Source of the DNA: Paludisphaera mucosa
GTDB lineage: Bacteria > Planctomycetota > Planctomycetia > Isosphaerales > Isosphaeraceae
Length of the DNA: 64,000 nt
NCBI RefSeq assembly: GCF_029589435.1
Contig: NZ_JARRAG010000002.1
Coordinates: forward strand, 4,402,001 to 4,466,000
Direction: 5' to 3'
The notes beneath the pieces were generated by a model, which was given only the letters and a program-made list of their open reading frames with translations, ran no database searches and was not told the DNA's origin. This document shows positions 1 through 64,000 of this stretch, piece after piece. Each line of letters starts with the position of its first letter. Positions within the stretch are counted from its first letter, which is position 1. The position numbers and the translations under genes were made by a program.

Positions 1-1
1 C

Positions 2-793
2 GGCCTCGCGACGTCCCCGCGAGCGGAGGACGGGCCGCAGCAGTTCCTCGAAAACGGCGTCACCGCCCACCGGGGGAATTCGAGCGAGCACCCCGAGAAC
101 ACCATGCCCGCGCTCGCCAGCGGCCTGGAATCGGGGGCCGACTGGGTCGAGCTGGACATCTTCCGCACGAAGGACGGCCAGCTCGTCGTCACCCACGACG
201 AGACCACGGGCCGGGTCGGGGACCGCGACCTCGTGGTCGTCGAGTCGACCTATGATCAATTGAAGACGGTCGACGTGGCGACCGAGTTCCGCCGCCGCGA
301 GGGGCTGACGCTCGCCCAGCTCCCGCCGTTGGCGACGCCCCGGCTCGAAGACGTGCTGCGGCTGGCCATGGCCCAGCGCCGGGCGCGGGTCTCGATCCAG
401 CCCAAGATGGACTGCGTCCGCGAGGCCGTCGCGCTCGTGAAGGCCCTCGGCGCCGAGGCGTGGGTCGGCTTCAATGACGGCGACCTGGGCTACATGTCGG
501 AGGTGAAGCGGCTCGCGCCGGGGATCCCCGTCTTCTGGGACCGCCCGGCCGGCTGGGACGTCGACGCCGACCTCCGCATCGCCCGCGAGCGGGGCTTCGA
601 GGCGCTCGTCGTGAACCACGCCGGGCTCACGACCGGGAAGGTCGCCAGGATCCACGCCGCCGGCCTCTCCGCCGGGGCCTGGACCGTCCAGGAGGCCGAC
701 CTCATGCGCAAGCTGCTGGGCATGGGCGTCGACCGCATCTACACCGGCCGGCCCCGCCTGCTGCTGGACGTCAAGAAATCCCTGTCCCCTTGA
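2..793 (+). CDS. Glycerophosphodiester phosphodiesterase (5' end cut by window edge)
   Basis: GDPD-family TIM-barrel phosphodiesterase, which hydrolyses deacylated phospholipids to glycerol 3-phosphate and an alcohol. The frame is already open at base 2 and 263 residues are visible. The catalytic opening VTAHRGNSSEHPENT lies at residues 20-34, before the first in-frame ATG (104), so that ATG cannot be the true start and the gene begins outside the window. Next come VELDIFRTKDG and VVTHDE (metal-binding acidic residues and second His). Near the end, WTVQEAD and GVDRIYTGRP are typical GDPD C-terminal motifs. The sulfatase starts 7 bases after the stop on the same strand, so the two are probably cotranscribed. 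Whether it is secreted cannot be seen. Confidence 0.88.
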   Translation, partial: GLATSPRAEDGPQQFLENGVTAHRGNSSEHPENTMPALASGLESGADWVELDIFRTKDGQLVVTHDETTGRVGDRDLVVVESTYDQLKTVDVATEFRRREGLTLAQLPPLATPRLEDVLRLAMAQRRARVSIQPKMDCVREAVALVKALGAEAWVGFNDGDLGYMSEVKRLAPGIPVFWDRPAGWDVDADLRIARERGFEALVVNHAGLTTGKVARIHAAGLSAGAWTVQEADLMRKLLGMGVDRIYTGRPRLLLDVKKSLSP

Positions 794-800
794 GCGAACG

Positions 801-2312
801 ATGGAGCCCCGAAGCATGTCCCGATGGGCGTTGGCGCTGACGTCGCTGGTGGTCCTCCTCGCCTCTCCGGCCCCCGCCGCGCCGCCGAACGTGGTGGTGA
901 TCTATGCCGACGATCTGGGCTACGGCGACGTGAGCTGCTATGGCGCGAAGACCGGGCTGACGCCGAACGTCGACCGGCTCGCGAAGGAGGGGATCAAATT
1001 TACGGACGCTCACGCGTCGTCGGCGACCTGCACGCCGTCGCGGTATGCGATCCTGACCGGCGAGTATCCCTGGCGGCGGCAGGGGACGGGCGTCCTCCCC
1101 GGCGACGCGCGGCTCATCATCGAGCCCGGCCGGGCCACCCTGGCGAGCGTCTTGCGAGACGCCGGCTATCGCACGGCGGCGGTCGGCAAGTGGCATCTCG
1201 GGCTGGGGGACGACAAGCTCGACTGGAACGGGCCGATCAAGCCCGGGCCGCTGGAGGTCGGGTTCGACGAGTGCTTCATCATGGCCGCGACCGGCGACCG
1301 CGTCCCCTGCGTCTACGTGAAGGATCACGAGGTCGTGGGCCGCGACCCGGCCGACCCGATCGTCGTCCGGTACGACGCGCCGATCGCGGGCGAGCCCACC
1401 GGCAAGGCGAACCCCGAGCTGCTCCGGCTCCGTCCCAGCCACGGCCACGACATGGCCGTCGTCGACGGCGTCAGCCGGATCGGCCACATGAAGGGGGGCG
1501 CGAAGGCCAGGTGGCGCGACGAGACGATGGCCGAGACGTTCACGAGCGAGGCCGTGGGATTCATCGGGCGGAACAAGGAACGGCCGTTCTTCCTCTACTT
1601 CGCGACCCACGACGTCCACGTCCCCCGGCTGCCGCACCCCCGCTTCCTGGGCCGGTCCGGCATGGGCCCGCGCGGCGACGCGATCGTCGAGTTCGACTGG
1701 TCCGTCGGCGAGGTCCTCAAGGCGCTCGACGAGGCCGGGCTGGCCGCGAACACCCTGGTCGTCCTCACGAGCGACAACGGCCCGGTCGTCGACGACGGCT
1801 ATCGCGACGAGGCCGCGGAGAAACTCGGCGGCCACAAGCCGGCCGGGCCGTTCCGGGGCGGCAAGTACAGCAAGTTCGAGGCGGGGACGCGGGTCCCGTT
1901 CGTCGTCCGCTGGCCCGCCCGGGTGAAGCCCGGCGAGTCGGCCGCGCTCGTGGGCCAGGTCGACTTCCTCGCCACCTTCGCCGCGCTCGTCGGCCGCACC
2001 GCCCCGAGAGCGACCGCTCCCGACGCGCAGGACCAGCTTCGCGCCCTGCTGGGCGAGGACCCGAAGGGCCGCGAGGTCCTGATCGAGCACGCCGGCGGCC
2101 TGGCGGTGCGGCGGGGTAAATGGAAGTTCATCCCCGCGACCGACGGCCGCAAGACCAACCCCGCGACCAACACCGAGCTGGGCAACGACGACAAGCCCCA
2201 GCTCTACGACCTCGACGCCGACCCGGGCGAGACGCGCAACGTCGCCGACGACCACCCCGACGCGCTCGACCGGCTCCGCAAGGACCTGGCCGAGGCACGG
2301 AAAGGCCGTTGA
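801..2312 (+). CDS. Sulfatase (arylsulfatase family, formylglycine type), exported
   Basis: 503-residue alkaline-phosphatase-fold sulfatase that would release sulfate from sulfated organics, probably polysaccharides. A signal peptide (hydrophobic ALALTSLVVLLASPAPA) is followed at once by the metal site VVVIYADDLGYGD. The active-site motif CTPSR has Cys77, the residue converted to formylglycine, so an FGE or anSME maturase is needed elsewhere in the genome. GKWHLG, LTSDNG and the C-terminal LYDLDADPGETRNVADD are family landmarks, and the length is normal. It follows the GDPD gene by 7 bases. The second ATG (residue 6) is an alternative start. The exact substrate cannot be told from sequence. 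Confidence 0.93.
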   Translation: MEPRSMSRWALALTSLVVLLASPAPAAPPNVVVIYADDLGYGDVSCYGAKTGLTPNVDRLAKEGIKFTDAHASSATCTPSRYAILTGEYPWRRQGTGVLPGDARLIIEPGRATLASVLRDAGYRTAAVGKWHLGLGDDKLDWNGPIKPGPLEVGFDECFIMAATGDRVPCVYVKDHEVVGRDPADPIVVRYDAPIAGEPTGKANPELLRLRPSHGHDMAVVDGVSRIGHMKGGAKARWRDETMAETFTSEAVGFIGRNKERPFFLYFATHDVHVPRLPHPRFLGRSGMGPRGDAIVEFDWSVGEVLKALDEAGLAANTLVVLTSDNGPVVDDGYRDEAAEKLGGHKPAGPFRGGKYSKFEAGTRVPFVVRWPARVKPGESAALVGQVDFLATFAALVGRTAPRATAPDAQDQLRALLGEDPKGREVLIEHAGGLAVRRGKWKFIPATDGRKTNPATNTELGNDDKPQLYDLDADPGETRNVADDHPDALDRLRKDLAEARKGR

Positions 2313-2744
2313 GAGTCGACCGGCCGCGATCGCGCCCACCCGCCCCGGCGCCAGCGACGATCGCGGGGGCGGCGATCAACATCCAGCGCAGCCAGGGCTC
2401 CGACTCGACATCCGAACCATCCCCCCCGGGCCTCGTCGCGGGCTCGGGCGGGGTCGATGCGGCCGCGACCGCCTCCGGCCGCCAGCCCGTCCTCGTCGAC
2501 CTCCGGCTCCACGCCGGGCCCTGGTCGGGGCCGCGTCCGCCCACCTCCTCGCCGGATCGGTCGCCGGACGTCCCGCCCAGGTCCGGGACCTGATCGCGCG
2601 GCTCGACGCGCCCTGAATTTTCGATCATTTGTAACATGCAATCTTTCATTTGCGTACTCATTCGTCGAGAATGCGGAAAAATCGTCGAATGAATTCGATC
2701 ATTTGACATCGCCGTTCGATGCACCGAAGCGAGGGAGATGGCCG
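2313..2744. other. Intergenic region, possible decayed coding tail and promoter
   Basis: 432 bases without a convincing gene. A 9-bp perfect stem (2324-2332 with 2358-2366) right after the sulfatase stop may end its transcript, although no T-run follows. Bases 2521-2616 read as a plausible protein C-terminus (LVGAASAHLLAG ... QVRDLIARLDAP, then TGA), but the frame loses coding character upstream and has no start, so at most it is a remnant. 2617-2715 is clearly AT-richer than its surroundings and is the likely promoter region of the surface-protein gene. Confidence 0.5.
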
Positions 2745-5231
2745 ATGCGCGGGATCCGGGGAGGACGAGGGCCGAGGCGTTCGAGGCGATTCGCCTTCGG
2801 CGAGTTCGGCCTTGAGCGGCGTCAACTGCTGTCGTACGCGCCGACGGTCGCCGCCTATCAGGTGAACCAGGTGGCGGAGGGGGGCCAGTACGGCGCCCAG
2901 ACCACGACCGGGCCCGACGGCGTGACGACGATCGTCTGGACGGACTTCGGCCTGGACGGCGACGGCAACGGCGTCTACGCCCGGCGGATCGACGCCACGG
3001 GGCGCCCGCTCGGCTCGCAGTTCCGCGTCAATGCGAACACGGTCGGGAACCAGGGGGCCGCCACGGTCGGGTCGGACGCGCAGGGGAACGTCCTCGTGCT
3101 CTGGCAGGACGACCAGGGCGGCACCTCGTTCTTCGTCCAGCGTTTCGATCCGCAGGGCCGGAAGCTCGGCGAGAACACGCTGCTGCCGGGCACGGCGGGC
3201 ATCATCAATTACTTCAGCCTCCGGGTGCTGCCCGACGGCGGCTTCATCGTGCTGGGGAACGACGTCGGCGCGTGGGGAACGGCCGCCTACCGCCGCTATA
3301 CCGCGGCAGGCGAGTTGGCGGCCAGCTCCACCCTGCCCCTGGATCGCCCGGGATGGAGCTTCCAGACCTTTTCCGGCGAGCTCCCCTCGGCGATGGCGGG
3401 GAACAACCTGGTCGTGACGTGGTTGGAGATCCGGACCCAGAGCATACCCGACGTCGGCACCCGCTACGACGGCCGCGTCTGGGCGCGGCGGATCGACGCG
3501 AACGGCCAGGCGGTCGGCCCCGACGTGCTGGTCGTCTCGAAGGAGGCGGAGACGGACTATCAGGTGGCGCAAAACCTCAAGCCGGCCGTCACGGGGCTCG
3601 CCGACGGCGGGTTCCTGGCGGCCTGGTACGCCTACAGCCCCGGCGGATCCGCGTTCGTCGGCCGGCGGTTCGACGCGTCGGCGACGCCCCAGGACCGGCT
3701 GATCACGTTCTCGCCGACATCCTCGGCCAGCTACGGACACGGCGACACCGTCACCCTCAAGCAGTTGAGCGACGGCAACATCCTGGCGGCGGCCGTCCAG
3801 GAGACCGCGTTCGAGGCCGACACCAGCGATTTCCGGGTCTTCAACCCGGAGGGAGACCCCCTGACGCCGCGGATCTCTATGCCTTCGGTGACGGCTTATT
3901 ACCTCGGCAACGTCCGGATCGCCCCCACCGGAGGGTCGTCCTTCGTCATCGCGTGGGGGGACCAGGCCAACCCGCCGTACAACGGCGAGATCTACGCCCA
4001 GGCGTTCGCCGACGTCTCGACGATCGGCTTCACGACCTCCGCGATCCGGGTCGGCGAGTCGAGCGGCCTGGCGACGCTCACGGTGGCGCGCGACGGCTCG
4101 GCCGCGGCGGCCGCGAGCGTCCGCTACGCCACGCTCTCCGAGTCGGCCTCGGGCGGGCTCGACTACACGGCCTCCTCGGGCGTGGCGACGTTCGCCGCCG
4201 GGCAGTCCACCGCCAGCATCACCATCCCGATCCTGCGCGACCGCGAGGTCGAAGGCGACGAGACGTTCCTCGTCACGCTCAGCGACCCGATCGGCGTCGC
4301 GTTCGGCGACACGCTCGCGCTTCGCGTGACGATCGTCGACGACCCGGACGGGACCGGCGGGCCGACGCTCCCGAACGTCTACCTGGACCGCGGCGCGGAC
4401 GGCCTATGGGCCTGGATCCAGGGGGTCGGCTCGCAGCAGTTGAGCGCCTGGGATCCCGAAGGCCTGGCCGTCGCGGCCGACGGGACCCTGTACGTCGACT
4501 TCGGTCTCCGAGGCCTCTGGACCCGGACCGGCGCCGATCTCGTGCAGATCAACTCCGCCGACCCCGAGGGCCTGTCCGCGGCCCCCGACGGCTCGCTTTA
4601 CGTCGACTACGGGCCCTACGGCCTCTGGCGCCGCGACGCGGCCGGCCTCGCGCAGCTCAACGTCGCCAACCCCGAGGGCTTCGCCGCCTCGGCCGACGGC
4701 ACGTTGTACGTGGACTTCGGGCCTTACGGCCTCTGGCGGCGGGACGCGCAAGGCATCGTCCAGATCAACGCCGCCGATCCCGAGAACCTGGCCGTCGCCC
4801 CGAACGGGATCCTTTACGTCGACTTCGGCCCGTACGGATTCTGGCGGCGCGACGCCGCCGGGATCGCGCAGGTCAACCCGGCCAACCCCGAGGCCCTGGT
4901 CGCCGCGGCCGACGGGTCCGTCTTCGTCGACTTCGGCCCCTACGGCCTCTGGCGCTGGAGCAACGGATTCGTCCAGCTCAACGCCGCCGATCCCGAGGCC
5001 CTCGCCGCCGCGCCGGACGGCTCGCTGTACATCGACTTCGGCGCCTACGGGTTGTGGAGCTGGAAGGCCGGCGGCTTCAGCCAGATCAATCGAGCGAACC
5101 CCGACGGGTTCGACGTCGCCCGCGACGGATTCATCTACATCGACTTCGGCCCCTTCGGAGTCTGGCGCCGAGGCCCCTCCGGCCTGTTCGAGATGATCGA
5201 CCCCATCGATTCCCAGCGCCTCGAAGGCTGA
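2745..5231 (+). CDS. Large exported surface protein with Calx-beta domain and YVDFGPYGLW repeats
   Basis: 828 residues from the ATG at 2745, chosen for the purine-rich GAGGGAG 8 bases upstream and because planctomycete surface proteins begin this way. The basic N-terminus is followed by FGLERRQLLSY, an LEPR-XLL-like sorting motif. Residues ~35-425 form loose repeats of the type VYARRIDATGRPLGSQF, probably beta-propeller-like. Residues ~426-534 are a Calx-beta domain (GLDYTASSGVATF, EGDETFLVTLSDP). Residues ~544-828 hold about eight 35-36-residue repeats with core PDGSLYVDYGPYGLWRR. Likely a cell-surface or extracellular binding protein; the ligand is unknown. A strong hairpin follows the stop. 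Upstream in-frame starts are unlikely because that stretch is low-complexity Pro/Ser/Arg. Confidence 0.8.
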   Translation: MRGIRGGRGPRRSRRFAFGEFGLERRQLLSYAPTVAAYQVNQVAEGGQYGAQTTTGPDGVTTIVWTDFGLDGDGNGVYARRIDATGRPLGSQFRVNANTVGNQGAATVGSDAQGNVLVLWQDDQGGTSFFVQRFDPQGRKLGENTLLPGTAGIINYFSLRVLPDGGFIVLGNDVGAWGTAAYRRYTAAGELAASSTLPLDRPGWSFQTFSGELPSAMAGNNLVVTWLEIRTQSIPDVGTRYDGRVWARRIDANGQAVGPDVLVVSKEAETDYQVAQNLKPAVTGLADGGFLAAWYAYSPGGSAFVGRRFDASATPQDRLITFSPTSSASYGHGDTVTLKQLSDGNILAAAVQETAFEADTSDFRVFNPEGDPLTPRISMPSVTAYYLGNVRIAPTGGSSFVIAWGDQANPPYNGEIYAQAFADVSTIGFTTSAIRVGESSGLATLTVARDGSAAAAASVRYATLSESASGGLDYTASSGVATFAAGQSTASITIPILRDREVEGDETFLVTLSDPIGVAFGDTLALRVTIVDDPDGTGGPTLPNVYLDRGADGLWAWIQGVGSQQLSAWDPEGLAVAADGTLYVDFGLRGLWTRTGADLVQINSADPEGLSAAPDGSLYVDYGPYGLWRRDAAGLAQLNVANPEGFAASADGTLYVDFGPYGLWRRDAQGIVQINAADPENLAVAPNGILYVDFGPYGFWRRDAAGIAQVNPANPEALVAAADGSVFVDFGPYGLWRWSNGFVQLNAADPEALAAAPDGSLYIDFGAYGLWSWKAGGFSQINRANPDGFDVARDGFIYIDFGPFGVWRRGPSGLFEMIDPIDSQRLEG
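4375..5220 (+). repeat. About eight tandem ~36-codon protein repeats
   Basis: Each unit has the form GLWRRDAAG-(I/L)-xQ(I/L)N-x-A-(D/N)PE(G/A)-L-x2-A-x-DGSLYVDFGPY. Seven units are clear and an eighth is degenerate at the C-terminus (GVWRRGPSGLFEMI). The period is 105-108 bases. The repeats match at protein level more than base by base, which suggests old duplication under selection rather than recent slippage. The alternating DGxLYVDF strands look like beta-propeller blades. Confidence 0.8.
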
Positions 5232-5241
5232 CGGCGGAGGA

Positions 5242-5275
5242 GGGGCGTCTCCGCGATCATGTACGGGGACGCCCC
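5242..5275 (+). terminator. Hairpin after surface-protein gene
   Basis: A 12-bp stem with one G-T pair (5242-5253 with 5264-5275) and a 10-base loop, starting 11 bases after the stop. No T-run follows, so either it works without a U-tract or it only protects the mRNA end. Confidence 0.5.
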
Positions 5276-5775
5276 ATCCCTACGGCCCATCGAGAACCTC
5301 TCGATCCCGCCAAGGTCGTTGCGCGGCGCGAGGCCCATGAGCGATGAGGACCTCCGGCCGCGCGCCTTCGCGGGCGCGGCCGGGTCCCCCCGACGCCTTC
5401 ACCGACCCGACGCGCCTCGGCCGGCGTGGGCCGCGCGCGAGGCTACCGCCGAACAGGGACCAATCGCTGACAAGCAGCATCATCCTTGAATGTCTTCGCG
5501 GCTCTCGGCCCCGGGAGTCCAGGCCGGGGATGAGAGCATTGCGGCTATCGTCCGCTTGCGCAGGTGCAGGTCGGGCTGTGCGACTTGCGGGGGCCGTTCG
5601 TCGATATTCGCGCAAGAAGCTATATTGAATTCGCCACCATCCGCGGATAGCGTAGGAAATATCGTAAGTCCCAAGCCGAGGCATCCCTTCGGGTCGTCAT
5701 TCCAGGACATCGTCGGCCCGATCGGGCCGGATGACGATCCTGCTGCGCCTTGCGGATCTTACCGGAGGATTTTCT
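5276..5775. other. Intergenic region, nothing recognised
   Basis: About 500 bases with no ORF showing host-like coding character. 5610-5640 is AT-rich and could be a promoter for the following small gene. No repeat or RNA structure was recognised. Confidence 0.4.
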
Positions 5776-6174
5776 ATGAGTCGTAAGAGCAAGACGGCCG
5801 TGATCGAGCCCGATCCGATCGAGGAGATCGCGGCCGAGAGCGACGGCCTCTCCAACGCGCAGGCCGTCCGCAACGCGCTGTCCGAAGGCCACGAGAAGAT
5901 CGACGAGATCGACGATTTCGTCCGGACCCAGTACGGCAAGGAGATCCCCAGGCAGCAGATCTCCGCCTACAAGTCGCAGACCAAGCGCAAGGCCGGCGAG
6001 GCCCCCCGCCGGGGACGCCGCCCCAAGGGCGCGGTCGAAGGCTACCTCGCCCCCCCGGCCAGGCTCACGCCCACGGGCGAGGGCGACCTCATCGACGCGC
6101 TGCGGGCCCTCAAGCCGCTCGTCGCCAAGGTCGGCGTCGAGAACGTCAAGAAGCTCGCCGAACTGCTCTCCTGA
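5776..6174 (+). CDS. Small charged protein of unknown function
   Basis: 132 residues from the ATG at 5776, which has a CCGGAGGA ribosome-binding site 6 bases upstream. There is no signal peptide or membrane segment, so it is cytoplasmic. Residues ~30-70 (LSNAQAVRNALSEG, HEKIDEIDDFVR, IPRQQISAYKSQ) look like two helices plus a possible DNA-binding helix. A basic linker follows (KRKAGEAPRRGRRPKG), then a helical tail (LIDALRALKPLVAKVGVENVKKLAELL). The pattern suggests a small DNA-binding or nucleoid protein, but this is inference and no named family was recognised. It stands alone in its own transcription unit. Confidence 0.75.
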   Translation: MSRKSKTAVIEPDPIEEIAAESDGLSNAQAVRNALSEGHEKIDEIDDFVRTQYGKEIPRQQISAYKSQTKRKAGEAPRRGRRPKGAVEGYLAPPARLTPTGEGDLIDALRALKPLVAKVGVENVKKLAELLS

Positions 6175-6177
6175 GCC

Positions 6178-6561
6178 GCCGATCCGTCGCCCCCCTCCGG
6201 GCGGATTTCGCATCCGCCCATCTCCTCCATCTCGAATCCCGCCGCCTCAGGCCTCCCTCTCGCTCGCCGAAGAGGGTGGGACGAATCGCATCGTGCAATC
6301 GCACAACTCATGATTTTTCGACACGCTTCCGGCCTCTACGATGCGCGACGCAGAATCCGACAATATTGATTCGGCCACATTGATTCGGCCACTCATGAGT
6401 CGGAACGATTGGGGGATTTCAGGGGTTCGCGATCCGACCAATGGATTGCGTCGCGGGCCCGCAACGACCGAGCGGAGATAATGAACAAAAGGCCATATTG
6501 CGCAGGCCGCGTCGGGGAGTCGGCGAGGATCGTCGGGGGGCCGTCCGCCGGGGCGCAAAGG
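6178..6561. other. Intergenic region with a 14-bp tandem duplication
   Basis: No gene was seen between the two convergent neighbours. Bases 6365-6378 are repeated exactly at 6379-6392. 6290-6420 is AT-rich compared with the flanks. Confidence 0.5.
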
Positions 6562-6592
6562 GACGGCCGCCGGGCGGGGCGCGGCGGCCGTC
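6562..6592 (-). terminator. Hairpin downstream of alkaline phosphatase gene
   Basis: A perfect 10-bp stem (6562-6571 with 6583-6592) and an 11-base G/C loop, 25 bases past the stop of the leftward phosphatase gene. A short T-stretch follows within a few bases on the minus strand. Confidence 0.55.
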
Positions 6593-6617
6593 GATGACGC
6601 GTCGGGCGGCGGCCTGC

Positions 6618-8360
6618 TCACCTGGCGGGCGCGAGCAATCCTTCGGGGTGGTCGAGCACCAGGTAATGGCCGTGGTCGGACGAGACGACGAGGACGGAGT
6701 CTTCCCAGTTGCTCCGGGTCTCGACCCAGCGGATGATCCGCTTGATGGCGTCCTCGCCGCTGTAGACGGCTCCGACGGCGTTGTCCAGGTTGTTGGCGTG
6801 GAGCGCGAAGTCGACGTCGCCCGCCTCGACGAAGAGGATGAACCGCTGATCGGGCCGGGCCACGACGGCGAGCGCGGCGTCGGTCATCTGGGCGAGGGTC
6901 GGCTGGGCGTCGAGTTCCTCCTTGGAGTAGACCTCGGCGACCGGCTCCTTGCCGAGCTTCGCGGGGTTGGGAGGCGGGTCGTAGTTGCCGTCGGCGGTGC
7001 GGAAGGGGAGGTGGTCCAGCCCCTTGTCGCCGAAGAGGCCGAGGAGGCGCGAGCCGGTCCTGGTGGCCTCCTCGGCGGCGCGGGCGAGGGCCTCGCCGCC
7101 GTTGCTGCCCAGCTTCGTCTCGACGACGGTGTACTTTCCGCCGTTCTTGACGTCGATCGCGGCGCGGTCGGCGTCGGCGAGGAACAGGTGGCCGTCGACG
7201 GAGTTCTTGCCCTGCGCCTTGAAGTGCTTCTCCTCCATCATGATCCCGTAGCCGGTGCCCACGACGACGTCGAGCCCCGGGTGGAGCGGGACCTTGCGGG
7301 CCTCCTGGATGGCGCCCGGGATGCCGAGCATGGAGCGGGCGATGTCCTGGTAGTCGTCGCGATAGACGTTCTGGGCGTACATGCCGGCGGGCGACGCGTG
7401 CGGGAAGGGCACGCTGGTGACGACGCCGGTCTTCCAGCCCTTGGCCTGGAGGTCGTGGAAGAGGGTCGTCACGACGCGGCCGTCGTCGGTGACGTTGAGG
7501 CTGTTGTTGTACGACTTGACCCCGCTGACGATCTCCGCGGCGCTCTGGGAGGAGTCCGTGTACGAGTGCAGCAGCCGGCCGACGGCCTTCACCCCCTCCT
7601 TATCCTTGTCGTTCGCCGACTGGCCCTTGAAATAGCCGGGCGCCTGGGGTCCGAGCGGGCCGAGGGTCCAGGGGTTCGGGCCGGCGATCTGGGCGTCGTA
7701 GCCCCCCTTCATGCTGGTCTTGGGGATGGAGACGGTCTGCGCGTCGACGTCGAGGTCGCTGTCGTCGTGGGTCGGGCTGGTGACGACGTAGCCGTATTGC
7801 GGGTTCGAGCCCGCGCCGGCGTAGTCCTGGAAGATCAGGCCCGCGCCCTTGCCCTCGGTGTAGACCTTCTTGGACTTGGCGACGGCGGCGGCCTGGGTGG
7901 TCACCCAGTCCATGCCGTCGAACCAGACGATGAAGATATGCTTGCCCCCCCTGGCCGCGGCCGATTCGAGGACCTTGCGGATGTCGCTCTGGTCGGCGTA
8001 GTCGGCCTCGGGGTTGACGGTGTTCTCGGGGACGTAGCCGTAGATCGCGCGCAGCTTCTCGGCGTCGCGATAGCTGCTGGCCGGCCCCATGATGAGGCCG
8101 AGGTCGGCCTTGGCCCCCCAGGCGTAGACCGGGATCTGGCGGTTGGAGTGGCTGCCGTGGTTCGAGAAGACGTCGCCCGGCCCCTGCGAGCCGAAATGAT
8201 ACACGCGGTCGCGTTTCTCGCCGGCGTGGGTCGAATATTCCGTCTGCAGCTCCTTCAAGAGGTCTTCGGCCCGGGCCGTGCAGGCGGATCCCCAGGCGAG
8301 CAGCGCCGCCGCCAGCGAGGCGACGGTCGCGCGAACGGGTCGGGATGCGTGTCGGGTCAT
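6618..8360 (-). CDS. Alkaline phosphatase (PhoA superfamily), exported
   Basis: 580 residues from the ATG at 8360; longer upstream extensions are antisense to glgC and were rejected. Secreted phosphomonoesterase that frees phosphate. The signal peptide is VASLAAALLAWGSACTARA. The phosphoserine region is recognisable as YTDSSQSAAEIVSGVKSYN, parallel to the classical DSAAxATA...GVKTYN block. It is followed by TGVVTSVPFPHASPAG (usual form TTSxxxHATPA) and by metal-site motifs FVEAGDVDFALHANNLDNA and VVSSDHGHYLV. The changes DSS for DSA and EAGDVD for EGGRID mark it as a divergent subfamily. It is transcribed divergently from glgC across ~300 bases and ends with a hairpin. The OprO/P-like porin at 17-19 kb suggests a wider phosphate-uptake context. 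Confidence 0.87.
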   Translation of the reverse strand: MTRHASRPVRATVASLAAALLAWGSACTARAEDLLKELQTEYSTHAGEKRDRVYHFGSQGPGDVFSNHGSHSNRQIPVYAWGAKADLGLIMGPASSYRDAEKLRAIYGYVPENTVNPEADYADQSDIRKVLESAAARGGKHIFIVWFDGMDWVTTQAAAVAKSKKVYTEGKGAGLIFQDYAGAGSNPQYGYVVTSPTHDDSDLDVDAQTVSIPKTSMKGGYDAQIAGPNPWTLGPLGPQAPGYFKGQSANDKDKEGVKAVGRLLHSYTDSSQSAAEIVSGVKSYNNSLNVTDDGRVVTTLFHDLQAKGWKTGVVTSVPFPHASPAGMYAQNVYRDDYQDIARSMLGIPGAIQEARKVPLHPGLDVVVGTGYGIMMEEKHFKAQGKNSVDGHLFLADADRAAIDVKNGGKYTVVETKLGSNGGEALARAAEEATRTGSRLLGLFGDKGLDHLPFRTADGNYDPPPNPAKLGKEPVAEVYSKEELDAQPTLAQMTDAALAVVARPDQRFILFVEAGDVDFALHANNLDNAVGAVYSGEDAIKRIIRWVETRSNWEDSVLVVSSDHGHYLVLDHPEGLLAPAR

Positions 8361-8657
8361 CAAGCGTCGCGCCTTTCGAATCAACGAATTCCGGGGGGCC
8401 CGCGGCGGGCCGACGTCGCGTCGTCCGCACCCCAGGATACGAACGGCCCGCGAAGATTCCGGGTGGATCCCGCGAGCCTTGGGGGAGGGACGGCGGCCGC
8501 GGCTCGGACGATAGCTTAACGGATGACGCGCCGGTTCCGCAGCGCCGGGCGCGGCGGTAGGTTGGGGCGGCCTGCGGCGCGAGTTAAGATGGAGGACGCC
8601 GTACAAGGCGAAGGGCCGCGAACCGACGGACGGGACGGCGACGAACGGAGGGGGACG

Positions 8658-9890
8658 GTGTATCGCGACGTACTGGCGATCGTGCTGGCGGGCGGGCGGG
8701 GATCGCGGCTGGATCCCCTGACGCGGGACCGCGCCAAGCCGGCCGTCCCCTTCGGGGGCATCTACCGGATCATCGACTTCACGCTCTCCAACTGCATCAA
8801 TTCCGACATCCGGCGCATCCTGGTCCTCACGCAGTACAAGGCCACCAGCCTCAACCGCCACATCGACCAGGGCTGGAACTTCCTCTGCCGCGAGCTGGAC
8901 GAGTACATCGAGGTCATCCCGCCCCAGCAGCGGATCGCCGAGACCTGGTACCAGGGGACGGCCGACGCGATCTATCAGAACGTCTACACGATCGAGAAGG
9001 CCGCGCCCCGCGACACCATCATCCTGGCCGGCGACCACATCTATAAGATGAACTACGCCCGGATGATCGACTTCCACCGCCAGCAGCGCGCCGACCTGAC
9101 AGTCGCCTGCCAGCCCTCGTCGCTGGAGGCGGCGCGCGACTTCGGCGTGATGGGGACCGACGCCGAGGGCCGGATCACCCGCTTCGTCGAGAAGCCGAAG
9201 GACCCGCCGCCCATGCCCGGCCACCCCGACCAGGCGCTGGCCTCGATGGGCATCTACGTCTTCAACACCGACGCCATGTACGAGCTGCTCTTCCAGGACG
9301 CCGCCCGGAAGGAGGCCAGCGACCACGACTTCGGCCGCGACATCATCCCCCGCATGGTCGCCAAGGGGATGCGCGTGTACGCCTACCCGTTCCGCGACGA
9401 GAACCGCAAGACCGCCGCCTACTGGCGCGACGTCGGCACGCTCGACGCCTACTTCCAGACCAGCATGGACCTGATCGCGGTCGACCCGATCCTCAACCTG
9501 TACGACCGCGAATGGCCGATCCACACCTACCAGCCGGCCTCGCCGCCGCCCAAGTTCGTCCACACCGACCCCGACCGCCGGGGCTCGGCGTACAGCTCGA
9601 TCGTCTGCCAGGGGGTGATCGTCTCCGGGGGCCAGGTCTACCGCGGCATCCTCTCGCCCGGCGTCCGGATCCACAGCTATTCGCTGGTCGAGGATTCGAT
9701 CCTCTTCGAGGGCGTCGACGTCGGCCGCCACGCCAAGATCCGCCGCGCCATCGTCGACAAGCACGTCCGCGTGCCCGCCGGCTTCACGATCGGCTGGGAC
9801 CGCCGCCTCGACCTCGAACGCGGCTTCACCATCACCCCCGAGGGCGTCACGGTCGTCTCCAAGGACGAGGACCTCGAACGGTTCGTCTGA
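8658..9890 (+). CDS. glgC: Glucose-1-phosphate adenylyltransferase
   Basis: ADP-glucose pyrophosphorylase, which makes ADP-glucose for glycogen synthesis in the cytoplasm. The GTG at 8658 is preferred: GGAGGGGG lies 3 bases upstream and the protein then opens VYRDVLAIVLAGGRGSRLDP, directly at the nucleotidyltransferase signature, giving 410 residues. An ATG at 8589 would add a 23-residue low-complexity extension. Family motifs are RAKPAVPFGGIYRIIDF, YQGTADAIYQN and AGDHIYKMNY, then a left-handed beta-helix C-terminal domain with SYSLVEDSIL and FEGVDVGRHAKIRRAIVD. No other glg gene is adjacent. The gene converges on the PEP-CTERM gene. Confidence 0.93.
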   Translation: MYRDVLAIVLAGGRGSRLDPLTRDRAKPAVPFGGIYRIIDFTLSNCINSDIRRILVLTQYKATSLNRHIDQGWNFLCRELDEYIEVIPPQQRIAETWYQGTADAIYQNVYTIEKAAPRDTIILAGDHIYKMNYARMIDFHRQQRADLTVACQPSSLEAARDFGVMGTDAEGRITRFVEKPKDPPPMPGHPDQALASMGIYVFNTDAMYELLFQDAARKEASDHDFGRDIIPRMVAKGMRVYAYPFRDENRKTAAYWRDVGTLDAYFQTSMDLIAVDPILNLYDREWPIHTYQPASPPPKFVHTDPDRRGSAYSSIVCQGVIVSGGQVYRGILSPGVRIHSYSLVEDSILFEGVDVGRHAKIRRAIVDKHVRVPAGFTIGWDRRLDLERGFTITPEGVTVVSKDEDLERFV

Positions 9891-9997
9891 GAGGCCGTCG
9901 GCCGGCGCGCGGGGGCGCCGCGACGGGCCTCGCGGCGGTCCGGTCGCGGCGGCTCGTGGGTCTGTTTGGAAGACCATGACGATCGGCGGTCGGCCGA

Positions 9998-10741
9998 TCA
10001 GGCGGGGCGGCGGCCTCGCCGGCGGGCGGCGAAGCCGCAGGCGGCCAGCATGGACGCCCCGGCCATCGCGAGCGACGACGGTTCGGGGACCACGCCGACG
10101 CCGTCGATTCCGGTCCCCGGAGGGGTCTCGAGGGCCTCCGCGCGGATGCTGAAGTTGTCCAGCTCGAGCCGGCTGCCGCCGTTGGGGTTCATGAAGACGA
10201 TCCTGTCGAAGGTCGTCCCATCGGTCCCCGTGAAATCCAGGTACGCGAACTTCTCGCCGTAATCCTGGCCCGAAAAGTCATCGGTCGGGTTCCCCTTGTA
10301 GTGGTAGTCCAGCGCGCCCAGGGCCGTCGTCGGGTTGAAGCTGGCGAGCAGGGTCGAGCCCGAGTAGATCGCGAATGCGTTGGTGGGGTCGGCGGCCGAC
10401 CACCAGAAGCCGAAGAACGACTGGGCCGTGTTGAACGTCAGGGTGGTGGGCGCGTCCCCGGCGACCGCCAGGTACTTGCCGACGCCCCCGGCGCCGCCGT
10501 ACTGGTCGGCGGTCCTCACGAACATGCTGTCCGAGGTGATCGTGCCGACGGCCGTCGTCAACGACGACTGCCAGCCGGTCTCGAAGCCGTCGAAATCCTC
10601 GGTCGTCACGTCGGCGACCGACGTCTGCTGCGCCTTGGGCGGCTCGACGCTGAGGACCAGATCCGCATACGCCGTCCCCGTCCCGAGGCCCAGCACCACC
10701 GACGCAATCCCAAGTTGCATGCGCAGGGAAGCCATTCGCAT
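9998..10741 (-). CDS. PEP-CTERM sorting domain protein, exported
   Basis: 247 residues from the ATG at 10741 (an in-frame TTG lies just upstream; a GAAGGA site is ~8 bases away). The signal peptide is GIASVVLGLGTGTAYA. The middle is beta-rich and resembles secreted carbohydrate-binding or extracellular-matrix proteins (FFGFWWSAADPTNAFAIY, RIVFMNPNGGSRLELDNFSI). The C-terminus is a textbook PEP-CTERM signal: VPEPSSLAMAG, a hydrophobic stretch, then RRRGRR. An exosortase elsewhere would cleave and anchor it. A short palindrome (9981-9999) sits on the stop codon. The biological role is unknown. Confidence 0.88.
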   Translation of the reverse strand: MRMASLRMQLGIASVVLGLGTGTAYADLVLSVEPPKAQQTSVADVTTEDFDGFETGWQSSLTTAVGTITSDSMFVRTADQYGGAGGVGKYLAVAGDAPTTLTFNTAQSFFGFWWSAADPTNAFAIYSGSTLLASFNPTTALGALDYHYKGNPTDDFSGQDYGEKFAYLDFTGTDGTTFDRIVFMNPNGGSRLELDNFSIRAEALETPPGTGIDGVGVVPEPSSLAMAGASMLAACGFAARRRGRRPA

Positions 10742-10991
10742 CAAGCCAATCCTTCTTTCTTAATCGGTGAATCCACGGGGCGGCGGGCCGCGCGACGCGG
10801 ACGGGGCCGGGGACGATCGAGAGGGTGCAGAAACGTCGATCGAACCCGGCCGATCGCGTCGGGGCGTTGCGGCGCCTTCGCCGCCGGCTTTTGCAAGTCG
10901 CCACATGAGAAGGACTAGGTCGCGGGGTGCCCGACATGTCGGGGCGTCGCGATTTATCCACTCCGCATCCGCCCGAGGCCGCCTCCGGGCC

Positions 10992-12338
10992 TCACTCGGT
11001 CGCGGCGCGGATCAGGGCGACGGCGGCCTCGGCGAGCAGGCGGCCGGCCTCGGGGGCCATGAGGCTGGGGGGACCGAAGGTGCACTCGTAGCCGCCCCGC
11101 GCGAAGGCCTCTTCGTGGGGGAGGTAGCCGAGCATCCCGTTCGCATAGCAGACGACGAAGGTCCGCACCGGCCGCGACCCTTCCTTGATCGCCAGGCCGT
11201 GGCGGGTGAACGACTCGCTCGGCTGGGCGGCGAACGCGGCTTCGCCGACGCGGAAGACCTGCACCTCGGCCTCGACGCTCCCTTTCGCCTTCATCATGGC
11301 GAGCAGGCCGGGGATCTTGCGGTCGTAGTAGCCCGGTTCGCCGAATCGCTGCGCGCCGCGGGCCGTCCCCTTCACGTCGTCGTCGGTGACCCGGCGATAG
11401 GGGATCGCCACCCGGGTCGTCGCGGCCGAGAGCGTCGCGGGCGTCGTCCACTTCGGCGATTCGAGGGCCCTGGCGACGTCGGCGGCGAGCATGCGGCCGA
11501 TCTCCTCCATCGTCTTGTCGGGCCTGCCGCGGGGGTCGTCGTAGGCGACGTCGCCGGCCGCCCCCTGGAGGAAGAGCGTGATCGGGAAGCCGCGGGTCCT
11601 GAGTTCGCGGGCGAGCACGCCGGGGTATCCCGCGCTGAAGAAACGTTCGCCGCCGTGGTGGGTCGGGTGGCAGGCGAAGTTCACGAGGACGCCCTTGATC
11701 TTCCCCGCGCGGCCGCGGACCGCGAGGACGCCGACCTCGGGGTCGATGGGGCTCTCGTGGGCGAGGGCGTCGGGGTCGCGGAACGAGCCGTGGGTGCGCG
11801 CGGTCCCGTCGCGCATGACGACGCGGCGGTTGTAGGCGACGTCCCACTCGACCGCCTTGCCGACGGCGATCTCGGCGTCCTCGCGGTCGGCGAGCGCCCT
11901 GGCGACGGCCTCGGCCGCGGCGGCGACCATGCGGGCGATGTAGTTCTCGTCGCGGGGCAGGGCCTCGTCGATCATCGCCGGCCCGGCGTGGTTGTGCGTC
12001 GCCGCGACCATCACCCGCGAGCCCGGGATCCGATGCTGCGTCTCGACGGCCCCCCGGATCGCCGCCGTATCCTTCTCGCCGACGAGCGCCACGTCGAGCT
12101 GGACGATCGCCAGCGGGCGTTCGTCGCCCACGCCGTCGCGATCGAGCTGGAAGACGACCGCCCGCGCGAAGATCGGGTCGAGCGCCCCCTCGCCCGTGAG
12201 CTTCGTGTTCCACCCCTGCCGCGGCGTCCCGTCCGGCGGCGTGACGTCCACCTCGCCGAACCCGGCGCGGAGGGTCTGGGCGGGCAGGGGAGACGTCGAC
12301 GCGACCAGGAGGGCCGCCAGGAGCCAGGACCGACGCAT
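10992..12338 (-). CDS. Neutral/alkaline ceramidase-like protein, exported
   Basis: 448 residues from the ATG at 12338, which has GGAGG ~10 bases upstream. Signal peptide: SWLLAALLVASTSPLPA. The mature protein opens LRAGFGEVDVTPPDG, the usual start of neutral/alkaline non-lysosomal ceramidase-type domains (PF04734 superfamily). ATHNHAGP and NFACHPTHHGG carry the His residues expected to bind zinc, and FLQGAAGDVAYDDPRG is the conserved active-site glycine-rich block. Planctomycetes carry many such proteins on sulfatase-rich chromosomes, and their true substrate is often unknown, so ceramide is not assured. A paralogue lies at 61.3-62.7 kb. Confidence 0.85.
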   Translation of the reverse strand: MRRSWLLAALLVASTSPLPAQTLRAGFGEVDVTPPDGTPRQGWNTKLTGEGALDPIFARAVVFQLDRDGVGDERPLAIVQLDVALVGEKDTAAIRGAVETQHRIPGSRVMVAATHNHAGPAMIDEALPRDENYIARMVAAAAEAVARALADREDAEIAVGKAVEWDVAYNRRVVMRDGTARTHGSFRDPDALAHESPIDPEVGVLAVRGRAGKIKGVLVNFACHPTHHGGERFFSAGYPGVLARELRTRGFPITLFLQGAAGDVAYDDPRGRPDKTMEEIGRMLAADVARALESPKWTTPATLSAATTRVAIPYRRVTDDDVKGTARGAQRFGEPGYYDRKIPGLLAMMKAKGSVEAEVQVFRVGEAAFAAQPSESFTRHGLAIKEGSRPVRTFVVCYANGMLGYLPHEEAFARGGYECTFGPPSLMAPEAGRLLAEAAVALIRAATE

Positions 12339-12506
12339 GGAACAAACCTCCGAGAACCAGCCCGCACGATCCGGGGGGGAAGCGGGCTCCAGGCTACCCG
12401 GGCCGCGGGGTCCGGACAATCGGCCGGCCGCCGGTCGAACTTGACGCGAGGGGAAGGGTTTCTATGCTCGGCCTCGGGATCCGACCGACGCGGGGGAGGG
12501 CTGGGC

Positions 12507-12698
12507 ATGAGACGTCTCGCCGGGTTGCTCGTCGCGATACTGTTCCTCGCAGGCTGCGCCACAACGCAACACACGGACGTCGGCGAGGAGAACGGGCTCG
12601 TCGACTTCCTGCGCGGCCCGCTGGGTGGCGCGCACTGGGGGCCCTGGACTCCCGAGTTCGCGCCCGATTCCACGACCATGTCGAGCCGACGTCGCTGA
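12507..12698 (+). CDS. Very small lipoprotein
   Basis: 63 residues from the ATG at 12507, preceded by GGGGAGGG. It opens with a short lipoprotein signal MRRLAGLLVAILFLAGC; the Cys in LAGC (residue 17) would be lipidated. The remaining 46 residues are Gly/Pro/Trp-rich (GLVDFLRGPLGGAHWG) with no known domain. It lies between the divergent ceramidase-like gene and asnB, 78 bases before the latter. Expression is plausible from the site and signal alone. Confidence 0.65.
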   Translation: MRRLAGLLVAILFLAGCATTQHTDVGEENGLVDFLRGPLGGAHWGPWTPEFAPDSTTMSSRRR

Positions 12699-12776
12699 CC
12701 CGGCCTCCGCCTGCTATCCTGGATTTCGGCCGTCCGATCGAGCGGCGCGGGTGGGATCTGGCGAAAGGCGCGGGCC

Positions 12777-14690
12777 ATGTGCGGCATCTGCGGGGCGGTC
12801 TGGGGCGATCCGAGCAAGGCGCTGGGCGAGGACCGCCTGCAGGCGATGATGGACCGGATCGTCCATCGCGGGCCCGACGATTCCGGCGTCTATCGCGACG
12901 GGCACGCCGCGCTGGGGTTCCGTCGCCTGGCGATCGTCGACCTGCCGGGGGGGCATCAGCCGCTCTCGAACGAGGACGGCACGATCTGGACCGTCTTCAA
13001 CGGCGAGATCTACAACTTCCCCGCGCTCCGGCGCCGGCTGGAGGCGAAGGGCCACGTCCTGCGCTCGACCGGCGACACCGAGGTCCTCGTGCACCTCTAC
13101 GAGGACGAAGGTCCGAGGATGTTCGAGCTGCTGCGGGGCATGTTCGCGCTGGCGATCTGGGACGCCCCCCGCCGCACGCTGGTCCTGGGCCGCGACCGGA
13201 TGGGCCAGAAGCCGCTGCTCTACCGCGAGCACGACGGCCGGCTGGCCTTCGCCAGCGAGCTGAAGGCGCTGACGGTGCTGCCCGAGGCCGACGTCCCCCG
13301 CCGCATCGACCCGGCGGCGCTCGATCAATTCCTCACATTTGGATACGTCCCGCAGCCCCGGACGATCCTCGAAGGCGTACGCAAGCTCCCGCCGGCGCAC
13401 TACGCGGTCTGGCATGACGGAAAGCTGCGCGTCGAGCGCTACTGGAGCCCGGACTGGAACGCCGAACGCCGGCGGCCGTTCGAGGAGGACGCCGAGGAGC
13501 TGCGCGCGACGCTCGACGACGCGGTCCGCGAGCAGATGATCGCCGACGTGCCCCTGGGCGCGTTCCTCTCGGGGGGCGTCGACTCGACCATCATCGTCGG
13601 CCTGATGCAGCGGGCGTCGACGCGGCCGGTGAAGACGTTCGCCATCGGCTTCCCCGACGCCGCCTACGACGAGACGGCCTTCGCCGCCGCCGCCGCGAAG
13701 GCGCTCGGGACCGACCACCACACGTTCATCGTCGAGCCCAAAGCCTGGGAGACCCTGCCGGCGCTCGCCCGCCAGTTCGACGAGCCGTTCGCCGACAGCT
13801 CGGCCCTGCCGACCTGGCACGTCGCCCGCGAGACCCGCCGCGAGGTCACCGTGGCGCTCACCGGCGACGCCGGCGACGAGCTGTTCGGCGGCTACGACCG
13901 CTATCGCGCGCTCGCCCTGACCGAACTCTACCAGCGCATCCCCGCCGGGCCCCGCCGGCTCCTGGGCGGGACGATGAGGAGGCTGGTGCCGCGGACGGGC
14001 AAGGCGAAGTCGCGGCTGCGCGCCCTGGAACGGCTCGCCGAGCGGATCGACGAGCCCGCGTCGGACCGCTACCTCGGCTGGATGGCGACGTTCGACGAGG
14101 ACCAGGCGATGGGCCTCTACACGAACGACCTGATCGACCGGTTCCAGCCCTCCGCGGAGGCGACCGACCCGGCCGCCGTGCTCGCCCGCGCCATGGGCGA
14201 GGCGGGCGGGCGCGACGTGGTGACGCGCGCGATGGTCTCGGACCTGCTCACCTACCTGCCCGGCGACCTGCTGTACAAGGTCGACATGGCGAGCATGGCC
14301 CACAGCCTGGAGTGTCGGGGGCCGTTCCTGGACCATCGGGTCGTCGAGCTGGCGGCGGCGATGCCGCTCGACCGCAAGCTGCGGCTGCGCCCGGGGCGGT
14401 CCAAGGTCGTGCTCAAGCGGGCCTTCGCCGACCTCATCCCCGAATCCATCCGGAAGCGCCCCAAGATGGGCTTCGGCGTCCCGGTCGGCCGCTGGTTCCG
14501 CCACGAGCTGAAGGCCGAGCTGACCGAGATCCTCCTCGACCCCGCCACCCTCGGCCGCGGCCTCTTCCGGCCCGAGCGGATCCGCGAGCTGGTCGACGAG
14601 CACGTCTCCGGCCGCCGCGAGCACGGCCACCGCCTCTGGGCGCTGCTGATGCTCGAACTCTGGATGCGGAACTACCTCGACGCGTCGTGA
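12777..14690 (+). CDS. asnB: Asparagine synthase (glutamine-hydrolysing)
   Basis: 637-residue class-II glutamine amidotransferase/ATP-pyrophosphatase that converts aspartate, glutamine and ATP to asparagine. The catalytic Cys2 sits in MCGICGAVWG. RIVHRGPDDSG, FNGEIYNFPALR and STGDTEVLVHLYE build the glutaminase site. The synthetase domain begins ~residue 230, with the P-loop GAFLSGGVDST and the TGDAGDELFGGYDRY block. MASMAHSLECRGPFLDH and RKRPKMGFGVPVG complete the match. Planctomycete homologues often sit in exopolysaccharide clusters. The glycosyltransferase gene on the other strand overlaps the last 19 bases, which fits that context weakly. Confidence 0.94.
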   Translation: MCGICGAVWGDPSKALGEDRLQAMMDRIVHRGPDDSGVYRDGHAALGFRRLAIVDLPGGHQPLSNEDGTIWTVFNGEIYNFPALRRRLEAKGHVLRSTGDTEVLVHLYEDEGPRMFELLRGMFALAIWDAPRRTLVLGRDRMGQKPLLYREHDGRLAFASELKALTVLPEADVPRRIDPAALDQFLTFGYVPQPRTILEGVRKLPPAHYAVWHDGKLRVERYWSPDWNAERRRPFEEDAEELRATLDDAVREQMIADVPLGAFLSGGVDSTIIVGLMQRASTRPVKTFAIGFPDAAYDETAFAAAAAKALGTDHHTFIVEPKAWETLPALARQFDEPFADSSALPTWHVARETRREVTVALTGDAGDELFGGYDRYRALALTELYQRIPAGPRRLLGGTMRRLVPRTGKAKSRLRALERLAERIDEPASDRYLGWMATFDEDQAMGLYTNDLIDRFQPSAEATDPAAVLARAMGEAGGRDVVTRAMVSDLLTYLPGDLLYKVDMASMAHSLECRGPFLDHRVVELAAAMPLDRKLRLRPGRSKVVLKRAFADLIPESIRKRPKMGFGVPVGRWFRHELKAELTEILLDPATLGRGLFRPERIRELVDEHVSGRREHGHRLWALLMLELWMRNYLDAS

Positions 14691-16213
14691 GCGTACGCGG
14701 CCCTGACCAGCGGGGCGAGCCTCGCGACGGTCAGCCTGCCGAGGTCGACGACCGGTCGCACGCCCGCCGTCGCCGAGGCCGGCTCGGGGACGGCGCGGGA
14801 TTTGTCGATCAGGGCGTCGCGGAACAGCCAGTAGTCGCCCGCGCGGTCCAGCGTGCCGGCGGCGAGCCGGTCCAGGTAGACCTGGAGCGAGATCACCGGC
14901 ACCCGCTCGGGAAGGTAGTAAGCGACGGTCTGGAAATACATGTTCGGCTCACGCGCGTCGAGGACGACGACCGGGTTCCGCGCCGACCGGAGCATCTCGC
15001 GAGTCGCCTCGCGCCACGCGGGCTTCCTCTGCTCGTCGTAGACCCCGGACTTGAGCGAAGGCAGCGTGAACCCGAGCACCAGGGCCGTCGCCAGGCCGCC
15101 GACGGCCAGGGGGCGGAACCTCGCGGCGCCCGCGACCAGCAGGATCGCCCCGGGCATCAGGAAGAGATGATATCGTAGGGGCCCCAGGATGGGATGGCGG
15201 AGCCACGTATACGCGGTCATCAGGCCGATCGGCGAGGCGACCCACGCGCACAGCATGAGGCCGGTGCGCAGCCGCTCCTCGCCGGACGTCCCGTCGCCCG
15301 TGGTCGCGCCCGCAGGTCGACGCCGGTCCGGGACGAGCCAGGCCAGCGCGACCACTCCGAGCACCGGGGGCAGCCATCCGACGGGCCAGCCGAGGCCGTA
15401 GGCCACCCAGTTGAGCCAGGCCGTGCCCAGGCCTCCGGCCGTCTTCGGGTCGGGCGGATGGTCGAGGTAGCGGCCGACCCAGGGCAGGATCGCCGCGAAC
15501 GCCAGCGCCTGGATGGCCAGCCACCGCGAGGGCCGCAGCATCGACCGCCGGGCGTCGATCCCGTAAGCCGCGGCCAGCGCCACGATCATCAGCCCGCCCA
15601 GCGGGTGCGTGTAGGCCAATCCCACGAGGCAGAGCCCGAAGGCCAGCTCCCGGCCCCGGCTCCGACCGCGACGGAACGAGAAGAGCAGGGCCCACGACGC
15701 GGTCGTCCAGAAGGCCAGCAGGCTGTACATCCGGGTTTCCATCGCGTAGGCCAGGTCGAGCGGGCAGACGGCGAGCAGGGCCGTCGCCGTCAACGTGGCG
15801 GCCCGCGATCGGAACGCCTGCCAGGCGGCGGCCGCAAAGGCGCCCAACCCCAGGACGCTGATCGCGGCGGAGAGGCCCCGGGCGGCCGCCTCCGAGGTCC
15901 CCCAAACGGCGGTCCAGTACCTCAGGAGCAGCGGATGCAACGGCGCAGCGACCATGTCGAGCCGGGCCAGCCGCTCCGCGAACTCGCCCAGGGTCGGCGC
16001 CCCGGCGACGCGCATCGCGACGACCTCGTCGAACCAGAAGCTATGAATCCCGAGCGCGCCGAATCTCAGGGCCGCGCCGAGAATCAAAATGACCCCCAGG
16101 GAGATCCCGAACGTCCGCCGCATCCAGGGGCCTGACCCCGTAGGCGGGATCGACGCGTCATCCCCAGAGGGCGAGGGACGGCCGTCATCGGGCTTTCGTT
16201 CGCGGCCCGGCAT
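14672..16213 (-). CDS. Polytopic glycosyltransferase, GT39/ArnT-like
   Basis: 513 residues from the ATG at 16213. About a dozen hydrophobic segments follow a cytoplasmic tail. The first loop has FGIHSFW-type spacing ending FWFDEVV, the acidic motif of GT39/ArnT/PMT-like integral membrane sugar transferases using lipid-linked donors. ETRMYSLLAFW and THPLGGL are also common in this group. The C-terminal ~120 residues form a soluble extracytoplasmic domain (DAREPNMYFQTVAYYLPE). It overlaps asnB by 19 bases tail to tail. Acceptor and sugar are not predictable. Confidence 0.82.
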   Translation of the reverse strand: MPGRERKPDDGRPSPSGDDASIPPTGSGPWMRRTFGISLGVILILGAALRFGALGIHSFWFDEVVAMRVAGAPTLGEFAERLARLDMVAAPLHPLLLRYWTAVWGTSEAAARGLSAAISVLGLGAFAAAAWQAFRSRAATLTATALLAVCPLDLAYAMETRMYSLLAFWTTASWALLFSFRRGRSRGRELAFGLCLVGLAYTHPLGGLMIVALAAAYGIDARRSMLRPSRWLAIQALAFAAILPWVGRYLDHPPDPKTAGGLGTAWLNWVAYGLGWPVGWLPPVLGVVALAWLVPDRRRPAGATTGDGTSGEERLRTGLMLCAWVASPIGLMTAYTWLRHPILGPLRYHLFLMPGAILLVAGAARFRPLAVGGLATALVLGFTLPSLKSGVYDEQRKPAWREATREMLRSARNPVVVLDAREPNMYFQTVAYYLPERVPVISLQVYLDRLAAGTLDRAGDYWLFRDALIDKSRAVPEPASATAGVRPVVDLGRLTVARLAPLVRAAYAHDASR

Positions 16214-16391
16214 GTCGATCTCGCCTTGAAAGATACGAAAGGTCCCCCGGACGACGCCTTCACCGATCCTCAAGATCGGACGAATCGGCAATTTCCCTCT
16301 AACAAATCGTCCGCACTCGTCGTCTATGGTATTGAGAACCACGCTCCTGCGAATCCGCCGAGACCGCCTCTCTCCGAAAGGCTCGAAGCCG

Positions 16392-17378
16392 ATGCGAGCA
16401 CTGACGACCACCCTGCTGACGCTGGCGTACCTGCCGCTCACCGGATGCGGCGAGGGGATCGTGGCGACGACCGCCTCGAGAACCTTCGCGGCCCCGAAGA
16501 GCGCCATGGTCGCCGCAAGGTCCCCGGCGTTGGCCGATTCAAGCCCGGCCCCCGCGGCCGGCCCCGCCATGATGGGCGGAATGATGGGGATGGCCGGCCA
16601 GGCCCAGGCGAAGTCCGAGGCCGCCCCGCCGACCGCGGCGGCGCCGGCGGGAGTGACGCGGAAGGTGATCTACGACGCGACGCTCGACCTGGCCGTCGAC
16701 AAGGTCGACCCCGTGGCCTCGAAGGTCGTCGCGCTCGTCGGGTCGTCGGGCGGCTACATCGCCGAGGAGAACATGTCCGGCTCGCCGGGCGCCAATCGGG
16801 CGCTCTTCTGGCGGCTGCGCATCCCCGTGGACCGCTTCGACGGCTTCGTCGAGGCCGTCAAGGCCCTGGGCGAGCTGGAGCAGTTCAACCGCAAGTCGCA
16901 GGACGTGACCGCCGAGTTCTACGACATCGAGGCCCACGTCAAGAACAAGAAGGTGCAGGAGCTGACGCTCCAGAAGATCCTGGAGGAGCGATCGGGCCAG
17001 CTCGAAGAGGTGCTGAAGGTCGAGGTCGAGCTGTCCCGCGTGCGGGGCGAGATCGAGCAGCTCCAGGGCCGCATGCGGGTGCTGGAGGCCCTCTCGTCGC
17101 TGGCCACGCTGACGCTCACGCTCCGCGAGCGCGACCGCTTCGAGCCCCCCGCGCCGGTCGTCGCCGACTTCCCGACCCAGGTCGCCCGCACCTGGCACGC
17201 CTCGATCACGCAGCTCGTCGACGTGGGCAAGGGCCTGATCCTGTTCGCGGTGGCCAACGCGGTCTGGGCCCCGTTCTGGATCGTGGGGCTCCTCGTCGCC
17301 TGGATCGGCGTGCGGCGGCTGATCGCCCGGCTCCGGCCGCTCCTCGTCCCCGCCCGGCCCGTCCCCCCGAGCGTCTGA
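16392..17378 (+). CDS. DUF4349 lipoprotein with coiled coil and C-terminal membrane segment
   Basis: 328 residues from the ATG at 16392, chosen because a lipoprotein signal follows directly (LLTLAYLPLTGC, lipobox LTGC). A Met/Gly/Ala-rich linker precedes the DUF4349 region: VTRKVIYDATLDLAVDKVD, GGYIAEENMSG and WRLRIPVDRFDGFVEAV. A coiled coil (residues ~190-260, ELTLQKILEERSGQLEEVL) leads to LATLTLTLRER and one strong transmembrane helix near the C-terminus. Such proteins are thought to be envelope-associated, with no proven activity. The stop is 7 bases from the stop of the convergent porin gene. Confidence 0.85.
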   Translation: MRALTTTLLTLAYLPLTGCGEGIVATTASRTFAAPKSAMVAARSPALADSSPAPAAGPAMMGGMMGMAGQAQAKSEAAPPTAAAPAGVTRKVIYDATLDLAVDKVDPVASKVVALVGSSGGYIAEENMSGSPGANRALFWRLRIPVDRFDGFVEAVKALGELEQFNRKSQDVTAEFYDIEAHVKNKKVQELTLQKILEERSGQLEEVLKVEVELSRVRGEIEQLQGRMRVLEALSSLATLTLTLRERDRFEPPAPVVADFPTQVARTWHASITQLVDVGKGLILFAVANAVWAPFWIVGLLVAWIGVRRLIARLRPLLVPARPVPPSV

Positions 17379-17390
17379 CCGGGGCTCAGA
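17374..17390. terminator. Small hairpin joining two convergent stop codons
   Basis: A 5-bp stem (17374-17378 with 17386-17390) with a 7-base loop includes the TGA of the DUF4349 gene and the complementary TGA of the porin gene. On its own it is too short to be a strong terminator. Confidence 0.3.
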
Positions 17391-19065
17391 AGTAGACCTG
17401 GAACCGCATCCAGAAGAGGTCCGAGGTCGACTGACGCAGTCCCTGCTGCACGTTGTACAGGACCGGCTGGGCGAACATGGCGTGCTCCCAGTCGAAGTAG
17501 ACTTTGACGAACTTGTTCATGTACCAGTTGAAGCCGAGGTCGGTCATCTGGGTGTGGTTCGTCCAGTTGTTGCGGTCGACCAGGCCGGCGGTGAAGACCT
17601 GCTCCCCGAGCGCCAGCGTGCTGTAGCGGCCGGTGACCTCGAAGGCGCCGAGGCCGAACTTCCCCTTGCGGAGGTCGAAGGGGTGGAGCGGCTGGATCAG
17701 GGTGCGGTCGCGGATCGTCTCGCCGGTGAGGATGTAGCCGGCCTGGGCGAACCAGCCGCTGATGGGGACGGTCGTGAACGGGCCGGACGTCTTCGTGGAA
17801 TAGCTCTCCCGGCCGCCCTGCCAGGCCCCCATCAGGGTCAGGCCGCCGAGGTAGTAGGCCGCGTGCAATTCCCAGAGCGCCCGCCGGCCCCGCTCGCGGA
17901 CGTTGTCGTTGAAGACCATCCAGGGGACGTTGGCGGAGTTGGCGGCCGTGTCGCCGGTGATCCCCGAGGTCGCGGGGGGCGCGCTCAGCCGCAGCGCGGC
18001 GGGCGACAGCGGCTGGTTCTCGCGGCCCGCGTCGACCGAGCCGCCGAATTGCAGGTCGCGCAGCAGGAAGCCCTCTTCGCGGTTGTAGAACGGCTTGAAG
18101 TTCATGAACGCCATGACGTCCTGGCGGTTGTCGTACGGCTTGAACGAATTGCGCTGGGTGTTGAACGTGCCGACCGCGTACTCGATCCGGCGTTCGAACA
18201 GGTCGCCCGTCCCCATCAGGCCGAAACGCCGATTCCCCTCGTAGTTGTTGGCGAACAGCGACCGCTCGGGGGCGAGCAGGTGCCACACGTGGATGCGATA
18301 CCACTCGTACGAGAAGGGCGTCTTGTAGCGGCCCACGCGGACCTGGAACCGCGAGTCGTAATTGAAGTTGAGATAGGCGTCGAGCAGGCCCACGCTGTCG
18401 AACGTGTTCTGGAATGAGAACTCGTACTGGATCGGCCTGGTGAAGTTCCCGAAGAAATAGATGCGACTCCGGGGGTTGTACAACCCCGAGGAGACCGGGT
18501 TCTGGTTGGGCTGCTGGTAGATGCGGGCGTCGACCTGCGTCATGCCCCGGATGCCGAACGTGAACTCGTCGTCGTGGGTCGTCCACTTGAAGCCGTCGTG
18601 GGCGAAGTCGTAATACGACCTGAGGGGCATCGTGGCGACGGCGGGGGAGCCCACCTCCTGGGCCGTCCCGGTGTCGGTCGGGTCGCCGCCGCTCGCCTTC
18701 GAACCGCCGCCGGCCGCCGACGGGAACGATCCGTCGTCGGTCCCCGTGCCGCCGCCGTCCTTCCCTCCCTCCGCCTCGCCCGCGCTCGTCGAGCCGGCCG
18801 CGCCACGGGCCATCTCGTCGACCTTGCCCGACAGCTCGTCGTTCTTCCTGGACAGTTCTTCGAGCTTCTGGATCAGGTGTTGATTGATCGCCTCCATCCG
18901 ACGCAGGCGTTCGGCCGTCGAGACGTCCTCGGGGCCCGGCGTCGGATCGACGGCCGGCAGGGGCGGGGCCGCAGCCTCCTGCGCCATCCCTCGCGAGCCG
19001 CCGAGGACGACGCCGAAACCCAGCAGAACGGCGAGGCCGGGCCTCTTGAAGACGTACGTGCACAT
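17386..19065 (-). CDS. Outer-membrane porin, phosphate-selective OprO/OprP type
   Basis: 559 residues from the ATG at 19065. The signal peptide ends GGSRGMAQ. Residues ~50-80 are a coiled coil (LRRMEAINQHLIQKLEELSRK), followed by a Gly/Ser linker and then a beta-barrel with alternating aromatic strands (FTFGIRGMTQVDARIYQ, RIYFFGNFTRPIQYEFSFQ, GRYKTPFSYEWYRIH). The last residue is Phe (FQVYF), the usual outer-membrane-protein end recognised by BamA. It resembles PF07396 porins; phosphate selectivity is inferred from family only. Coiled coil plus barrel suggests anchoring to periplasmic polymers. It converges with the DUF4349 gene. Confidence 0.83.
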   Translation of the reverse strand: MCTYVFKRPGLAVLLGFGVVLGGSRGMAQEAAAPPLPAVDPTPGPEDVSTAERLRRMEAINQHLIQKLEELSRKNDELSGKVDEMARGAAGSTSAGEAEGGKDGGGTGTDDGSFPSAAGGGSKASGGDPTDTGTAQEVGSPAVATMPLRSYYDFAHDGFKWTTHDDEFTFGIRGMTQVDARIYQQPNQNPVSSGLYNPRSRIYFFGNFTRPIQYEFSFQNTFDSVGLLDAYLNFNYDSRFQVRVGRYKTPFSYEWYRIHVWHLLAPERSLFANNYEGNRRFGLMGTGDLFERRIEYAVGTFNTQRNSFKPYDNRQDVMAFMNFKPFYNREEGFLLRDLQFGGSVDAGRENQPLSPAALRLSAPPATSGITGDTAANSANVPWMVFNDNVRERGRRALWELHAAYYLGGLTLMGAWQGGRESYSTKTSGPFTTVPISGWFAQAGYILTGETIRDRTLIQPLHPFDLRKGKFGLGAFEVTGRYSTLALGEQVFTAGLVDRNNWTNHTQMTDLGFNWYMNKFVKVYFDWEHAMFAQPVLYNVQQGLRQSTSDLFWMRFQVYF

Positions 19066-19324
19066 GATTCGATCGGGCTTCCGGGGTCCGCGGGAGGATG
19101 CCTTCGAGCCGGGCGCGGCCACGACGAGACGTGTTGCGTCCGAGGCCCGAACGGGCGTCGACGCATTCGTGAGCCATGATCCTTCATCGGCGCGCGGAAC
19201 GCGTCGACTTTGACGAATCCGCCGATTGCGCCGTGCAAGCGGCCCCGACGGCCGACGCCCGCGGTGTGGTAACCTGATCGGGACGAATATCGAAGCGTCC
19301 CGACGCCATCCCGCGAGGAGTCCC

Positions 19325-20290
19325 GTGAACACCGTCGCCCGGCTGCCCGATTGCAACCACTATCTCGACCGCATCGCGGCGACGCCGCTCATCCCGGTCC
19401 GGCTCGACTCGAGCGGGCCGACGATCTGGTGCAAGCTCGAATTCCTCAACCCCAGCGGCTCGACCAAGGACCGGATCGCCGGCTACATCCTCCACAAGGC
19501 GGTCCGGACCGGCAGGGTGGCCCCCGGTGGGACGGTCGTCGAGGCGTCGAGCGGCTCGACGAGCATCGCCATGGCGCTGGCCTCGGCGCAGCTCGGGCTG
19601 AGGTTCGTCGCGGTGATGCCCGAGGGGGTCAGCCCGGAGCGGCGGATGATCATCGAGTCGTACGGCGGCGAGGTCCAGTTCTCGCCCCGGGCCGAGGGGA
19701 TCCTGGGGGCCCTGGCCGGCGCGGCGACCGCCGCGGCCGAGCGCGGGGCCTTCCTGCCGCTCCAGTTCGAGAACCCGGACAACCCCGCTGCGCATCGGAG
19801 CCGCACGGCCCAGGAAGTCCTGACGCAGATCCCCGGCGGCTGCGTCGACGCCGTGGTCAGCGGGGTGGGGACGGGGGGCACGCTCGTCGGCCTGTTCGAG
19901 GGCCTGTGCGATCACGGCTGCGCGCCGACGGCCTTCGCCGCGCGGCCCGTCACCGGCACGTCGCTGGGCGGCGGGGGGGCGGAGTGCTGCTCGTTCAGCG
20001 GCCGCATCCCGGGCGTCGTCGACGGCCTGTCGACGATCTACACGAAGTTCCGCGCCGAGCGCTCGGCGTCGCTGGTGGAGATCGACGTCCCCGACGACGA
20101 GGCCGTCGAGGTCGCCCGCCGCCTGATCCGCAAGGGGTTCCCGGTCGGCCCCAGCTCGGGCCTGAACTTCCAGGCCGCCCTGATGGTCGCGGGGCGCCTG
20201 GGCCCCGACGCGCACATCGTCACCGTCTTCCCCGACCGGATGGAGCGCTACTTCTCCACGGAGCTGTTCGCCAGGGCGTCGAAGGCTTGA
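19325..20290 (+). CDS. PLP-dependent cysteine synthase family protein
   Basis: 321-residue fold-type II PLP enzyme, cytoplasmic. The GTG start at 19325 is supported by GAGGAG 5 bases upstream. LEFLNPSGSTKDRIAGYIL carries the PLP lysine (STKDR), EASSGSTSIAMALA binds the substrate carboxylate and GVGTGGTLVG the phosphate. PVGPSSGLNFQAAL is also conserved. The loop reads SSGSTS instead of the SGNTG of true CysK, so the substrate may differ (cystathionine-beta-synthase-like, SbnA-like or another O-activated serine). Lengths match the family. It is divergent from the porin gene, and a long inverted repeat follows it. The cysPTWA sulfate importer is 26 kb away. Confidence 0.85.
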   Translation: MNTVARLPDCNHYLDRIAATPLIPVRLDSSGPTIWCKLEFLNPSGSTKDRIAGYILHKAVRTGRVAPGGTVVEASSGSTSIAMALASAQLGLRFVAVMPEGVSPERRMIIESYGGEVQFSPRAEGILGALAGAATAAAERGAFLPLQFENPDNPAAHRSRTAQEVLTQIPGGCVDAVVSGVGTGGTLVGLFEGLCDHGCAPTAFAARPVTGTSLGGGGAECCSFSGRIPGVVDGLSTIYTKFRAERSASLVEIDVPDDEAVEVARRLIRKGFPVGPSSGLNFQAALMVAGRLGPDAHIVTVFPDRMERYFSTELFARASKA

Positions 20291-20310
20291 CGGGGGGGGC
20301 GGGCGGTTAT

Positions 20311-20423
20311 TTCGTTTTCCTGCTTGTGGGGGAAGGACGTCCGTGAGTCGACGAAGTTACGGCGCCAACCTGTGAAGCTCCGCCTCCCCGACGACCGCCT
20401 TCCCCCACAAGCAAGAAAACGAA
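20311..20423. repeat. 113-bp inverted-repeat element
   Basis: Arms 20311-20336 and 20398-20423 are 26 bases each, complementary at 25 of 26 positions, and separated by 61 bases. It lies between the convergent cysteine-synthase-like and DUF1328 genes. The size suits a MITE-like or REP-type element, or a very long bidirectional terminator. No clear target-site duplication was seen. Confidence 0.75.
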
Positions 20424-20482
20424 AAGGGCCGGCCGGAGACGACGCGAGCATCCTCGCATCCTCCCCGCCCGGCCCTTATTTT
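20422..20482. terminator. Possible bidirectional terminator
   Basis: A stem of about nine G/C-rich base pairs (starting at AAGGGCCGG near 20424 and closing with the complementary CCGGCCCTT near 20471-20477) is followed by an AT-rich T-stretch on both strands. It sits 3' of both convergent genes. Position is approximate to a base or two. Confidence 0.5.
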
Positions 20483-20498
20483 CGGCGCTCGTCCGGCG

Positions 20499-20672
20499 TC
20501 AGATCGCCGGCGGACCGGCGGATCGGCCGAAGACGAGCGAGACGACGAACAGGACCAGGAAGACGAAGACCAAGATCTTGGCGATCGAAGCCAGGTCGCC
20601 CTGAAGGCCGCCGAAGCCCAGGAAGCCCGCGATCAGAGCGAGCACGAAGAATACGATAGCCCAGCGCAACAT
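20499..20672 (-). CDS. DUF1328 / UPF0391 small membrane protein (YtjA-like)
   Basis: 57 residues, which a 60-residue length filter would miss. The protein opens [20 protein letters not shown], continues [18 protein letters not shown], and ends [10 protein letters not shown]. This is the classic two-helix DUF1328 family of inner-membrane proteins, often stress-associated, with no known biochemical activity. An AAAGGA site lies ~8 bases before the ATG at 20672. It is a monocistronic unit running toward the inverted-repeat element. Confidence 0.88.
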
Positions 20673-21393
20673 GGTCGGGGTCCTTTCGCCTCAATGGCAT
20701 GGGGAAGTCTTCGGCGGCCGACCTCGCCCGGATCGTTTCGATCCTCGGCGGGTCTCTACGACGCCGTCGTTCTTGCTGGATCTGTAAGGCAAACGTGATG
20801 CCATAGCGCCGACTTCCATCCAAAGAAATCGGCGCAAGCATTTTTGTTCCCGGTCATCGACGTCGCCGCGACGTCCGAGTGGCGTCGCGACGATTGCGCC
20901 GGACGCGACTCCGACCCTCTTGCGGGGACTCGCAGGGGACGACGCGCCCATCGCGCAGCGGGGTGCGCAGGGCCAAGCCGTCGCCGACCCGAAACTCGAC
21001 GTGAAGGGAATTCAATGGACCGCGGGTCGGAGGGCGGCCGATATCGAGGGGTGACGACGGCGCGAGCGACGCGTCGCAGTCGCGACTTTCGAATGAATTG
21101 TCGGGCCCAGGCCGTTTCGACGGCCGACGCGATGGGCCGGAGGTCACGTCGCATTCGACTTTCGTCCCGACTCCGGCCGCCTCGCGGGATTCCGCCGAGG
21201 CCGAAGAGGGGTCGCGACGAGGCGGGATAAGGACGGCCCTGTGCATCTGGGAACCGAGCGAACGCCTATCCCCCGGACTCTTCGGATATGGTATGGTCCG
21301 TCGAAACCCACTTCGGCTTCGATGGGACGTACGCCCGAGGTCAAGGCCCCGGGCGCAGGGTCGCCCTCCATCACGATCCGGACGGATGAGACG
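20673..21393. other. Intergenic region, no gene recognised
   Basis: About 720 bases between divergent units. The DUF1328 promoter should lie in 20673-20850, where 20770-20860 is AT-richer. The open frames here are Arg-rich and lack host-like coding bias. No repeat or RNA was recognised. Confidence 0.4.
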
Positions 21394-23301
21394 ATGGGAA
21401 CGCGCGTGCTGCGACCAGTGCGGAGGTCGGCGTCGCCGAGGACCCGGTTCGAACCGGCCGTCCCGCGACCGCCGCGTCCGCTGATCCGCCCGGCGCCGCG
21501 TTCGGCGATGTTCTTCCCGCTCGTCGTGCTCGCGGCGATCCTCCCGGGCCTGGCCGCGATGCGGTCGTGGGACCTGACCGTCCCCGGGCCGCTCTGGGGA
21601 CTTCGGGCGATGGCGGTCGCGGTCGACGGCATGTTCGTCGACCAGACGGGCGCGTGCGACGCCATCAAGCCCGAGCGCGAGTCGGCCGGGTATCGCAGCG
21701 TGGCGTTCCAGCCGCCGCTCTACCCGTGGCTCGCCGCGGTCGGGCTCACCCTGAGCGGCGACTGCGACCCGCTCGCCTGCGTGCTCCCGAGCTATGCGGC
21801 GGGCGCGGCGATCGTCATGCTCGTCTACCTCCACGGCCGATTGTGGCGGGGCGGCGGCATGGGCTTCACGGCCGCGCTCCTGATGGCGTTCAGCCCGAGC
21901 CTGCTGCTGCGCGAGCAGGAGATGACGCCCCACCTGCTGGCGACGGCCGGCGCGCTGGCGGCCCTCTACGCCTACGCGGCGCGGACGCGGATCGCCGCCG
22001 AGTCGGCCGACCCGCGGGGGCGTTCGCTGCTCTGGTCGGCGGCCGGCGGCGTGGCCCTGGGGGCGTCGCTGCTGACGGTGGAGGCCTTCGGCCTGATCGT
22101 GGTCGCCGCGATCGGCCTGCACCAGGTCTACGTGCGGGTGAGCGCCTCGGCCGACCCGAGCTATCGGCCCTCGCCGACGGGCGGACGGCACGCCTGGATC
22201 CGCGACGGCGGCGCGATCGACGCCGCGCTGGCGCTGGGCGTCGCGACGGCGATCGCCGCGCCCTGGCACCTGAGCATGTTCCTCACCCACGGCTGGAGCC
22301 TCTTCGCCCCGCTGACGCTCCCCGCCTCCGGCTGGGCCGACTCGTACAACCTCGCGGCGCGGATCCTGGAGCTGGCCCCGGTGGCCGCGCCCCTGGCCGT
22401 CTTCGGCGCGGCGCGGGCCGTCCGCACGGCCCTGATCGCCGAGAGCGACGACCGCGAGACCATCGGCGGGTCGCTCTGGGCCGCCTGGGCGGGCGTCGCG
22501 GCGCTGACGCTCTCGCTCTGGACGACCGGCCCGCGGCAAGCGCTCGAGATCTTCCTGCTCATCCCGCTCAACCTGCTGGCGGCGGCGACCGTCGCCGACC
22601 TGGTCAACCGTCGGGTCTCGGTCCGGGCGCTCATCGGCCTGGCGCCGGCCGCGGCGCTCTGCCTCGCCTGGTGGTCCAGCAAGGACCTGCGCAGCGCCCT
22701 CGACGACCTGCTCGCCGGCCGGGCGAGCGCGGCGACGACCCTGAGCCTGCACATGACGTTCGACCTGATCGTCGTCTCGATCATCCTGGGCCGCGGCGTC
22801 GAGCGCTGGGCCCGCAACCGCGACGACCGCCAGCGCCAGGTGCTGGCGACGTTCCTGCTGGCGACCCTCGTGGCGACGGTCGGCCTGGGCGTCCGCGAGA
22901 TGGTCTTCCGCCACAGCGAGACCAGCGACCTGCTGATGCTCCGGACGATGATCCTCCGCCGCAACCGCGAGCGGCCGTTCAACCACATCGCGGTCGTCAG
23001 CCCGCCGTCGTCGCGGTTCGAGTCCGACGGCGAGCCCGGGTCGCTCACCGCGCCCTATCCCGGCGGCCGGCTCCGCTTCATCCTCCGAACGGCCTTGCCG
23101 GCCTTGCCGCAGATCGACCTGACCGACGTCGACGAGCTGCTCACGCTCCCCGACGAGCAGCGGCTGGTCGTGCTCTACGGGGCGGGCAGCCGGCTGTCGT
23201 ACAGCCTCCAGTCCCGGCTGGGCCTGGAGGCCATCCACCCCGGCCGGACCGGGATCCTCGACGCCTACGCCACGGCGTCGAGCCGCGTCGCCAGGCGCTG
23301 A
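21394..23301 (+). CDS. Polytopic membrane protein, glycosyltransferase GT39-like
   Basis: 635 residues from the ATG at 21394 (GGATGAG just upstream; an ATG at 21321 would add 24 residues). About ten hydrophobic segments occur, including FFPLVVLAAILPGLAAM, AAIVMLVYLHGRL and GFTAALLMAFSPSLLLREQE. The layout and the loop after the first helix recall dolichyl/undecaprenyl-phosphate sugar mannosyltransferases, but the usual DE motif is not obvious (DQTGACDAI instead), so the assignment is tentative. The C-terminal ~100 residues are soluble. It converges with the DUF892 gene through a shared hairpin. Confidence 0.7.
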   Translation: MGTRVLRPVRRSASPRTRFEPAVPRPPRPLIRPAPRSAMFFPLVVLAAILPGLAAMRSWDLTVPGPLWGLRAMAVAVDGMFVDQTGACDAIKPERESAGYRSVAFQPPLYPWLAAVGLTLSGDCDPLACVLPSYAAGAAIVMLVYLHGRLWRGGGMGFTAALLMAFSPSLLLREQEMTPHLLATAGALAALYAYAARTRIAAESADPRGRSLLWSAAGGVALGASLLTVEAFGLIVVAAIGLHQVYVRVSASADPSYRPSPTGGRHAWIRDGGAIDAALALGVATAIAAPWHLSMFLTHGWSLFAPLTLPASGWADSYNLAARILELAPVAAPLAVFGAARAVRTALIAESDDRETIGGSLWAAWAGVAALTLSLWTTGPRQALEIFLLIPLNLLAAATVADLVNRRVSVRALIGLAPAAALCLAWWSSKDLRSALDDLLAGRASAATTLSLHMTFDLIVVSIILGRGVERWARNRDDRQRQVLATFLLATLVATVGLGVREMVFRHSETSDLLMLRTMILRRNRERPFNHIAVVSPPSSRFESDGEPGSLTAPYPGGRLRFILRTALPALPQIDLTDVDELLTLPDEQRLVVLYGAGSRLSYSLQSRLGLEAIHPGRTGILDAYATASSRVARR

Positions 23302-23335
23302 GGACCCGGGGGCGGGTCGATCCGCGCCGCCTCAG
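23298..23335. terminator. Hairpin spanning two convergent stop codons
   Basis: Outer stem 23298-23303 with 23330-23335, and inner stem 23303-23307 with 23314-23318. The outer stem contains the stop codons of both convergent genes. Likely bidirectional. Confidence 0.45.
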
Positions 23336-23820
23336 GTGGTCGCGGCCTGGGCGTTGACGACCGTCTCGGCGATCTCGCTCAGGAGGTCGTCGGTGGTCTT
23401 CTCCTCGGCAAGCGTGTCGCCCAGCAGCTTCTTGACCTCCGGGATCCCCATCGTGGCGGCCCAGGTGCTGAGCGTGCCGTAGCCGGCGATCTCGTAGTGC
23501 TCGACCTTCTGCGCGGCGGCGATCAGGGCGGCGTCCTTCACCTCGGGCGCGGCGTCGAGTTCGAGGATTTCCTTCCCCTCCTCGATGTGCCCCTCCATCG
23601 CGTGGCACTTCTTGCCCCGGGGGGCCTGGCCGAGCGCCTCCAGGACCTGGGCCAGGCGCTCGGCGTGGATCTTGGTCTCCTCGAGATGCTTCTCGAAGGC
23701 CTTGCGCAGCTCCGGATTCGAGGCCGCCTTGGCCATCTTCGGCAGCGCCTTGGCGAGCTGCTTCTCGGCGTCCAGCATGTCGCGGGCGACGTCCACGAAC
23801 AAATCATTGAGCGATTGCAT
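23332..23820 (-). CDS. DUF892 ferritin-like protein (YciE/YciF family)
   Basis: 162 residues from MQSLNDLFVDVARDMLDAE (ATG 23820; upstream ATG rejected because the family starts here). Four-helix ferritin-like bundle with carboxylate/His metal ligands: DMLDAEKQL, HLEETKIHAERL, KVEHYEIAGYGTL and EEKTTDDLL. Related proteins are induced by stress and can bind a di-iron or di-manganese centre; the activity is unproven. A Cys lies in GKKCHAMEGH. It stands alone. Confidence 0.9.
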   Translation of the reverse strand: MQSLNDLFVDVARDMLDAEKQLAKALPKMAKAASNPELRKAFEKHLEETKIHAERLAQVLEALGQAPRGKKCHAMEGHIEEGKEILELDAAPEVKDAALIAAAQKVEHYEIAGYGTLSTWAATMGIPEVKKLLGDTLAEEKTTDDLLSEIAETVVNAQAATT

Positions 23821-24011
23821 CTTCACTTCGTCGTCTCCTGGATGGGTCGTCGATTCACTCGGGCGGGGCATGCCCAGGTGTTTAGCAAACGACGCGCCGG
23901 GGGACGACGGTCGCTCGTCGGCCGCGATTTCGCCGTCTTCGAAAGCGAAACGCCCCGCGCGGGCGGGGCGTCCGGGAGGCCGTCGGGAAGCGGCGTGCGC
24001 GGCGGCCGGCG

Positions 24012-24467
24012 TCAGCTCGCCTTTTTCTTGAGGACGAACATGAGCTGCTTGTCCTTGGTCTTGAACTCGCGGGGCGTCTCGGCGCCGGGGAGGCCGTAGA
24101 TGAGCCGGACCTTGTCGCCGTCCTTGTCGATCAGGCCGAGGGCGACCTGGTTCTCGGCGTCGGCGAGCTTGCTGGTCATCTTGATCTTGGCGGCCGACTC
24201 GCCCGGCTCGATCGAGTAGCTCGCGCCGTAGACTTCCTTGCTGTCCTTGTCCATGACGACCACGCGGTCCTCGGTGAACAGCACGGTCGACCCCTTGATG
24301 CGATCGGCCGCTTCGGGGGTCCCGAACTTCTCGCCCGAGACGATCTCGTAGCCGCCGACCAGGTCGGCCGGCTTCAGCTCGTTGACGGCCTGGGCGCGGG
24401 CCGGGGCGGCGGCCGCGAGGATGGTTGCGAAGGCGAAAAGGCTGTTGCGGACGGTCGATCGGCGCAT
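24012..24467 (-). CDS. Secreted TIGR03067-type protein
   Basis: 151 residues from the ATG at 24467. The signal peptide is NSLFAFATILAAAAPARA. The mature part matches by eye the planctomycete TIGR03067 pattern: LVGGYEIVSGEKFG, STVLFTEDRVVVMDKDS, a regular beta-strand series and DGDKVRLIYGLPGAETPREF. It probably forms a lipocalin-like beta barrel in the periplasm. Such genes occur in many copies in planctomycetes with unknown function. Neighbours do not help. Confidence 0.78.
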   Translation of the reverse strand: MRRSTVRNSLFAFATILAAAAPARAQAVNELKPADLVGGYEIVSGEKFGTPEAADRIKGSTVLFTEDRVVVMDKDSKEVYGASYSIEPGESAAKIKMTSKLADAENQVALGLIDKDGDKVRLIYGLPGAETPREFKTKDKQLMFVLKKKAS

Positions 24468-24577
24468 CGTGGCGGCTCCTGGCTGGAGGCGTTTCGTCGG
24501 GACCTTCGAGGAGAACCCTCTCGACAAGCCCTTCATAATCCGCAACTCCCGCGCCGTCGTCGCGACCGCCCCGGCGC

Positions 24578-24901
24578 TCAACCCGCGCCGGCGGCGTATC
24601 TCAGCCCGGCGATCCCCAGCAAGATGAGGCCGATCGAGCCCAGTCGCAGGGCCGTCGCCGGCTCGCCGAACAGCCAGATCCCCAGCAGCGCGGTGCCGAC
24701 CGCGCCGACGCCCGTCCAGACGGCGTAGGCGGTCCCCATCGGCAGGTGGTTCAGCGACCAGCCGAGCCCGGCCATGCTCACGCCCATCGTGGCCAGGAAC
24801 GCCAGCGACGGCCCGAGCTGCGTGAACCCCTTGGACGTCTTCAGGAAGTACGCCCAGGCCACCTCGAACAGCCCCGCCACGATCAGGATCAACCAGGCCA
24901 T
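24578..24901 (-). CDS. Small multidrug resistance transporter, Gdx/SugE subtype
   Basis: 107 residues with four transmembrane helices, the dual-topology SMR family. AWLILIVAGLFEVAWAYFLK carries the essential Glu14-type residue in helix 1. SLNHLPMGTAYAVWTGVGAVG is the Gdx signature, and Gdx proteins export guanidinium with proton exchange. The overall match to SugE/Gdx is closer than to EmrE. Only ~50 bases separate it from the upstream gene on the same strand, too few for a guanidine riboswitch, and none was seen. Confidence 0.88.
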   Translation of the reverse strand: MAWLILIVAGLFEVAWAYFLKTSKGFTQLGPSLAFLATMGVSMAGLGWSLNHLPMGTAYAVWTGVGAVGTALLGIWLFGEPATALRLGSIGLILLGIAGLRYAAGAG

Positions 24902-24953
24902 CGAAACACCTCGGAGAGGAGAGGAAGGACGAGGAAATCGGCCGTCGTCGGAA

Positions 24954-26306
24954 TCATCCCGATGCGTCCTGCGGCGCGTAGGTCAGCCCGCCGCGCGGGA
25001 AGATGCGGACGCGGGGCGAGTCGCGGCGGTCGCGGGGCAGGGCGCGGCGGACGGCCCGCCACAGGGCGTCCTGGTCGGCGAAGAGGCGGACGGGGCCGAG
25101 GCGGCCGCCGAGCCGGGCGTGGAGCGGGGGCGAGTAGACCATCACGGTGCGGTCGACCACCAGCTCGCGCGCCCAGCGCAGCATGAACGCCGCCGAGGAC
25201 TCGCGCGCCGAGAGGACCCGTTCGATCAGCGGCACGAGCCGGCGGATCGCCCAGCCCCCGGGCGCGCCCGAGCCGGCGATCAGCCGCATCGCCGTGCGCG
25301 GCATCGAGCGGTCGATCTCGTCCGGGTCGGTCCAGAAGAGGCCCACGGTCACGCCCCCCGGGACGCTCGCGGCGCGGTGGTGCAGGAGCGTCTTGAAGCT
25401 CTGCATCGGGTCGCCCGGCCAGGGGTTGTTGCCCACGACCACCACGTCGGCCGGCGGGGCGGGGGGGGCCCGGAACCGCGTGCGGGCCTCGTCCGCGAGC
25501 GTATCCTGGACCGATTCGGGACGCCCGGCGCAGGCCCGGAAGATCATCCCGGGCGCGCCGATCAGGTGGCTGATCGAGAAGCAAGGGCCGAGCGACCCCG
25601 CCGCCTCGTTCACGGCCTGGCGCATCGGGTTCTCGGCCGCGAGGCCCCCCAGCAGCCGGCCGGCGTCGGCGTCGCGGCCCAGCCCCTGGCGGTGCAGGGC
25701 GCCCAGGGTCGTGCGGTGGCTCGTGCCCGGGAAGATCAGCTTGTATCCGCCCCCGAAGCCCGCCTGGAGGTGGGGCAGGACCGAGCCGATCAGGACCCGC
25801 AGATCGGCCTCGGCGACGGGCCGGAAGACGCGGACGGGGATCCCCCGCGAGGTCGTCCCCAAATCTTCGTACGCCGAGAGGTCGTCGACGGGCGGGCTGT
25901 AGCAGCGATGCGCCGCCGCCGGCCCGTCGCCCAGCCGACGCCGCATCGCCGCGTCGTCGACCGCGTGGTGGCGGCCGACGCCGACGCTGATCGTGACGTC
26001 ACAGGCCGCCACCCCCGCGCGGAGGATTCGGTCGAGCACGATCGGCAGGGCCTCGCGCACCGGGGTCCAGCGCGAGGGGTCGTCGACGACGATCGCGACC
26101 TTCGAACCGGGCCGGACCTGCTCCTCCAGCCGCGGGGCGTCCCGGGGCGCGTCGAGGGCCCCGTTCAGCGCCGCGGGATAGTCGTCCACGGTGCCCGCGA
26201 GGTCGGGCTCGACGACGTCGTCGCGGCCCACGCCCCAGGCGCGGGGGAGGTCCAGGGCCAGGCTGCCTTCGACGCCCCAGGGCGCCTCGATCGTTCCCTT
26301 CGTCAT
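24954..26306 (-). CDS. LarA-like (DUF2088) protein, nickel-pincer racemase family
   Basis: 450 residues from the ATG at 26306. Related to lactate racemase LarA, which uses a nickel-pincer nucleotide to epimerise alpha-hydroxy acids. The key ligands appear conserved: His in SVGVGRHHAV, His in VLPHLQAGFGGGYK, and the Lys of GGYK, which is covalently bound to the cofactor in LarA. KVAIVVDDPSRWTPV is the N-terminal nucleotide-domain motif. The substrate is unlikely to be lactate, since the rest diverges. No larB, larC or larE was seen nearby, so the cofactor would be made elsewhere. The RBS is weak. Confidence 0.75.
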   Translation of the reverse strand: MTKGTIEAPWGVEGSLALDLPRAWGVGRDDVVEPDLAGTVDDYPAALNGALDAPRDAPRLEEQVRPGSKVAIVVDDPSRWTPVREALPIVLDRILRAGVAACDVTISVGVGRHHAVDDAAMRRRLGDGPAAAHRCYSPPVDDLSAYEDLGTTSRGIPVRVFRPVAEADLRVLIGSVLPHLQAGFGGGYKLIFPGTSHRTTLGALHRQGLGRDADAGRLLGGLAAENPMRQAVNEAAGSLGPCFSISHLIGAPGMIFRACAGRPESVQDTLADEARTRFRAPPAPPADVVVVGNNPWPGDPMQSFKTLLHHRAASVPGGVTVGLFWTDPDEIDRSMPRTAMRLIAGSGAPGGWAIRRLVPLIERVLSARESSAAFMLRWARELVVDRTVMVYSPPLHARLGGRLGPVRLFADQDALWRAVRRALPRDRRDSPRVRIFPRGGLTYAPQDASG

Positions 26307-26722
26307 CCGTCGTCCCCATCCTCCCGGCGACGCCGACGCGGACTGCGGCGGGCCGCCGGGACCGCCACGGTACGGCATCGTCGGCCCGGCCCGCAACCGG
26401 GACGGCCTCCGCCGGGAAACCTCGGGCGCGGGGGCCCGGCCGTTCAACTTTCGGGTGGTCGAGTGTATGATGACGGGGACGGACGCCCCGCGCGGCCGTC
26501 GGCTCAGACGCCGCCCAGCGCCACGCAATCCCCCAAGGAATCGGCCATCCTCGACGCCTCGCGACGTCCCCGGCGGTCTCGACCGCCCGCCGACGTCGTC
26601 CGACCGTCCCCACGCGAGTTCCAGCCGAGTTTCGCCCTTTTCAGGTCGCGACGTCGTTCGAATCCGGCCCCGGACGCCGCTCGATCCATCGCGACGAAAG
26701 AAATCGTGGAAGAGATCGGAAA
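26307..26722. other. Intergenic divergent promoter region
   Basis: 416 bases between divergent genes. It holds an AT-rich stretch at 26690-26722 before the coiled-coil gene and a possible -10 (TATGAT) near 26465. Open frames here are low-complexity and were judged non-coding. Confidence 0.4.
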
Positions 26723-27685
26723 ATGACTCCATCGTTGGCACAACTCGCCGAGCTGGTCCGTCAGGCGGAGTCCAAGACCCGCGCCCGGAAGATCGAGGCC
26801 GAGACCCAGCACGCGGCCGAGCACTTCCGCGTCGCCGAGAAGCGGTCGCGCCAGGCGCTGGAGCGGATGCGCGTCGCCCGGCCGACCTGCACCCGGGCCC
26901 TCGAGCAGGCCGACGCCGACGAGCAACTGCTGAAGGACCTGGTCCGCAAGCTCGCCCAGTTCAAGTCGTCCCTGACCTCCGACGCCGACGCCGAGCAGCT
27001 CATCGCCACGTCCCAGGCCGAGATCGACCGGACGCGACAGGATGCGAAGGCCGAGCTGGATTCGGCCGGCCGCGAGCTGGACGAGGCCCGCCGCGACCTC
27101 CGCGCGGCCGTCGACGCGTACCGCCAGCTCCGCCGCGAGCTGGAGCGGCTCCAGCCCGGCCTGATCGAGCAGTTCGCCGACGAGGACCGCCTCCTCTGGG
27201 ACGCCGAGAGCCACTTCCCCGGCGGCCAGCTCCAGCTCCTCGCCCACGAGGTCGAGGCCGGCCTGAACGCCTACGCCCACCTGGCCAAGCTCGAACAGTA
27301 CGCCCGCCTGAAGGTCTGGATCGGCCGCTTCCGCTACCACCAGGCCGGCCCCGACCGCGAGACCGAGAACGGCGAGGACGTCCAGACGCTCGCCCACAAG
27401 GTCTTCCACCAGCTCAAATGGCTCTCGCGTCAGTACGAGCCCGGCTACATCGAGGCCTTCCGCCAGGACTTCTCCACCGACTGGGCCGCCTACGTCGCCG
27501 AGGCCCAGGAGCAGCTCGCCCAGGCCGTCGAGGCCCAGCGCCGCGCCCGCGCCGAGGCCGCCGAGCAGCCGACCCACGCCCGCGCACGCCTCGCCGCCGA
27601 GGCCTCCTCCCGCCGCCCCGGCTCCATCAACGGCGACGCGGTCGAGGAGCGCGAGGACGACGACCTGGGAGGCGAGGAAGACTGA
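26723..27685 (+). CDS. Long coiled-coil protein of unknown function
   Basis: 320 residues, ATG at 26723, with no signal peptide or membrane segment. Residues ~1-150 are almost continuous charged heptads (ELVRQAESKTRARKIEAET, AELDSAGRELDEARRDL, QLRRELERLQ). Residues ~155-250 form a more ordered domain (DEDRLLWDAESHFPGG, ARLKVWIGRFRYHQAG, HQLKWLSRQYEPGYIEAFR). The last ~70 are an acidic/Arg-Ala tail. It resembles no family known to me; a structural or scaffold role is inference. Highly GC-biased codons match the host. Confidence 0.75.
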   Translation: MTPSLAQLAELVRQAESKTRARKIEAETQHAAEHFRVAEKRSRQALERMRVARPTCTRALEQADADEQLLKDLVRKLAQFKSSLTSDADAEQLIATSQAEIDRTRQDAKAELDSAGRELDEARRDLRAAVDAYRQLRRELERLQPGLIEQFADEDRLLWDAESHFPGGQLQLLAHEVEAGLNAYAHLAKLEQYARLKVWIGRFRYHQAGPDRETENGEDVQTLAHKVFHQLKWLSRQYEPGYIEAFRQDFSTDWAAYVAEAQEQLAQAVEAQRRARAEAAEQPTHARARLAAEASSRRPGSINGDAVEEREDDDLGGEED

Positions 27686-27781
27686 AACCGTGAGACGACC
27701 CCGCCCCGACGAGGGTCCCTCGTCCGGGCCCGGGTCGCGGGAGCGGAGGCGTCCTTGGGGTTGCGACCGCCCGAGAGAGCG

Positions 27782-28528
27782 ATGGTGGTTCGGCGACTCC
27801 TGATCGCGATCTCCGCCTGGGGCGTGCTAACGACCTCGGCCGTGACGGTCTTCATCCTCACGAACGAAACGAACCCCGACCACCGCGCCATCATCAAGAT
27901 GGGGGTCGCGCTGATCCTCATTTGGTGCGTCCTGGGCGGCCTGGCGATGCGCCTGCTCCGGGATCGGTTCGTCCGCCTCGTGACCCGCCTCCCGCTCGGA
28001 TGGCGGACCCGGTTCGTGGTGCTCTGCATCGGCTTCGCCCTGCTCGAAGAGGCGGTGACGACCTCGCTGACCAACCTCGCGCCGTTGTTCGGCGCCGCGA
28101 CCGACGCCGCCCGCATCACCGCGTCCCGGAACTACTTCGAGGTCGTCCTCCTGAACAGCGTCGTCGCCTTCGTCCCCATGTTCCTCGCCTGGGGATGGCT
28201 GCTCTCGCGCTACGACTTCCGGCCGGCCGAGGTCCTCCTCCTGTTCGGCCTGAACGGCACGCTCGCCGAGACGCTCAGCTTCGGCCCGCACAACCTGATC
28301 CAGGTCGGCATGTGGGTCTGGGTGTACGGGCTCATGGCCTACCTGCCCGCCTGCACCACGTCCGAGGAAAGCGGGGCGCGTCCCGCACGCTGGTATCACG
28401 GCCTGACGGCGGTCTTCCTGCCCCTGGTCTTCATCGTCCCGCTGATGTTATGGCTCGTCTGGAAGGCTGCGGCGACGGCCTGGAAGGCGCTCCGATCCGG
28501 TCGAGGCAAGGCCGGAACGATGAGCTGA
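27782..28528 (+). CDS. Multi-pass membrane protein, unknown (possibly CPBP-like)
   Basis: 248 residues from the ATG at 27782. A TTG at 27755 with a better GGAGGC site is an equally good start. About seven hydrophobic segments: AISAWGVLTTSAVTVFIL, GVALILIWCVLGGLAM, FLAWGWLLSRY and others. ALLEEAVTTS and LNGTLAETLSFGPHN place Glu pairs inside helices, reminiscent of CPBP/Abi intramembrane proteases, but the full EExxxR motif is missing, so this is only a hint. A 7-bp hairpin (28556-28576) follows. Confidence 0.65.
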   Translation: MVVRRLLIAISAWGVLTTSAVTVFILTNETNPDHRAIIKMGVALILIWCVLGGLAMRLLRDRFVRLVTRLPLGWRTRFVVLCIGFALLEEAVTTSLTNLAPLFGAATDAARITASRNYFEVVLLNSVVAFVPMFLAWGWLLSRYDFRPAEVLLLFGLNGTLAETLSFGPHNLIQVGMWVWVYGLMAYLPACTTSEESGARPARWYHGLTAVFLPLVFIVPLMLWLVWKAAATAWKALRSGRGKAGTMS

Positions 28529-28555
28529 TCGGCCCGCAGCGACGATCGAGGCGGC

Positions 28556-28576
28556 GGGCGACCGGACGAGTCGCCC
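28556..28576 (+). terminator. Hairpin after membrane-protein gene
   Basis: A perfect 7-bp G/C stem (28556-28562 with 28570-28576) and a 7-base loop, about 28 bases after the stop. No T-run. Confidence 0.4.
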
Positions 28577-28705
28577 TGGACGGGCCCGTCACAATTTCGC
28601 GCCATCTCGCCATAGGCGTGCTAGAGAGTCTTCAGGGGCGCGGCGTCGTGCGCGCGCCGGGAATCGAGGACGGGCCGCGCCGGCGTCGGCGCACGGGAAC
28701 GGACC

Positions 28706-30091
28706 ATGGGCGGTCGCGAGATCACGGCCGACCGGCGCGCCTGGCTGGTGGGCGAGCTGGAGGCCTGGACGACGCAGGGGTTGCTCTCGGGCGACCAGGC
28801 GAAGGGCGTCCTCGGCCTGTACGAGGGGGGCACGCCCGAGGGCGAGGCCGCGAGGCGGACCGATCGGGCCAGCTCGGCGGTCATGGGGCTGGGCGCCCTG
28901 ATGATCGGCCTGGCCGTCCTCACGGCGGTCGCGTTCAACTGGCAGGAGCTGTCGACGTCGGTCCGGATCGCCCTGATCCTCCTGACGCTCGGCGGCACGT
29001 ATGCGGGGGCCTGGGCCCTGCGGTATCGGGCGGGCGCGAGGACGGCGTCGGACGTCGTCTGCTTCCTCGGCTGCCTGCTCTACGGCGCGGGGATCTGGCT
29101 GGTCGCGCAGATGTTCAACTTCAACGTCACGGGCGTCGAGGGCTTCTGGTGGTGGGCCGTCGGCGTCCTGCCGTTCGCCCTGATCGTGGGGACCTGGCCG
29201 CTGCACGCGCTGGTCGCGACGACGCTGGCGGCCTACACCGCCGGCGCGGCCCTGGGACCGGCCCTCGGCTGGTTCGGCGCGGCCTGGAAGGTCGCCGAGC
29301 CGGCCTGGAGCGTGCCGATCCTGACGGCGTTCGGGCTGTCCTGGGCGTACGCGAGGAAGTCGCGGAGCGTGCTGGCCTTGTACGTCGCGCTCGGGACGTT
29401 CTGGGTCCTCGTGCAGCCGTCGGCCTGGGAGTTCGACGCGACGCCGATCTACTGGGCGGGGCTGGTCGGGGCGATCCTCATGCTGATCGCCGCGTGCCAT
29501 CCGCCCGAGGCCGGCCTGGGGATCCCGTACCGGTTCCTCGGCGTCCTGCTGGTGGGGGGCGTGCTCATCCCCCTGAGCACGTACGCGTTCAACTCGGAGA
29601 TTCGGGGGCAGGTGCTCCCCACGCCGCTGGCGATCGAGACGGCGGCGGCCGTGGTGCTGGCGGCCGTCCTGTTCGTCGTCGCGGCCGACCGCGACCGCCG
29701 CCGCGAGGGGAGGGGGGTCTCGCTGGGCCGCAGCGTGCTGGCCGCGCCGGGGCGGTGGTTCCCGCTGGCGATGCTGGCCCTCTTCGCGGCGCTGGGGTTC
29801 TGGAACGCCGTGGTCGACGAGCCGATCGCGACGACGATCGGGGCGAACGCGGCGATGGCCTCGCTGGCGATCTGGCTGACGATCGTCGGCACCCGCGAGG
29901 ATCGCGGCCGGCCGTTCGCGGCAGGCGTGGCCTACTTCCTGCTCTGGGCGATCGCCCGCTACCTCGACCTGTTCAGCGGGTTCGGCGGCATGCCGGGGGC
30001 CGCCTTGATGTTCCTGGCCTGCGGCGCCGGCCTCGTCGGGGCCGCCTTGCTCTGGCGCCGGCTGAAGGAGGTCCCGCATGCTCCCGCCTGA
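28706..30091 (+). CDS. DUF2157 multi-pass membrane protein
   Basis: 461 residues. The soluble N-terminus (residues 1-55, RAWLVGELEAWTTQGLL ... AKGVLGLYEGG) is the DUF2157 helical domain. About twelve transmembrane helices follow (MGLGALMIGLAVLTAVAFNW, GTYAGAWALRYRAG, FWWWAVGVLPFALIVG and more). The activity of DUF2157 proteins is unknown. It overlaps the next gene by 14 bases; DUF2157 plus GDYXXLXY is a common pair in bacteria and probably works as one membrane unit. Confidence 0.85.
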   Translation: MGGREITADRRAWLVGELEAWTTQGLLSGDQAKGVLGLYEGGTPEGEAARRTDRASSAVMGLGALMIGLAVLTAVAFNWQELSTSVRIALILLTLGGTYAGAWALRYRAGARTASDVVCFLGCLLYGAGIWLVAQMFNFNVTGVEGFWWWAVGVLPFALIVGTWPLHALVATTLAAYTAGAALGPALGWFGAAWKVAEPAWSVPILTAFGLSWAYARKSRSVLALYVALGTFWVLVQPSAWEFDATPIYWAGLVGAILMLIAACHPPEAGLGIPYRFLGVLLVGGVLIPLSTYAFNSEIRGQVLPTPLAIETAAAVVLAAVLFVVAADRDRRREGRGVSLGRSVLAAPGRWFPLAMLALFAALGFWNAVVDEPIATTIGANAAMASLAIWLTIVGTREDRGRPFAAGVAYFLLWAIARYLDLFSGFGGMPGAALMFLACGAGLVGAALLWRRLKEVPHAPA

Positions 30092-30692
30092 ACCACGCCC
30101 CGCGCCGGCCTCGGCCGCGATCGACCCCGACTTCGACGCGCCGGCCCGTCGCGCCCTCGGCCCGTTCGCCGGCCGCGAGTCGGCCCTGCTGATCGCCGCG
30201 GCGGCCTTCCAGCTCGCCGTCCTGGGCTGGATGATCGCCGGCACGTTGTGGACGTTCCGCGAGACGCGGACCGTCTACGTCAAGGTTGCGCCGGTCGACC
30301 CCCGGGACCTATTCCGCGGCGAATACGTGACGCTGTCGTACGACTTCAGCCGCGTCCCGCCGGGCGGGGTCGAGGGCCTCCCCGGTCCCTACACTTACGA
30401 CAACGAGTCGGCCTGGCGCAACCACCCCGTCTTCGTCCCCCTGACGGCCGAGCCCGACGGCAAACACTATCGCTCCGGGCCCCCCCGCAGCACGCCCCCC
30501 GAGGGCGACGTCCCGTACCTCCAGGGGACGCTCGACGACGAGTCGCAGATCGCGTTCGGCGTCGAGTCGTTCTACGTGCAGGAGGGCCGGGGGGCGGAGT
30601 ACGAGGCCGCCGCCCGCGACCACAAGCTCTGGGCCGAGATCGGCCTGACCGCCCAGGGCCAGGGGATCCTGAAGGGCCTCGCGATCGAGTGA
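30078..30692 (+). CDS. GDYXXLXY-domain membrane-anchored protein
   Basis: 204 residues starting inside the end of the DUF2157 gene, so translation is coupled. One transmembrane helix (LLIAAAAFQLAVLGWMIAGT) is followed by an extracytoplasmic domain with the signature DPRDLFRGEYVTLSYDFSR, a variant of GDYxxLxY. A second conserved area is EVESFYVQEGRG-like (FGVESFYVQEGRGAEYEAA). The family is uncharacterised, and the role follows the DUF2157 partner. It ends with a strong double hairpin. Confidence 0.87.
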   Translation: MLPPEPRPAPASAAIDPDFDAPARRALGPFAGRESALLIAAAAFQLAVLGWMIAGTLWTFRETRTVYVKVAPVDPRDLFRGEYVTLSYDFSRVPPGGVEGLPGPYTYDNESAWRNHPVFVPLTAEPDGKHYRSGPPRSTPPEGDVPYLQGTLDDESQIAFGVESFYVQEGRGAEYEAAARDHKLWAEIGLTAQGQGILKGLAIE

Positions 30693-30719
30693 GAGGCGCG
30701 ACGACCTTCGAAACGACGA

Positions 30720-30761
30720 CGCGGGGCCGGTGCGATGGGGTTCATCGCTCACGGCCCCGCG
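30720..30761. terminator. Strong bidirectional hairpin
   Basis: A 10-bp perfect outer stem (30720-30729 with 30752-30761) encloses an inner 6-bp stem (30732-30737 with 30743-30748). It lies between the convergent GDYXXLXY and AHSA1 genes. Confidence 0.6.
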
Positions 30762-30824
30762 GTCGGAACGTAAATCAAGCGTCGCGACCGTCCCCGGGGG
30801 AGGGGCCGCGGGACGAGCCGTCCG

Positions 30825-31262
30825 TCATGTCGCGGAGAGGGCGTCGGAGGCGACTTCGGCGCTCAGGCGGTCGAGGTTTTGCTCGTTCGCGGGGACGACG
30901 ATGTGGCGGACCGCTTCGGCCACGGCATCGTCGTCGAACGCCTGATCCCAGGCCACGAGGGTGCCGGCGGGATGCTCCTGCAAGCGGACCGTCAGCTCGA
31001 AATGCGGCTGCGAGACGTGCCGGATCACGACCTCGCGGTCCGGGACGATCGACGCGAACAGGGCTTCGTTGGGATACGTCGTCCCCGTGGGCCCGTGCAT
31101 GGAGAAGATCCATAGGCCGCCCGGACGGAACTCGAACGTGTCGAAGGTGTTGCTGAAGCCGTCGGGGCCCCACCATCTCGCGAGGCGGGCGGGATCCTCG
31201 AAGGCGGCGAACACGGCGCTCGGGCCGGCGGGGATCGCGCGTTCCGTCGAGAAGGTCGTCAT
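30825..31262 (-). CDS. SRPBCC/AHSA1-family protein
   Basis: 145 residues, START-like helix-grip fold, cytoplasmic. ERAIPAGPSAVFAAFEDPARLARWWGP is the classic N-terminal AHSA1 pattern (usual form ItApperVWxALtdpe-xxxWwgP), followed by FEFRPGGLWIFSMHGP and WDQAFDDDAVAEAVRHIV. Family members bind small hydrophobic ligands, and some activate Hsp90. No partner is adjacent. The start overlaps no other gene, and the next unit starts 16 bases downstream of the beta-helix gene stop on the same strand. Confidence 0.88.
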   Translation of the reverse strand: MTTFSTERAIPAGPSAVFAAFEDPARLARWWGPDGFSNTFDTFEFRPGGLWIFSMHGPTGTTYPNEALFASIVPDREVVIRHVSQPHFELTVRLQEHPAGTLVAWDQAFDDDAVAEAVRHIVVPANEQNLDRLSAEVASDALSAT

Positions 31263-31278
31263 CCAGGCCTCCCTGTCG

Positions 31279-32655
31279 TCAACGGCTGACGAAGCCCACG
31301 AGGGCGTTGTTCACGTAGATCGCGCCGGCGGGGATGTTGGTCCCGGCGGGGAAGGTCGAGTTGAGCAGGTAGGCCATCGGGCCGACGGTCGAGCCGGCGC
31401 CGAGCGACGAGCCCTGGACGACGGCCCCGCCGCCCACGGTCACGTCGTCGCCGAGGACCGACCTGGTCCCGCTCGCCCCGTCGAGGATCACCACGCCGGG
31501 GCCGGCGACGAACCGCTGGCCGATGGCGAGCGCGCCGCCGTTGGGGGCGTTGATCGTGACGCTGTTCGCGGTCTGGGCGATCGAGCCGATGGTGATCGAC
31601 TGGCCCTGGTCGGCCCGGATCGCGTTGCGGCGGCCGACGCTCGACGCGACCTGGTGGGCCCGCTGGGTGATCGACGCGTTGCCGGTGGCGCGGGCGGGGA
31701 AGCTCGTGAGGGCGGCGGGAACCTGGCCGCGGTGGGGCGAGGGGAACTTCGGCGCCGTGCCGGCCGGCAGGAAGGTCGTCGCGGGCCCCGGCTGCGAGTT
31801 CGAGCCCAGGATCGTCGACAGGTTGCCGTTGAAGATCCCCGTCCGGGTGGTCGGCACGCCCGGGCTGACGCCGGTGGCCGACTGCCCCTGGTACAGCGTG
31901 ATGTAGCCGACGCCCAGTTGCAGGTTGGCGGTGATCGTCTTGCCCAGGTCGGACAGGTCCGCGGCCGTGACCGGCGTCACCTTGCCGAGCGCGGGGTCCG
32001 ACGCCTCGGCGTCCGTCGTGACGTTCGCGCCCGCCAGGACCTTCATGCCGGCCGGGACCGTGACGCCGGGGCCGACGCGGGCCAGGGCCGACACGAACGC
32101 GCCGGGCGCGATGGCGGCGCCGTCGATCACCGCGCCGGGGCCGATGTAGGTCGGCTTCGAAGCCTCGTCGTAGGCCCCGATCACGGCCGGGCCGTTCACG
32201 GTCGCCCCGTAGCTGATCTCGACCTGGCTGCCGATCCGCACCTCGGGGACGTCCGACCCCTTCGAGTGCGTCGGGTTCGCCGTGATCGCGACGTTGTCGA
32301 GGATCGCCGTCCCGCCGCCGATCTTCACCACGCCGTCCGACGCATTCAGCTTGGCGTACGGCCCGATGAAGCTGCGGGCGCTCACGATCACCGCGTAGCC
32401 GTTCGTGACGCCCACCGACGGGTCGATGTAGGTCGCCGCGGCGGCCGTGTAGCCGTACGGCAGGACCGGCGTGTTCGGCCGGACCACCGGGTAGCCCACC
32501 GGCTGGTTCAGCAACGACTTCAACTCGGCCGACGAGATGTAAGTCGGCCAGTTGCCCGAGGTCAACAGCCGTCGCGCCTCCAGGCCCTCGGCCCCCGGAA
32601 GGAGCGCCTGCGAACGCCGCTTCGAGGGTTGCGATCGTTTGAGCATCATGATCAT
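31279..32655 (-). CDS. Left-handed beta-helix surface protein with LEPR-XLL motif
   Basis: 458 residues. The N-terminus is basic and carries GLEARRLLTSG, an LEPR-XLL-type export/sorting motif. Residues ~60-260 and ~390-458 show hexapeptide periodicity ([LIV]-G-x4: FIGPYAKLNA, VRIGSQVEISYGATVNGPAVIG, SVLGDDVTVGGGAVVQG), the left-handed parallel beta-helix seen in gamma-carbonic anhydrases and acyltransferases. The conserved metal His residues of gamma-CA were not found, so enzymatic activity is doubtful. A structural or binding role outside the cell is more likely. TGATCA palindromes overlap the start region. Confidence 0.78.
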   Translation of the reverse strand: MIMMLKRSQPSKRRSQALLPGAEGLEARRLLTSGNWPTYISSAELKSLLNQPVGYPVVRPNTPVLPYGYTAAAATYIDPSVGVTNGYAVIVSARSFIGPYAKLNASDGVVKIGGGTAILDNVAITANPTHSKGSDVPEVRIGSQVEISYGATVNGPAVIGAYDEASKPTYIGPGAVIDGAAIAPGAFVSALARVGPGVTVPAGMKVLAGANVTTDAEASDPALGKVTPVTAADLSDLGKTITANLQLGVGYITLYQGQSATGVSPGVPTTRTGIFNGNLSTILGSNSQPGPATTFLPAGTAPKFPSPHRGQVPAALTSFPARATGNASITQRAHQVASSVGRRNAIRADQGQSITIGSIAQTANSVTINAPNGGALAIGQRFVAGPGVVILDGASGTRSVLGDDVTVGGGAVVQGSSLGAGSTVGPMAYLLNSTFPAGTNIPAGAIYVNNALVGFVSR

Positions 32656-33173
32656 CCGTGATCAAATTCGTCGGGCTCTGGCCCCCTGGACTCGACGCGA
32701 TGATTACCTATATCGACGCACCCCCGCCGTCTCTCTAGTCTTCCTGATTGAACATTAATCCTTATAGCCGCCAACGGCCTGAGGACGTCGCGTGGCGAGG
32801 TAACCCCTGGAGAGCCGGTCGGCGAGGCCGGAATGACCAGAACGGCACCCACGCGAGTTCGGCTCTCGTCGCACGGGCTGACGAAACCAAATCGATTCGG
32901 TCCCGATCGCCATCAAGAGGAAGCAGGGGGGGATTTGCGATACCAAGGTGGTTCGCCAGAGTAACCTATCCAACTCGGCACCCGATTGGCCGTCGTCGCC
33001 GGGGGCCGGAAATACGGCTCGAAGTTCACATGCCGCCCCCCCGCTCGAGCGGTTCTCGATTCGCGCCGAGCAATCCTGTTGGGTTGGGACCGAGGGACGA
33101 GCCAGCCTCGTTGAGGTCGACCTGCAACGTGCCTTTACGCGTTGTATCGGTGCCGATCGTTCAGGCCCGGGGA
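32656..33173. other. Intergenic region with left arm of the flanking inverted repeat
   Basis: 518 bases without a convincing gene. 32656-32760 is AT-rich and probably promoter for the beta-helix gene. Two TGATCA sites (32649-32654 and 32659-32664) overlap its start. 32962-33024 is the left arm of the long inverted repeat. Confidence 0.6.
32962..33024. repeat. Left arm of ~63-bp inverted repeat flanking the acquired block
   Basis: The core 32962-32991 is the reverse complement of 37637-37666 at 29 of 30 positions. Weaker complementarity continues inward to ~33024 (pairing with ~37603-37636, with one indel), and a little outward. It marks the left end of the low-GC block. Confidence 0.8.
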
Positions 33174-33572
33174 TCACGCCATCTCGGAGGCCCGCATTAA
33201 CGCTTGGGTGTCGATATACTCCCGGATGTTCGTCAGCTTGCCATCTCGAACGGTGATGGCGAAGACCCAATGGTCCTCGAACGTCCTATTCGTGGCCTTG
33301 ATTCTCCCCGTGGCGAAGCCGACGACCAGAACCCGGTCTCCTTGCGCCACGAATTCGCGGGGTTCTGTCGAAGTTTCCACCGTCTCGGAAGCCTTCTGAA
33401 GCAGAGCTGCCAATCCCGCGTGCCCGCTGTACGTGCCGGCCAGCGGCCAGTCCTCGCCCGGGATGATCCACTCGATGTCTTCGGCGACCAGCGCCAGCAG
33501 ATTCTCCTCGTCGCCGCGGCCGATCGCGGCGAAGAAGTCTTTCACCGTCAGGACGTTCTCTTGAAGGCTCAT
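33174..33572 (-). CDS. SnoaL-like / NTF2-family protein
   Basis: 132 residues, cone-shaped alpha+beta barrel of the SnoaL/ketosteroid-isomerase type. VKDFFAAIGRGDEENLLALVAEDIEW, YSGHAGLAALLQK and EDHWVFAITVRDGKLTNIREYIDT are typical. Members act as isomerases, cyclases or small binding proteins; the substrate is unknown. It is the last gene of a three-gene leftward operon (oxidoreductase, epimerase-like SDR, SnoaL), 56 bases after the SDR gene. A clear lower GC than the host average supports transfer. Confidence 0.85.
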   Translation of the reverse strand: MSLQENVLTVKDFFAAIGRGDEENLLALVAEDIEWIIPGEDWPLAGTYSGHAGLAALLQKASETVETSTEPREFVAQGDRVLVVGFATGRIKATNRTFEDHWVFAITVRDGKLTNIREYIDTQALMRASEMA

Positions 33573-33628
33573 TGAAATATCTCCCTCTCTCTTAGATTGG
33601 ATTCGTGGTGGCGTTGGTTCAGTTCAGC

Positions 33629-34594
33629 TCAGTGGGCAGGGAAGTAGTGGCCGTTGTCCAAATCGGCGAGCAGGCCGGGCTGAGCGGGTTCCCAGCCCAG
33701 GGCATGGCGCGTGATGAGGTTGGACGCCGGGAGGTCCAGCGTGACCAAATTCGCGAGGAACCCGAAGTATCCCGGCAGCATCAGCACGTCCGCGGGGATG
33801 CTGACGGCCGGCAGGCCCAGGCGGCTGCCGATGGCCTCGGCGATCTCGCGGAACCGGACGCCCTCGCCCTCGATCCCGTGCCAATTTTTGCCGGCCGGGC
33901 CCTTCTCCAGCGCCAGGCGGAACAAGGAGGCGAGGTCGCGGCCGTGCACGGCCGGCCACAGATTCGCTCCGTCCCCGGGGTAGCCGACGGCGCCCTTCTC
34001 CTTCGCGAGCCCGATCAGAAGCGGGAGGAAGCCGGCATCGGTCGTGCTGTGCGCGATGGGAGGGATCCGCACGATCGAAGACCGCACGCCCCGCTCCGCG
34101 AGGCCGACGACGGCGAGCTCCACGACGTTGCGAACCCGCAGGGAACCCTTGTACTCACCGCCGCCGGGGGGAAGGGCCGGATCCTCCTCGGTCGCGGGTC
34201 GTCCCAGGAAGTGGGCCCCGGGGGCTGGCCAGCCCAAGTTCGTGGGCGAGCCAATGCTCCCCGACGCGACCAGGGGCTTTCCGGTTCCGGCCAGGGCCTC
34301 GCCGTACGCGAGCATGATCTGGAGCTCCGCGGCGGCCACTGCGTCCATCCCACCGGAGGGAAGCAAGTCTTGCCTGTGGGCGACGTGGATGACGCCGTCG
34401 GACTCCGCCGCCGCCGCTTTGAGCCCTTCGAGATCGGAAAGATCCCCCCGACGCACCTTGGCGCCGAGCGCGGACACCGCCGCCGCGGACTCGTCGGATC
34501 GGGCCAGGCCGGTGACCTCGTGGCCGGCGGCGATGAGCTCGGGGATGATGTACGAACCGATATGGCCGGTCCCGCCAGTGACGAAAACACGCAT
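33629..34594 (-). CDS. NAD(P)-dependent epimerase/dehydratase-type SDR
   Basis: 321 residues from the ATG at 34594, which has AAGGAG 8 bases upstream. Extended SDR/atypical Rossmann enzyme: the dinucleotide motif VFVTGGTGHIGSYIIPEL is at the N-terminus. AGHEVTGLARSDES, GVIHVAHRQD and VNGRDLA-type VHGRDLASLFRLALE are family landmarks. The canonical YxxxK is not obvious, as in many atypical SDRs (NmrA/DUF1731-like), so the enzyme may reduce small carbonyl or enone substrates or act as a redox sensor. It is the middle gene of the operon under the MarR-type divergent promoter. Confidence 0.87.
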   Translation of the reverse strand: MRVFVTGGTGHIGSYIIPELIAAGHEVTGLARSDESAAAVSALGAKVRRGDLSDLEGLKAAAAESDGVIHVAHRQDLLPSGGMDAVAAAELQIMLAYGEALAGTGKPLVASGSIGSPTNLGWPAPGAHFLGRPATEEDPALPPGGGEYKGSLRVRNVVELAVVGLAERGVRSSIVRIPPIAHSTTDAGFLPLLIGLAKEKGAVGYPGDGANLWPAVHGRDLASLFRLALEKGPAGKNWHGIEGEGVRFREIAEAIGSRLGLPAVSIPADVLMLPGYFGFLANLVTLDLPASNLITRHALGWEPAQPGLLADLDNGHYFPAH

Positions 34595-34640
34595 TTCATG
34601 CTCCTTGTGAGGGATGTGAGTAGTAGGCCTCCGGGCGCGC

Positions 34641-35276
34641 TCAGCCGAGAAGACTGACGCCAATTGAGAAGTTTGTATGTTTGATGGAGTGGGCGACGAG
34701 GCCCAGCGACAGCAGGCCGACGTGCTCCAGCGTCCGTGCCAGGCTCAGCGGCCCGGTATCCCTCGGGCGCAGTCCGAGGCTCTCGATGAACGCCGAGACG
34801 CGTGCCTTCGCCTCCGCGTTGTCCCCGGCGAGGAACACGTCCAACGGGTGGCCTTCGGTGGGACCGGCAGCCAGGACGTGGGAGAATTGGGTGTTGAACG
34901 CCTTGACGACATCCGCATCGGCAGGGGCGGCCTTGGCGATCTCCTGCGCGCCGGAACTGTCCTCGGGGGTCACAAGGCTCATGTGGTCGGAGGCGACGGG
35001 GTTGGTGACGTCGACGAGGTGCTTGCCCGCCAACCCTTCACCGTAATGCTTCACCACGTCGAGAACGGCAGCGTAAGGGACCGCCAGGATGACGATGTCC
35101 CCGGCCGGGGCGGCGCCGAACGTTCCTGTCGTCGCGCCAGCTCCGACTTGCTCGGCCAGCGCCCGCGCCTTCGCGGCGTCGCGACTCATCACCTCGACGG
35201 CATGTCCGGCCTTGGCGGCAAGGCCGCCGATCGCCGCGGCCATGCCGCCTGATCCGATGATGCTGATGGTGCTCAT
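34641..35276 (-). CDS. NADPH-dependent F420-reductase-like oxidoreductase
   Basis: 211 residues from the ATG at 35276, with a GAAGGGGG-type site upstream. The Rossmann motif is ISIIGSGGMAAAIGGLAAKAGHAVEV. GDIVILAVPYAAV, GKHLVDVTNP and VKAFNTQFSHVLAAGP match the NADP oxidoreductase, coenzyme-F420-dependent family (PF03807). Most bacterial members without F420 are probably general NADPH reductases. It is the first gene of the operon, divergent from the OhrR-type regulator, and is therefore the likely direct target of that regulator. Confidence 0.87.
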   Translation of the reverse strand: MSTISIIGSGGMAAAIGGLAAKAGHAVEVMSRDAAKARALAEQVGAGATTGTFGAAPAGDIVILAVPYAAVLDVVKHYGEGLAGKHLVDVTNPVASDHMSLVTPEDSSGAQEIAKAAPADADVVKAFNTQFSHVLAAGPTEGHPLDVFLAGDNAEAKARVSAFIESLGLRPRDTGPLSLARTLEHVGLLSLGLVAHSIKHTNFSIGVSLLG

Positions 35277-35303
35277 GTTCGTGTTCCCCCTTCCAGTCGG
35301 GTT

Positions 35304-35392
35304 GTTAAATCGCGTCCGACTTAATCGTGTGCGTTTCAATGTTAGCTCGCGCCTGGATCAAGTCAATCGCATCCGCTATAATCGGGTGCGAT
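35304..35392. promoter_or_regulatory. Divergent promoter with four operator-like repeats (MarR/OhrR targets)
   Basis: Four copies of AATCGnGTnCG-like sequence start at 35308, 35323, 35365 and 35380, in two pairs each spaced 15 bases. The second pair also forms an imperfect palindrome (35366-35375 with 35383-35392). A perfect TATAAT at 35377-35382 serves the rightward regulator, so that palindrome straddles it. On the minus strand TTGACT (35366-35361) and TAACAT (35344-35339), 16 bases apart, suit the leftward operon. Binding by the adjacent MarR protein is inferred. Confidence 0.65.
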
Positions 35393-35430
35393 ACATGGTG
35401 GCCGCGACGTCACAAGCTCCGGAGGGACCC

Positions 35431-35898
35431 ATGACCCGTTCCCCAAAGGCCGAAGCCGAAGGCCCGAAACTCTCGAAATATCTGTGCTTTGCGGTCTATT
35501 CGGCCAATCTGGCGTTCGGCCGCGCCTACAAGCCGATCCTGGATGCGGTCGGCCTGACCTACACCCAGTACATCGCGATGGTGGCCCTGTCGGAGCAGGA
35601 CGAGCAGACCGTGAGCGAGCTCGGCGAGAAGCTGTTCCTGGAATCCAACACGCTGACGCCGATCCTCAAAAAGCTGGAGCAGACCGGCAAGATCAGCCGC
35701 ACCCGCGATCCCGCCGACGAGCGGCAGGTGAGGGTGAGCCTGACCGCGGCCGGCCGGCGCCTGCTCAAGAACGATCTCGGTAGGGCGCTGGTCGAGTCCT
35801 GCGGCTTGGGTGACGAGTTCTCCGCCGTGCAGACGAACGTCGTCAGGCTGCGCGACAATCTGCTGCGCAACACGAGGGGCAAGCAGGATGAGACGTGA
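35431..35898 (+). CDS. ohrR: MarR-family redox regulator, OhrR type
   Basis: 155 residues from the ATG at 35431 (GGAGGGA 4 bases upstream; an ATG at 35395 would add 12 residues). Winged-helix repressor: LSKYLCFAVYSANLAFGRAY has the conserved N-terminal Cys19 that OhrR proteins oxidise on contact with organic hydroperoxides. LTYTQYIAMVAL, LGEKLFLESNTLTPILKKLE and RDPADERQVRVSLT give the wHTH and wing. It is divergent from the three-gene oxidoreductase operon, with operator-like repeats between them, so peroxide or electrophile de-repression is the natural model. No ohr peroxidase gene is adjacent, which is unusual. Confidence 0.87.
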   Translation: MTRSPKAEAEGPKLSKYLCFAVYSANLAFGRAYKPILDAVGLTYTQYIAMVALSEQDEQTVSELGEKLFLESNTLTPILKKLEQTGKISRTRDPADERQVRVSLTAAGRRLLKNDLGRALVESCGLGDEFSAVQTNVVRLRDNLLRNTRGKQDET

Positions 35899-35933
35899 TG
35901 CCGTCCGTAGCTCTTATTCTCCTTGGGCTTAGC

Positions 35934-35979
35934 ACGCCCAACGTCGCTCGGAATAATCGGATGGAGCGACGTAGGGCGT
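35934..35979. terminator. Long bidirectional terminator hairpin
   Basis: A 16-bp stem with one mismatch (35934-35949 with 35964-35979) and a 14-base AT-rich loop. It lies between the convergent ohrR-like and SDR genes and touches the SDR stop codon. Confidence 0.7.
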
Positions 35980-36713
35980 CAGAGTTGAGCCAGGCCTCCG
36001 TCGACGGCGACTTCGCTGGCAGTCATGAAGCTGCTGTCCGACGACGCGAGGAAGGCGGCCACCGCTCCGATTTCCGCCGGATCGGCCATGCGCTGAAGCG
36101 GAGTCATCGCGGCATAGGCCTTCTGGCCCTCCTCGCCCAGCGCTGCCTTCGCGAGTTCGGTCGCCGTCGCCCCGGGCGAGAGCACGTTGACCCGGATGCC
36201 GGTGCCCTTCAAGTCCTCCGCCCAGGTCCTCGCGAGGTTGCGGACTGCCGCCTTGCTCGCGCTGTAAGCGCTCATTCCCGGTGCGCCCGTGGTGCCGGCG
36301 CTCGACCCGGTCAGGATGATCGAACCGCCCTCGCGCAAGAGCGGCAGCGCCTTCTGGACCGTGAAGATCGTACCCTTCACATTGGTGTCGAAGGTCTCGT
36401 CGATGTGCTCGGCGGTGATCTTGCCGAGCGGAGCCTGGCTTCCCGCCCCGGCATTGGCGAAGACGACGTCGAGGGTCCCGCGCTCGGCCTTCACCGCCGC
36501 GTACAATCGGTCGAGGTCGGCCTCATCGGCGACCGATCCCCTCACCGCGCGGGCATTGGGCCCGAGGTCCGCCACAGCGGCGTCGAGCGCCTCCTGCCTG
36601 CGGCCGAAGATGAAGACGATGGCGCCCTCATCGATAAAGCGCTTTGCAGCGGCGCGGCCGATGCCGGTAGCCCCACCCGTGATGACCGCCACTTTACCTT
36701 CAAGCTTTCCCAT
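35979..36713 (-). CDS. Classical short-chain dehydrogenase/reductase
   Basis: 244 residues from the ATG at 36713 (GGGAGGA 6 bases upstream). Classical SDR: cofactor motif AVITGGATGIGRAAAKRF, VFANAGAGSQAP (NAG motif), ILTGSSAGTTGAPGMSAYSASKAAVRNLARTW with catalytic Ser, Tyr and Lys (YSASK), and VLSPGATATEL. It probably reduces a carbonyl or oxidises an alcohol with NAD(P)H. FIFGRRQEALDAA points to an NADP preference (Arg after the second strand). Its promoter contains a TetR-type operator, so the divergent TetR gene probably represses it. Confidence 0.92.
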   Translation of the reverse strand: MGKLEGKVAVITGGATGIGRAAAKRFIDEGAIVFIFGRRQEALDAAVADLGPNARAVRGSVADEADLDRLYAAVKAERGTLDVVFANAGAGSQAPLGKITAEHIDETFDTNVKGTIFTVQKALPLLREGGSIILTGSSAGTTGAPGMSAYSASKAAVRNLARTWAEDLKGTGIRVNVLSPGATATELAKAALGEEGQKAYAAMTPLQRMADPAEIGAVAAFLASSDSSFMTASEVAVDGGLAQL

Positions 36714-36779
36714 GACATTCCTCCCTAATGTGTCGTCGGCTGGCGCCCTTGTTCCCATCGCGACAAGGGCGGTGCATAA

Positions 36780-36836
36780 TGGACCACCGGTCCAGATCCC
36801 GACCCGGAGTATTCGGACCACTGGTCCGTTTGTCAA
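36780..36836. promoter_or_regulatory. TetR-type operators and promoter of the SDR gene
   Basis: Two 15-bp palindromes of form (T/C)GGACCACnGGTCC(A/G): 36780-36794 and 36814-36828, centre to centre 34 bases. On the minus strand a consensus -35 TTGACA (36836-36831) and AATACT -10 (36813-36808) are 17 bases apart, and the right palindrome fills exactly the spacer between them. The left palindrome lies just past the expected start site. This is a textbook layout for tight repression; binding itself was not shown. Confidence 0.75.
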
Positions 36837-36844
36837 GGCATCTC

Positions 36845-37405
36845 ATGCGAGCCGACGCCAAAAAGAATTACAGCCACCTGCTTGAAGTCGCGCGTGACGT
36901 CGTTGCGGAGCATGGCGCGGACACGTCCATGCGAGAAATCGCCCGCCGGGCCGACGTCGGGTTTGCCACGCTGCTACGCCATTTCCCGACGCGAGAAGCC
37001 TTGTTCGAAGCGTTGCTGCGTTCAAATCTGGACGCGCTGACGCAGAAGGCAGACGAGCTCGAAACGGAGAACTCACCCGATGAAGCACTCGTCTCCTGGT
37101 TTCGAGAAGTGGTGGCATTCACGCATAGCTATAGCGGCGTTGTCGCCTTGATGGCGAGCGCCCACGCGGACCCGGACTCCGCGCTTTACGCCACATGCTC
37201 AGCGGTGCACTCGGCGGGCGCGCGACTATTGCTCCGTGCTCAAGCCGAGGGGACGGCGCGCGCCGATATGGATGGGGTCGACCTTTTCGCCCTGGTGTCC
37301 GCGCTCGCCTGGCTCTACGGCCAACCCTCATTCGCGCCACGGGGGGATCATCTCTCTCAAGTTATCACGAGTTCCATCCTGACTAAGCAGCAACCAGCTG
37401 GATGA
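36845..37405 (+). CDS. TetR/AcrR-family repressor
   Basis: 186 residues from the ATG at 36845 (MRADAKKNYSHLLEVARDV; the longer frame to 36728 would run through the operators, so it was rejected). N-terminal HTH: TSMREIARRADVGFATLLRHFPTREALFEALL. The C-terminal ligand-binding domain is all-helical, with FREVVAFTHSYSGVVALMASAH. It likely represses itself and the divergent SDR gene through the palindromes upstream. The ligand is unknown, probably the SDR substrate. GC is visibly lower than the host's (33 of 60 bases in 36841-36900). Confidence 0.9.
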   Translation: MRADAKKNYSHLLEVARDVVAEHGADTSMREIARRADVGFATLLRHFPTREALFEALLRSNLDALTQKADELETENSPDEALVSWFREVVAFTHSYSGVVALMASAHADPDSALYATCSAVHSAGARLLLRAQAEGTARADMDGVDLFALVSALAWLYGQPSFAPRGDHLSQVITSSILTKQQPAG

Positions 37406-37774
37406 GATCGGTGAGATTCCTACCTGCGGCGGAGGCGCAGGTGCAATTCGGCGGGATGAGCGTTTTTATCGCCAACGACATGGCGGGTCCGAGTGCGAAG
37501 ACGCACGAAAGACCGAACTGGAATTCGGCTGGTGAAATTTCAGGGGCGGGATGGACCTTCTCGCCCAAGAATTTCCATCTGTATTTTCCAGCATTCGGCG
37601 GCCTCCAAGCCGTGTATCCGGCCCCCCGTCCACGAAGGCCAATCGGGTGCCGAATTGGATAGGTTATTTTGCGAGACTCCTAAAGATCCGGGTCATACGC
37701 GGCACCGCCCGGCAGACGCCCCCCCTCGAATTCCGCAAACTCGGGGCTTCGCTCAGTCCGATCGAGGCACAGCC
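37406..37774. other. Intergenic region with right arm of inverted repeat
   Basis: A 7-bp hairpin (37422-37442) just after the TetR stop is a likely terminator. The right arm of the flanking inverted repeat is at 37603-37666. Beyond it the sequence returns to host-like GC. No gene was recognised. Confidence 0.6.
37603..37666. repeat. Right arm of the inverted repeat flanking the acquired block
   Basis: Reverse complement of 32962-33024: core 37637-37666 matches at 29 of 30 positions, and the inner part at about 80%. The distance between outer ends is about 4.7 kb. No transposase gene lies inside. Confidence 0.8.
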
Positions 37775-38182
37775 ATGCACGCCGATTTCGCCGATTTCGG
37801 GCCGCCGAAGAACCTCACGTCCCGGGCTCGTCGGTTCATCTTCCTGGGCCTGCTCGCGCCCTTCACGGTCCTGACCTACCTCGCGGTAAGCTCGGGATCA
37901 CCCGGCGACGTCCGCGACCGCCCCGTGGCCCTCACGACGCTGGCGACGATCACCGGCCCCTTCATCGGGGCCATCGCCCGCAATGGACAGCCCTGCTGTC
38001 TTCAATCCTCGCTCCGGCTCGCGGCGGTCTGCGGCCCGGCGCTGGCGCTGGGGCTCACCGTCCAGGTCGTCGCGCCGCCCTTCGGACGGGGCCGGCGGGC
38101 GGTTCGGCTGGCGTTCTGGGCGATCGGCTGGTTCGTATGGCTCCTCGGTGGACACGTCTCGTTCATGCACGCCCTGTCCTGA
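37775..38182 (+). CDS. Small multi-pass membrane protein, unknown
   Basis: 135 residues from the ATG at 37775. Four hydrophobic segments: FIFLGLLAPFTVLTYLAV, LTTLATITGPFIGAIA, LAAVCGPALALGLTVQV and LAFWAIGWFVWLLGGHVSF. A short cytoplasmic N-terminus precedes them. No family was recognised. It sits just outside the right arm of the inverted repeat and 10 bases before the hydrolase gene, so these two are probably one transcript. The RBS is poor. Confidence 0.65.
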   Translation: MHADFADFGPPKNLTSRARRFIFLGLLAPFTVLTYLAVSSGSPGDVRDRPVALTTLATITGPFIGAIARNGQPCCLQSSLRLAAVCGPALALGLTVQVVAPPFGRGRRAVRLAFWAIGWFVWLLGGHVSFMHALS

Positions 38183-38192
38183 GGCCCTTGAT

Positions 38193-38870
38193 ATGCCGCA
38201 CGACGTCCAGGAGTTGAAGTTCCTCGCCACGCCGGAGAAGGGCGATGTCTCCGCCCTCCTGATCCGGCCGGAAGGCGCGACGCATCTGCTCGTCCTCGGC
38301 CATGGCGCCAGCACGAACATGCGGCATGCCACGCTGCAGTCGATCGCCGATCGATTGGCCGAGGTCGGGGTCGCGACGCTCCGCTACAACTTCCCCTACT
38401 CGGAGCACGGCAAGGGCCGGGACGGGCAGGCCGTCTGCACGGAGACCATCCGTTCGGCGGTCGCCGCGGCGCGGAAGGCCTCTCCCGACCTGCCCTTGCT
38501 GGCGGGCGGCCATTCCTTCGGCGGACGCATGACCTCGACGGCGGCGTCCGAATCGCCGATCGAGGGCGTTCACGGCCTGGTCTTCTTCTCCTTCCCGCTC
38601 CACCTGGCGGGCAAGCCCGAGACGAAGCGGGCCGACCACCTCGCGGACGTCGCCGCGCCGATGCTCTTCCTGAGCGGGACGCGCGACGAACTGGCGGACC
38701 TGGACCTGCTCAGGCCGGTCTGCGAGAGGCTCGGGCGCCGCGCGACGCTTCATCTCCTCGACACGGCCGATCACGGCTACAAGATCCTCAAGAAATCCCG
38801 CGCGAGCGACGAGGACGTCTTCGTCGAGATGGCTCGCGTCGCTCAGGCCTGGGCGGCGGGCTTGAGGTAA
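38193..38870 (+). CDS. Alpha/beta hydrolase of the KANL3/Tex30 type
   Basis: 225 residues, cytoplasmic. ATHLLVLGHGASTNMRHA holds the oxyanion-hole region. LLAGGHSFGGRMTSTAA is the nucleophile elbow with catalytic Ser (GHSFGG). FLSGTRDELADL supplies the acid, and LLDTADHGYK the His. This matches dienelactone-hydrolase-like KANL3/Tex30 proteins, whose substrates are mostly unknown. It follows the membrane-protein gene by 10 bases. The AlkD-like gene follows 65 bases later on the same strand. Confidence 0.88.
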   Translation: MPHDVQELKFLATPEKGDVSALLIRPEGATHLLVLGHGASTNMRHATLQSIADRLAEVGVATLRYNFPYSEHGKGRDGQAVCTETIRSAVAAARKASPDLPLLAGGHSFGGRMTSTAASESPIEGVHGLVFFSFPLHLAGKPETKRADHLADVAAPMLFLSGTRDELADLDLLRPVCERLGRRATLHLLDTADHGYKILKKSRASDEDVFVEMARVAQAWAAGLR

Positions 38871-38935
38871 AGACGACATGCCGACGAACTTGCGAAACGC
38901 AGAGCTGGCCGAGACGAAACAAGGAGGGTGGCGCG

Positions 38936-39565
38936 ATGGAGCTTGCGGAGGTGCTCGGACGGCTCGACGCCCAGGCGGCGGGCAAGACGCGCGTGATGAT
39001 GGGGCCGTTGCGGGCGCTGGGCGCGAAGCTCAAGGCCGACCACGCCCTCGCGCTCGCGTTGTGGGACACCGGGCGGCTCGATGCGAGGCTCCTGGCCACG
39101 ATGGCCATGACGCCGGATCGACTCACGGCCGAGGACGCCGAGTCGATGCTCGCTTCGGTCGTCGACGTCCAGGTCGTGGACGAGCTGACCTACAAGGTCG
39201 TCGCGGAAGCGCCCTGCGCGGACGAGTCGTGTCGGAAGTGGGCGGGCGCCGAGCAGCCGCTGATCGGGCGAGCGGGCTGGAACTTGCTGGTGGCGAAACT
39301 CCTCAGCAAGCGGCTGGCCGCCGGGGAGTGCGCGGACATCCTGGAGACCATCGAGTCCGGTTGCAAGTCGGCCCCGGTGGAGAAGGCGGAGTCGATGATG
39401 CGGTGCCTGGTGGAGATCGGCGTGCGCTTCCCGGAACACCGGCCGCGAGCGATCGATATCGGCACCCGCTGGGGCCTGATCGACGACCGGCCGGTTCCGA
39501 AGGGATGCACGCCGTTCTACGCGCCGGACTGGATCGCCGCAATCCTCAAGCGCAAGAAGGCCTGA
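38936..39565 (+). CDS. DNA alkylation repair (AlkD-like HEAT-repeat) protein
   Basis: 209 residues, ATG at 38936 after AAGGAGGG. AlkD-like proteins excise alkylated bases such as 3-methyladenine and 7-methylguanine. The sequence shows HEAT-type helices (KADHALALALWDTGRLDARLLATMA, DVQVVDELTYKVV). The SWWDTVD-like block of AlkC/AlkD is not exact, so this may be a PF08713 relative with altered chemistry. RKWAGAEQPLIGRAGWNLL and CLVEIGVRFPEHRPRAIDIG are conserved in these relatives. It converges with a sulfatase gene, sharing a hairpin. Confidence 0.82.
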   Translation: MELAEVLGRLDAQAAGKTRVMMGPLRALGAKLKADHALALALWDTGRLDARLLATMAMTPDRLTAEDAESMLASVVDVQVVDELTYKVVAEAPCADESCRKWAGAEQPLIGRAGWNLLVAKLLSKRLAAGECADILETIESGCKSAPVEKAESMMRCLVEIGVRFPEHRPRAIDIGTRWGLIDDRPVPKGCTPFYAPDWIAAILKRKKA

Positions 39566-39597
39566 AGCGGGCGACGATCAGCCGGCGCCCGACTTCA
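39563..39597. terminator. Hairpin spanning both convergent stop codons
   Basis: An 11-bp stem with one bulged base (39563-39573 with 39586-39597). The TGA of the AlkD-like gene and the complementary stop of the sulfatase form the ends of the stem. Confidence 0.5.
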
Positions 39598-40953
39598 CGG
39601 CATCGCGCGCCGCCAGGCGAGCGCCTGGTCGGCGAGGCGGCGGGCCAGGGCGGGCTCGGCCGCGGCGCGGTCGTGGCGTTCTTCGGGGTCGAGGGCGAGG
39701 TCGTACAGCTCGGCTCCGGTGCCGTCGGCGTTCACCAGCAGTTTCCAGTCGCCGTCCAGGATCGCCACGTTCGGCGAGCGGTCGTCGCCCGGGGGGTAGT
39801 CGAACGAGGACGGGTTGCGGCCGTACTCCCAGAAGAGGGGCTTCGCGCGTCGGGGACGCTCGCCGCGGAGGACGGACAGCAGGTTCTCGCCGTCGGATTC
39901 GTAACCCGGGCGCAGGGGGGCGCCGGCGAGGGCGCAGAGCGTCGGGAAGAGGTCGACGGCCGAGAGGACGGTCGCCGTGTTCGTCACGCCCGAGGGGACC
40001 AGGCCCGGCCCCCAGGCGAGGAACGGCAGCCGCACGCCCCCCTCGTAGAGGCTCAGCTTGCTGCCGCGGAAGACGCCCGATCGGCGGCGGTCGAGCGTGG
40101 GCAGGGGGCCGTTGTCGGAGAGGAACAGCACGAGCGTGGGCCGGGCCGAGCCCCCCGCGCGGACCGCGTCCAGCAGCCGACCGACCTGGCGGTCGACCTC
40201 CTCCAGCACGCCGCGGAGCCGCCCGGGCGTCGACGCCTTGCCGACGGTCCGGCCCTCCTTGCCGGCCGCCTGGTCCTCGGCCGAGGGGACCCAGGGGGTG
40301 TGCGGGTCGTCGAGCCACAGGTTCACGAAACAGGGCCGGTCGGCGTGGCCTTTCAGGAAGTCGAGCGTCCGGTCGACCATCCATCGCGTGCGGTCCCATC
40401 GCTTGACCGGGTCGCGGTCCGACCAGATCCAGTCGGTCGCCGTGATGTCGGGATGGGGCTCGGGGCTCTCCCAGGTGCCCAGGCCGACGTCATAGCCGTA
40501 GGCGGCGAACTTGGGCGGGTCGACCACGTCGCGGCCGCCGCCGAGATGCCACTTGCCGACGTGAGCCGTCGCGTAGCCCGCCGACTTCAGCGTCCGCGGC
40601 AGGCTGGGCGCGGCCGGGTCCAGGAAATCGGCCTGCCCGCACGCGCGGTTGCCCGCCCGGGTCTGGAGGTAGCTGGTGATCCGCCAGCGCGCCGGGAACT
40701 GACCGGTCAGCAGCCCGCACCGCGAGGGCGAGCAGATCGGCGAGGCCGAGTAGTACCGCGTGAGCCGGACCCCCTCGCGGGCCATGCGGTCGAGGTTCGG
40801 CGTCTTCGCCAGGTCGCCGCCGTAGCAGCCCAGGTCGGTGTACCCCATGTCGTCCGCGTATACGACCACGATGTTGGGCCGGACGTCCGCCTCAGGCGCG
40901 TCCGACGCCAGCACCAGCCCCGCGACGATCGCCAGCACGCTCAAGCCCGTCAT
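39595..40953 (-). CDS. Sulfatase (formylglycine type), exported
   Basis: 452 residues from the ATG at 40953 (GAGGAGGG ~8 bases upstream). Signal peptide: LSVLAIVAGLVLASDA. Metal-site IVVVYADDMGYTDLGCYGG, active-site SPICSPSRCGLLTGQ with Cys74 as formylglycine precursor, GKWHLGGG, FLSDNGPLP, and C-terminal ELYDLALDPEERHD. Same family as the sulfatase at 801-2312 but clearly a different subfamily. Substrate unknown, probably a sulfated polysaccharide. Converges with the AlkD-like gene. Confidence 0.93.
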   Translation of the reverse strand: MTGLSVLAIVAGLVLASDAPEADVRPNIVVVYADDMGYTDLGCYGGDLAKTPNLDRMAREGVRLTRYYSASPICSPSRCGLLTGQFPARWRITSYLQTRAGNRACGQADFLDPAAPSLPRTLKSAGYATAHVGKWHLGGGRDVVDPPKFAAYGYDVGLGTWESPEPHPDITATDWIWSDRDPVKRWDRTRWMVDRTLDFLKGHADRPCFVNLWLDDPHTPWVPSAEDQAAGKEGRTVGKASTPGRLRGVLEEVDRQVGRLLDAVRAGGSARPTLVLFLSDNGPLPTLDRRRSGVFRGSKLSLYEGGVRLPFLAWGPGLVPSGVTNTATVLSAVDLFPTLCALAGAPLRPGYESDGENLLSVLRGERPRRAKPLFWEYGRNPSSFDYPPGDDRSPNVAILDGDWKLLVNADGTGAELYDLALDPEERHDRAAAEPALARRLADQALAWRRAMP

Positions 40954-41048
40954 GCCCGAACCCTCCTCGCCACCCCGCGCCGGACCTATCCCCGCGCGGC
41001 GACCGAGCAGTCTACCCGGGCGTCGCGCGGGTCGGGAATGGGCCCGAT

Positions 41049-41978
41049 TCAGCGGCGGGCGCGGTTCTCCTGGGCCCGGATCGCGAGCAGGGCCGTCCGG
41101 AGCGGCGAAGGGGTCGCGCCGCGGCCGGGCTCGCCGCGGCGGAGCAGGTCGCCGAGGATGTGATCGGCCTCGGTCGGGCCGCCGCGTTCCAGGTCGTCGA
41201 GCATGGAGGCGGTGAGCGTCGAATCCGGGTCGACGAGCCGCGAGCGCGACATCTGGAGGAAGGGCGCCCGGGGGGCGAAGCCGTTGGCCTCGGCGATCGC
41301 GCGGGCCTCTTCCAGCATGGTCGTGACGAGGTCCGTCCCGCCGGCGCGGACCACGTCGCCGACGGCCGCGCGCATCAGGCAGGTGACGCCGGCGAGGGTG
41401 GCGAGGAAGACCCACTTCTCCCACATGGCGAGCGTCACGTCGTCGCTGGCGACGGCCTCGAACCGGGCCCCTTCGAACGCCCGGGCGACCTCGCGGACGA
41501 CGTCGGCCTGGCCCGGCGAGCGCGCGCCGAAGGTCAGGCGGTGGACGTCGCTGAGGTGCACGATCCGGTCGTGCTCGTCGCGTCGCGACGAGATCAAGCA
41601 GAGGCCGCCAAACACCGCGCCCGCGCCGAAACGGGCGTCGAGCGCGTCGAGGTGCTGCAAACCGTTGAGCAGCGGCAGCACGACGGTCCTCGGCCCGACC
41701 GCGGGGGCGAAGTCCTCGACGGCGGCGGCGAGGTCGTACGCCTTGCACGTCACGATCACGAGGTCGAACGGCCCGCGCGTCGCCAGGCCCTCGGCCGTGA
41801 CCGCGGAGGACGCCGGCAGGTCCGCGTCGCCCGCGGGGCTGCGGATCGCCAGGCCCGTCGCCGCCATCTTCGCCGCCCGACCGGGGCGGACGAGGAACGT
41901 GACGTCGCGGCCCGCTTCGACCAGCCGGCCCCCGAAATACCCGCCGATCCCGCCGGCGCCGACGACCAGGATTCGCAC
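41049..41978 (-). CDS. panE: 2-dehydropantoate 2-reductase (ketopantoate reductase)
   Basis: 309 residues. The GTG at 41978 has a GAGGAG site upstream. It reduces ketopantoate to pantoate with NADPH, a step of coenzyme A synthesis. The N-terminal Rossmann motif is RILVVGAGGIGGYFGGRLVEAG. ILVTCKAYDL-type VIVTCKAYDLAAAVED, LPLLNGLQHLDAL and the C-terminal helical domain (WEKWVFLATLAGVTCLMRA with the catalytic Lys) are conserved. PanE paralogues with other 2-keto-acid substrates exist, so the exact role is not certain. No pan gene is adjacent. Confidence 0.87.
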   Translation of the reverse strand: MRILVVGAGGIGGYFGGRLVEAGRDVTFLVRPGRAAKMAATGLAIRSPAGDADLPASSAVTAEGLATRGPFDLVIVTCKAYDLAAAVEDFAPAVGPRTVVLPLLNGLQHLDALDARFGAGAVFGGLCLISSRRDEHDRIVHLSDVHRLTFGARSPGQADVVREVARAFEGARFEAVASDDVTLAMWEKWVFLATLAGVTCLMRAAVGDVVRAGGTDLVTTMLEEARAIAEANGFAPRAPFLQMSRSRLVDPDSTLTASMLDDLERGGPTEADHILGDLLRRGEPGRGATPSPLRTALLAIRAQENRARR

Positions 41979-42068
41979 CGTCTTGCTCTCCTCGGGCTGC
42001 GCCGGGCTCGCGGGCGCTTCTCGCCGCGTCCCACGATACCAGGCGGCCGGACGGCCGGGAACGCCCCG

Positions 42069-42335
42069 TCAGGCCCGGACGAGGACCGGGGCCGGCCGAT
42101 CGGCGCGGGGATCGGCGTCGTACCGGGCGGCGACCGCGTCGCGACGGACGACCTGGGCCGACGCCGGCGTCCGGGTCTCGCCGCCGAGCACCTTGATCCG
42201 ATCCTCCAGCTCGGCGATCCGGACGTTGAGCCGGTCGACCGTCACCACGACGAAGGCCAGGATCGCCACCATCCCCACCATCCACACGCTGGCCAGCTCG
42301 CAGATCAGCTTCAAGGTCGTGATGCTCACCACCAT
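42069..42335 (-). CDS. Small single-pass membrane protein with coiled coil
   Basis: 88 residues from the ATG at 42335, chosen because GAGGGGGTGG lies just before it (longer in-frame starts at 42356 and 42383). One transmembrane helix (residues ~12-35, SVWMVGMVAILAFVVVTVD) is followed by a short coiled coil (RLNVRIAELEDRIKVLGGE) and a Pro/Arg-rich tail. No family was recognised; it may be an envelope-complex accessory protein. Monocistronic. Confidence 0.62.
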   Translation of the reverse strand: MVVSITTLKLICELASVWMVGMVAILAFVVVTVDRLNVRIAELEDRIKVLGGETRTPASAQVVRRDAVAARYDADPRADRPAPVLVRA

Positions 42336-42787
42336 GGCCCACCCCCTCGGCGTCATTCGCGTGATGCGTCTCGTCTTCGCCACGGGGGGTTATCCACGTC
42401 GGCGCGGCGACCGGACGAGAAAATCCGACGTTTCGGGAAAATTCCGCCTTGCCGGTCGGCGGCCCGAGTCGACGACGCCGGCCGTCTAGGAGACGGATGC
42501 GAAGACCTCGCGCCCGCAAGGCCGCATCCACGCCCCGTGTCGAAATCGAGGTCTCCTTAAGATTTTTTTCTTGCCATCTTATACGTGCATGACAAACCTA
42601 CCGATGACGTCGATGCGTTCGGCCCGAGCGGCCGTCGCCCGCGGCGCCCTCCCCCTTCATGCGTGCAAGGAATCCGACGCGGATCGGGCCGGTAGGCCGG
42701 GCGGTCGGGGTGCGCGCCGAGGGCGGGGACGGCTTCCGTATCTTCATTCGATCATTCGTCGACTTGCGAGGTGGGGGAGGGGTTTTG
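42336..42787. other. Intergenic region, divergent promoters
   Basis: 452 bases. It contains a 6-bp hairpin (42482-42496) and an AT-rich stretch with a T-run (42550-42590) that may be promoter for the lipoprotein/DUF1559 unit. No gene was seen. Confidence 0.45.
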
Positions 42788-42985
42788 ATGAGGTATCGAG
42801 GCAAAGTGGGCTTCGTCGGGGTGCTGGTCGGCTCGATCGCCATCGCGGGATGCGGCGGCGGCGAGGCGTCCGGCAAGGTCGAGGTCGATAACAGCAAGGA
42901 CCAGAACCTGATGAAGGCGATGGGGGGCTACATGGACAAGCGGCCGGGGGCCAAGACCGCGTCCAAGCCCAAGGCGGGACCCTGA
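42788..42985 (+). CDS. Small lipoprotein linked to DUF1559 gene
   Basis: 65 residues, with GGGGGAGGGG 5 bases before the ATG. The lipoprotein signal is GFVGVLVGSIAIAGC (lipobox IAGC), followed by a Gly/Lys-rich tail (GGEASGKVEVDNSKDQN, YMDKRPGAKT). The function is unknown. It lies 66 bases upstream of a DUF1559 gene, and similar small lipoproteins precede the two other DUF1559 genes of this window. It is therefore probably cotranscribed and functionally linked. Confidence 0.75.
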   Translation: MRYRGKVGFVGVLVGSIAIAGCGGGEASGKVEVDNSKDQNLMKAMGGYMDKRPGAKTASKPKAGP

Positions 42986-43051
42986 TCGGGACCGTTCGAC
43001 GAGCGTTCTTCTGCTAATTATTACGTACTTCGGTCTTGAGAGGAGTCGACG

Positions 43052-44101
43052 ATGCGACGGCATGTCTCCCGAGGATTCACGCTGATCGAGCTGCTCGTGG
43101 TCATTGCGATCATCGCCGTGCTGATCGCGCTCTTGCTGCCGGCCGTGCAGTCGGCGCGCGAGGCGGCGCGGCGGGCGCAGTGCATCAACAACCTGAAGCA
43201 GATCGGGCTGGGGCTGCACAACTATCACAGCGCCCTCAACTCGTTCCCCATGACGGCGACGATCGCCTACCAGGAGATCGGCTCCGCCCAGACGGCCGAC
43301 TGGGGCACCTGGGGGGCCAATGCCATGCTCCTCCCCTACCTGGAGCAGCGGCCTCTCTACGACGCGGCCAACTTCTGCTGGACGACCTGGCAGGGGACCG
43401 GCGCAGTGCACAATTCGACCGTCTTCCTCTCGAAGGTGGCCGCGTTCATGTGCCCCTCCGACGGCCTGACCGGGGTCGAGAACACCAACAATTACTTCGG
43501 CTCCGTGGGCACGACCGCGGGGTTCTACCCGAACCAGCAGTCGACGGGGATCTTCGCCAGCAAGGCGAACTACGGCATCCAGCACGTCACCGACGGCTCG
43601 TCGAACACCATCGCCTACTCCGAGGCCCTCGTCTCCGGCCCCATCTACAGCCCGAGGCAGGCGAAGTGGCGCGACGGCCCCTCCAACACCGGCGGGGCCG
43701 GCGTCGCCTACTCGCTGCTCGACGCCCCCTCCACCCCCGCCAACATCGTCGCGCTGAAGGCGGATTGGCAGATCTGCAACGACTGGTTCCGGACCCAGCG
43801 GAGCATGGGCCAGCGTGGGTTCCGCTGGAACCTCGGCGCCCTCGGCGAGAGCATGTTCCAGACGCTGGTCCCGCCGAACTCGAACGACTACCCCTGGAAC
43901 TCGTGCCGGATGGACTGCGGGCCCGACTGCGGGGCGCTCCACAGCGGCTATTACAACGCCACCAGCAACCATCCCGGCGGCGTCAACGCCTGCATGGCCG
44001 ACGGCAGCGTGAAGTTCATCAAGAGCTCGGTCGCGATGCCCGTCTGGTGGGCGCTCGGCACCAAGGCCGGCGGCGAGGTCGTCGGCTCCGACTCCTACTG
44101 A
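43052..44101 (+). CDS. DUF1559 protein (planctomycete pilin-like)
   Basis: 349 residues, AGAGGAG upstream. The N-terminus is a type IV prepilin/pseudopilin signal: [20 protein letters not shown] (Gly followed by Phe-Thr-Leu-Ile-Glu, the prepilin peptidase site). The invariant [19 protein letters not shown] follows, and the C-terminus has [21 protein letters not shown], the DUF1559 H-x-G-G...DGS end. DUF1559 proteins are very abundant in planctomycetes and are thought to be surface or pseudopilus-like; the function is undetermined. The next gene starts 14 bases after the stop and is likely in the same operon. Confidence 0.95.
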
Positions 44102-44115
44102 GGCGCGAGGCCACC

Positions 44116-44943
44116 ATGTCGACCCTCGACGCCGACCTGATCCCGGAAGCCCCGCCGCCCGCGGGGGCGGACGCCGTCGTCGCGGGGGCCCGGCCCGCGA
44201 CGGCCCGGCTGCTGGGGGCCGCCCTGGCCGCCGGCCTGCTGGCGGCGTTCGCCTCGGGGCCGGCGGGGGAGGCGGTCTACGGGCGTTACGCCCCGCGGCT
44301 GTCCGCCACGGCGGGCATCCCCACCCCCGGCGAGGCGGCGGCCGCCACGGCCCGCTACCGCGCGGGCGTCGTCGCCGAATCGTCGCTGGCCTTCGGCCTG
44401 CTGGGCGGCTTCCTGGGCCTGGCCCTGGGCGCCGCCGGCGGGCTCGCCGGCCGCTCGCCTCGATCCGCCGGGGCCGCGGCGCTCCTGGGCGGCTTCCTGG
44501 GCGCCGCGGTCGCGGTCGCGGCCGTCCAGATGGCGGTCCCGCTGGGGCTCCGGCTCCAGCCCCCGGACGGCGACGACCTCGTCGCCGCGGTCCTGCTCCA
44601 GGGCGCGATCGCCGGCCTGGCCGGGGCCGCGGCCGGCTCGGCGTTCGGCCTGGGCTTCGACCGTCGGTCGCTCCCCCGCGCCCTCGTCGGCGGCCTGGTC
44701 GGCGCCGTCGCGGGCGTCGTCGCCTACCAGTTGCTCGGCGCCCTGGCGTTCCCGCTCGCCGAGACCAGCAAGCCCGTCGCCGCGTCCGCCCCCGCCCGCC
44801 TCTCCGCCCACCTGCTCGTCGCCGCCTTCACCTCGGCCGGCGCGGCCCTCGGCGTCGCCGCCCGCCCCGTCGAGGGCCGATCCCTCGCCACGCCCCGCCC
44901 GCCCCGGCGCGAACCCTCCGCGCCGGGGCGGGGGAACAAGTGA
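44116..44943 (+). CDS. Ala/Gly-rich membrane protein, unknown
   Basis: 275 residues, ATG at 44116, only 14 bases after the DUF1559 stop. About six hydrophobic Ala/Gly-rich helices: [59 protein letters not shown] and AGLAGAAAGSAFGLGFDRR. Pro-rich at both ends. No family was recognised. Its strict linkage to the DUF1559 gene suggests a shared envelope role. Confidence 0.75.
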   Translation: MSTLDADLIPEAPPPAGADAVVAGARPATARLLGAALAAGLLAAFASGPAGEAVYGRYAPRLSATAGIPTPGEAAAATARYRAGVVAESSLAFGLLGGFLGLALGAAGGLAGRSPRSAGAAALLGGFLGAAVAVAAVQMAVPLGLRLQPPDGDDLVAAVLLQGAIAGLAGAAAGSAFGLGFDRRSLPRALVGGLVGAVAGVVAYQLLGALAFPLAETSKPVAASAPARLSAHLLVAAFTSAGAALGVAARPVEGRSLATPRPPRREPSAPGRGNK

Positions 44944-45620
44944 GACCCGGGGGCGTGCGGCCTGAGGACACCGCACGTCCTCGCGTCTTTTCGAAGCCGC
45001 CCCAGCCGTCGCGGGTCGCGCCCTTCGCCGTGGGTCCCGATTGGTCGGGCCCGGGCGAATCGTCCTTCTCCCCTCGTGGGAGAAGGTGGCCGAAGGCCGG
45101 ATGAGGGGCTCATCATCCGACCCCGCCCTCTCGCATTCCACGATGCCGCGCCGGCCTCGAAATCCGAGTCCCTTATGGGATCCCCCTCGTCCGACGGGGG
45201 CGATCGCATTCACAAGCCCGAAGCGACCTCGAAGTCCGGAAGGCCCATCGGGGTCCCCCTCATCCCGCCCGTCGGGCCACTTTCTCCAACGAGGGGGGAA
45301 GGACGAGCGAGCGGTCTCGCGAGGGGCTTCTTGACGGAGCAACCCTCCGCCGGCGTCGCGACCTCGCGTCCGATCTCCGCATGCTCCGCGGGGAATTGGT
45401 CCCCCCAAATGCGAATCGGGACCATCCTATCCCGTGGAGGCCTGCGCGCGGAGGGGCGAGACGCGACGACGAGGTCGATGGCGAAACCGAAAAATTCAAC
45501 GCCGAAAACGAGGATCGAAGCCGATTTTCAGAAACTCAAGCATCGACACAACAACGACTTGCGTCGAAATCGACGCCGAACTCGATCCCGAAGGAAGCCA
45601 ATTCGGAGCCGATCTCCGGC
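44944..45620. other. Intergenic region with REP-like repeat cluster
   Basis: About 680 bases with no gene. 45061-45305 holds REP-like inverted and direct repeats. The rest (45360-45560) is moderately AT-rich and shows no coding character. Confidence 0.6.
45061..45305. repeat. REP-like palindromic repeat cluster
   Basis: 45061-45109 is an approximate reverse complement (about 80%) of 45255-45305, and each arm contains an internal palindrome (CCTTCTCCCC...GGGAGAAGG). Between and overlapping them, 45155-45200 and 45227-45275 are diverged direct copies of another unit. Sequences of the form GGAGAAGGTGGCCGAAGGCCGGATGAGGG are widespread extragenic palindromes in high-GC bacteria. They are possibly mobilised by a RAYT (REP-associated tyrosine transposase), none of which is in the window. 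Confidence 0.7.
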
Positions 45621-46727
<1,107 letters not shown>

Positions 46728-46861
46728 GGCCTTCTCCTCGCTCCCCGGCCTCGCCGCGGCCTCGCGCCGCGGCGAGAGCCACGCCCCCCGATGGTACGAA
46801 AGGTCGGCCCCCGGCGACAATCTCGCGCGATCCAGCCCCGTCCCCTGCGACGTCGCGGCGC

Positions 46862-47767
46862 TCACGGTTCCACCTCCTTGGCCCCTTCCAGGCGGACCCG
46901 GACGAGGTCCATCCCCACCAGCAGCACGAACGACGCGGCGGCCAGCACGAGGCTCGCGGCGTAGGCGCCCTCGGCGTGGAAGCTGTCGATCCCCTCGGCG
47001 ATGTAGAGCGTCGCCGTCTGGGTGTGGCCGATGACGTTGCCCGAGACCACCAGCACGGCCCCGAACTCGCCCAGGCAGCGGGCGACCGTCAGGGTCACGC
47101 CGTAGGCCACGCCCCAGCGGATCGACGGCAGGGTCACGCTCCAGAAGGTCCGCCAGCGGCCCGCCCCCAGCGTGTGCGCGGCCTGCTCGTACTCGTCGCC
47201 CAGCTCGCGCAGGATCGGCACCAGCTCGCGGACCACGAACGGGACCGTCACGAACATCGTCGCCAGGATCATCCCCGGGAGGGCGTAGATGACCGGGAAC
47301 CCCCGCGACTCCAGCCAGCCGCCGACCGCGGTGTCGGGGCCGTACAGGACGATCAGCATCAGCCCGGCCACGATCGGCGAGACGGCGAACGGCATGTCGA
47401 CCATGCCGTCGACCAGGGCCCGGCCGAAGAACCGCTGGCGGACCAGGACGAGCGCCATGGCGATGCCGAAGATCGTGTTGACGACCGTGGCGACCAGGGT
47501 GATCCCCAGCGACATCGCGAAGGCCCGCCGCACGGCCGGCTCGCCCAGGGCCGCGACCAGGGGCTTCCAGCCGCCCGCGAGCGCCTGCCTCACCAGGGCC
47601 CCGCCGGGGATCAGGATCAGGGCCGCGAACCAGAGCAGGACCGCCCCGATCAGCAGCCGACGCCCCCACGACGAGGCCGTCTCGCGGCCTTGGGCGGGCA
47701 GGTCGGCCGCCCGGGGCATGGAGGTCCGTTCGAGGTCCGGCGCCGCGTCGGGGTCAGGCCGCGTCAT
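46862..47767 (-). CDS. cysW: Sulfate ABC transporter permease, CysW subunit
   Basis: 301 residues; the start overlaps the end of cysT by 14 bases. Six transmembrane helices ([36 protein letters not shown]). The EAA loop is [23 protein letters not shown]-like, which docks on Cys[10 protein letters not shown] and [12 protein letters not shown] are typical of CysW. Works with CysT as the inner-membrane sulfate/thiosulfate channel. Confidence 0.93.
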
Positions 47768-48584
47768 GGATCTCCCCCCGGCGCTGGAGCGCGTTGAGGA
47801 TGATGAGGATCAGGAGCGACGAGCCCAGGAGCACCGCCGAGACGGCCAGCGCCCCGTGGCGGTTGCCGCTCTCGATCTCGCCGAAGACGTAGATCGGGGC
47901 CGTCTTGGTCAGCAGCGGCTGGTTGCCCGCGACCATCACGACGCTGCCGTACTCGCCGAGCGCCCGGCTGAACGAGAGCGCCGAGCCGGTCAGGATCGAG
48001 GGCCAGAGCGTGGGGAGCGTCACGCGGAGGAAGGTCGTCCAGGGCCCCGCGCCGAGGGTCGCGGCGGCCTCTTCCTCGGCCTTGTCCAGCCCCAGGAGCA
48101 CGGGCTGGACGCTGCGGATCACGAACGGGTAGGTCACGAAGAGGAGCGCCAGGATGATCCCCGGCTGGTCGTAGATGACCTTCCATCCGGCCTTCCCCAT
48201 GATCGCCCCGACGACGCTGTCGGGCCCGTAGAGCGCGACCAGCATGACCCCGGTGACGACGGTCGGAACGGCGAACGGCAGGTCGATCAGGGCGTTGACC
48301 AGGTTCCGGCCCGGGAACTCGTAGCGGACGAGCACCCAGGCCGTGGCCGTGCCGGTGACCGCCCCGACGAGGACCATGATGAAGGCCGTGACGAAGGTCA
48401 GCTTGAGGGCGTGCCAGGCGTAGGGCTCGGCGACGGCCGCCCAGAAGGCGCGGGGGCCGGGCTGGACCGCCTGCCAGGTCATCGCCAGCATCGGCAGGAC
48501 GACCATGACCCCCAGGTAGGCGAGGCTCCCGCCCCGGAGGATCAGGCCCGGGTGCGGCCGACGTCGGGCGATGCTGGCGGCCAT
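47754..48584 (-). CDS. cysT: Sulfate ABC transporter permease, CysT subunit
   Basis: 276 residues; GGGGGAAG lies before the ATG. Six transmembrane helices (SLAYLGVMVVLPMLAMTW, LIDLPFAVPTVVTGVMLVAL). The EAA loop is EEEAAATLGAGPWTTFLRV, and SRALGEYGSVVMVAGN is the CysT/CysU hallmark. Starts 3 bases after cysP. Forms the heterodimeric permease with CysW. Confidence 0.94.
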   Translation of the reverse strand: MAASIARRRPHPGLILRGGSLAYLGVMVVLPMLAMTWQAVQPGPRAFWAAVAEPYAWHALKLTFVTAFIMVLVGAVTGTATAWVLVRYEFPGRNLVNALIDLPFAVPTVVTGVMLVALYGPDSVVGAIMGKAGWKVIYDQPGIILALLFVTYPFVIRSVQPVLLGLDKAEEEAAATLGAGPWTTFLRVTLPTLWPSILTGSALSFSRALGEYGSVVMVAGNQPLLTKTAPIYVFGEIESGNRHGALAVSAVLLGSSLLILIILNALQRRGEIHDAA

Positions 48585-48587
48585 GCC

Positions 48588-49640
48588 TCACTTCCCCCGA
48601 TTCTGCACGGCCTGGGCGGCGATGGTCGACCAGAGGCCGTTCGTGGAATACAGCTCTTCTTCGAGCTTCGCCCAGCCGCCGAGGTCGTCGGTCGTGAACA
48701 CGTGGGCGGGCTCGGGACGGCCGGCGACGGCGTCCTTGGCCTCGGGGTTCACGGGCCGGAAGCCGTACGCGGCGAAGATCTTCTGGCCCTCGGCCGAGAG
48801 CAGGAACTCGAGAAACGCCTTGGCCAGGGCCTCGTTGCCGTGCTTGGCGACCGACGGCCCGACGAGGGCCACGGGGCTCTCGATCAGGAGCGTCGAGGGG
48901 GGGACGACGTAGGGGATCGCCTCGCCCTCCTTGGCCCGCAGCAGCAGCTCGTTCTCATAGGTGACCACGGCGTCGGCGTTCTGCGACTTGACGAAGTTGG
49001 CCATGCTCTGGCGGCCCGACTGGTCCATGTTGACGACGTTGGCCTGCACCTTCGCCAGCCGGTCGCGGACGGCGGCGAGGTCGGGGTTGGCCGGGTCCTT
49101 GGCGCGGGCCTCGAGCAGGGCGGCCCCGTAGATGGCGTTGATGTTCCAGCGGGCGCCGCCCGAGGTCTTGGGGTCGGGATAGAGCACGCCCAAGCCGGGC
49201 TTGGCCAGGTCGGCCCAGTCGTGGATCGACTTGGGGTTCCCCTCGCGGTGGCCGACGACGACGAGGCTGTTGCTGAGGATCCCCTTGTACGGCCCCTCTC
49301 TCCAGCCGGGGGCGACCTTGCCGGCCTTGACGAGCAGCTCCATGTCGCCCGAGTGCGAGAGCGCCGCGACGTCGGCGTCGAAGCCGGAGGCGATCGAGCG
49401 GGCCTGCGCGCCCGAGGCGTTGTACGACTCCTCGAACTCGGGCTCGCGCCCGGTCTGGGCCTTCCATTTGGCGGCGAAGGCGGGGATGAGGCCCTCGTGG
49501 AAGACCTCCTTGACGACCGAGTAGGCGCCGATCTTCAGCGCGTCGGCCTTCGGGACGGGCTCGCCGCCGCAGCCGGCCAGGGCGAAGAGGGCCAGGGCCG
49601 GGAGGCCGAGCCGGGCGGGGCGGGGGGTGCGAAACTCCAT
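48588..49640 (-). CDS. cysP: Sulfate-binding protein of the CysPTWA importer (lipoprotein)
   Basis: 350 residues with a lipoprotein signal LGLPALALFALAGC (lipobox LAGC), so it is tethered to the membrane rather than free. The bilobed solute-binding fold shows FEESYNASGAQARSIASGFDADVAAL, whose SYNASG loop binds the sulfate oxyanion. NPKSIHDWADLAKPGLGVLYPDPKTSGGARWN and VTYENEL also match the sulfate/thiosulfate family. First gene of the operon. Only ~41 bases separate it from the preceding terminator hairpin, so its promoter must be compact or lie inside the upstream gene. Confidence 0.92.
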   Translation of the reverse strand: MEFRTPRPARLGLPALALFALAGCGGEPVPKADALKIGAYSVVKEVFHEGLIPAFAAKWKAQTGREPEFEESYNASGAQARSIASGFDADVAALSHSGDMELLVKAGKVAPGWREGPYKGILSNSLVVVGHREGNPKSIHDWADLAKPGLGVLYPDPKTSGGARWNINAIYGAALLEARAKDPANPDLAAVRDRLAKVQANVVNMDQSGRQSMANFVKSQNADAVVTYENELLLRAKEGEAIPYVVPPSTLLIESPVALVGPSVAKHGNEALAKAFLEFLLSAEGQKIFAAYGFRPVNPEAKDAVAGRPEPAHVFTTDDLGGWAKLEEELYSTNGLWSTIAAQAVQNRGK

Positions 49641-49680
49641 GGGATCCCTCGGAATCGGGCGGGGCGGGAAGGCGGAGGAG

Positions 49681-49716
49681 CCGGCCCCGGCGCGTCGGGG
49701 TGACGCGGGGGGCCGG
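49681..49716 (-). terminator. Hairpin between DUF1559 gene and cysP
   Basis: An 8-bp outer stem (49681-49688 with 49709-49716) plus a 6-bp inner stem (49691-49696 with 49702-49707). It follows the leftward DUF1559 gene and likely separates it from cysPTWA. Confidence 0.55.
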
Positions 49717-49761
49717 CCGATTCGATCCGGATGGTCGGGCGTCGTCGCCTCGCCGTCCAGG

Positions 49762-50769
49762 TCAATACTGGTCGGCGGAGACGATTTCGCCGCCGGCGCG
49801 GGTCACCAGGGCGGCGATCGTCTGCAGCGAGACGCTGTCCTTGATGTACCGCACCGAGCCGTCGCCGAGCAGGACGTTGATCCCGCCGGTGTGGAACGAG
49901 AAGAGGCCGCCGGTCCCCTCGCTGACGTAGTACGGGTGGGGGAACGGCTGGCCGAAGACGTCCTCGCCGTTGGCGGCGTTGATGACCACCGGGCCGGGGA
50001 AGACCGAGCCGTCGGCCGTCGAGCCGTTGAGGCTGACGTCGCTGGCGGGACGGGCCCAGCCGCCGGCGTTGACGCGGTGGTCGGGGACCGAGCCGAAGAC
50101 CTTGCCGCCCCGGCGATAGGCGAACGGCCGGCCGGCCGACTCGACGAAGACGATCGTGTTCGAGAGCCCGTCGGTGGCGTCGGCCAGGCGGGTCTTCTTG
50201 TTCTTGACGATCAGCGACTCGGGCGGGGTGGCGCCGGCCGGGAAGACGTTGTACGGGGGGCCGCCCAGGCGGGCGTCGATGCCGACGATCGGCGAGTAGT
50301 CGGTGATGGCGGCGACCGTGGCGGACCAGGTCGGCGAGTAGGGCTGCACCTCGGGGATGCCGTCCAGCCGGCTCGCGTCGGCCGGGCTCGACGGGCAGAC
50401 CAGCGTGTTGATCCGCGTCTTGACGGCCGTCGCGTTGGACGGGTCGCCCCAGGTGATGCCGATGTTCAGGGCGTTGAAGATCTGGGTCTGCTCCATGTAG
50501 TTGAGCATGGTCAGGATCGCCGCCACCCGCGGCGCGGTCGTCAGGCCCGACGGACGCAGGCTGTAGGGGACGTTGTTGTTGACGTCGTGGAAGTTGTGGA
50601 ACGCGATGCCGATCTGCTTGAGGTTGTTGACGCACTGGGCGCGGCGGGCGGCCTCGCGGGCGGCCTGGACGGCCGGCAGCAGGAGCGAGATCAACACGGC
50701 GATGATGGCGATGACGACCAGCAATTCGATCAGCGTGAAGCCCGCCCGAACGCGACGGAAACGAATCAT
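49762..50769 (-). CDS. DUF1559 protein (planctomycete pilin-like)
   Basis: 335 residues. Prepilin-like start: [20 protein letters not shown], followed by [18 protein letters not shown] and [18 protein letters not shown]. The C-terminus has [21 protein letters not shown], the family end. Cys pair and overall length fit. Paralogue of the genes at 43.1 and 54.3 kb. A small lipoprotein-like gene (50883-51431) lies upstream on the same strand, 113 bases away. Function unknown. Confidence 0.95.
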
Positions 50770-50882
50770 CTTCGACTCCTGGGATATCTTGGCTACGTAA
50801 GGAGACCGGGCCTCGACGACGCTCGCCGCAGGCCTGAATGCAGAGCGATATGTCGATTAGTCGACGGCCGCCGCCGCCGTAC

Positions 50883-51431
50883 TCACTTACGGGTGATCGC
50901 GAACGGCTCGAGGGCGTTGTCCGACTGGCGGACCGTGGTCTTGAGCGGCGTGGTTTCGGCCGTGGCGTAGGCCTTGGGGATGACGTTGGGGCCGGCGACC
51001 AGGTCGGCGCCCTGCTTGACCGGCTTCAGCCACTGGACGGTGACGGCGTACTCGCCGGCCGGGGCGCCGTCGCCCTCGGTCGCGCTGGTGAGCGCGAACG
51101 TGCCGTCGGCCTGGACCGTCGCCCGGGGCGTGAAAGCCTGCTGGCCGGGCTTCGGGGCCGTCTTGGGGTTGAACACGACGAACGCGCCGGCGGCCGGCTC
51201 GCCCTCGAACGTGACCTTGCCCTTCACCGGGTAGACCGGCACGTCCGGGCCCGCGAGCCCGGCGTCGCTACACCCCCAGAGGCCCGTCGCGGCCGCCAGC
51301 ATCGCGGCCCGACCCAAGGCTCCCGCGACGTCGGCCGGATTCCACCGGTCCCGCCCCGCGCCGGCACGTCGCCGCCTCGCACCCGACCTCGCTCTCGCCG
51401 TGTCCATCGTCCGTGTCGTCCTGAATGCCAT
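50883..51431 (-). CDS. Carboxypeptidase-regulatory-like lipoprotein near DUF1559 gene
   Basis: 182 residues. Unusually long basic N-terminus (start may be the ATG at 51407) before LGRAAMLAAATGLWGC, a lipobox-like cleavage site. The mature part VYPVKGKVTFEGEPAAGAFVVFNP and TPRATVQADGTFALTSA and GEYAVTVQWLKPV form the beta-sandwich typical of carboxypeptidase-regulatory or transthyretin-like domains. Such small lipoproteins commonly accompany DUF1559 genes in planctomycetes. The role is unknown. Confidence 0.8.
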   Translation of the reverse strand: MAFRTTRTMDTARARSGARRRRAGAGRDRWNPADVAGALGRAAMLAAATGLWGCSDAGLAGPDVPVYPVKGKVTFEGEPAAGAFVVFNPKTAPKPGQQAFTPRATVQADGTFALTSATEGDGAPAGEYAVTVQWLKPVKQGADLVAGPNVIPKAYATAETTPLKTTVRQSDNALEPFAITRK

Positions 51432-51776
51432 CGAAACGCCCGCCTCGCTTCCCCACCCGGGTCCCGTCCTCGTCGACCCGGACCACCGCGGCGTTGCGGC
51501 CGCTTATACTTCCAGAATCGGTCCGTTGTCGAGCCCAGGACCAAACTTTCTCGGTAGGGAAGATCGAGAACCTGCATGCCTTTGAGCAACCGGAGTGCCA
51601 AGGACCCCGACCGGGGCCGAATCCCTGTAAACCTGACTATCCAAGGTGGAAAACTAATCTTAACGGCGAAGAATTCCTGGCTTGCATACTCCGGCAAACG
51701 ACCTTGCTGGGAAATATCACGGTCTCGCCCTTGCTATTTCCTGGAAACCCATGACATTTCCTGGTTGACTAGGGGA
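51432..51776. other. Intergenic divergent promoter region
   Basis: 345 bases between the lipoprotein and the sigma-54 activator. 51590-51776 is AT-rich with ATTTCCTGG repeated at ~51736 and ~51756. No sigma-54-type promoter with correct GG/GC spacing was found by eye. Confidence 0.45.
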
Positions 51777-53387
51777 ATGAACGACATTGGCCCTCTCTTA
51801 TTGACCATCTGGCGGGTCGTCTCGCGGCACCGGACGCTGACGGAATCTCTGGAGGAGACGGTGCCGCTGCTGGCGGATCACCTCTCCCTGGAAGTCGCCG
51901 CGATCCGGTCGGTGGATCGGGCCGGGGGATGCCTGGAGACGGTGGCGTTCAAGCGAATCGGCGAGAGCGACGGCCGGGCCGACGCCAGGACGCCGGTCGC
52001 GGCCGAAATCCTGGCGAGGCTTGGGCATTGGTGCGAGCGGGACGAGATTCTGGTCGAGGACCTTCGCGCGTTCTCCGCCCGATTCCCGGGGCTGGCCCCG
52101 GTCGGGCTAGAGGGGGCGATCCTGGCGGCCCCCCTGAACCCGGAGGAGGGGGCCCCGGCGATCTTGCTGCTGGCACCGCGCCCGCCGCACCGCTTCGCCC
52201 CCGAGCACGTCGAGCTGGTGCGGGCCCTGGTCGATCCCCTGACGGTCGCGGTGGAGAACGACCACCGACTCCGCGAGCTGGTCAAGCTGAGGGAAGCGGC
52301 CGAGGCCGAGAACCGCACCTTGCGCTCGAAGCTCGATCGCGAGGACGTCGCCGATTCGATCATCGGGGCAGGCACCGGCCTGCGCGAGGTCATGGAGCAG
52401 ATCGAGCTGGTCTCGACGTCCGACGCCCCGGTCCTCATCCTGGGCGAGACCGGCTCGGGCAAGGAGGTCGTCGCGCGGGCGATCCACACCCGCTCGCGAC
52501 GGGCCTCCGGCCCATTCCTCCGCGTGAACTGCGGCGCGATCCCGTCAGAGCTGGTCGACTCCGAGCTGTTCGGGCACGAGAAGGGGTCGTTCACCGGGGC
52601 GGTCGGTGAGCGCAAGGGCTGGTTCGAGCGGGCCGACGGCGGCACGCTCTTCCTCGACGAGTGCGGCGAACTCCCCCCGGCCGCGCAGGTGCGGTTGCTC
52701 CGAATCCTGCAAGACGGCTGCTTCGAACGGGTCGGCGGCGAGAAGCCCCGGCGGGTGGACGTGCGGATCGTGGCCGCGACCCACCGCGACCTCCACGCGA
52801 TGGTCCACGACGGTCGCTTCCGCCAGGACCTCTGGTATCGCCTGGCCGTCTTCCCGGTCCACCTCCCCCCCTTGCGCGATCGGTTGGCCGACGTGCCGGC
52901 CATGGCCGCTCACTTCGCCCATCGCGCGGCGAAGCGGCTGGGCTTCCACCACCTCTCGCCCACGGCCGACGACATCGGCCTGCTCGTCCAGTACCCCTGG
53001 CCGGGCAACGTCCGCGAGCTGGCGGCGGTCATCGAACGCGCCGCCATCCTGGGCAACGGGGCGGGACTGGACGTCGTCCGGGCACTCGGCGTCCCGGCCG
53101 GCTTGCGACCGCAGACGGCCTCCCCGACGAGGGCCGCTTCGTCCGCCGCCCTGGATCCGTTGCCCACCCTCGATCAGGCCGCCGCCCGCCACATCGAGCA
53201 GGCCCTCATCCGCACCGGCGGGCGAATCGAAGGCTCCCGCGGCGCCGCCGCCATCCTCGACGTCAACCCGCACACCCTCCGGTCCCGCATGCGCAAGCTC
53301 GGTGTCGATTGGGAGCGCTACCGACAGGATGCGATGCCGCAGCCGTTCGTCGCGGCCAGGGTTTCCGCATCCCCGACCCAGCCCTGA
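51777..53387 (+). CDS. Sigma-54-dependent transcriptional activator (GAF + AAA+ + Fis HTH)
   Basis: 536 residues from the ATG at 51777; the RBS is poorly placed, so the start may be further upstream. Residues ~1-165 form a GAF-like sensory domain, followed by a coiled linker (VKLREAAEAENRTLRSKL). The AAA+ domain has Walker A GETGSGKE and HEKGSFTGAVGERKGWFE, a variant GSFTGA of the GAFTGA loop that contacts sigma-54. Walker B follows as GGTLFLDECGELPPAAQ. PWPGNVRELAAVIERA and a C-terminal Fis-type HTH (GAAAILDVNPHTLRSRMRKLG) complete the FhlA/NifA layout. It activates sigma-54 promoters in response to an unknown signal. Targets could include the DUF1559 unit downstream. Confidence 0.92.
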   Translation: MNDIGPLLLTIWRVVSRHRTLTESLEETVPLLADHLSLEVAAIRSVDRAGGCLETVAFKRIGESDGRADARTPVAAEILARLGHWCERDEILVEDLRAFSARFPGLAPVGLEGAILAAPLNPEEGAPAILLLAPRPPHRFAPEHVELVRALVDPLTVAVENDHRLRELVKLREAAEAENRTLRSKLDREDVADSIIGAGTGLREVMEQIELVSTSDAPVLILGETGSGKEVVARAIHTRSRRASGPFLRVNCGAIPSELVDSELFGHEKGSFTGAVGERKGWFERADGGTLFLDECGELPPAAQVRLLRILQDGCFERVGGEKPRRVDVRIVAATHRDLHAMVHDGRFRQDLWYRLAVFPVHLPPLRDRLADVPAMAAHFAHRAAKRLGFHHLSPTADDIGLLVQYPWPGNVRELAAVIERAAILGNGAGLDVVRALGVPAGLRPQTASPTRAASSAALDPLPTLDQAAARHIEQALIRTGGRIEGSRGAAAILDVNPHTLRSRMRKLGVDWERYRQDAMPQPFVAARVSASPTQP

Positions 53388-53886
53388 CCCGCACGGCGGG
53401 CAAACGGGCGGCCGGGCGACATCCGGCCCGCGGAACATCCACGCGTCGCGAATTCTTGCGAGAGGCGTCGATTTCCGACGCTGTCGACGCAGGCCGCGAC
53501 CCCTAAGAATTTCGTTCACGAGCACTTGCCTGGGTTCCATCGACTCCTATACTCATAAGTAGTGCGAGATTTGAATCGACCCTGATGAGGGCCCGCGGCC
53601 CGTTCGACAGCGAGCGGGCGGGTGGGTGGCGTGACGCGCCTTCATCGAGGCTCCTCGGCTCAGCCCGCGTCGCGGTGCGAGCGGAGGCCTCGGCGTGCCG
53701 GTGGTCTTCTCCGATCCGATCAGGGACGGGGAGACGACCGGACGTCCGGCGTGTTCCCAACGTCGTCGCCGCGGAGCATTCCGGTCCGAGACCGGCTCGG
53801 CCCCCTCGTCGGGTCATCGATCCTCTCGTCGTTCGTCGCGCCGGGTCGGAGCGACCCGCAGGAATACCGAGAAAGGTCCGTCGATC
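53388..53886. other. Intergenic region upstream of lipoprotein/DUF1559 unit
   Basis: About 500 bases. 53510-53580 is AT-rich and could be a promoter. Arg-rich open frames are not host-like. No repeat was recognised. Confidence 0.4.
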
Positions 53887-54105
53887 ATGCGAAAACGAGG
53901 ATATCTGGGCTGGGCGACGGCGGCCGTCGCCTGGGTGGTCGCCGCCTGCGCCTTGACGGCCGCGCCGGGGTGCGGCGATTCGGGGGCCGTCGCCCAGGCC
54001 CAGTTCGACACGCCGCCGCGCGAATCCCTGAGGGATTCGCTCAAGTATTCGCAGGCCCTGCATCAGAAGCAGAAGCCGTCGAAGCGGTCGACCGCCCGGC
54101 GGTGA
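53887..54105 (+). CDS. Small lipoprotein linked to DUF1559 gene
   Basis: 72 residues, GAAAGG ~10 bases upstream. Opens [20 protein letters not shown] and continues ALTAAPGC, a probable lipobox at residue ~29; an earlier Cys at 21 is an alternative. The tail is Gln/Lys-rich ([12 protein letters not shown]). Third member of the small lipoprotein plus DUF1559 pattern; it lies 176 bases before the next DUF1559 gene. Function unknown. Confidence 0.68.
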
Positions 54106-54281
54106 GGCCGACGTCGCGACGCTCCCGGCCCCGGGCGGGGACGGGGACGCCGGAAGGGAAGGAAACCCACGGCCGGCCGACGCGGCCCTCGTCATCATCG
54201 ATCCGCCCTTCGCGGCGGTGCGTCGACGCCTCCCCACCCCCGGCCTCTCTTGCGGGCCGGTTCCGTTCAGGAGTCTCCTTC

Positions 54282-55409
54282 ATGCTACGTTCCGATAGGA
54301 AAGCGCGTGGCTTCACGCTGATCGAACTGCTGGTGGTCATCGCCATCATCGCCGTCTTGATCGCCCTCCTCCTCCCGGCCGTGCAGTCGGCCCGCGAGGC
54401 CGCCCGCCGCGCCCAGTGCATCAACAATCTGAAGCAGATCGGCCTGGCGATGCACAACTACCACTCGGCGAACAATTCGTTCCCGATGGGCGTCGCGGCT
54501 TCGTACAACACGCTCAACGGGTCGAACCCCTGCGTCGCCTGGTCCGGTTGGAGCGTCCACTCGCTGCTGCTGACGTCGATGGAGCAGACGGCGATCTACA
54601 ACGCCGCCAACTTCCAGCTCGACCCGCTGCAGGGCGTCGGCTGGGACATCAACCAGACCTCCTGGTCGACCAAGATCGCCTCGTTCCTGTGCCCCTCCGA
54701 CGGCAACGCGGGCAAGGCGGGCTACAACAGCTACTACGCCAGCCGGGGCACGACGTTCGACGCCGACTACCAGGTCAGCCAGAACGCGCCGCCGAACTGC
54801 GGCGGCACCAAGAGCACCGGCGTCTTCTCGTACCAGACGACCTACGGCATCTCCGACATCACGGACGGGACGTCCAACACGGTCGCCTTCAGCGAGGGCC
54901 TGGTCGGAGCGAACGACAACCGCGCCCGGCCGTTCCTCACGGGCGTCAACGTCGACAGCCTGAGCAGCATCGGGTCCGACCCGACGAAGTCGCAGGACGC
55001 CGGCGGCATGCTGGCGATGGGCGAGATGCCGCCGGGCGCCGCGTTCTCAAGCGTCCTGCAGACGTGCTCGCAGGCCTTCCAGACCGCGACGTCGGGCGGC
55101 GGCCTCTCCTCCAACCGCGGCGGCCACTGGGCCTGGGGCACCGAGGGCTTCACGCTGTTCAACACCCTCGTCCCGCCCAACTCGACGCAGTACACCTGGT
55201 CGACCTGCCGGTTCGGCTGCGGCACCTGCGGCGTCGGCTCGGCGGACCACACCCACCTGACGAACGCCAACAGCAACCACTCCGGCGGCGTGAACGTCCT
55301 CTTCGGCGACGGCAGCACCCGGTTCGTCAAGAACTCGGTCGCCATGAACATCTGGTGGGCCCTCGGCACCAAGAACGGCGGCGAGATCATCAGCTCCGAC
55401 GCCTATTGA
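54282..55409 (+). CDS. DUF1559 protein (planctomycete pilin-like)
   Basis: 375 residues, CAGGAG upstream. Prepilin-type N-terminus [20 protein letters not shown] with [18 protein letters not shown] and [19 protein letters not shown]-terminus [22 protein letters not shown], then [18 protein letters not shown]. Near-identical opening to the gene at 43.1 kb, but the middle differs. Followed by a strong terminator hairpin. Confidence 0.95.
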
Positions 55410-55450
55410 TCGCCGGGACGCCCCCGCGAGTTTCCCCTCGTCTCCACACC

Positions 55451-55479
55451 GACCCGTCGCGGCCCGCCCGCGGCGGGTC
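55451..55479 (+). terminator. Terminator hairpin after DUF1559 gene
   Basis: A ~12-bp G/C-rich stem with one G-T pair (55451-55462 with 55468-55479) and a 5-base loop, followed by GTTT. Begins 42 bases after the stop. Confidence 0.6.
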
Positions 55480-55585
55480 GTTTCGCGCGCATCCCGAGAC
55501 CCGCCCCGCAGCGGCCTATGGAAGCGCCGCGGGCCGCGTTACGATGAGGCGCAGGTGGGGGACCAGCCGTCCGGGGGGCATCGGG

Positions 55586-58321
55586 ATGAATCGTTCGGGC
55601 GGAGGGCGGATCGACGCCGAGCCGGAGGCGCGACGGCCGCTGGACGCGATCTTCGCGCCGCGCACGGTGGCGGTGGTGGGGGCGACGGAGAAGGCGGGGA
55701 GCCCGGGCCGCGCGGTGCTCTGGAACCTGATCAGCAACCCGTTCGGCGCGACGATCTTCCCCATCAACCCCAACCGCCGGAACGTGCTGGGGATCAAGGC
55801 GTACAAGGACGTCGCCTCGGTGCCCGACCCGGTCGACCTGGCCATCGTGGCGACCCCCGCGGCGACGGTCCCCGGGCTGATCTCGGAGTGCGTCGACGCC
55901 GGCGTGAAGGGGGCCGTGGTGATCTCGGCCGGCTTCCGCGAGGTCGGGCCGGACGGGCTCCGTCTGGAGCACGAGGTCCTGGAGCGGGCGCGGCGGGGAC
56001 GGATGCGGATCATCGGCCCCAACTGCCTGGGGGTGATGCGGCCCCACAGCGGCATGAACGCCTCGTTCGCCCCCCGCTCGCCGCGGGCGGGGAGCGTCGG
56101 CTACATCAGCCAGAGCGGCGCGCTCGACATGGCCGTGCTCGACTGGAGCCGCAAGGAGAACGTGGGCTTCAGCGCGTTCGTCTCGGTCGGCTCGATGCTC
56201 GACGTCGGCTGGGGCGACCTGATCGACTACCTGGGCGACGATCCGCACACCAAGAGCATCGTGCTCTACATGGAGTCGATCGGCGACGCGCGGGCCTTCC
56301 TGTCGGCCTCGCGCGAGGTGGCCCTGACGAAGCCGATCATCGTCCTGAAGGCCGGGCGGACCGACGCCGCGGCGCGGGTGGCGGCGACGCACACGGGGGC
56401 GCTCGTCGGCAGTGACGAGGTGCTGGAGGCCGCCTTCCGGCGCGTGGGCGTGCTGCGGGTCGACTCGATCGCCGACGTCTTCGACATGGCCGACGTCCTC
56501 TCCAAGCAGCCCCGCCCCCGCGGGCCCAGGCTGGCGATCGTCACCAACGCCGGCGGCCCGGGCGTGCTGGCGACCGACGCCCTCGTCGAGCACGGCGGCG
56601 CGCTGGCCGAGCCCTCGCCGGACGCCATCCGGGCCCTCGACCTGTTCCTCCCCGAGGGCTGGAGCCGCGAGAACCCGGTCGACGTCCTCAGCGACGCCGA
56701 CGCCGAGCGCTTCGGCAAGGCGGTGGAGGTCCTCGCCGGCGACGACGCGGTCGACGGCCTGCTGACGATCCTCACCCCCCAGGCCGTCACCGACCCCACG
56801 GCCGTCGCCGGCCGGCTGAGGAAGCACGCGAAGGTCTTCGGCAAGCCCGTGCTCGCCTGCTGGATGGGGGGCGAGTCGATCGAGCCGGGGACGGCCCTCC
56901 TCAACGAGGCCGGGGTCCCCACCTACCCCCATCCCGACGCCGCCGCCCGCGTCTTCGCGCTCATGTGGCGGTCGTCCTACAACCTGCAGGGCCTCTACGA
57001 GACCCCGACGCGGCCCGCCGACGACGCGGCCGCCGACTCCCCCCGCGAGCGGGCCGAGGCGATCCTGGCGGCCGTCCGGGCCGAGGGGCGGACGATCCTG
57101 ACCGAGGCCGAGTCGAAGAGGATCTTGACGCTCTACGACGTGGCGACCGTCCCCACGACGGTCGTCCAGACGGCCGACGAGGCGGCGACGGCGGCCGAGG
57201 GCTTCGGCTGGCCGGTCGCGGTCAAGCTGAACTCGACGACCATCACCCACAAGAGCGACGTCGGCGGCGTCCGGCTCAACCTCTACGACGCCGACGCCGT
57301 CCGGGGCGCCTTCCGCGCCGTCGAGAGGTCGGTCGAGGCCCACGCCGGGCCCGGGCACTTCCAGGGCGTCGGCGTCCAGCCCATGGTGCAGCCCGAGGGG
57401 GGCGTCGAGGTCTTGCTGGGGAGCAGCCTCGACCCCGAGTTCGGCCCCGTCCTCCTCTTCGGCGCCGGCGGCCGCCACGTCGAGGTCCTGGGCGACCGCG
57501 CGCTCGGCCTGCCGCCCCTGAACACGACCCTGGCCCGGCGGATGATGGAGCAGACCCGGATCTTCGCCGCCCTGAAGGGCGTGCGCGGCCAGACGTCGGT
57601 CGACATGGCGGCGCTGGAGCGGCTGCTGGTCCGGTTCAGCGACCTGGTGGTCGAGCAGCCCTGGATCAAGGAGATCGACGTCAACCCGCTGTTCGCCTCG
57701 CCCGACCGCCTGATCGTCCTCGACGCCAGGATCATCGTCCACGGCCCCGTGATCCACGCCCAGGACCTGCCGCGCACGGCGATCCGGCCGTATCCCTCGC
57801 AGTACACCTTCCCGTGGACCTCGAAGAAGGGCGAGGCGCTGACGATCCGCCCGATCCGCCCCGAGGACGAGCCGCTGCTGGTGGACTTCCACGCCACGCT
57901 GTCGGAGCGGAGCGTCTCGTTCCGCTACTTCCACGCGATGAAGTACAGCACCCGCGTCGCCCACGAGCGCCTGACGCGCATCTGCTTCATCGACTACGAC
58001 CGCGAGATGGCGCTGGTGGCCGACCGCAAGGACCCCGAGACGGGCGAGCGCAAGGTGCTGGGCGTCGGCCGATTGAGCAAGATCCGCGGCACCGACGAGG
58101 CCGAGTTCGCCCTCCTCGTCAGCGACCAGTTCCAGGGCCGCGGCCTGGGCAGCGAGCTGCTGCGTCGGGTTTTGCAGGTCGGCCGCGACGAGCACGTCGG
58201 CCGCGTCCGGGGCGACGTCCTCCCCGAGAACGTCGAGATGCTCCGCGTCTGCGAGAAGATCGGCTTCAGGCTCGCCCGCGACATCGACGACGGCGTCGTC
58301 CGGGCGGAGATGGAGTTGTAG
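55586..58321 (+). CDS. NDP-forming acyl-CoA synthetase / GNAT acetyltransferase fusion (Pat-like)
   Basis: 911 residues. Domain order: CoA-binding (residues ~20-145, [20 protein letters not shown]), ligase CoA domain (~165-310), ATP-grasp (~500-740, [19 protein letters not shown]) and a C-terminal GNAT (~755-911, [28 protein letters not shown]). This is the layout of protein lysine acetyltransferase Pat/PatZ. In the bacterial Pat enzymes the synthetase His is usually replaced. Here [19 protein letters not shown] keeps His269, aligned with the phospho-His of archaeal ADP-forming synthetases, so the synthetase half may still be active. Start is [17 protein letters not shown] after a GGGGGG stretch. 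Monocistronic. Confidence 0.85.
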
Positions 58322-58440
58322 GCCCGTCCATCCGCGGCGGCCGGCGAGGGGACGGGTTCCTCTGGCCGGATCCCGGGCTTGGTGGTAAAACGCCGCGGAC
58401 GTCGGGTCGCGGCCATCTTCCACCCTCGGATCGAGCGGGC

Positions 58441-59469
58441 ATGAGGCGCAATCCCCATCGGCTTCTGATCGGGCTCGCGGTCGCGGTCGCCGCATCCGTC
58501 CCCGCACGGGCGGCGACGGAGATCAAGCTGGAGAAGGGCTACCTGGCCGGCGTGGTGGAGAAGCTGCCGCCGAACCGATTCGACCAGGACGGGAAGTACC
58601 GCGGGTCGGTCCATTCGTACCGGCTCGTGGGGATCGACCCCAGGATGCGCAAGCTCCTGGCGGCGTTCACGGCCGAGGGGGAGTATCGGCCGCCGGCTTC
58701 GGGGCCGATCGGCGAGAACGCGGCGCGGGCCAAGGACCACGTCGACGGCTGGCGGAAGTTCCGGTTCGAGATCAAGGCGAGCGTCAACATCGAGGCCGGG
58801 CTCGACGGCTCGCCCAAGTTCCGGGTCGACGTCGACGAGGTCAAGCGGACCGAGCTGGAGGGCGTCGCCGGCCTGCTGGCCAAGCTGCTGGGCAAGCAGT
58901 TCGACGCCATCGCCACCCAGGTCGTCGACGGCAAGGCCGAGTCGGTCAACCAGAAGCTCAACGCCGAGCTGCTGAAGCGCGCCGCCATGTTCAAGGACTA
59001 CGGCGTCCTCTGCGGCCTCGACTACGCGCCCGAGTTCGTCGTCCTCCGCTTCGACCTGACCCGGCTCGACCGCCAGGGGCAACTGGGATACGTCTACGCC
59101 GAGCCGCGCCCGGGGGCCTTGCCGCTGCACCGCTGGATGAACGTGCGGACGGGCGGGCATCGCTACACGCTCTCGGAGACGATCGACGTCGGCGGGGCCT
59201 TCACCGCCGAAGGGGTGGCCTGCTACGTCCCCGCCGCCGAGACGCCGGGCGCCGTCCCCGTCGAGCTGCTCCGCGGCCGCATCGACCACCTCTACACGAC
59301 CGACGCGAAGTCCGAACACATCCGCCCCCGCCTCTACCGCACCGAGGGCGTCGCCTTCCACGTCCTCTCCGCGCCGGCCGAGGGCGCCGTGCCGCTCTAT
59401 CGCTTCTTCGACGCGAAGCGCGGCCTGCATTTCTACACGACCCATCCCCACGCCGAGTTCGCGAAGTAA
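58441..59469 (+). CDS. Exported protein with C-terminal DUF5648 (lectin-like) repeats
   Basis: 342 residues, signal peptide LLIGLAVAVAASVPARAA. The first ~230 residues are an unknown alpha/beta domain (YLAGVVEKLPPNRFDQDGKYRG, FEIKASVNIEAGLDGSPKF). The C-terminal ~110 residues contain DUF5648-type units: LPLHRWMNVRTGGHRYTLSE, HLYTTDAKSEHIRP and PLYRFFDAKRGLHFYTTHP, which may bind glycans. Likely an extracytoplasmic binding protein. ATG at 58441; RBS weak. Confidence 0.75.
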   Translation: MRRNPHRLLIGLAVAVAASVPARAATEIKLEKGYLAGVVEKLPPNRFDQDGKYRGSVHSYRLVGIDPRMRKLLAAFTAEGEYRPPASGPIGENAARAKDHVDGWRKFRFEIKASVNIEAGLDGSPKFRVDVDEVKRTELEGVAGLLAKLLGKQFDAIATQVVDGKAESVNQKLNAELLKRAAMFKDYGVLCGLDYAPEFVVLRFDLTRLDRQGQLGYVYAEPRPGALPLHRWMNVRTGGHRYTLSETIDVGGAFTAEGVACYVPAAETPGAVPVELLRGRIDHLYTTDAKSEHIRPRLYRTEGVAFHVLSAPAEGAVPLYRFFDAKRGLHFYTTHPHAEFAK

Positions 59470-59629
59470 CCCGGAGGAGACGGCCGCTTCTGCCCGGGAA
59501 TCCGTCCCAGGGTTGTCTCCGTCGAGCGTCCGAAGACAGGTAAGTACGGACGGGGCTCGCGGCCGCGAAGGCCGAAACGAGCCGCGAAACCGATGTTTAC
59601 CCCTCTGACGAACGAACGGAGAGGCTGCC

Positions 59630-59935
59630 ATGCGCGGATCGAAACGGTTCCTGGCCACCCTGGCGGTGATCGCCATTCTCGGGCTGTTCGACCATCATCC
59701 CGCCCGGGCGGACGACCGCCGCGGATTCCGGCCCCCGGGCCGATTCAAGAACTTCGACGACGGCTTCCGGCCGGGCTTCCCCCGCAACTCCGGGCCGTTC
59801 CCGGGCGACTTCCGCCGGGGACGCGGCCCTCGTTTCTGCTGGTGCGGCTTCGACTTCTACAGCCACCCGGGAGTCCACCATCACCATGACCGTCGTCCGG
59901 GCTTCGGCACGTTCCCCGGCCGGTGGTGGTTCTGA
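59630..59935 (+). CDS. Small secreted Arg/Phe/Gly-rich protein
   Basis: 101 residues, GGAGAGG upstream. The signal peptide is LATLAVIAILGLFDHHPARA. The mature part is Arg/Phe/Gly/Pro-rich (FRPPGRFKNFDDGFRPGFP) with a Cys pair (FCWCGFDFYSHPGVHHHH) and a His cluster that could bind metal. It ends GRWWF. No family. Monocistronic; converges with the YiiX-like gene. Confidence 0.72.
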   Translation: MRGSKRFLATLAVIAILGLFDHHPARADDRRGFRPPGRFKNFDDGFRPGFPRNSGPFPGDFRRGRGPRFCWCGFDFYSHPGVHHHHDRRPGFGTFPGRWWF

Positions 59936-59969
59936 GGCCGACGACCGGCAGCCTGTTCGATGGATGCGA

Positions 59970-61061
59970 TCAGGGAAGCCAGGCGCCGGCCGTGGTCGTG
60001 GTCTGGGCGGGGATCTCCAGGCGGCCGACTTCGTCGAGGACGCCCACCATCCCCAGCCGGACGACGTCCCCCGGCGCGAGGCCGTTGGCCTGGCTCAGCG
60101 TGACGCCCGCCTTGATGAAGGCGTAGCGCACGAGCTGCGAGCAGGCGAACGTGCCGTTGTCGATGATGCTCGAAGGGAGCCGTTCGGCCCGGCTCAGGAC
60201 GCCGACGACGCCCGGCAGCCCCTCGGAGAGGTGGGCGATCACGGCGGACAGCTTCTGGGCCTCGAGGGCGGCGAGACCCACGAAGTTGTAGGCGTCGCCC
60301 TCCTGGGCCTGGGCCGCGCGGATCGCCGTGCGGGCCTGGGCCGCGGACAGGTCGGGCACCCGCAGGACGCCCACGCGGTTCGACTCGCTCAGCAGGTCGG
60401 CCAGGCTGCGCGTATGGACGCCGGCGCCCACCGCGTCGATGATCTGGCCGTCGCCGATGTAGAGCGCGACGTGGCTGTACCGCGACCAGTGCGCCAGCTC
60501 GATCCCCTGCGACGTCAGGCCCGGCGTGCAGCGGACGATGATGTCGCCGGGCTTCAACGCGTCGGCCGACACGACCCCGAGCGAGGCGAACGGATCGCCC
60601 GGGCCGAACGTGTCGAGGAGCGTGTCCAGCACGTCGTCGCTCGCCGCCGACACGACCGCGGAGGGCTGCGCCCGACTCGTCGCGACGATCTGGGCCAGCG
60701 ACTGCCGCACCTGGGTGACGGCGGCGTCGGCCCCGGGCCGGGATTTCGCGAGATCCTGGAGAACGGGATCCGCGATCCGCAGGATCGCATTGGCGATGTC
60801 GGCCTGCTGCTCGATGCTCCCCGCGCCGACGCCCGATCCCGGTCGCGACGACCGGAGATGCCCATGACCGAGCGGGGCCCGCGGCCGGGCGACCGAGCCC
60901 TGCGCCTGGATCGGGCCGCGTTGCGCCCGGTCGACCTCCGTCGCCAGACCATGAAGGTCTCGCCACGAGATCGCGCCGAGCGGGGCGGCGGAGAGGAGCT
61001 GTCGTCGCTCCATGACGTCCATCGACGGCTTGCAGGTCTTCTTCGGTCGACTGTACCGCAT
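59970..61061 (-). CDS. YiiX/YebB-like (NlpC/P60 superfamily) exported hydrolase
   Basis: 363 residues. The N-terminus carries VMERRQLLSAAP, an LEPR-XLL-like motif (start may be the ATG at 61022). Residues ~50-150 are a variable helical region. The papain-like domain at ~165-340 has KPGDIIVRCTPG, WSRYSHVALYIGDGQIIDA (catalytic His) and TFACSQLVRYAFIKAG (catalytic Cys), the circularly permuted YiiX arrangement. It probably cleaves an amide or thioester bond at the cell envelope. Monocistronic. Confidence 0.82.
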   Translation of the reverse strand: MRYSRPKKTCKPSMDVMERRQLLSAAPLGAISWRDLHGLATEVDRAQRGPIQAQGSVARPRAPLGHGHLRSSRPGSGVGAGSIEQQADIANAILRIADPVLQDLAKSRPGADAAVTQVRQSLAQIVATSRAQPSAVVSAASDDVLDTLLDTFGPGDPFASLGVVSADALKPGDIIVRCTPGLTSQGIELAHWSRYSHVALYIGDGQIIDAVGAGVHTRSLADLLSESNRVGVLRVPDLSAAQARTAIRAAQAQEGDAYNFVGLAALEAQKLSAVIAHLSEGLPGVVGVLSRAERLPSSIIDNGTFACSQLVRYAFIKAGVTLSQANGLAPGDVVRLGMVGVLDEVGRLEIPAQTTTTAGAWLP

Positions 61062-61310
61062 CGTGAAGCAGCCCTCGCTTCATGTTCGCAATCGAAAATC
61101 ACCCGCGCTCAGCCGCCTCGGCCGCCTGCGGGCCCTGAGGCCCGCGGCGGACTCCGACGTCCGGGAACGGCCTCACCGCGAACCATCCTCACGAACCATA
61201 GATCACGTTTCCGTGGTCGTCAGAATCACGACGTCGACGAGCGTCCCCGCCGCCGCAAAGGCGGAAAACTCGAGACCCGGCCGCGCCTCAAGGCTGCAGC
61301 GGGCCATCGA

Positions 61311-62735
61311 TCAGGCCCCGGGCTTGAGCGCCGCTTCGAGGCCCTTGGTCAGCACGGCCTCGGCGTCGGGGCCGACCCAGCACCAGTCGCGGAGGTTGGA
61401 GTCGTCCTCGGCGACGCGGTCGGCGGTGGGGATGTAGCCGGTGGCTGCGTCGCCGTAGCCGATCGCGACGACGACCTTGTCGGGCCGCAGCTTTTGGGCG
61501 AGGAGCTGGTAGGCGACGTAGGTCTCGCCGGGGCAGAGGACCAGCACGACGGGTCCGAGGTCGAGCGCGGGGAGGTCGATCGGGCGGCCGTCGGCGAGGC
61601 GCTTGCGCCAGCTCAGGCCCATCGCGGCGAGGCACTGGCCGAACGGCTTCGCATGATCGAGCAGTCGCGCGTTCAGGTCGGCCTCGGTGAATCCGGCGTC
61701 GTCGCGAGCGGTGAACTTCAGGGGCTCGATCCGGAGCGCGGCGTGTTCGAGGGGCTCGCGGCGGGCGGCGTCCCAGGCGCGGGCCATGGCGTCTTCGAGG
61801 CGGGCGGCGAGTTCAGGCCGGCGGGCGGGATCGCCGTCGTTGTACTTGCCCGCCGTGACGTCGCCGCCGCAGCCCGACGCGTAGACCTGCACCACGCCGG
61901 GCAGGGCCTTCTGGCGGGCGCGGCGGGCCATGCCGACGAAATCGGCCGAAACCTCGCCCTTGCCGTAGTAGCTCATCGGGTGGATGGCGAAGTGGTTGAA
62001 GGCCGCCAGCGGCTCGTCGCCTTCCCAGAAGCCGACGACGGTGACGAACGGGTCGATGAGCCCCTCGTCGGCCTCGCGCGCCCGAGGGTCCTTCGATGCG
62101 CTCGTGCGGTCGTGGACGACCGTCCCGTCGGGGCGGACGTAGCGTCGGCTCGACGCCACCCGCTCGGCCTTCGCGCGGCCCACGCCGACGTGCGTCACCC
62201 GCCGCGGCGGCTTCGCGACGGCCTTGGCGACGGCCCGCGCGACCCGGCCGACGACCAGCGAGTGGAAGGCCAGGTTGCAGACCCGCCCCGCGCAGCCGTG
62301 CCGCTCCAGGATCCGCTCGGCCTCCAGGTCGGCGATGGGGGCGTCGTGCTGATGGACGGCCGAGAGCAGGACGCAGCGCGGATCGGTGCCGGCGGCCTCG
62401 GCGATCGCCTCACGCCAGCGATCGTAGGCGTCGTTGCGGATCTCGCACCAGTCGACCGCGACCAGCACGACGGGCTTCTCCAGCGAGCCGCCGCGGAGGA
62501 CGAGCCCGATCGCCTCCAGCGGGTCGGCGACGCCCTTGACCGCCGCGATGCCGCCCCCCATGCAAGGGTGCCCGATCGGCGGAGTGACGTCGGCCGAGAA
62601 CGTGAAAAGCTCCCAAGGCCGGCCCGCCTCGCGGCCGGCGGACAGGGCCCGCGGGCCACTAATCGCGGCCGCCAGCACGCCGAGGACGTCGCGACGGGAG
62701 AAAGGGGCGTCGAGCGCGCGGGTGTGATTGAGCAT
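61311..62735 (-). CDS. Neutral/alkaline ceramidase-like protein, Tat-exported
   Basis: 474 residues. The N-terminus has SRRDVLGVLAAAISG, a twin-arginine export signal. The mature protein begins FTFSADVTPPIGHPC, followed by VDWCEIRNDAYDRWREA, LLSAVHQHDAP and NHFAIHPMSYYGKG (probable zinc His residues) and YASGCGGDVTAGKYND (active-site Gly block), as in neutral ceramidase-like domains. Diverged from the protein at 11-12 kb (Sec signal). Substrate unknown. Confidence 0.84.
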   Translation of the reverse strand: MLNHTRALDAPFSRRDVLGVLAAAISGPRALSAGREAGRPWELFTFSADVTPPIGHPCMGGGIAAVKGVADPLEAIGLVLRGGSLEKPVVLVAVDWCEIRNDAYDRWREAIAEAAGTDPRCVLLSAVHQHDAPIADLEAERILERHGCAGRVCNLAFHSLVVGRVARAVAKAVAKPPRRVTHVGVGRAKAERVASSRRYVRPDGTVVHDRTSASKDPRAREADEGLIDPFVTVVGFWEGDEPLAAFNHFAIHPMSYYGKGEVSADFVGMARRARQKALPGVVQVYASGCGGDVTAGKYNDGDPARRPELAARLEDAMARAWDAARREPLEHAALRIEPLKFTARDDAGFTEADLNARLLDHAKPFGQCLAAMGLSWRKRLADGRPIDLPALDLGPVVLVLCPGETYVAYQLLAQKLRPDKVVVAIGYGDAATGYIPTADRVAEDDSNLRDWCWVGPDAEAVLTKGLEAALKPGA

Positions 62736-62761
62736 GGCGGTCCCGATCGTCTTGATCCTAC

Positions 62762-64000
62762 CTAGGGCGCGTCCTGATCCAGCATCGTTCGCAGCGAATC
62801 CAGGCCGGTCAAGGGGCGGTTGCGCCGGCGCCAGGCTTCGAAGACCGGGGCGGCGCCGCGGCGGTCGCGGAAGGCGGCGAACGCGGCGATGGCGCGCCAG
62901 GCGGAATCCTCGACGACGACGCAGCGGCCGCGCTGGGATTCGAACTCGGCGAGGGTCGCAGCGACCTGGGTCTTGCCGTGACGGGGCGGGAAGGGCGTCG
63001 AACGGACCGCGACGGCGCGCCAGCCGAGCGCCGCGGCGCGACCTTCCAGCTCATCGATCTGCTTGCCGAGCCAGCCTCCCTGGGCCGCCCGGTTGCAGAG
63101 GCCGGCGACAAATCGGGCGCGGGGGCCCTCGAACGTCACGAACCGGCCGTCGACCTGGACGCGGACCGCATCGGGGGCGTCGCCGGCCTCGTCGCTCGCG
63201 TCGCGGAGCGCCCACGTCAGGGCCTGGGCCAGCTCGGGCTCCTCGGTCGGCACGGGCTCGACCTGGGCGGAGCGGAAGTCGTTCCAGGCCTGCTCGATCT
63301 CGATCAGGGCCCGCTGAGCCTCGTCGGTCGGGCCCGGGCGGGGTGCCCGCGCCGCGTCGTCACGAGGGTACACGGCCATCTTCCCTTCCTCGACGCAGCG
63401 CTCGCGGTACGCCTGGCACTCCTGGAGCACGTCCCTGGCGCGGAGGCCGACCAGGGCCGAGACGAGCGCCTCGGGGACCGGCGCGGTCGGCTCGTCGGGG
63501 TCGGGATCGACGCCGCCCGACCGGAACAGGGATTCGAGCCGCCGCGCGATCAGGGCGCGGACGTCTTCCGGGCCGCAGGGGGTCTCCAGCACAGCGGGGC
63601 GGGGGTCGTTCTCGACGCGGTCGCGGGTCGAGCGCGTGAGCATCGGCTTCAGCTCGTCGTAGAAGTTCTCCAGGCAGGAGACGACGACGATCGCCGAGGG
63701 GACGCGGCTCAGCAGGTCGCAGAGCGTGGCCATCGCCCGGCGGAACTTCGCCGCCGCCTGGTCCAGGTCGAAGACGTCTTCGAGCTGGTCCAAGCAGATC
63801 ACCAGCGGGGCGCGCTCGACGGCGTGGATCAGCCCGCCGATCCGGGCGATCATCCGCGAAGGGGCGTCGGCGTAGGTGTTCGGGTCGACGTCCCCAAGGT
63901 AGCGACGGTCGCGGTCGTTCAGGTCCTCGCAGCGCAGGTATTTCACCAGCCGCGCGTGGATGGCCGGGTCGCCCGCCTGCAGGTACAGGAGGGCCTGGAT
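62762..64000 (-). CDS. P-loop (AAA/STAND-like) ATPase, 5' part outside window
   Basis: 412 residues visible; the frame is open through the right edge (bases 63947-64000 read IQALLYLQAGDPAIHARLV), so the Walker A lies outside. PLVICLDQLEDVFDLD is a strong Walker-B-like motif, followed by SRVPSAIVVVSCLENFYDEL (sensor-1-like) and a winged-helix-like VLETPCGPEDVRALIARRLESLF. A charged linker then leads to a second conserved domain (FPPRHGKTQVAATLAEFES, RCVVVEDSAWRAIAAFAAF). Proteins of this look occur in defence or DNA-processing systems, but the partners are outside the window, so the role is unknown. Confidence 0.7.
   Translation of the reverse strand: MQALLYLQAGDPAIHARLVKYLRCEDLNDRDRRYLGDVDPNTYADAPSRMIARIGGLIHAVERAPLVICLDQLEDVFDLDQAAAKFRRAMATLCDLLSRVPSAIVVVSCLENFYDELKPMLTRSTRDRVENDPRPAVLETPCGPEDVRALIARRLESLFRSGGVDPDPDEPTAPVPEALVSALVGLRARDVLQECQAYRERCVEEGKMAVYPRDDAARAPRPGPTDEAQRALIEIEQAWNDFRSAQVEPVPTEEPELAQALTWALRDASDEAGDAPDAVRVQVDGRFVTFEGPRARFVAGLCNRAAQGGWLGKQIDELEGRAAALGWRAVAVRSTPFPPRHGKTQVAATLAEFESQRGRCVVVEDSAWRAIAAFAAFRDRRGAAPVFEAWRRRNRPLTGLDSLRTMLDQDAP

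Follow-up and report, generated by a model that had tools for sequence, protein, structure and literature searches.

Several described systems resemble parts of the locus reported here. Gene clusters of the type F420 reductase-epimerase-(second F420-like reductase)-SnoaL, with a TetR or HTH regulator and an SDR, are carried by plasmids of rhizobia and Burkholderiales, such as S. meliloti pSymA (CP073679.1) and Caballeronia pSBC2-4 (NZ_CP049320.1). In Paraburkholderia largidicola and Lichenicola cladoniae, an SDR gene and a TetR gene form a divergon with palindromic intergenic operators. The OhrR repressors (2pfb/2pex; 1z91) carry a reactive cysteine and adjoin an ohr gene. Mobile insertion cassettes, finally, have inverted repeats around transposase-less cargo, and transposase-less passenger elements bounded by inverted repeats are known (for example, PMC5444012).

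We analyzed a stretch of 64,000 nucleotides of the Paludisphaera mucosa genome (contig NZ_JARRAG010000002.1), here called the window, to which all positions refer. The first-pass annotation had described two regulator/target divergons, each self-contained and with no transposase inside, and this layout was found as claimed; it comprises six genes and a probable relic:

33174..33572, minus strand: SnoaL_2/NTF2-like protein (PF12680, E 2.4e-15), last gene of the F420-epimerase-SnoaL operon
33629..34594, minus strand: NAD-dependent epimerase/NmrA-type oxidoreductase (PF01370)
34641..35276, minus strand: NADPH-dependent F420-reductase-like oxidoreductase (F420_oxidored, PF03807), first gene of the operon
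35431..35898, plus strand: OhrR-like MarR repressor with an LCF reactive-cysteine motif (Cys19), aligned to OhrR 2pfb
35979..36713, minus strand: SDR-family oxidoreductase (PF13561, E 4.6e-57)
36845..37405, plus strand: TetR-family repressor with TetR_N and an SbtR-like C-terminal domain (domain search)
37402..37533, plus strand: probable relic, a C-terminal fragment resembling an epimerase/SDR-type oxidoreductase (weak similarity)

With the rhizobial and Burkholderiales plasmid clusters, the block shares the enzymes (72 to 92% amino acid identity), the F420-epimerase order, the TetR family and the operators. Unlike those clusters, it has no second F420-like gene, its F420 operon is faced by an OhrR-like MarR instead of a TetR or HTH regulator, and its SDR gene faces TetR and is tail to tail with MarR. 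No papers on this gene set were found in the literature.

The genes of the block encode proteins that are 72 to 92% identical to proteins of Pseudomonadota, and whole-gene DNA identities are mostly 75 to 89%. The SnoaL protein (closest PDB entry by sequence, 3fgy, E 2e-59) is 80% identical to its counterpart in MAG BA398, a genome of the same family, and at most 82% identical to those of Pseudomonadota; after BA398, the next-best match in the family reaches only 38%. The epimerase is up to 92% identical to a protein of the Caballeronia SBC2 plasmid and about 92% identical to that of BA398, whereas epimerase paralogues native to Isosphaeraceae reach only 44 to 51%. For the F420 protein, homologues native to the phylum are only 33 to 40% identical, and in a tree of 103 rows it is nested, with support of 99/97, in a clade of 28 rows that otherwise consists of Pseudomonadota, its sister being the BA398 protein. 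MarR is 94% identical to that of BA398, which is the only other genome of the family with an orthologue, and 67 to 74% identical to rhizobial and Paraburkholderia homologues. The SDR matches Pseudomonadota at 82 to 92% (protein) and 85 to 89% (DNA). TetR is 67 to 76% identical to proteins of Pseudomonadota, where it faces an SDR gene or an F420 operon; no orthologue was present in any other genome of the family, in which the best match was 39%. Because the matches in Pseudomonadota are close, the planctomycete homologues distant, the F420 tree nested and the presence patchy, sequence comparison clearly shows acquisition of the block by horizontal transfer across phyla, from Pseudomonadota to Planctomycetota.

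Base composition was atypical as well. The lower GC content claimed earlier was evident (mostly 60 to 69%, with a maximum of 72% inside the epimerase gene, versus 70 to 75% in the flanks), and calculation by gene gave the same picture for GC3, which was 0.69 to 0.88 in the six genes versus a background of 0.94 ± 0.04, and for codon use; TetR deviated most (GC3 of 0.69; codon distance of 0.316 versus 0.107 ± 0.033). The block thus combines patchy presence, foreign phylogeny and atypical composition, three marks of a genomic island. An integrase with a tRNA attachment site is a trait of classical islands and is not required of every acquired segment. Here, neither was found: there is no tRNA within the 64-kb window and no recombinase or integrase among the window open reading frames (ORFs) scanned, and the Pfam scan found no transposase, either between the arms or among the further window ORFs that it covered. 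No single donor was found to carry the six genes together in this order, and therefore we infer the number and order of the transfers.

Where the parts were joined can be read from the limits of homology. Similarity to BA398 starts at the SnoaL stop (33179) and breaks off at the MarR stop (35896). The sequence from 35906 onward instead resembles what follows SDR genes in many Pseudomonadota (ten proteobacterial SDR loci were aligned). The two limits thus put the fusion inside nine bases:

35897..35905, no strand: fusion junction between MarR-side and SDR-side fragments (BA398 homology ends at 35896, homology to the SDR-operon donor begins at 35906)
35906..35978, minus strand: inherited SDR-downstream spacer with a hairpin (35934-35979), a remnant ribosome-binding site and the initial bases of the gene that follows in the donor operon

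The alignments show that a SnoaL-epimerase-F420/MarR fragment was fused to an SDR fragment no more than 9 nt from the MarR stop. A supposed SDR remnant common to the window and BA398 downstream of MarR was discarded, its similarity not being significant (934/2000 shuffles). The first-pass annotation had placed a 16-bp terminator between the tail-to-tail genes. The hairpin indeed exists (35934-35949/35964-35979; z of -5.05), but it is not a terminator: 35934-35979 has no T tract and was not called by terminator prediction, and judged from the donor alignments, the element is a hairpin inherited from inside the donor operon.

A further exchange, which would be a third junction, likely took place near 36714-36740, because in Paraburkholderia the SDR that accompanies TetR shares only 53 to 54% identity with the SDR here. 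This junction is less certain than the fusion behind MarR because an SDR-TetR divergon with a different SDR (52 to 54% identical) exists in Burkholderiales and Acetobacteraceae. The divergons of P. largidicola and L. cladoniae have the same divergent layout as the one in the window, and their TetR proteins are 68 to 76% identical to the TetR here, but their SDRs only 53 to 54%. The relic downstream of TetR (37402-37533) resembles a sequence of a Paraburkholderia phymatum plasmid, a weak similarity of 41% over 41 amino acid residues with an E value of 0.9 in the plasmid collection and 9e-5 in a small set.

The MarR half of the block has a second copy in BA398, with the same four genes in a SnoaL-epimerase-F420/MarR divergon of 86 to 91% DNA identity to the window, but without the SDR, TetR and the inverted repeat. 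There, an intact tRNA-Leu(CAG) flanks the divergon on one side, and a 60-nt stretch on the opposite side repeats the 3' portion of this tRNA in direct orientation (58 nt identical), an arrangement that resembles an integrase-less duplication of an attachment site. The BA398 unit is split over two contigs (JARLIH010000366.1 and a contig of 7.9 kb) by a break inside the epimerase gene, so its length of 3.3 kb is a reconstruction.

Both divergent promoters contain candidate operators, recognized by sequence pattern:

35310..35334, no strand: predicted MarR operator copy 1, TCGCGTCCGACTTAATCGTGTGCGT, one of a tandem pair within the divergent promoter
35367..35391, no strand: predicted MarR operator copy 2, palindrome TCGCATCCG-CTATAAT-CGGGTGCGA
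36781..36793, no strand: predicted TetR operator 1, GGACCACCGGTCC
36815..36827, no strand: predicted TetR operator 2, GGACCACTGGTCC, overlapping a -35/-10-like site

A sequence similar to predicted MarR operator copy 2 is present upstream of the BA398 MarR gene. The GGACCA-GGTCC sites of the TetR promoter have counterparts of the GGATCA-TGATCC type in front of those proteobacterial TetR orthologues that were examined, and TetR appears to have arrived with its own predicted operators. MarR aligned to OhrR 2pfb with an E value of 3.7e-30 and with the reactive cysteine in register, and it shares sequence family and reactive cysteine with the OhrR proteins. The NCBIfam OhrR model gave 109 bits versus a cut-off of 200, so we call MarR OhrR-like and not a curated member. 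Unlike OhrR, it has no adjoining ohr peroxiredoxin gene; its divergent neighbor is F420_oxidored, the first gene of the F420-epimerase-SnoaL operon, whereas a Phyllobacterium homologue of MarR does face ohr. If the predicted operators are used, each repressor would shut the promoter of its own divergent oxidoreductase gene. The OhrR-like MarR would be released by oxidation of Cys19 and TetR by a small ligand, and the NAD(P)H-dependent enzymes would be made only under peroxide or carbonyl/electrophile stress. Two independent repressor switches, one sensing an oxidant and one a ligand, are the simplest model, in which binding, inducers and substrates are presumed.

The block is bracketed by an inverted repeat:

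32957..33024, plus strand: left arm of the inverted repeat (core 32962-32991; the inner part, 33006-33024, is weaker)
37603..37671, minus strand: right arm of the inverted repeat (core 37637-37666)

This repeat was found just as the first-pass annotation had reported it, with 29 of 30 positions complementary between the cores 32962-32991 and 37637-37666 and with weaker pairing inward, to 33024/37603. Without gaps, the arms extend over 32957-33005/37623-37671 (43 of 49 complementary), and the extended arms diverge by 12%, with a divergence that rises gradually away from the core, with indels and without a sharp end. Inverted pairs of at least 29/30 are expected by chance 1.3e-5 times per 64 kb if sites are independent, and the best inverted pair in 10 Markov-3 simulated windows was 26/30. 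A permissive gapped score gave a P value of 1.4e-6 for this flank pair but an E value of only 0.02 for the whole window; therefore, the strength of the repeat sits in the core. Each core is itself an imperfect palindrome (CCAA-n-TCGG-CAC-CCGA-TTGG). The arms bracket the foreign genes, and the gaps from arm to gene are only 149 and 197 bp. When the flanks were read, no target-site duplication adjoined the arms; the sole word common to both flanks is TTTGCGA (32934-32940/37668-37674), which lies 21 bp off the left core. The arms did not qualify as hairpins (DNA folding of each was no better than that of shuffles), as known RNAs or tRNAs (none matched) or as coding relics (their reading frames had no match in the compared loci, and the mismatches follow no triplet pattern). 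As a separate observation, the word CACCCGATT is common to the arm core and predicted MarR operator 2.

We searched for further copies of the arms, and none was found. The 22-bp core, with up to three mismatches, had two sites in the 8.2-Mb genome, both being these arms. In 44 other genomes of the family, there were only scattered sites with three mismatches, and a reversed-pattern control also gave a few; one such site in congener G001, in or beside a stretch resembling the gene at 37775-38182, is in a non-equivalent place and was taken as chance. No homologous arm was present in 58 relatives or in 391 other genomes of the phylum, apart from one weak partial match in G002 (35 nt, E 8.6e-4). 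PLSDB plasmids had no arm match and IMG/VR no exact core match, and the best arm match in the phage collection was only 23 nt (E 0.8). A REP-like, genome-wide extragenic repeat, which the first-pass annotation had regarded as speaking against an import, is thus ruled out with two copies in the genome, both here. Since these searches gave no further copy of the arms, they are neither an extragenic repeat nor a recognizable end of a known element.

Conservation of the genes in place in all relatives, the other finding that would have spoken against import, was not observed either: the module is missing from all five congeners. The flanking hexapeptide-repeat (31279-32655) and sulfatase (39595-40953) genes lie 0.6 to 1.8 kb apart in G001, G003 and G004, where the intervening stretch holds another short gene of about 0.6 kb. 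Sister genomes therefore lack the module, but the missing stretch is not bounded by the arms and another gene is present there. What is missing in them is 32762-39585, a stretch wider than the arm-to-arm block that comprises the block and three native-looking genes to its right; one of these, an alpha/beta hydrolase gene (38193-38870), is found elsewhere in two other congeners. Since congeners lack this whole stretch, the ends of the insertion cannot be placed to the base.

We hold with good confidence that the block is a mosaic that was acquired horizontally from Pseudomonadota and inserted into the genome of one Isosphaeraceae lineage; its orphan inverted repeat marks where foreign DNA gives way to native DNA. 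The arms would then be a scar left by that insertion (either degenerate ends of a transposon or a duplication of the fold-back type) and not a currently mobile structure. The second of these origins, which is compatible with the mosaic transfer, is a tentative proposal to which we give somewhat less than even weight: local DNA would have been duplicated in inverted orientation by template switching or break repair during insertion or rearrangement. It agrees with the single copy of each arm, found here only, with the gradual divergence away from the core and with the rearranged state of the locus in congeners, but an unduplicated ancestral arm sequence was not found in congeners, at the site or elsewhere. 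If, instead, the arms were true terminal inverted repeats, the block would be a transposase-less passenger element, like a mobile insertion cassette, that depends on a transposase supplied in trans from elsewhere. Long and specific arms closely bracket DNA that is foreign, as in such cassettes, but neither a second arm copy nor an autonomous partner was found in the genome, the 44 family genomes, the 391 phylum genomes or the plasmid, viral and phage collections, and what lies between the arms is several fragments, fused independently, together with a relic. Because there is no target-site duplication, no sister copy and no transposase, a transposon is not demonstrated, and we consider this origin unlikely. 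The earlier suggestion that the block is cargo of a non-autonomous element is accordingly not supported, and that of an import was retained, on account of the foreign genes and their absence from sister genomes. It is quite improbable, furthermore, that the arms are the ends of an unrecognized transposase-less element that assembles regulator/target divergons and carries them across phyla, the 3.3-kb copy flanked by tRNA-Leu in BA398 being a second landing of the circulating cargo.

Near-perfect inverted cores, each an imperfect palindrome, would also suit recombination sites, and the 4.7-kb block would then be an invertible segment. We regard this as very improbable, with no recombinase among the scanned window ORFs, 12% divergence between the extended arms and promoters that are all internal, so that inversion would switch no genes. 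Hardly tenable at all is the notion of ordinary native genes of slightly lower GC content beside a common extragenic repeat: the repeat is present only twice, the genes are missing from congeners and the tree places them inside Pseudomonadota, although the GC drop is only moderate and some of the proteins have distant paralogues in the family.

For the mosaic transfer, then, the kind of event is ordinary, namely, horizontal transfer, and the detail is well resolved, including the fusion point to 9 nt. The locus is an example of regulation moving with its target genes across phyla, in complete regulatory units whose predicted operators are intact, and also of re-wiring, with an OhrR-like regulator before the F420-epimerase operon in place of a TetR or HTH regulator. 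That another Isosphaeraceae genome carries the MarR divergon next to a duplicated tRNA-Leu end suggests circulation within the family, and this copy shows that the cargo also reached a different place there by another route.

Three repeats of about 150 bp lie in the window:

50587-50742, about 150-bp repeat
54306-54488, about 150-bp repeat
43073-43228, a further about 150-bp repeat

Two of these each lie at the N-terminal end of a DUF1559 (SBP_bac_10)/N-methylation gene. Such genes form a paralogous family that is repeated in congeners too. To the right of the foreign block, the alpha/beta hydrolase gene (38193-38870) has counterparts in two congeners (80-82% at the amino acid level) at different genomic places, and therefore, this gene has relocated within the genus. 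Between TetR and the right arm, positions 37402-37533 are probably a pseudogene fragment, the C-terminus of an epimerase-type oxidoreductase. The word CACCCGATT was found on opposite strands in the arm core (32975-32990) and in the second predicted MarR operator (35367-35391), which may be chance.

In the Isosphaeraceae MAG BA398 (G033, contigs C187 and C216), the four-gene SnoaL-epimerase-F420/MarR divergon has an intact tRNA-Leu(CAG) on one side; on the opposite side, the 3' part of this tRNA is present again as a direct copy of 60 nt:

L183, about 6910-6970, and L184, 2253-2339, tRNA-Leu(CAG) and 60-nt copy bracketing the divergon

No integrase was seen at the divergon (L183, L184). Together, divergon and tRNA-Leu repeat resemble an attL/attR-like mini-island. 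The OhrR-like MarR of the window (35431-35898) has a homologue on a Phyllobacterium plasmid (L130, 4406-5459) that lies opposite an ohr peroxiredoxin gene. This arrangement hints that the regulator, once linked to ohr, was re-wired to the F420 operon.
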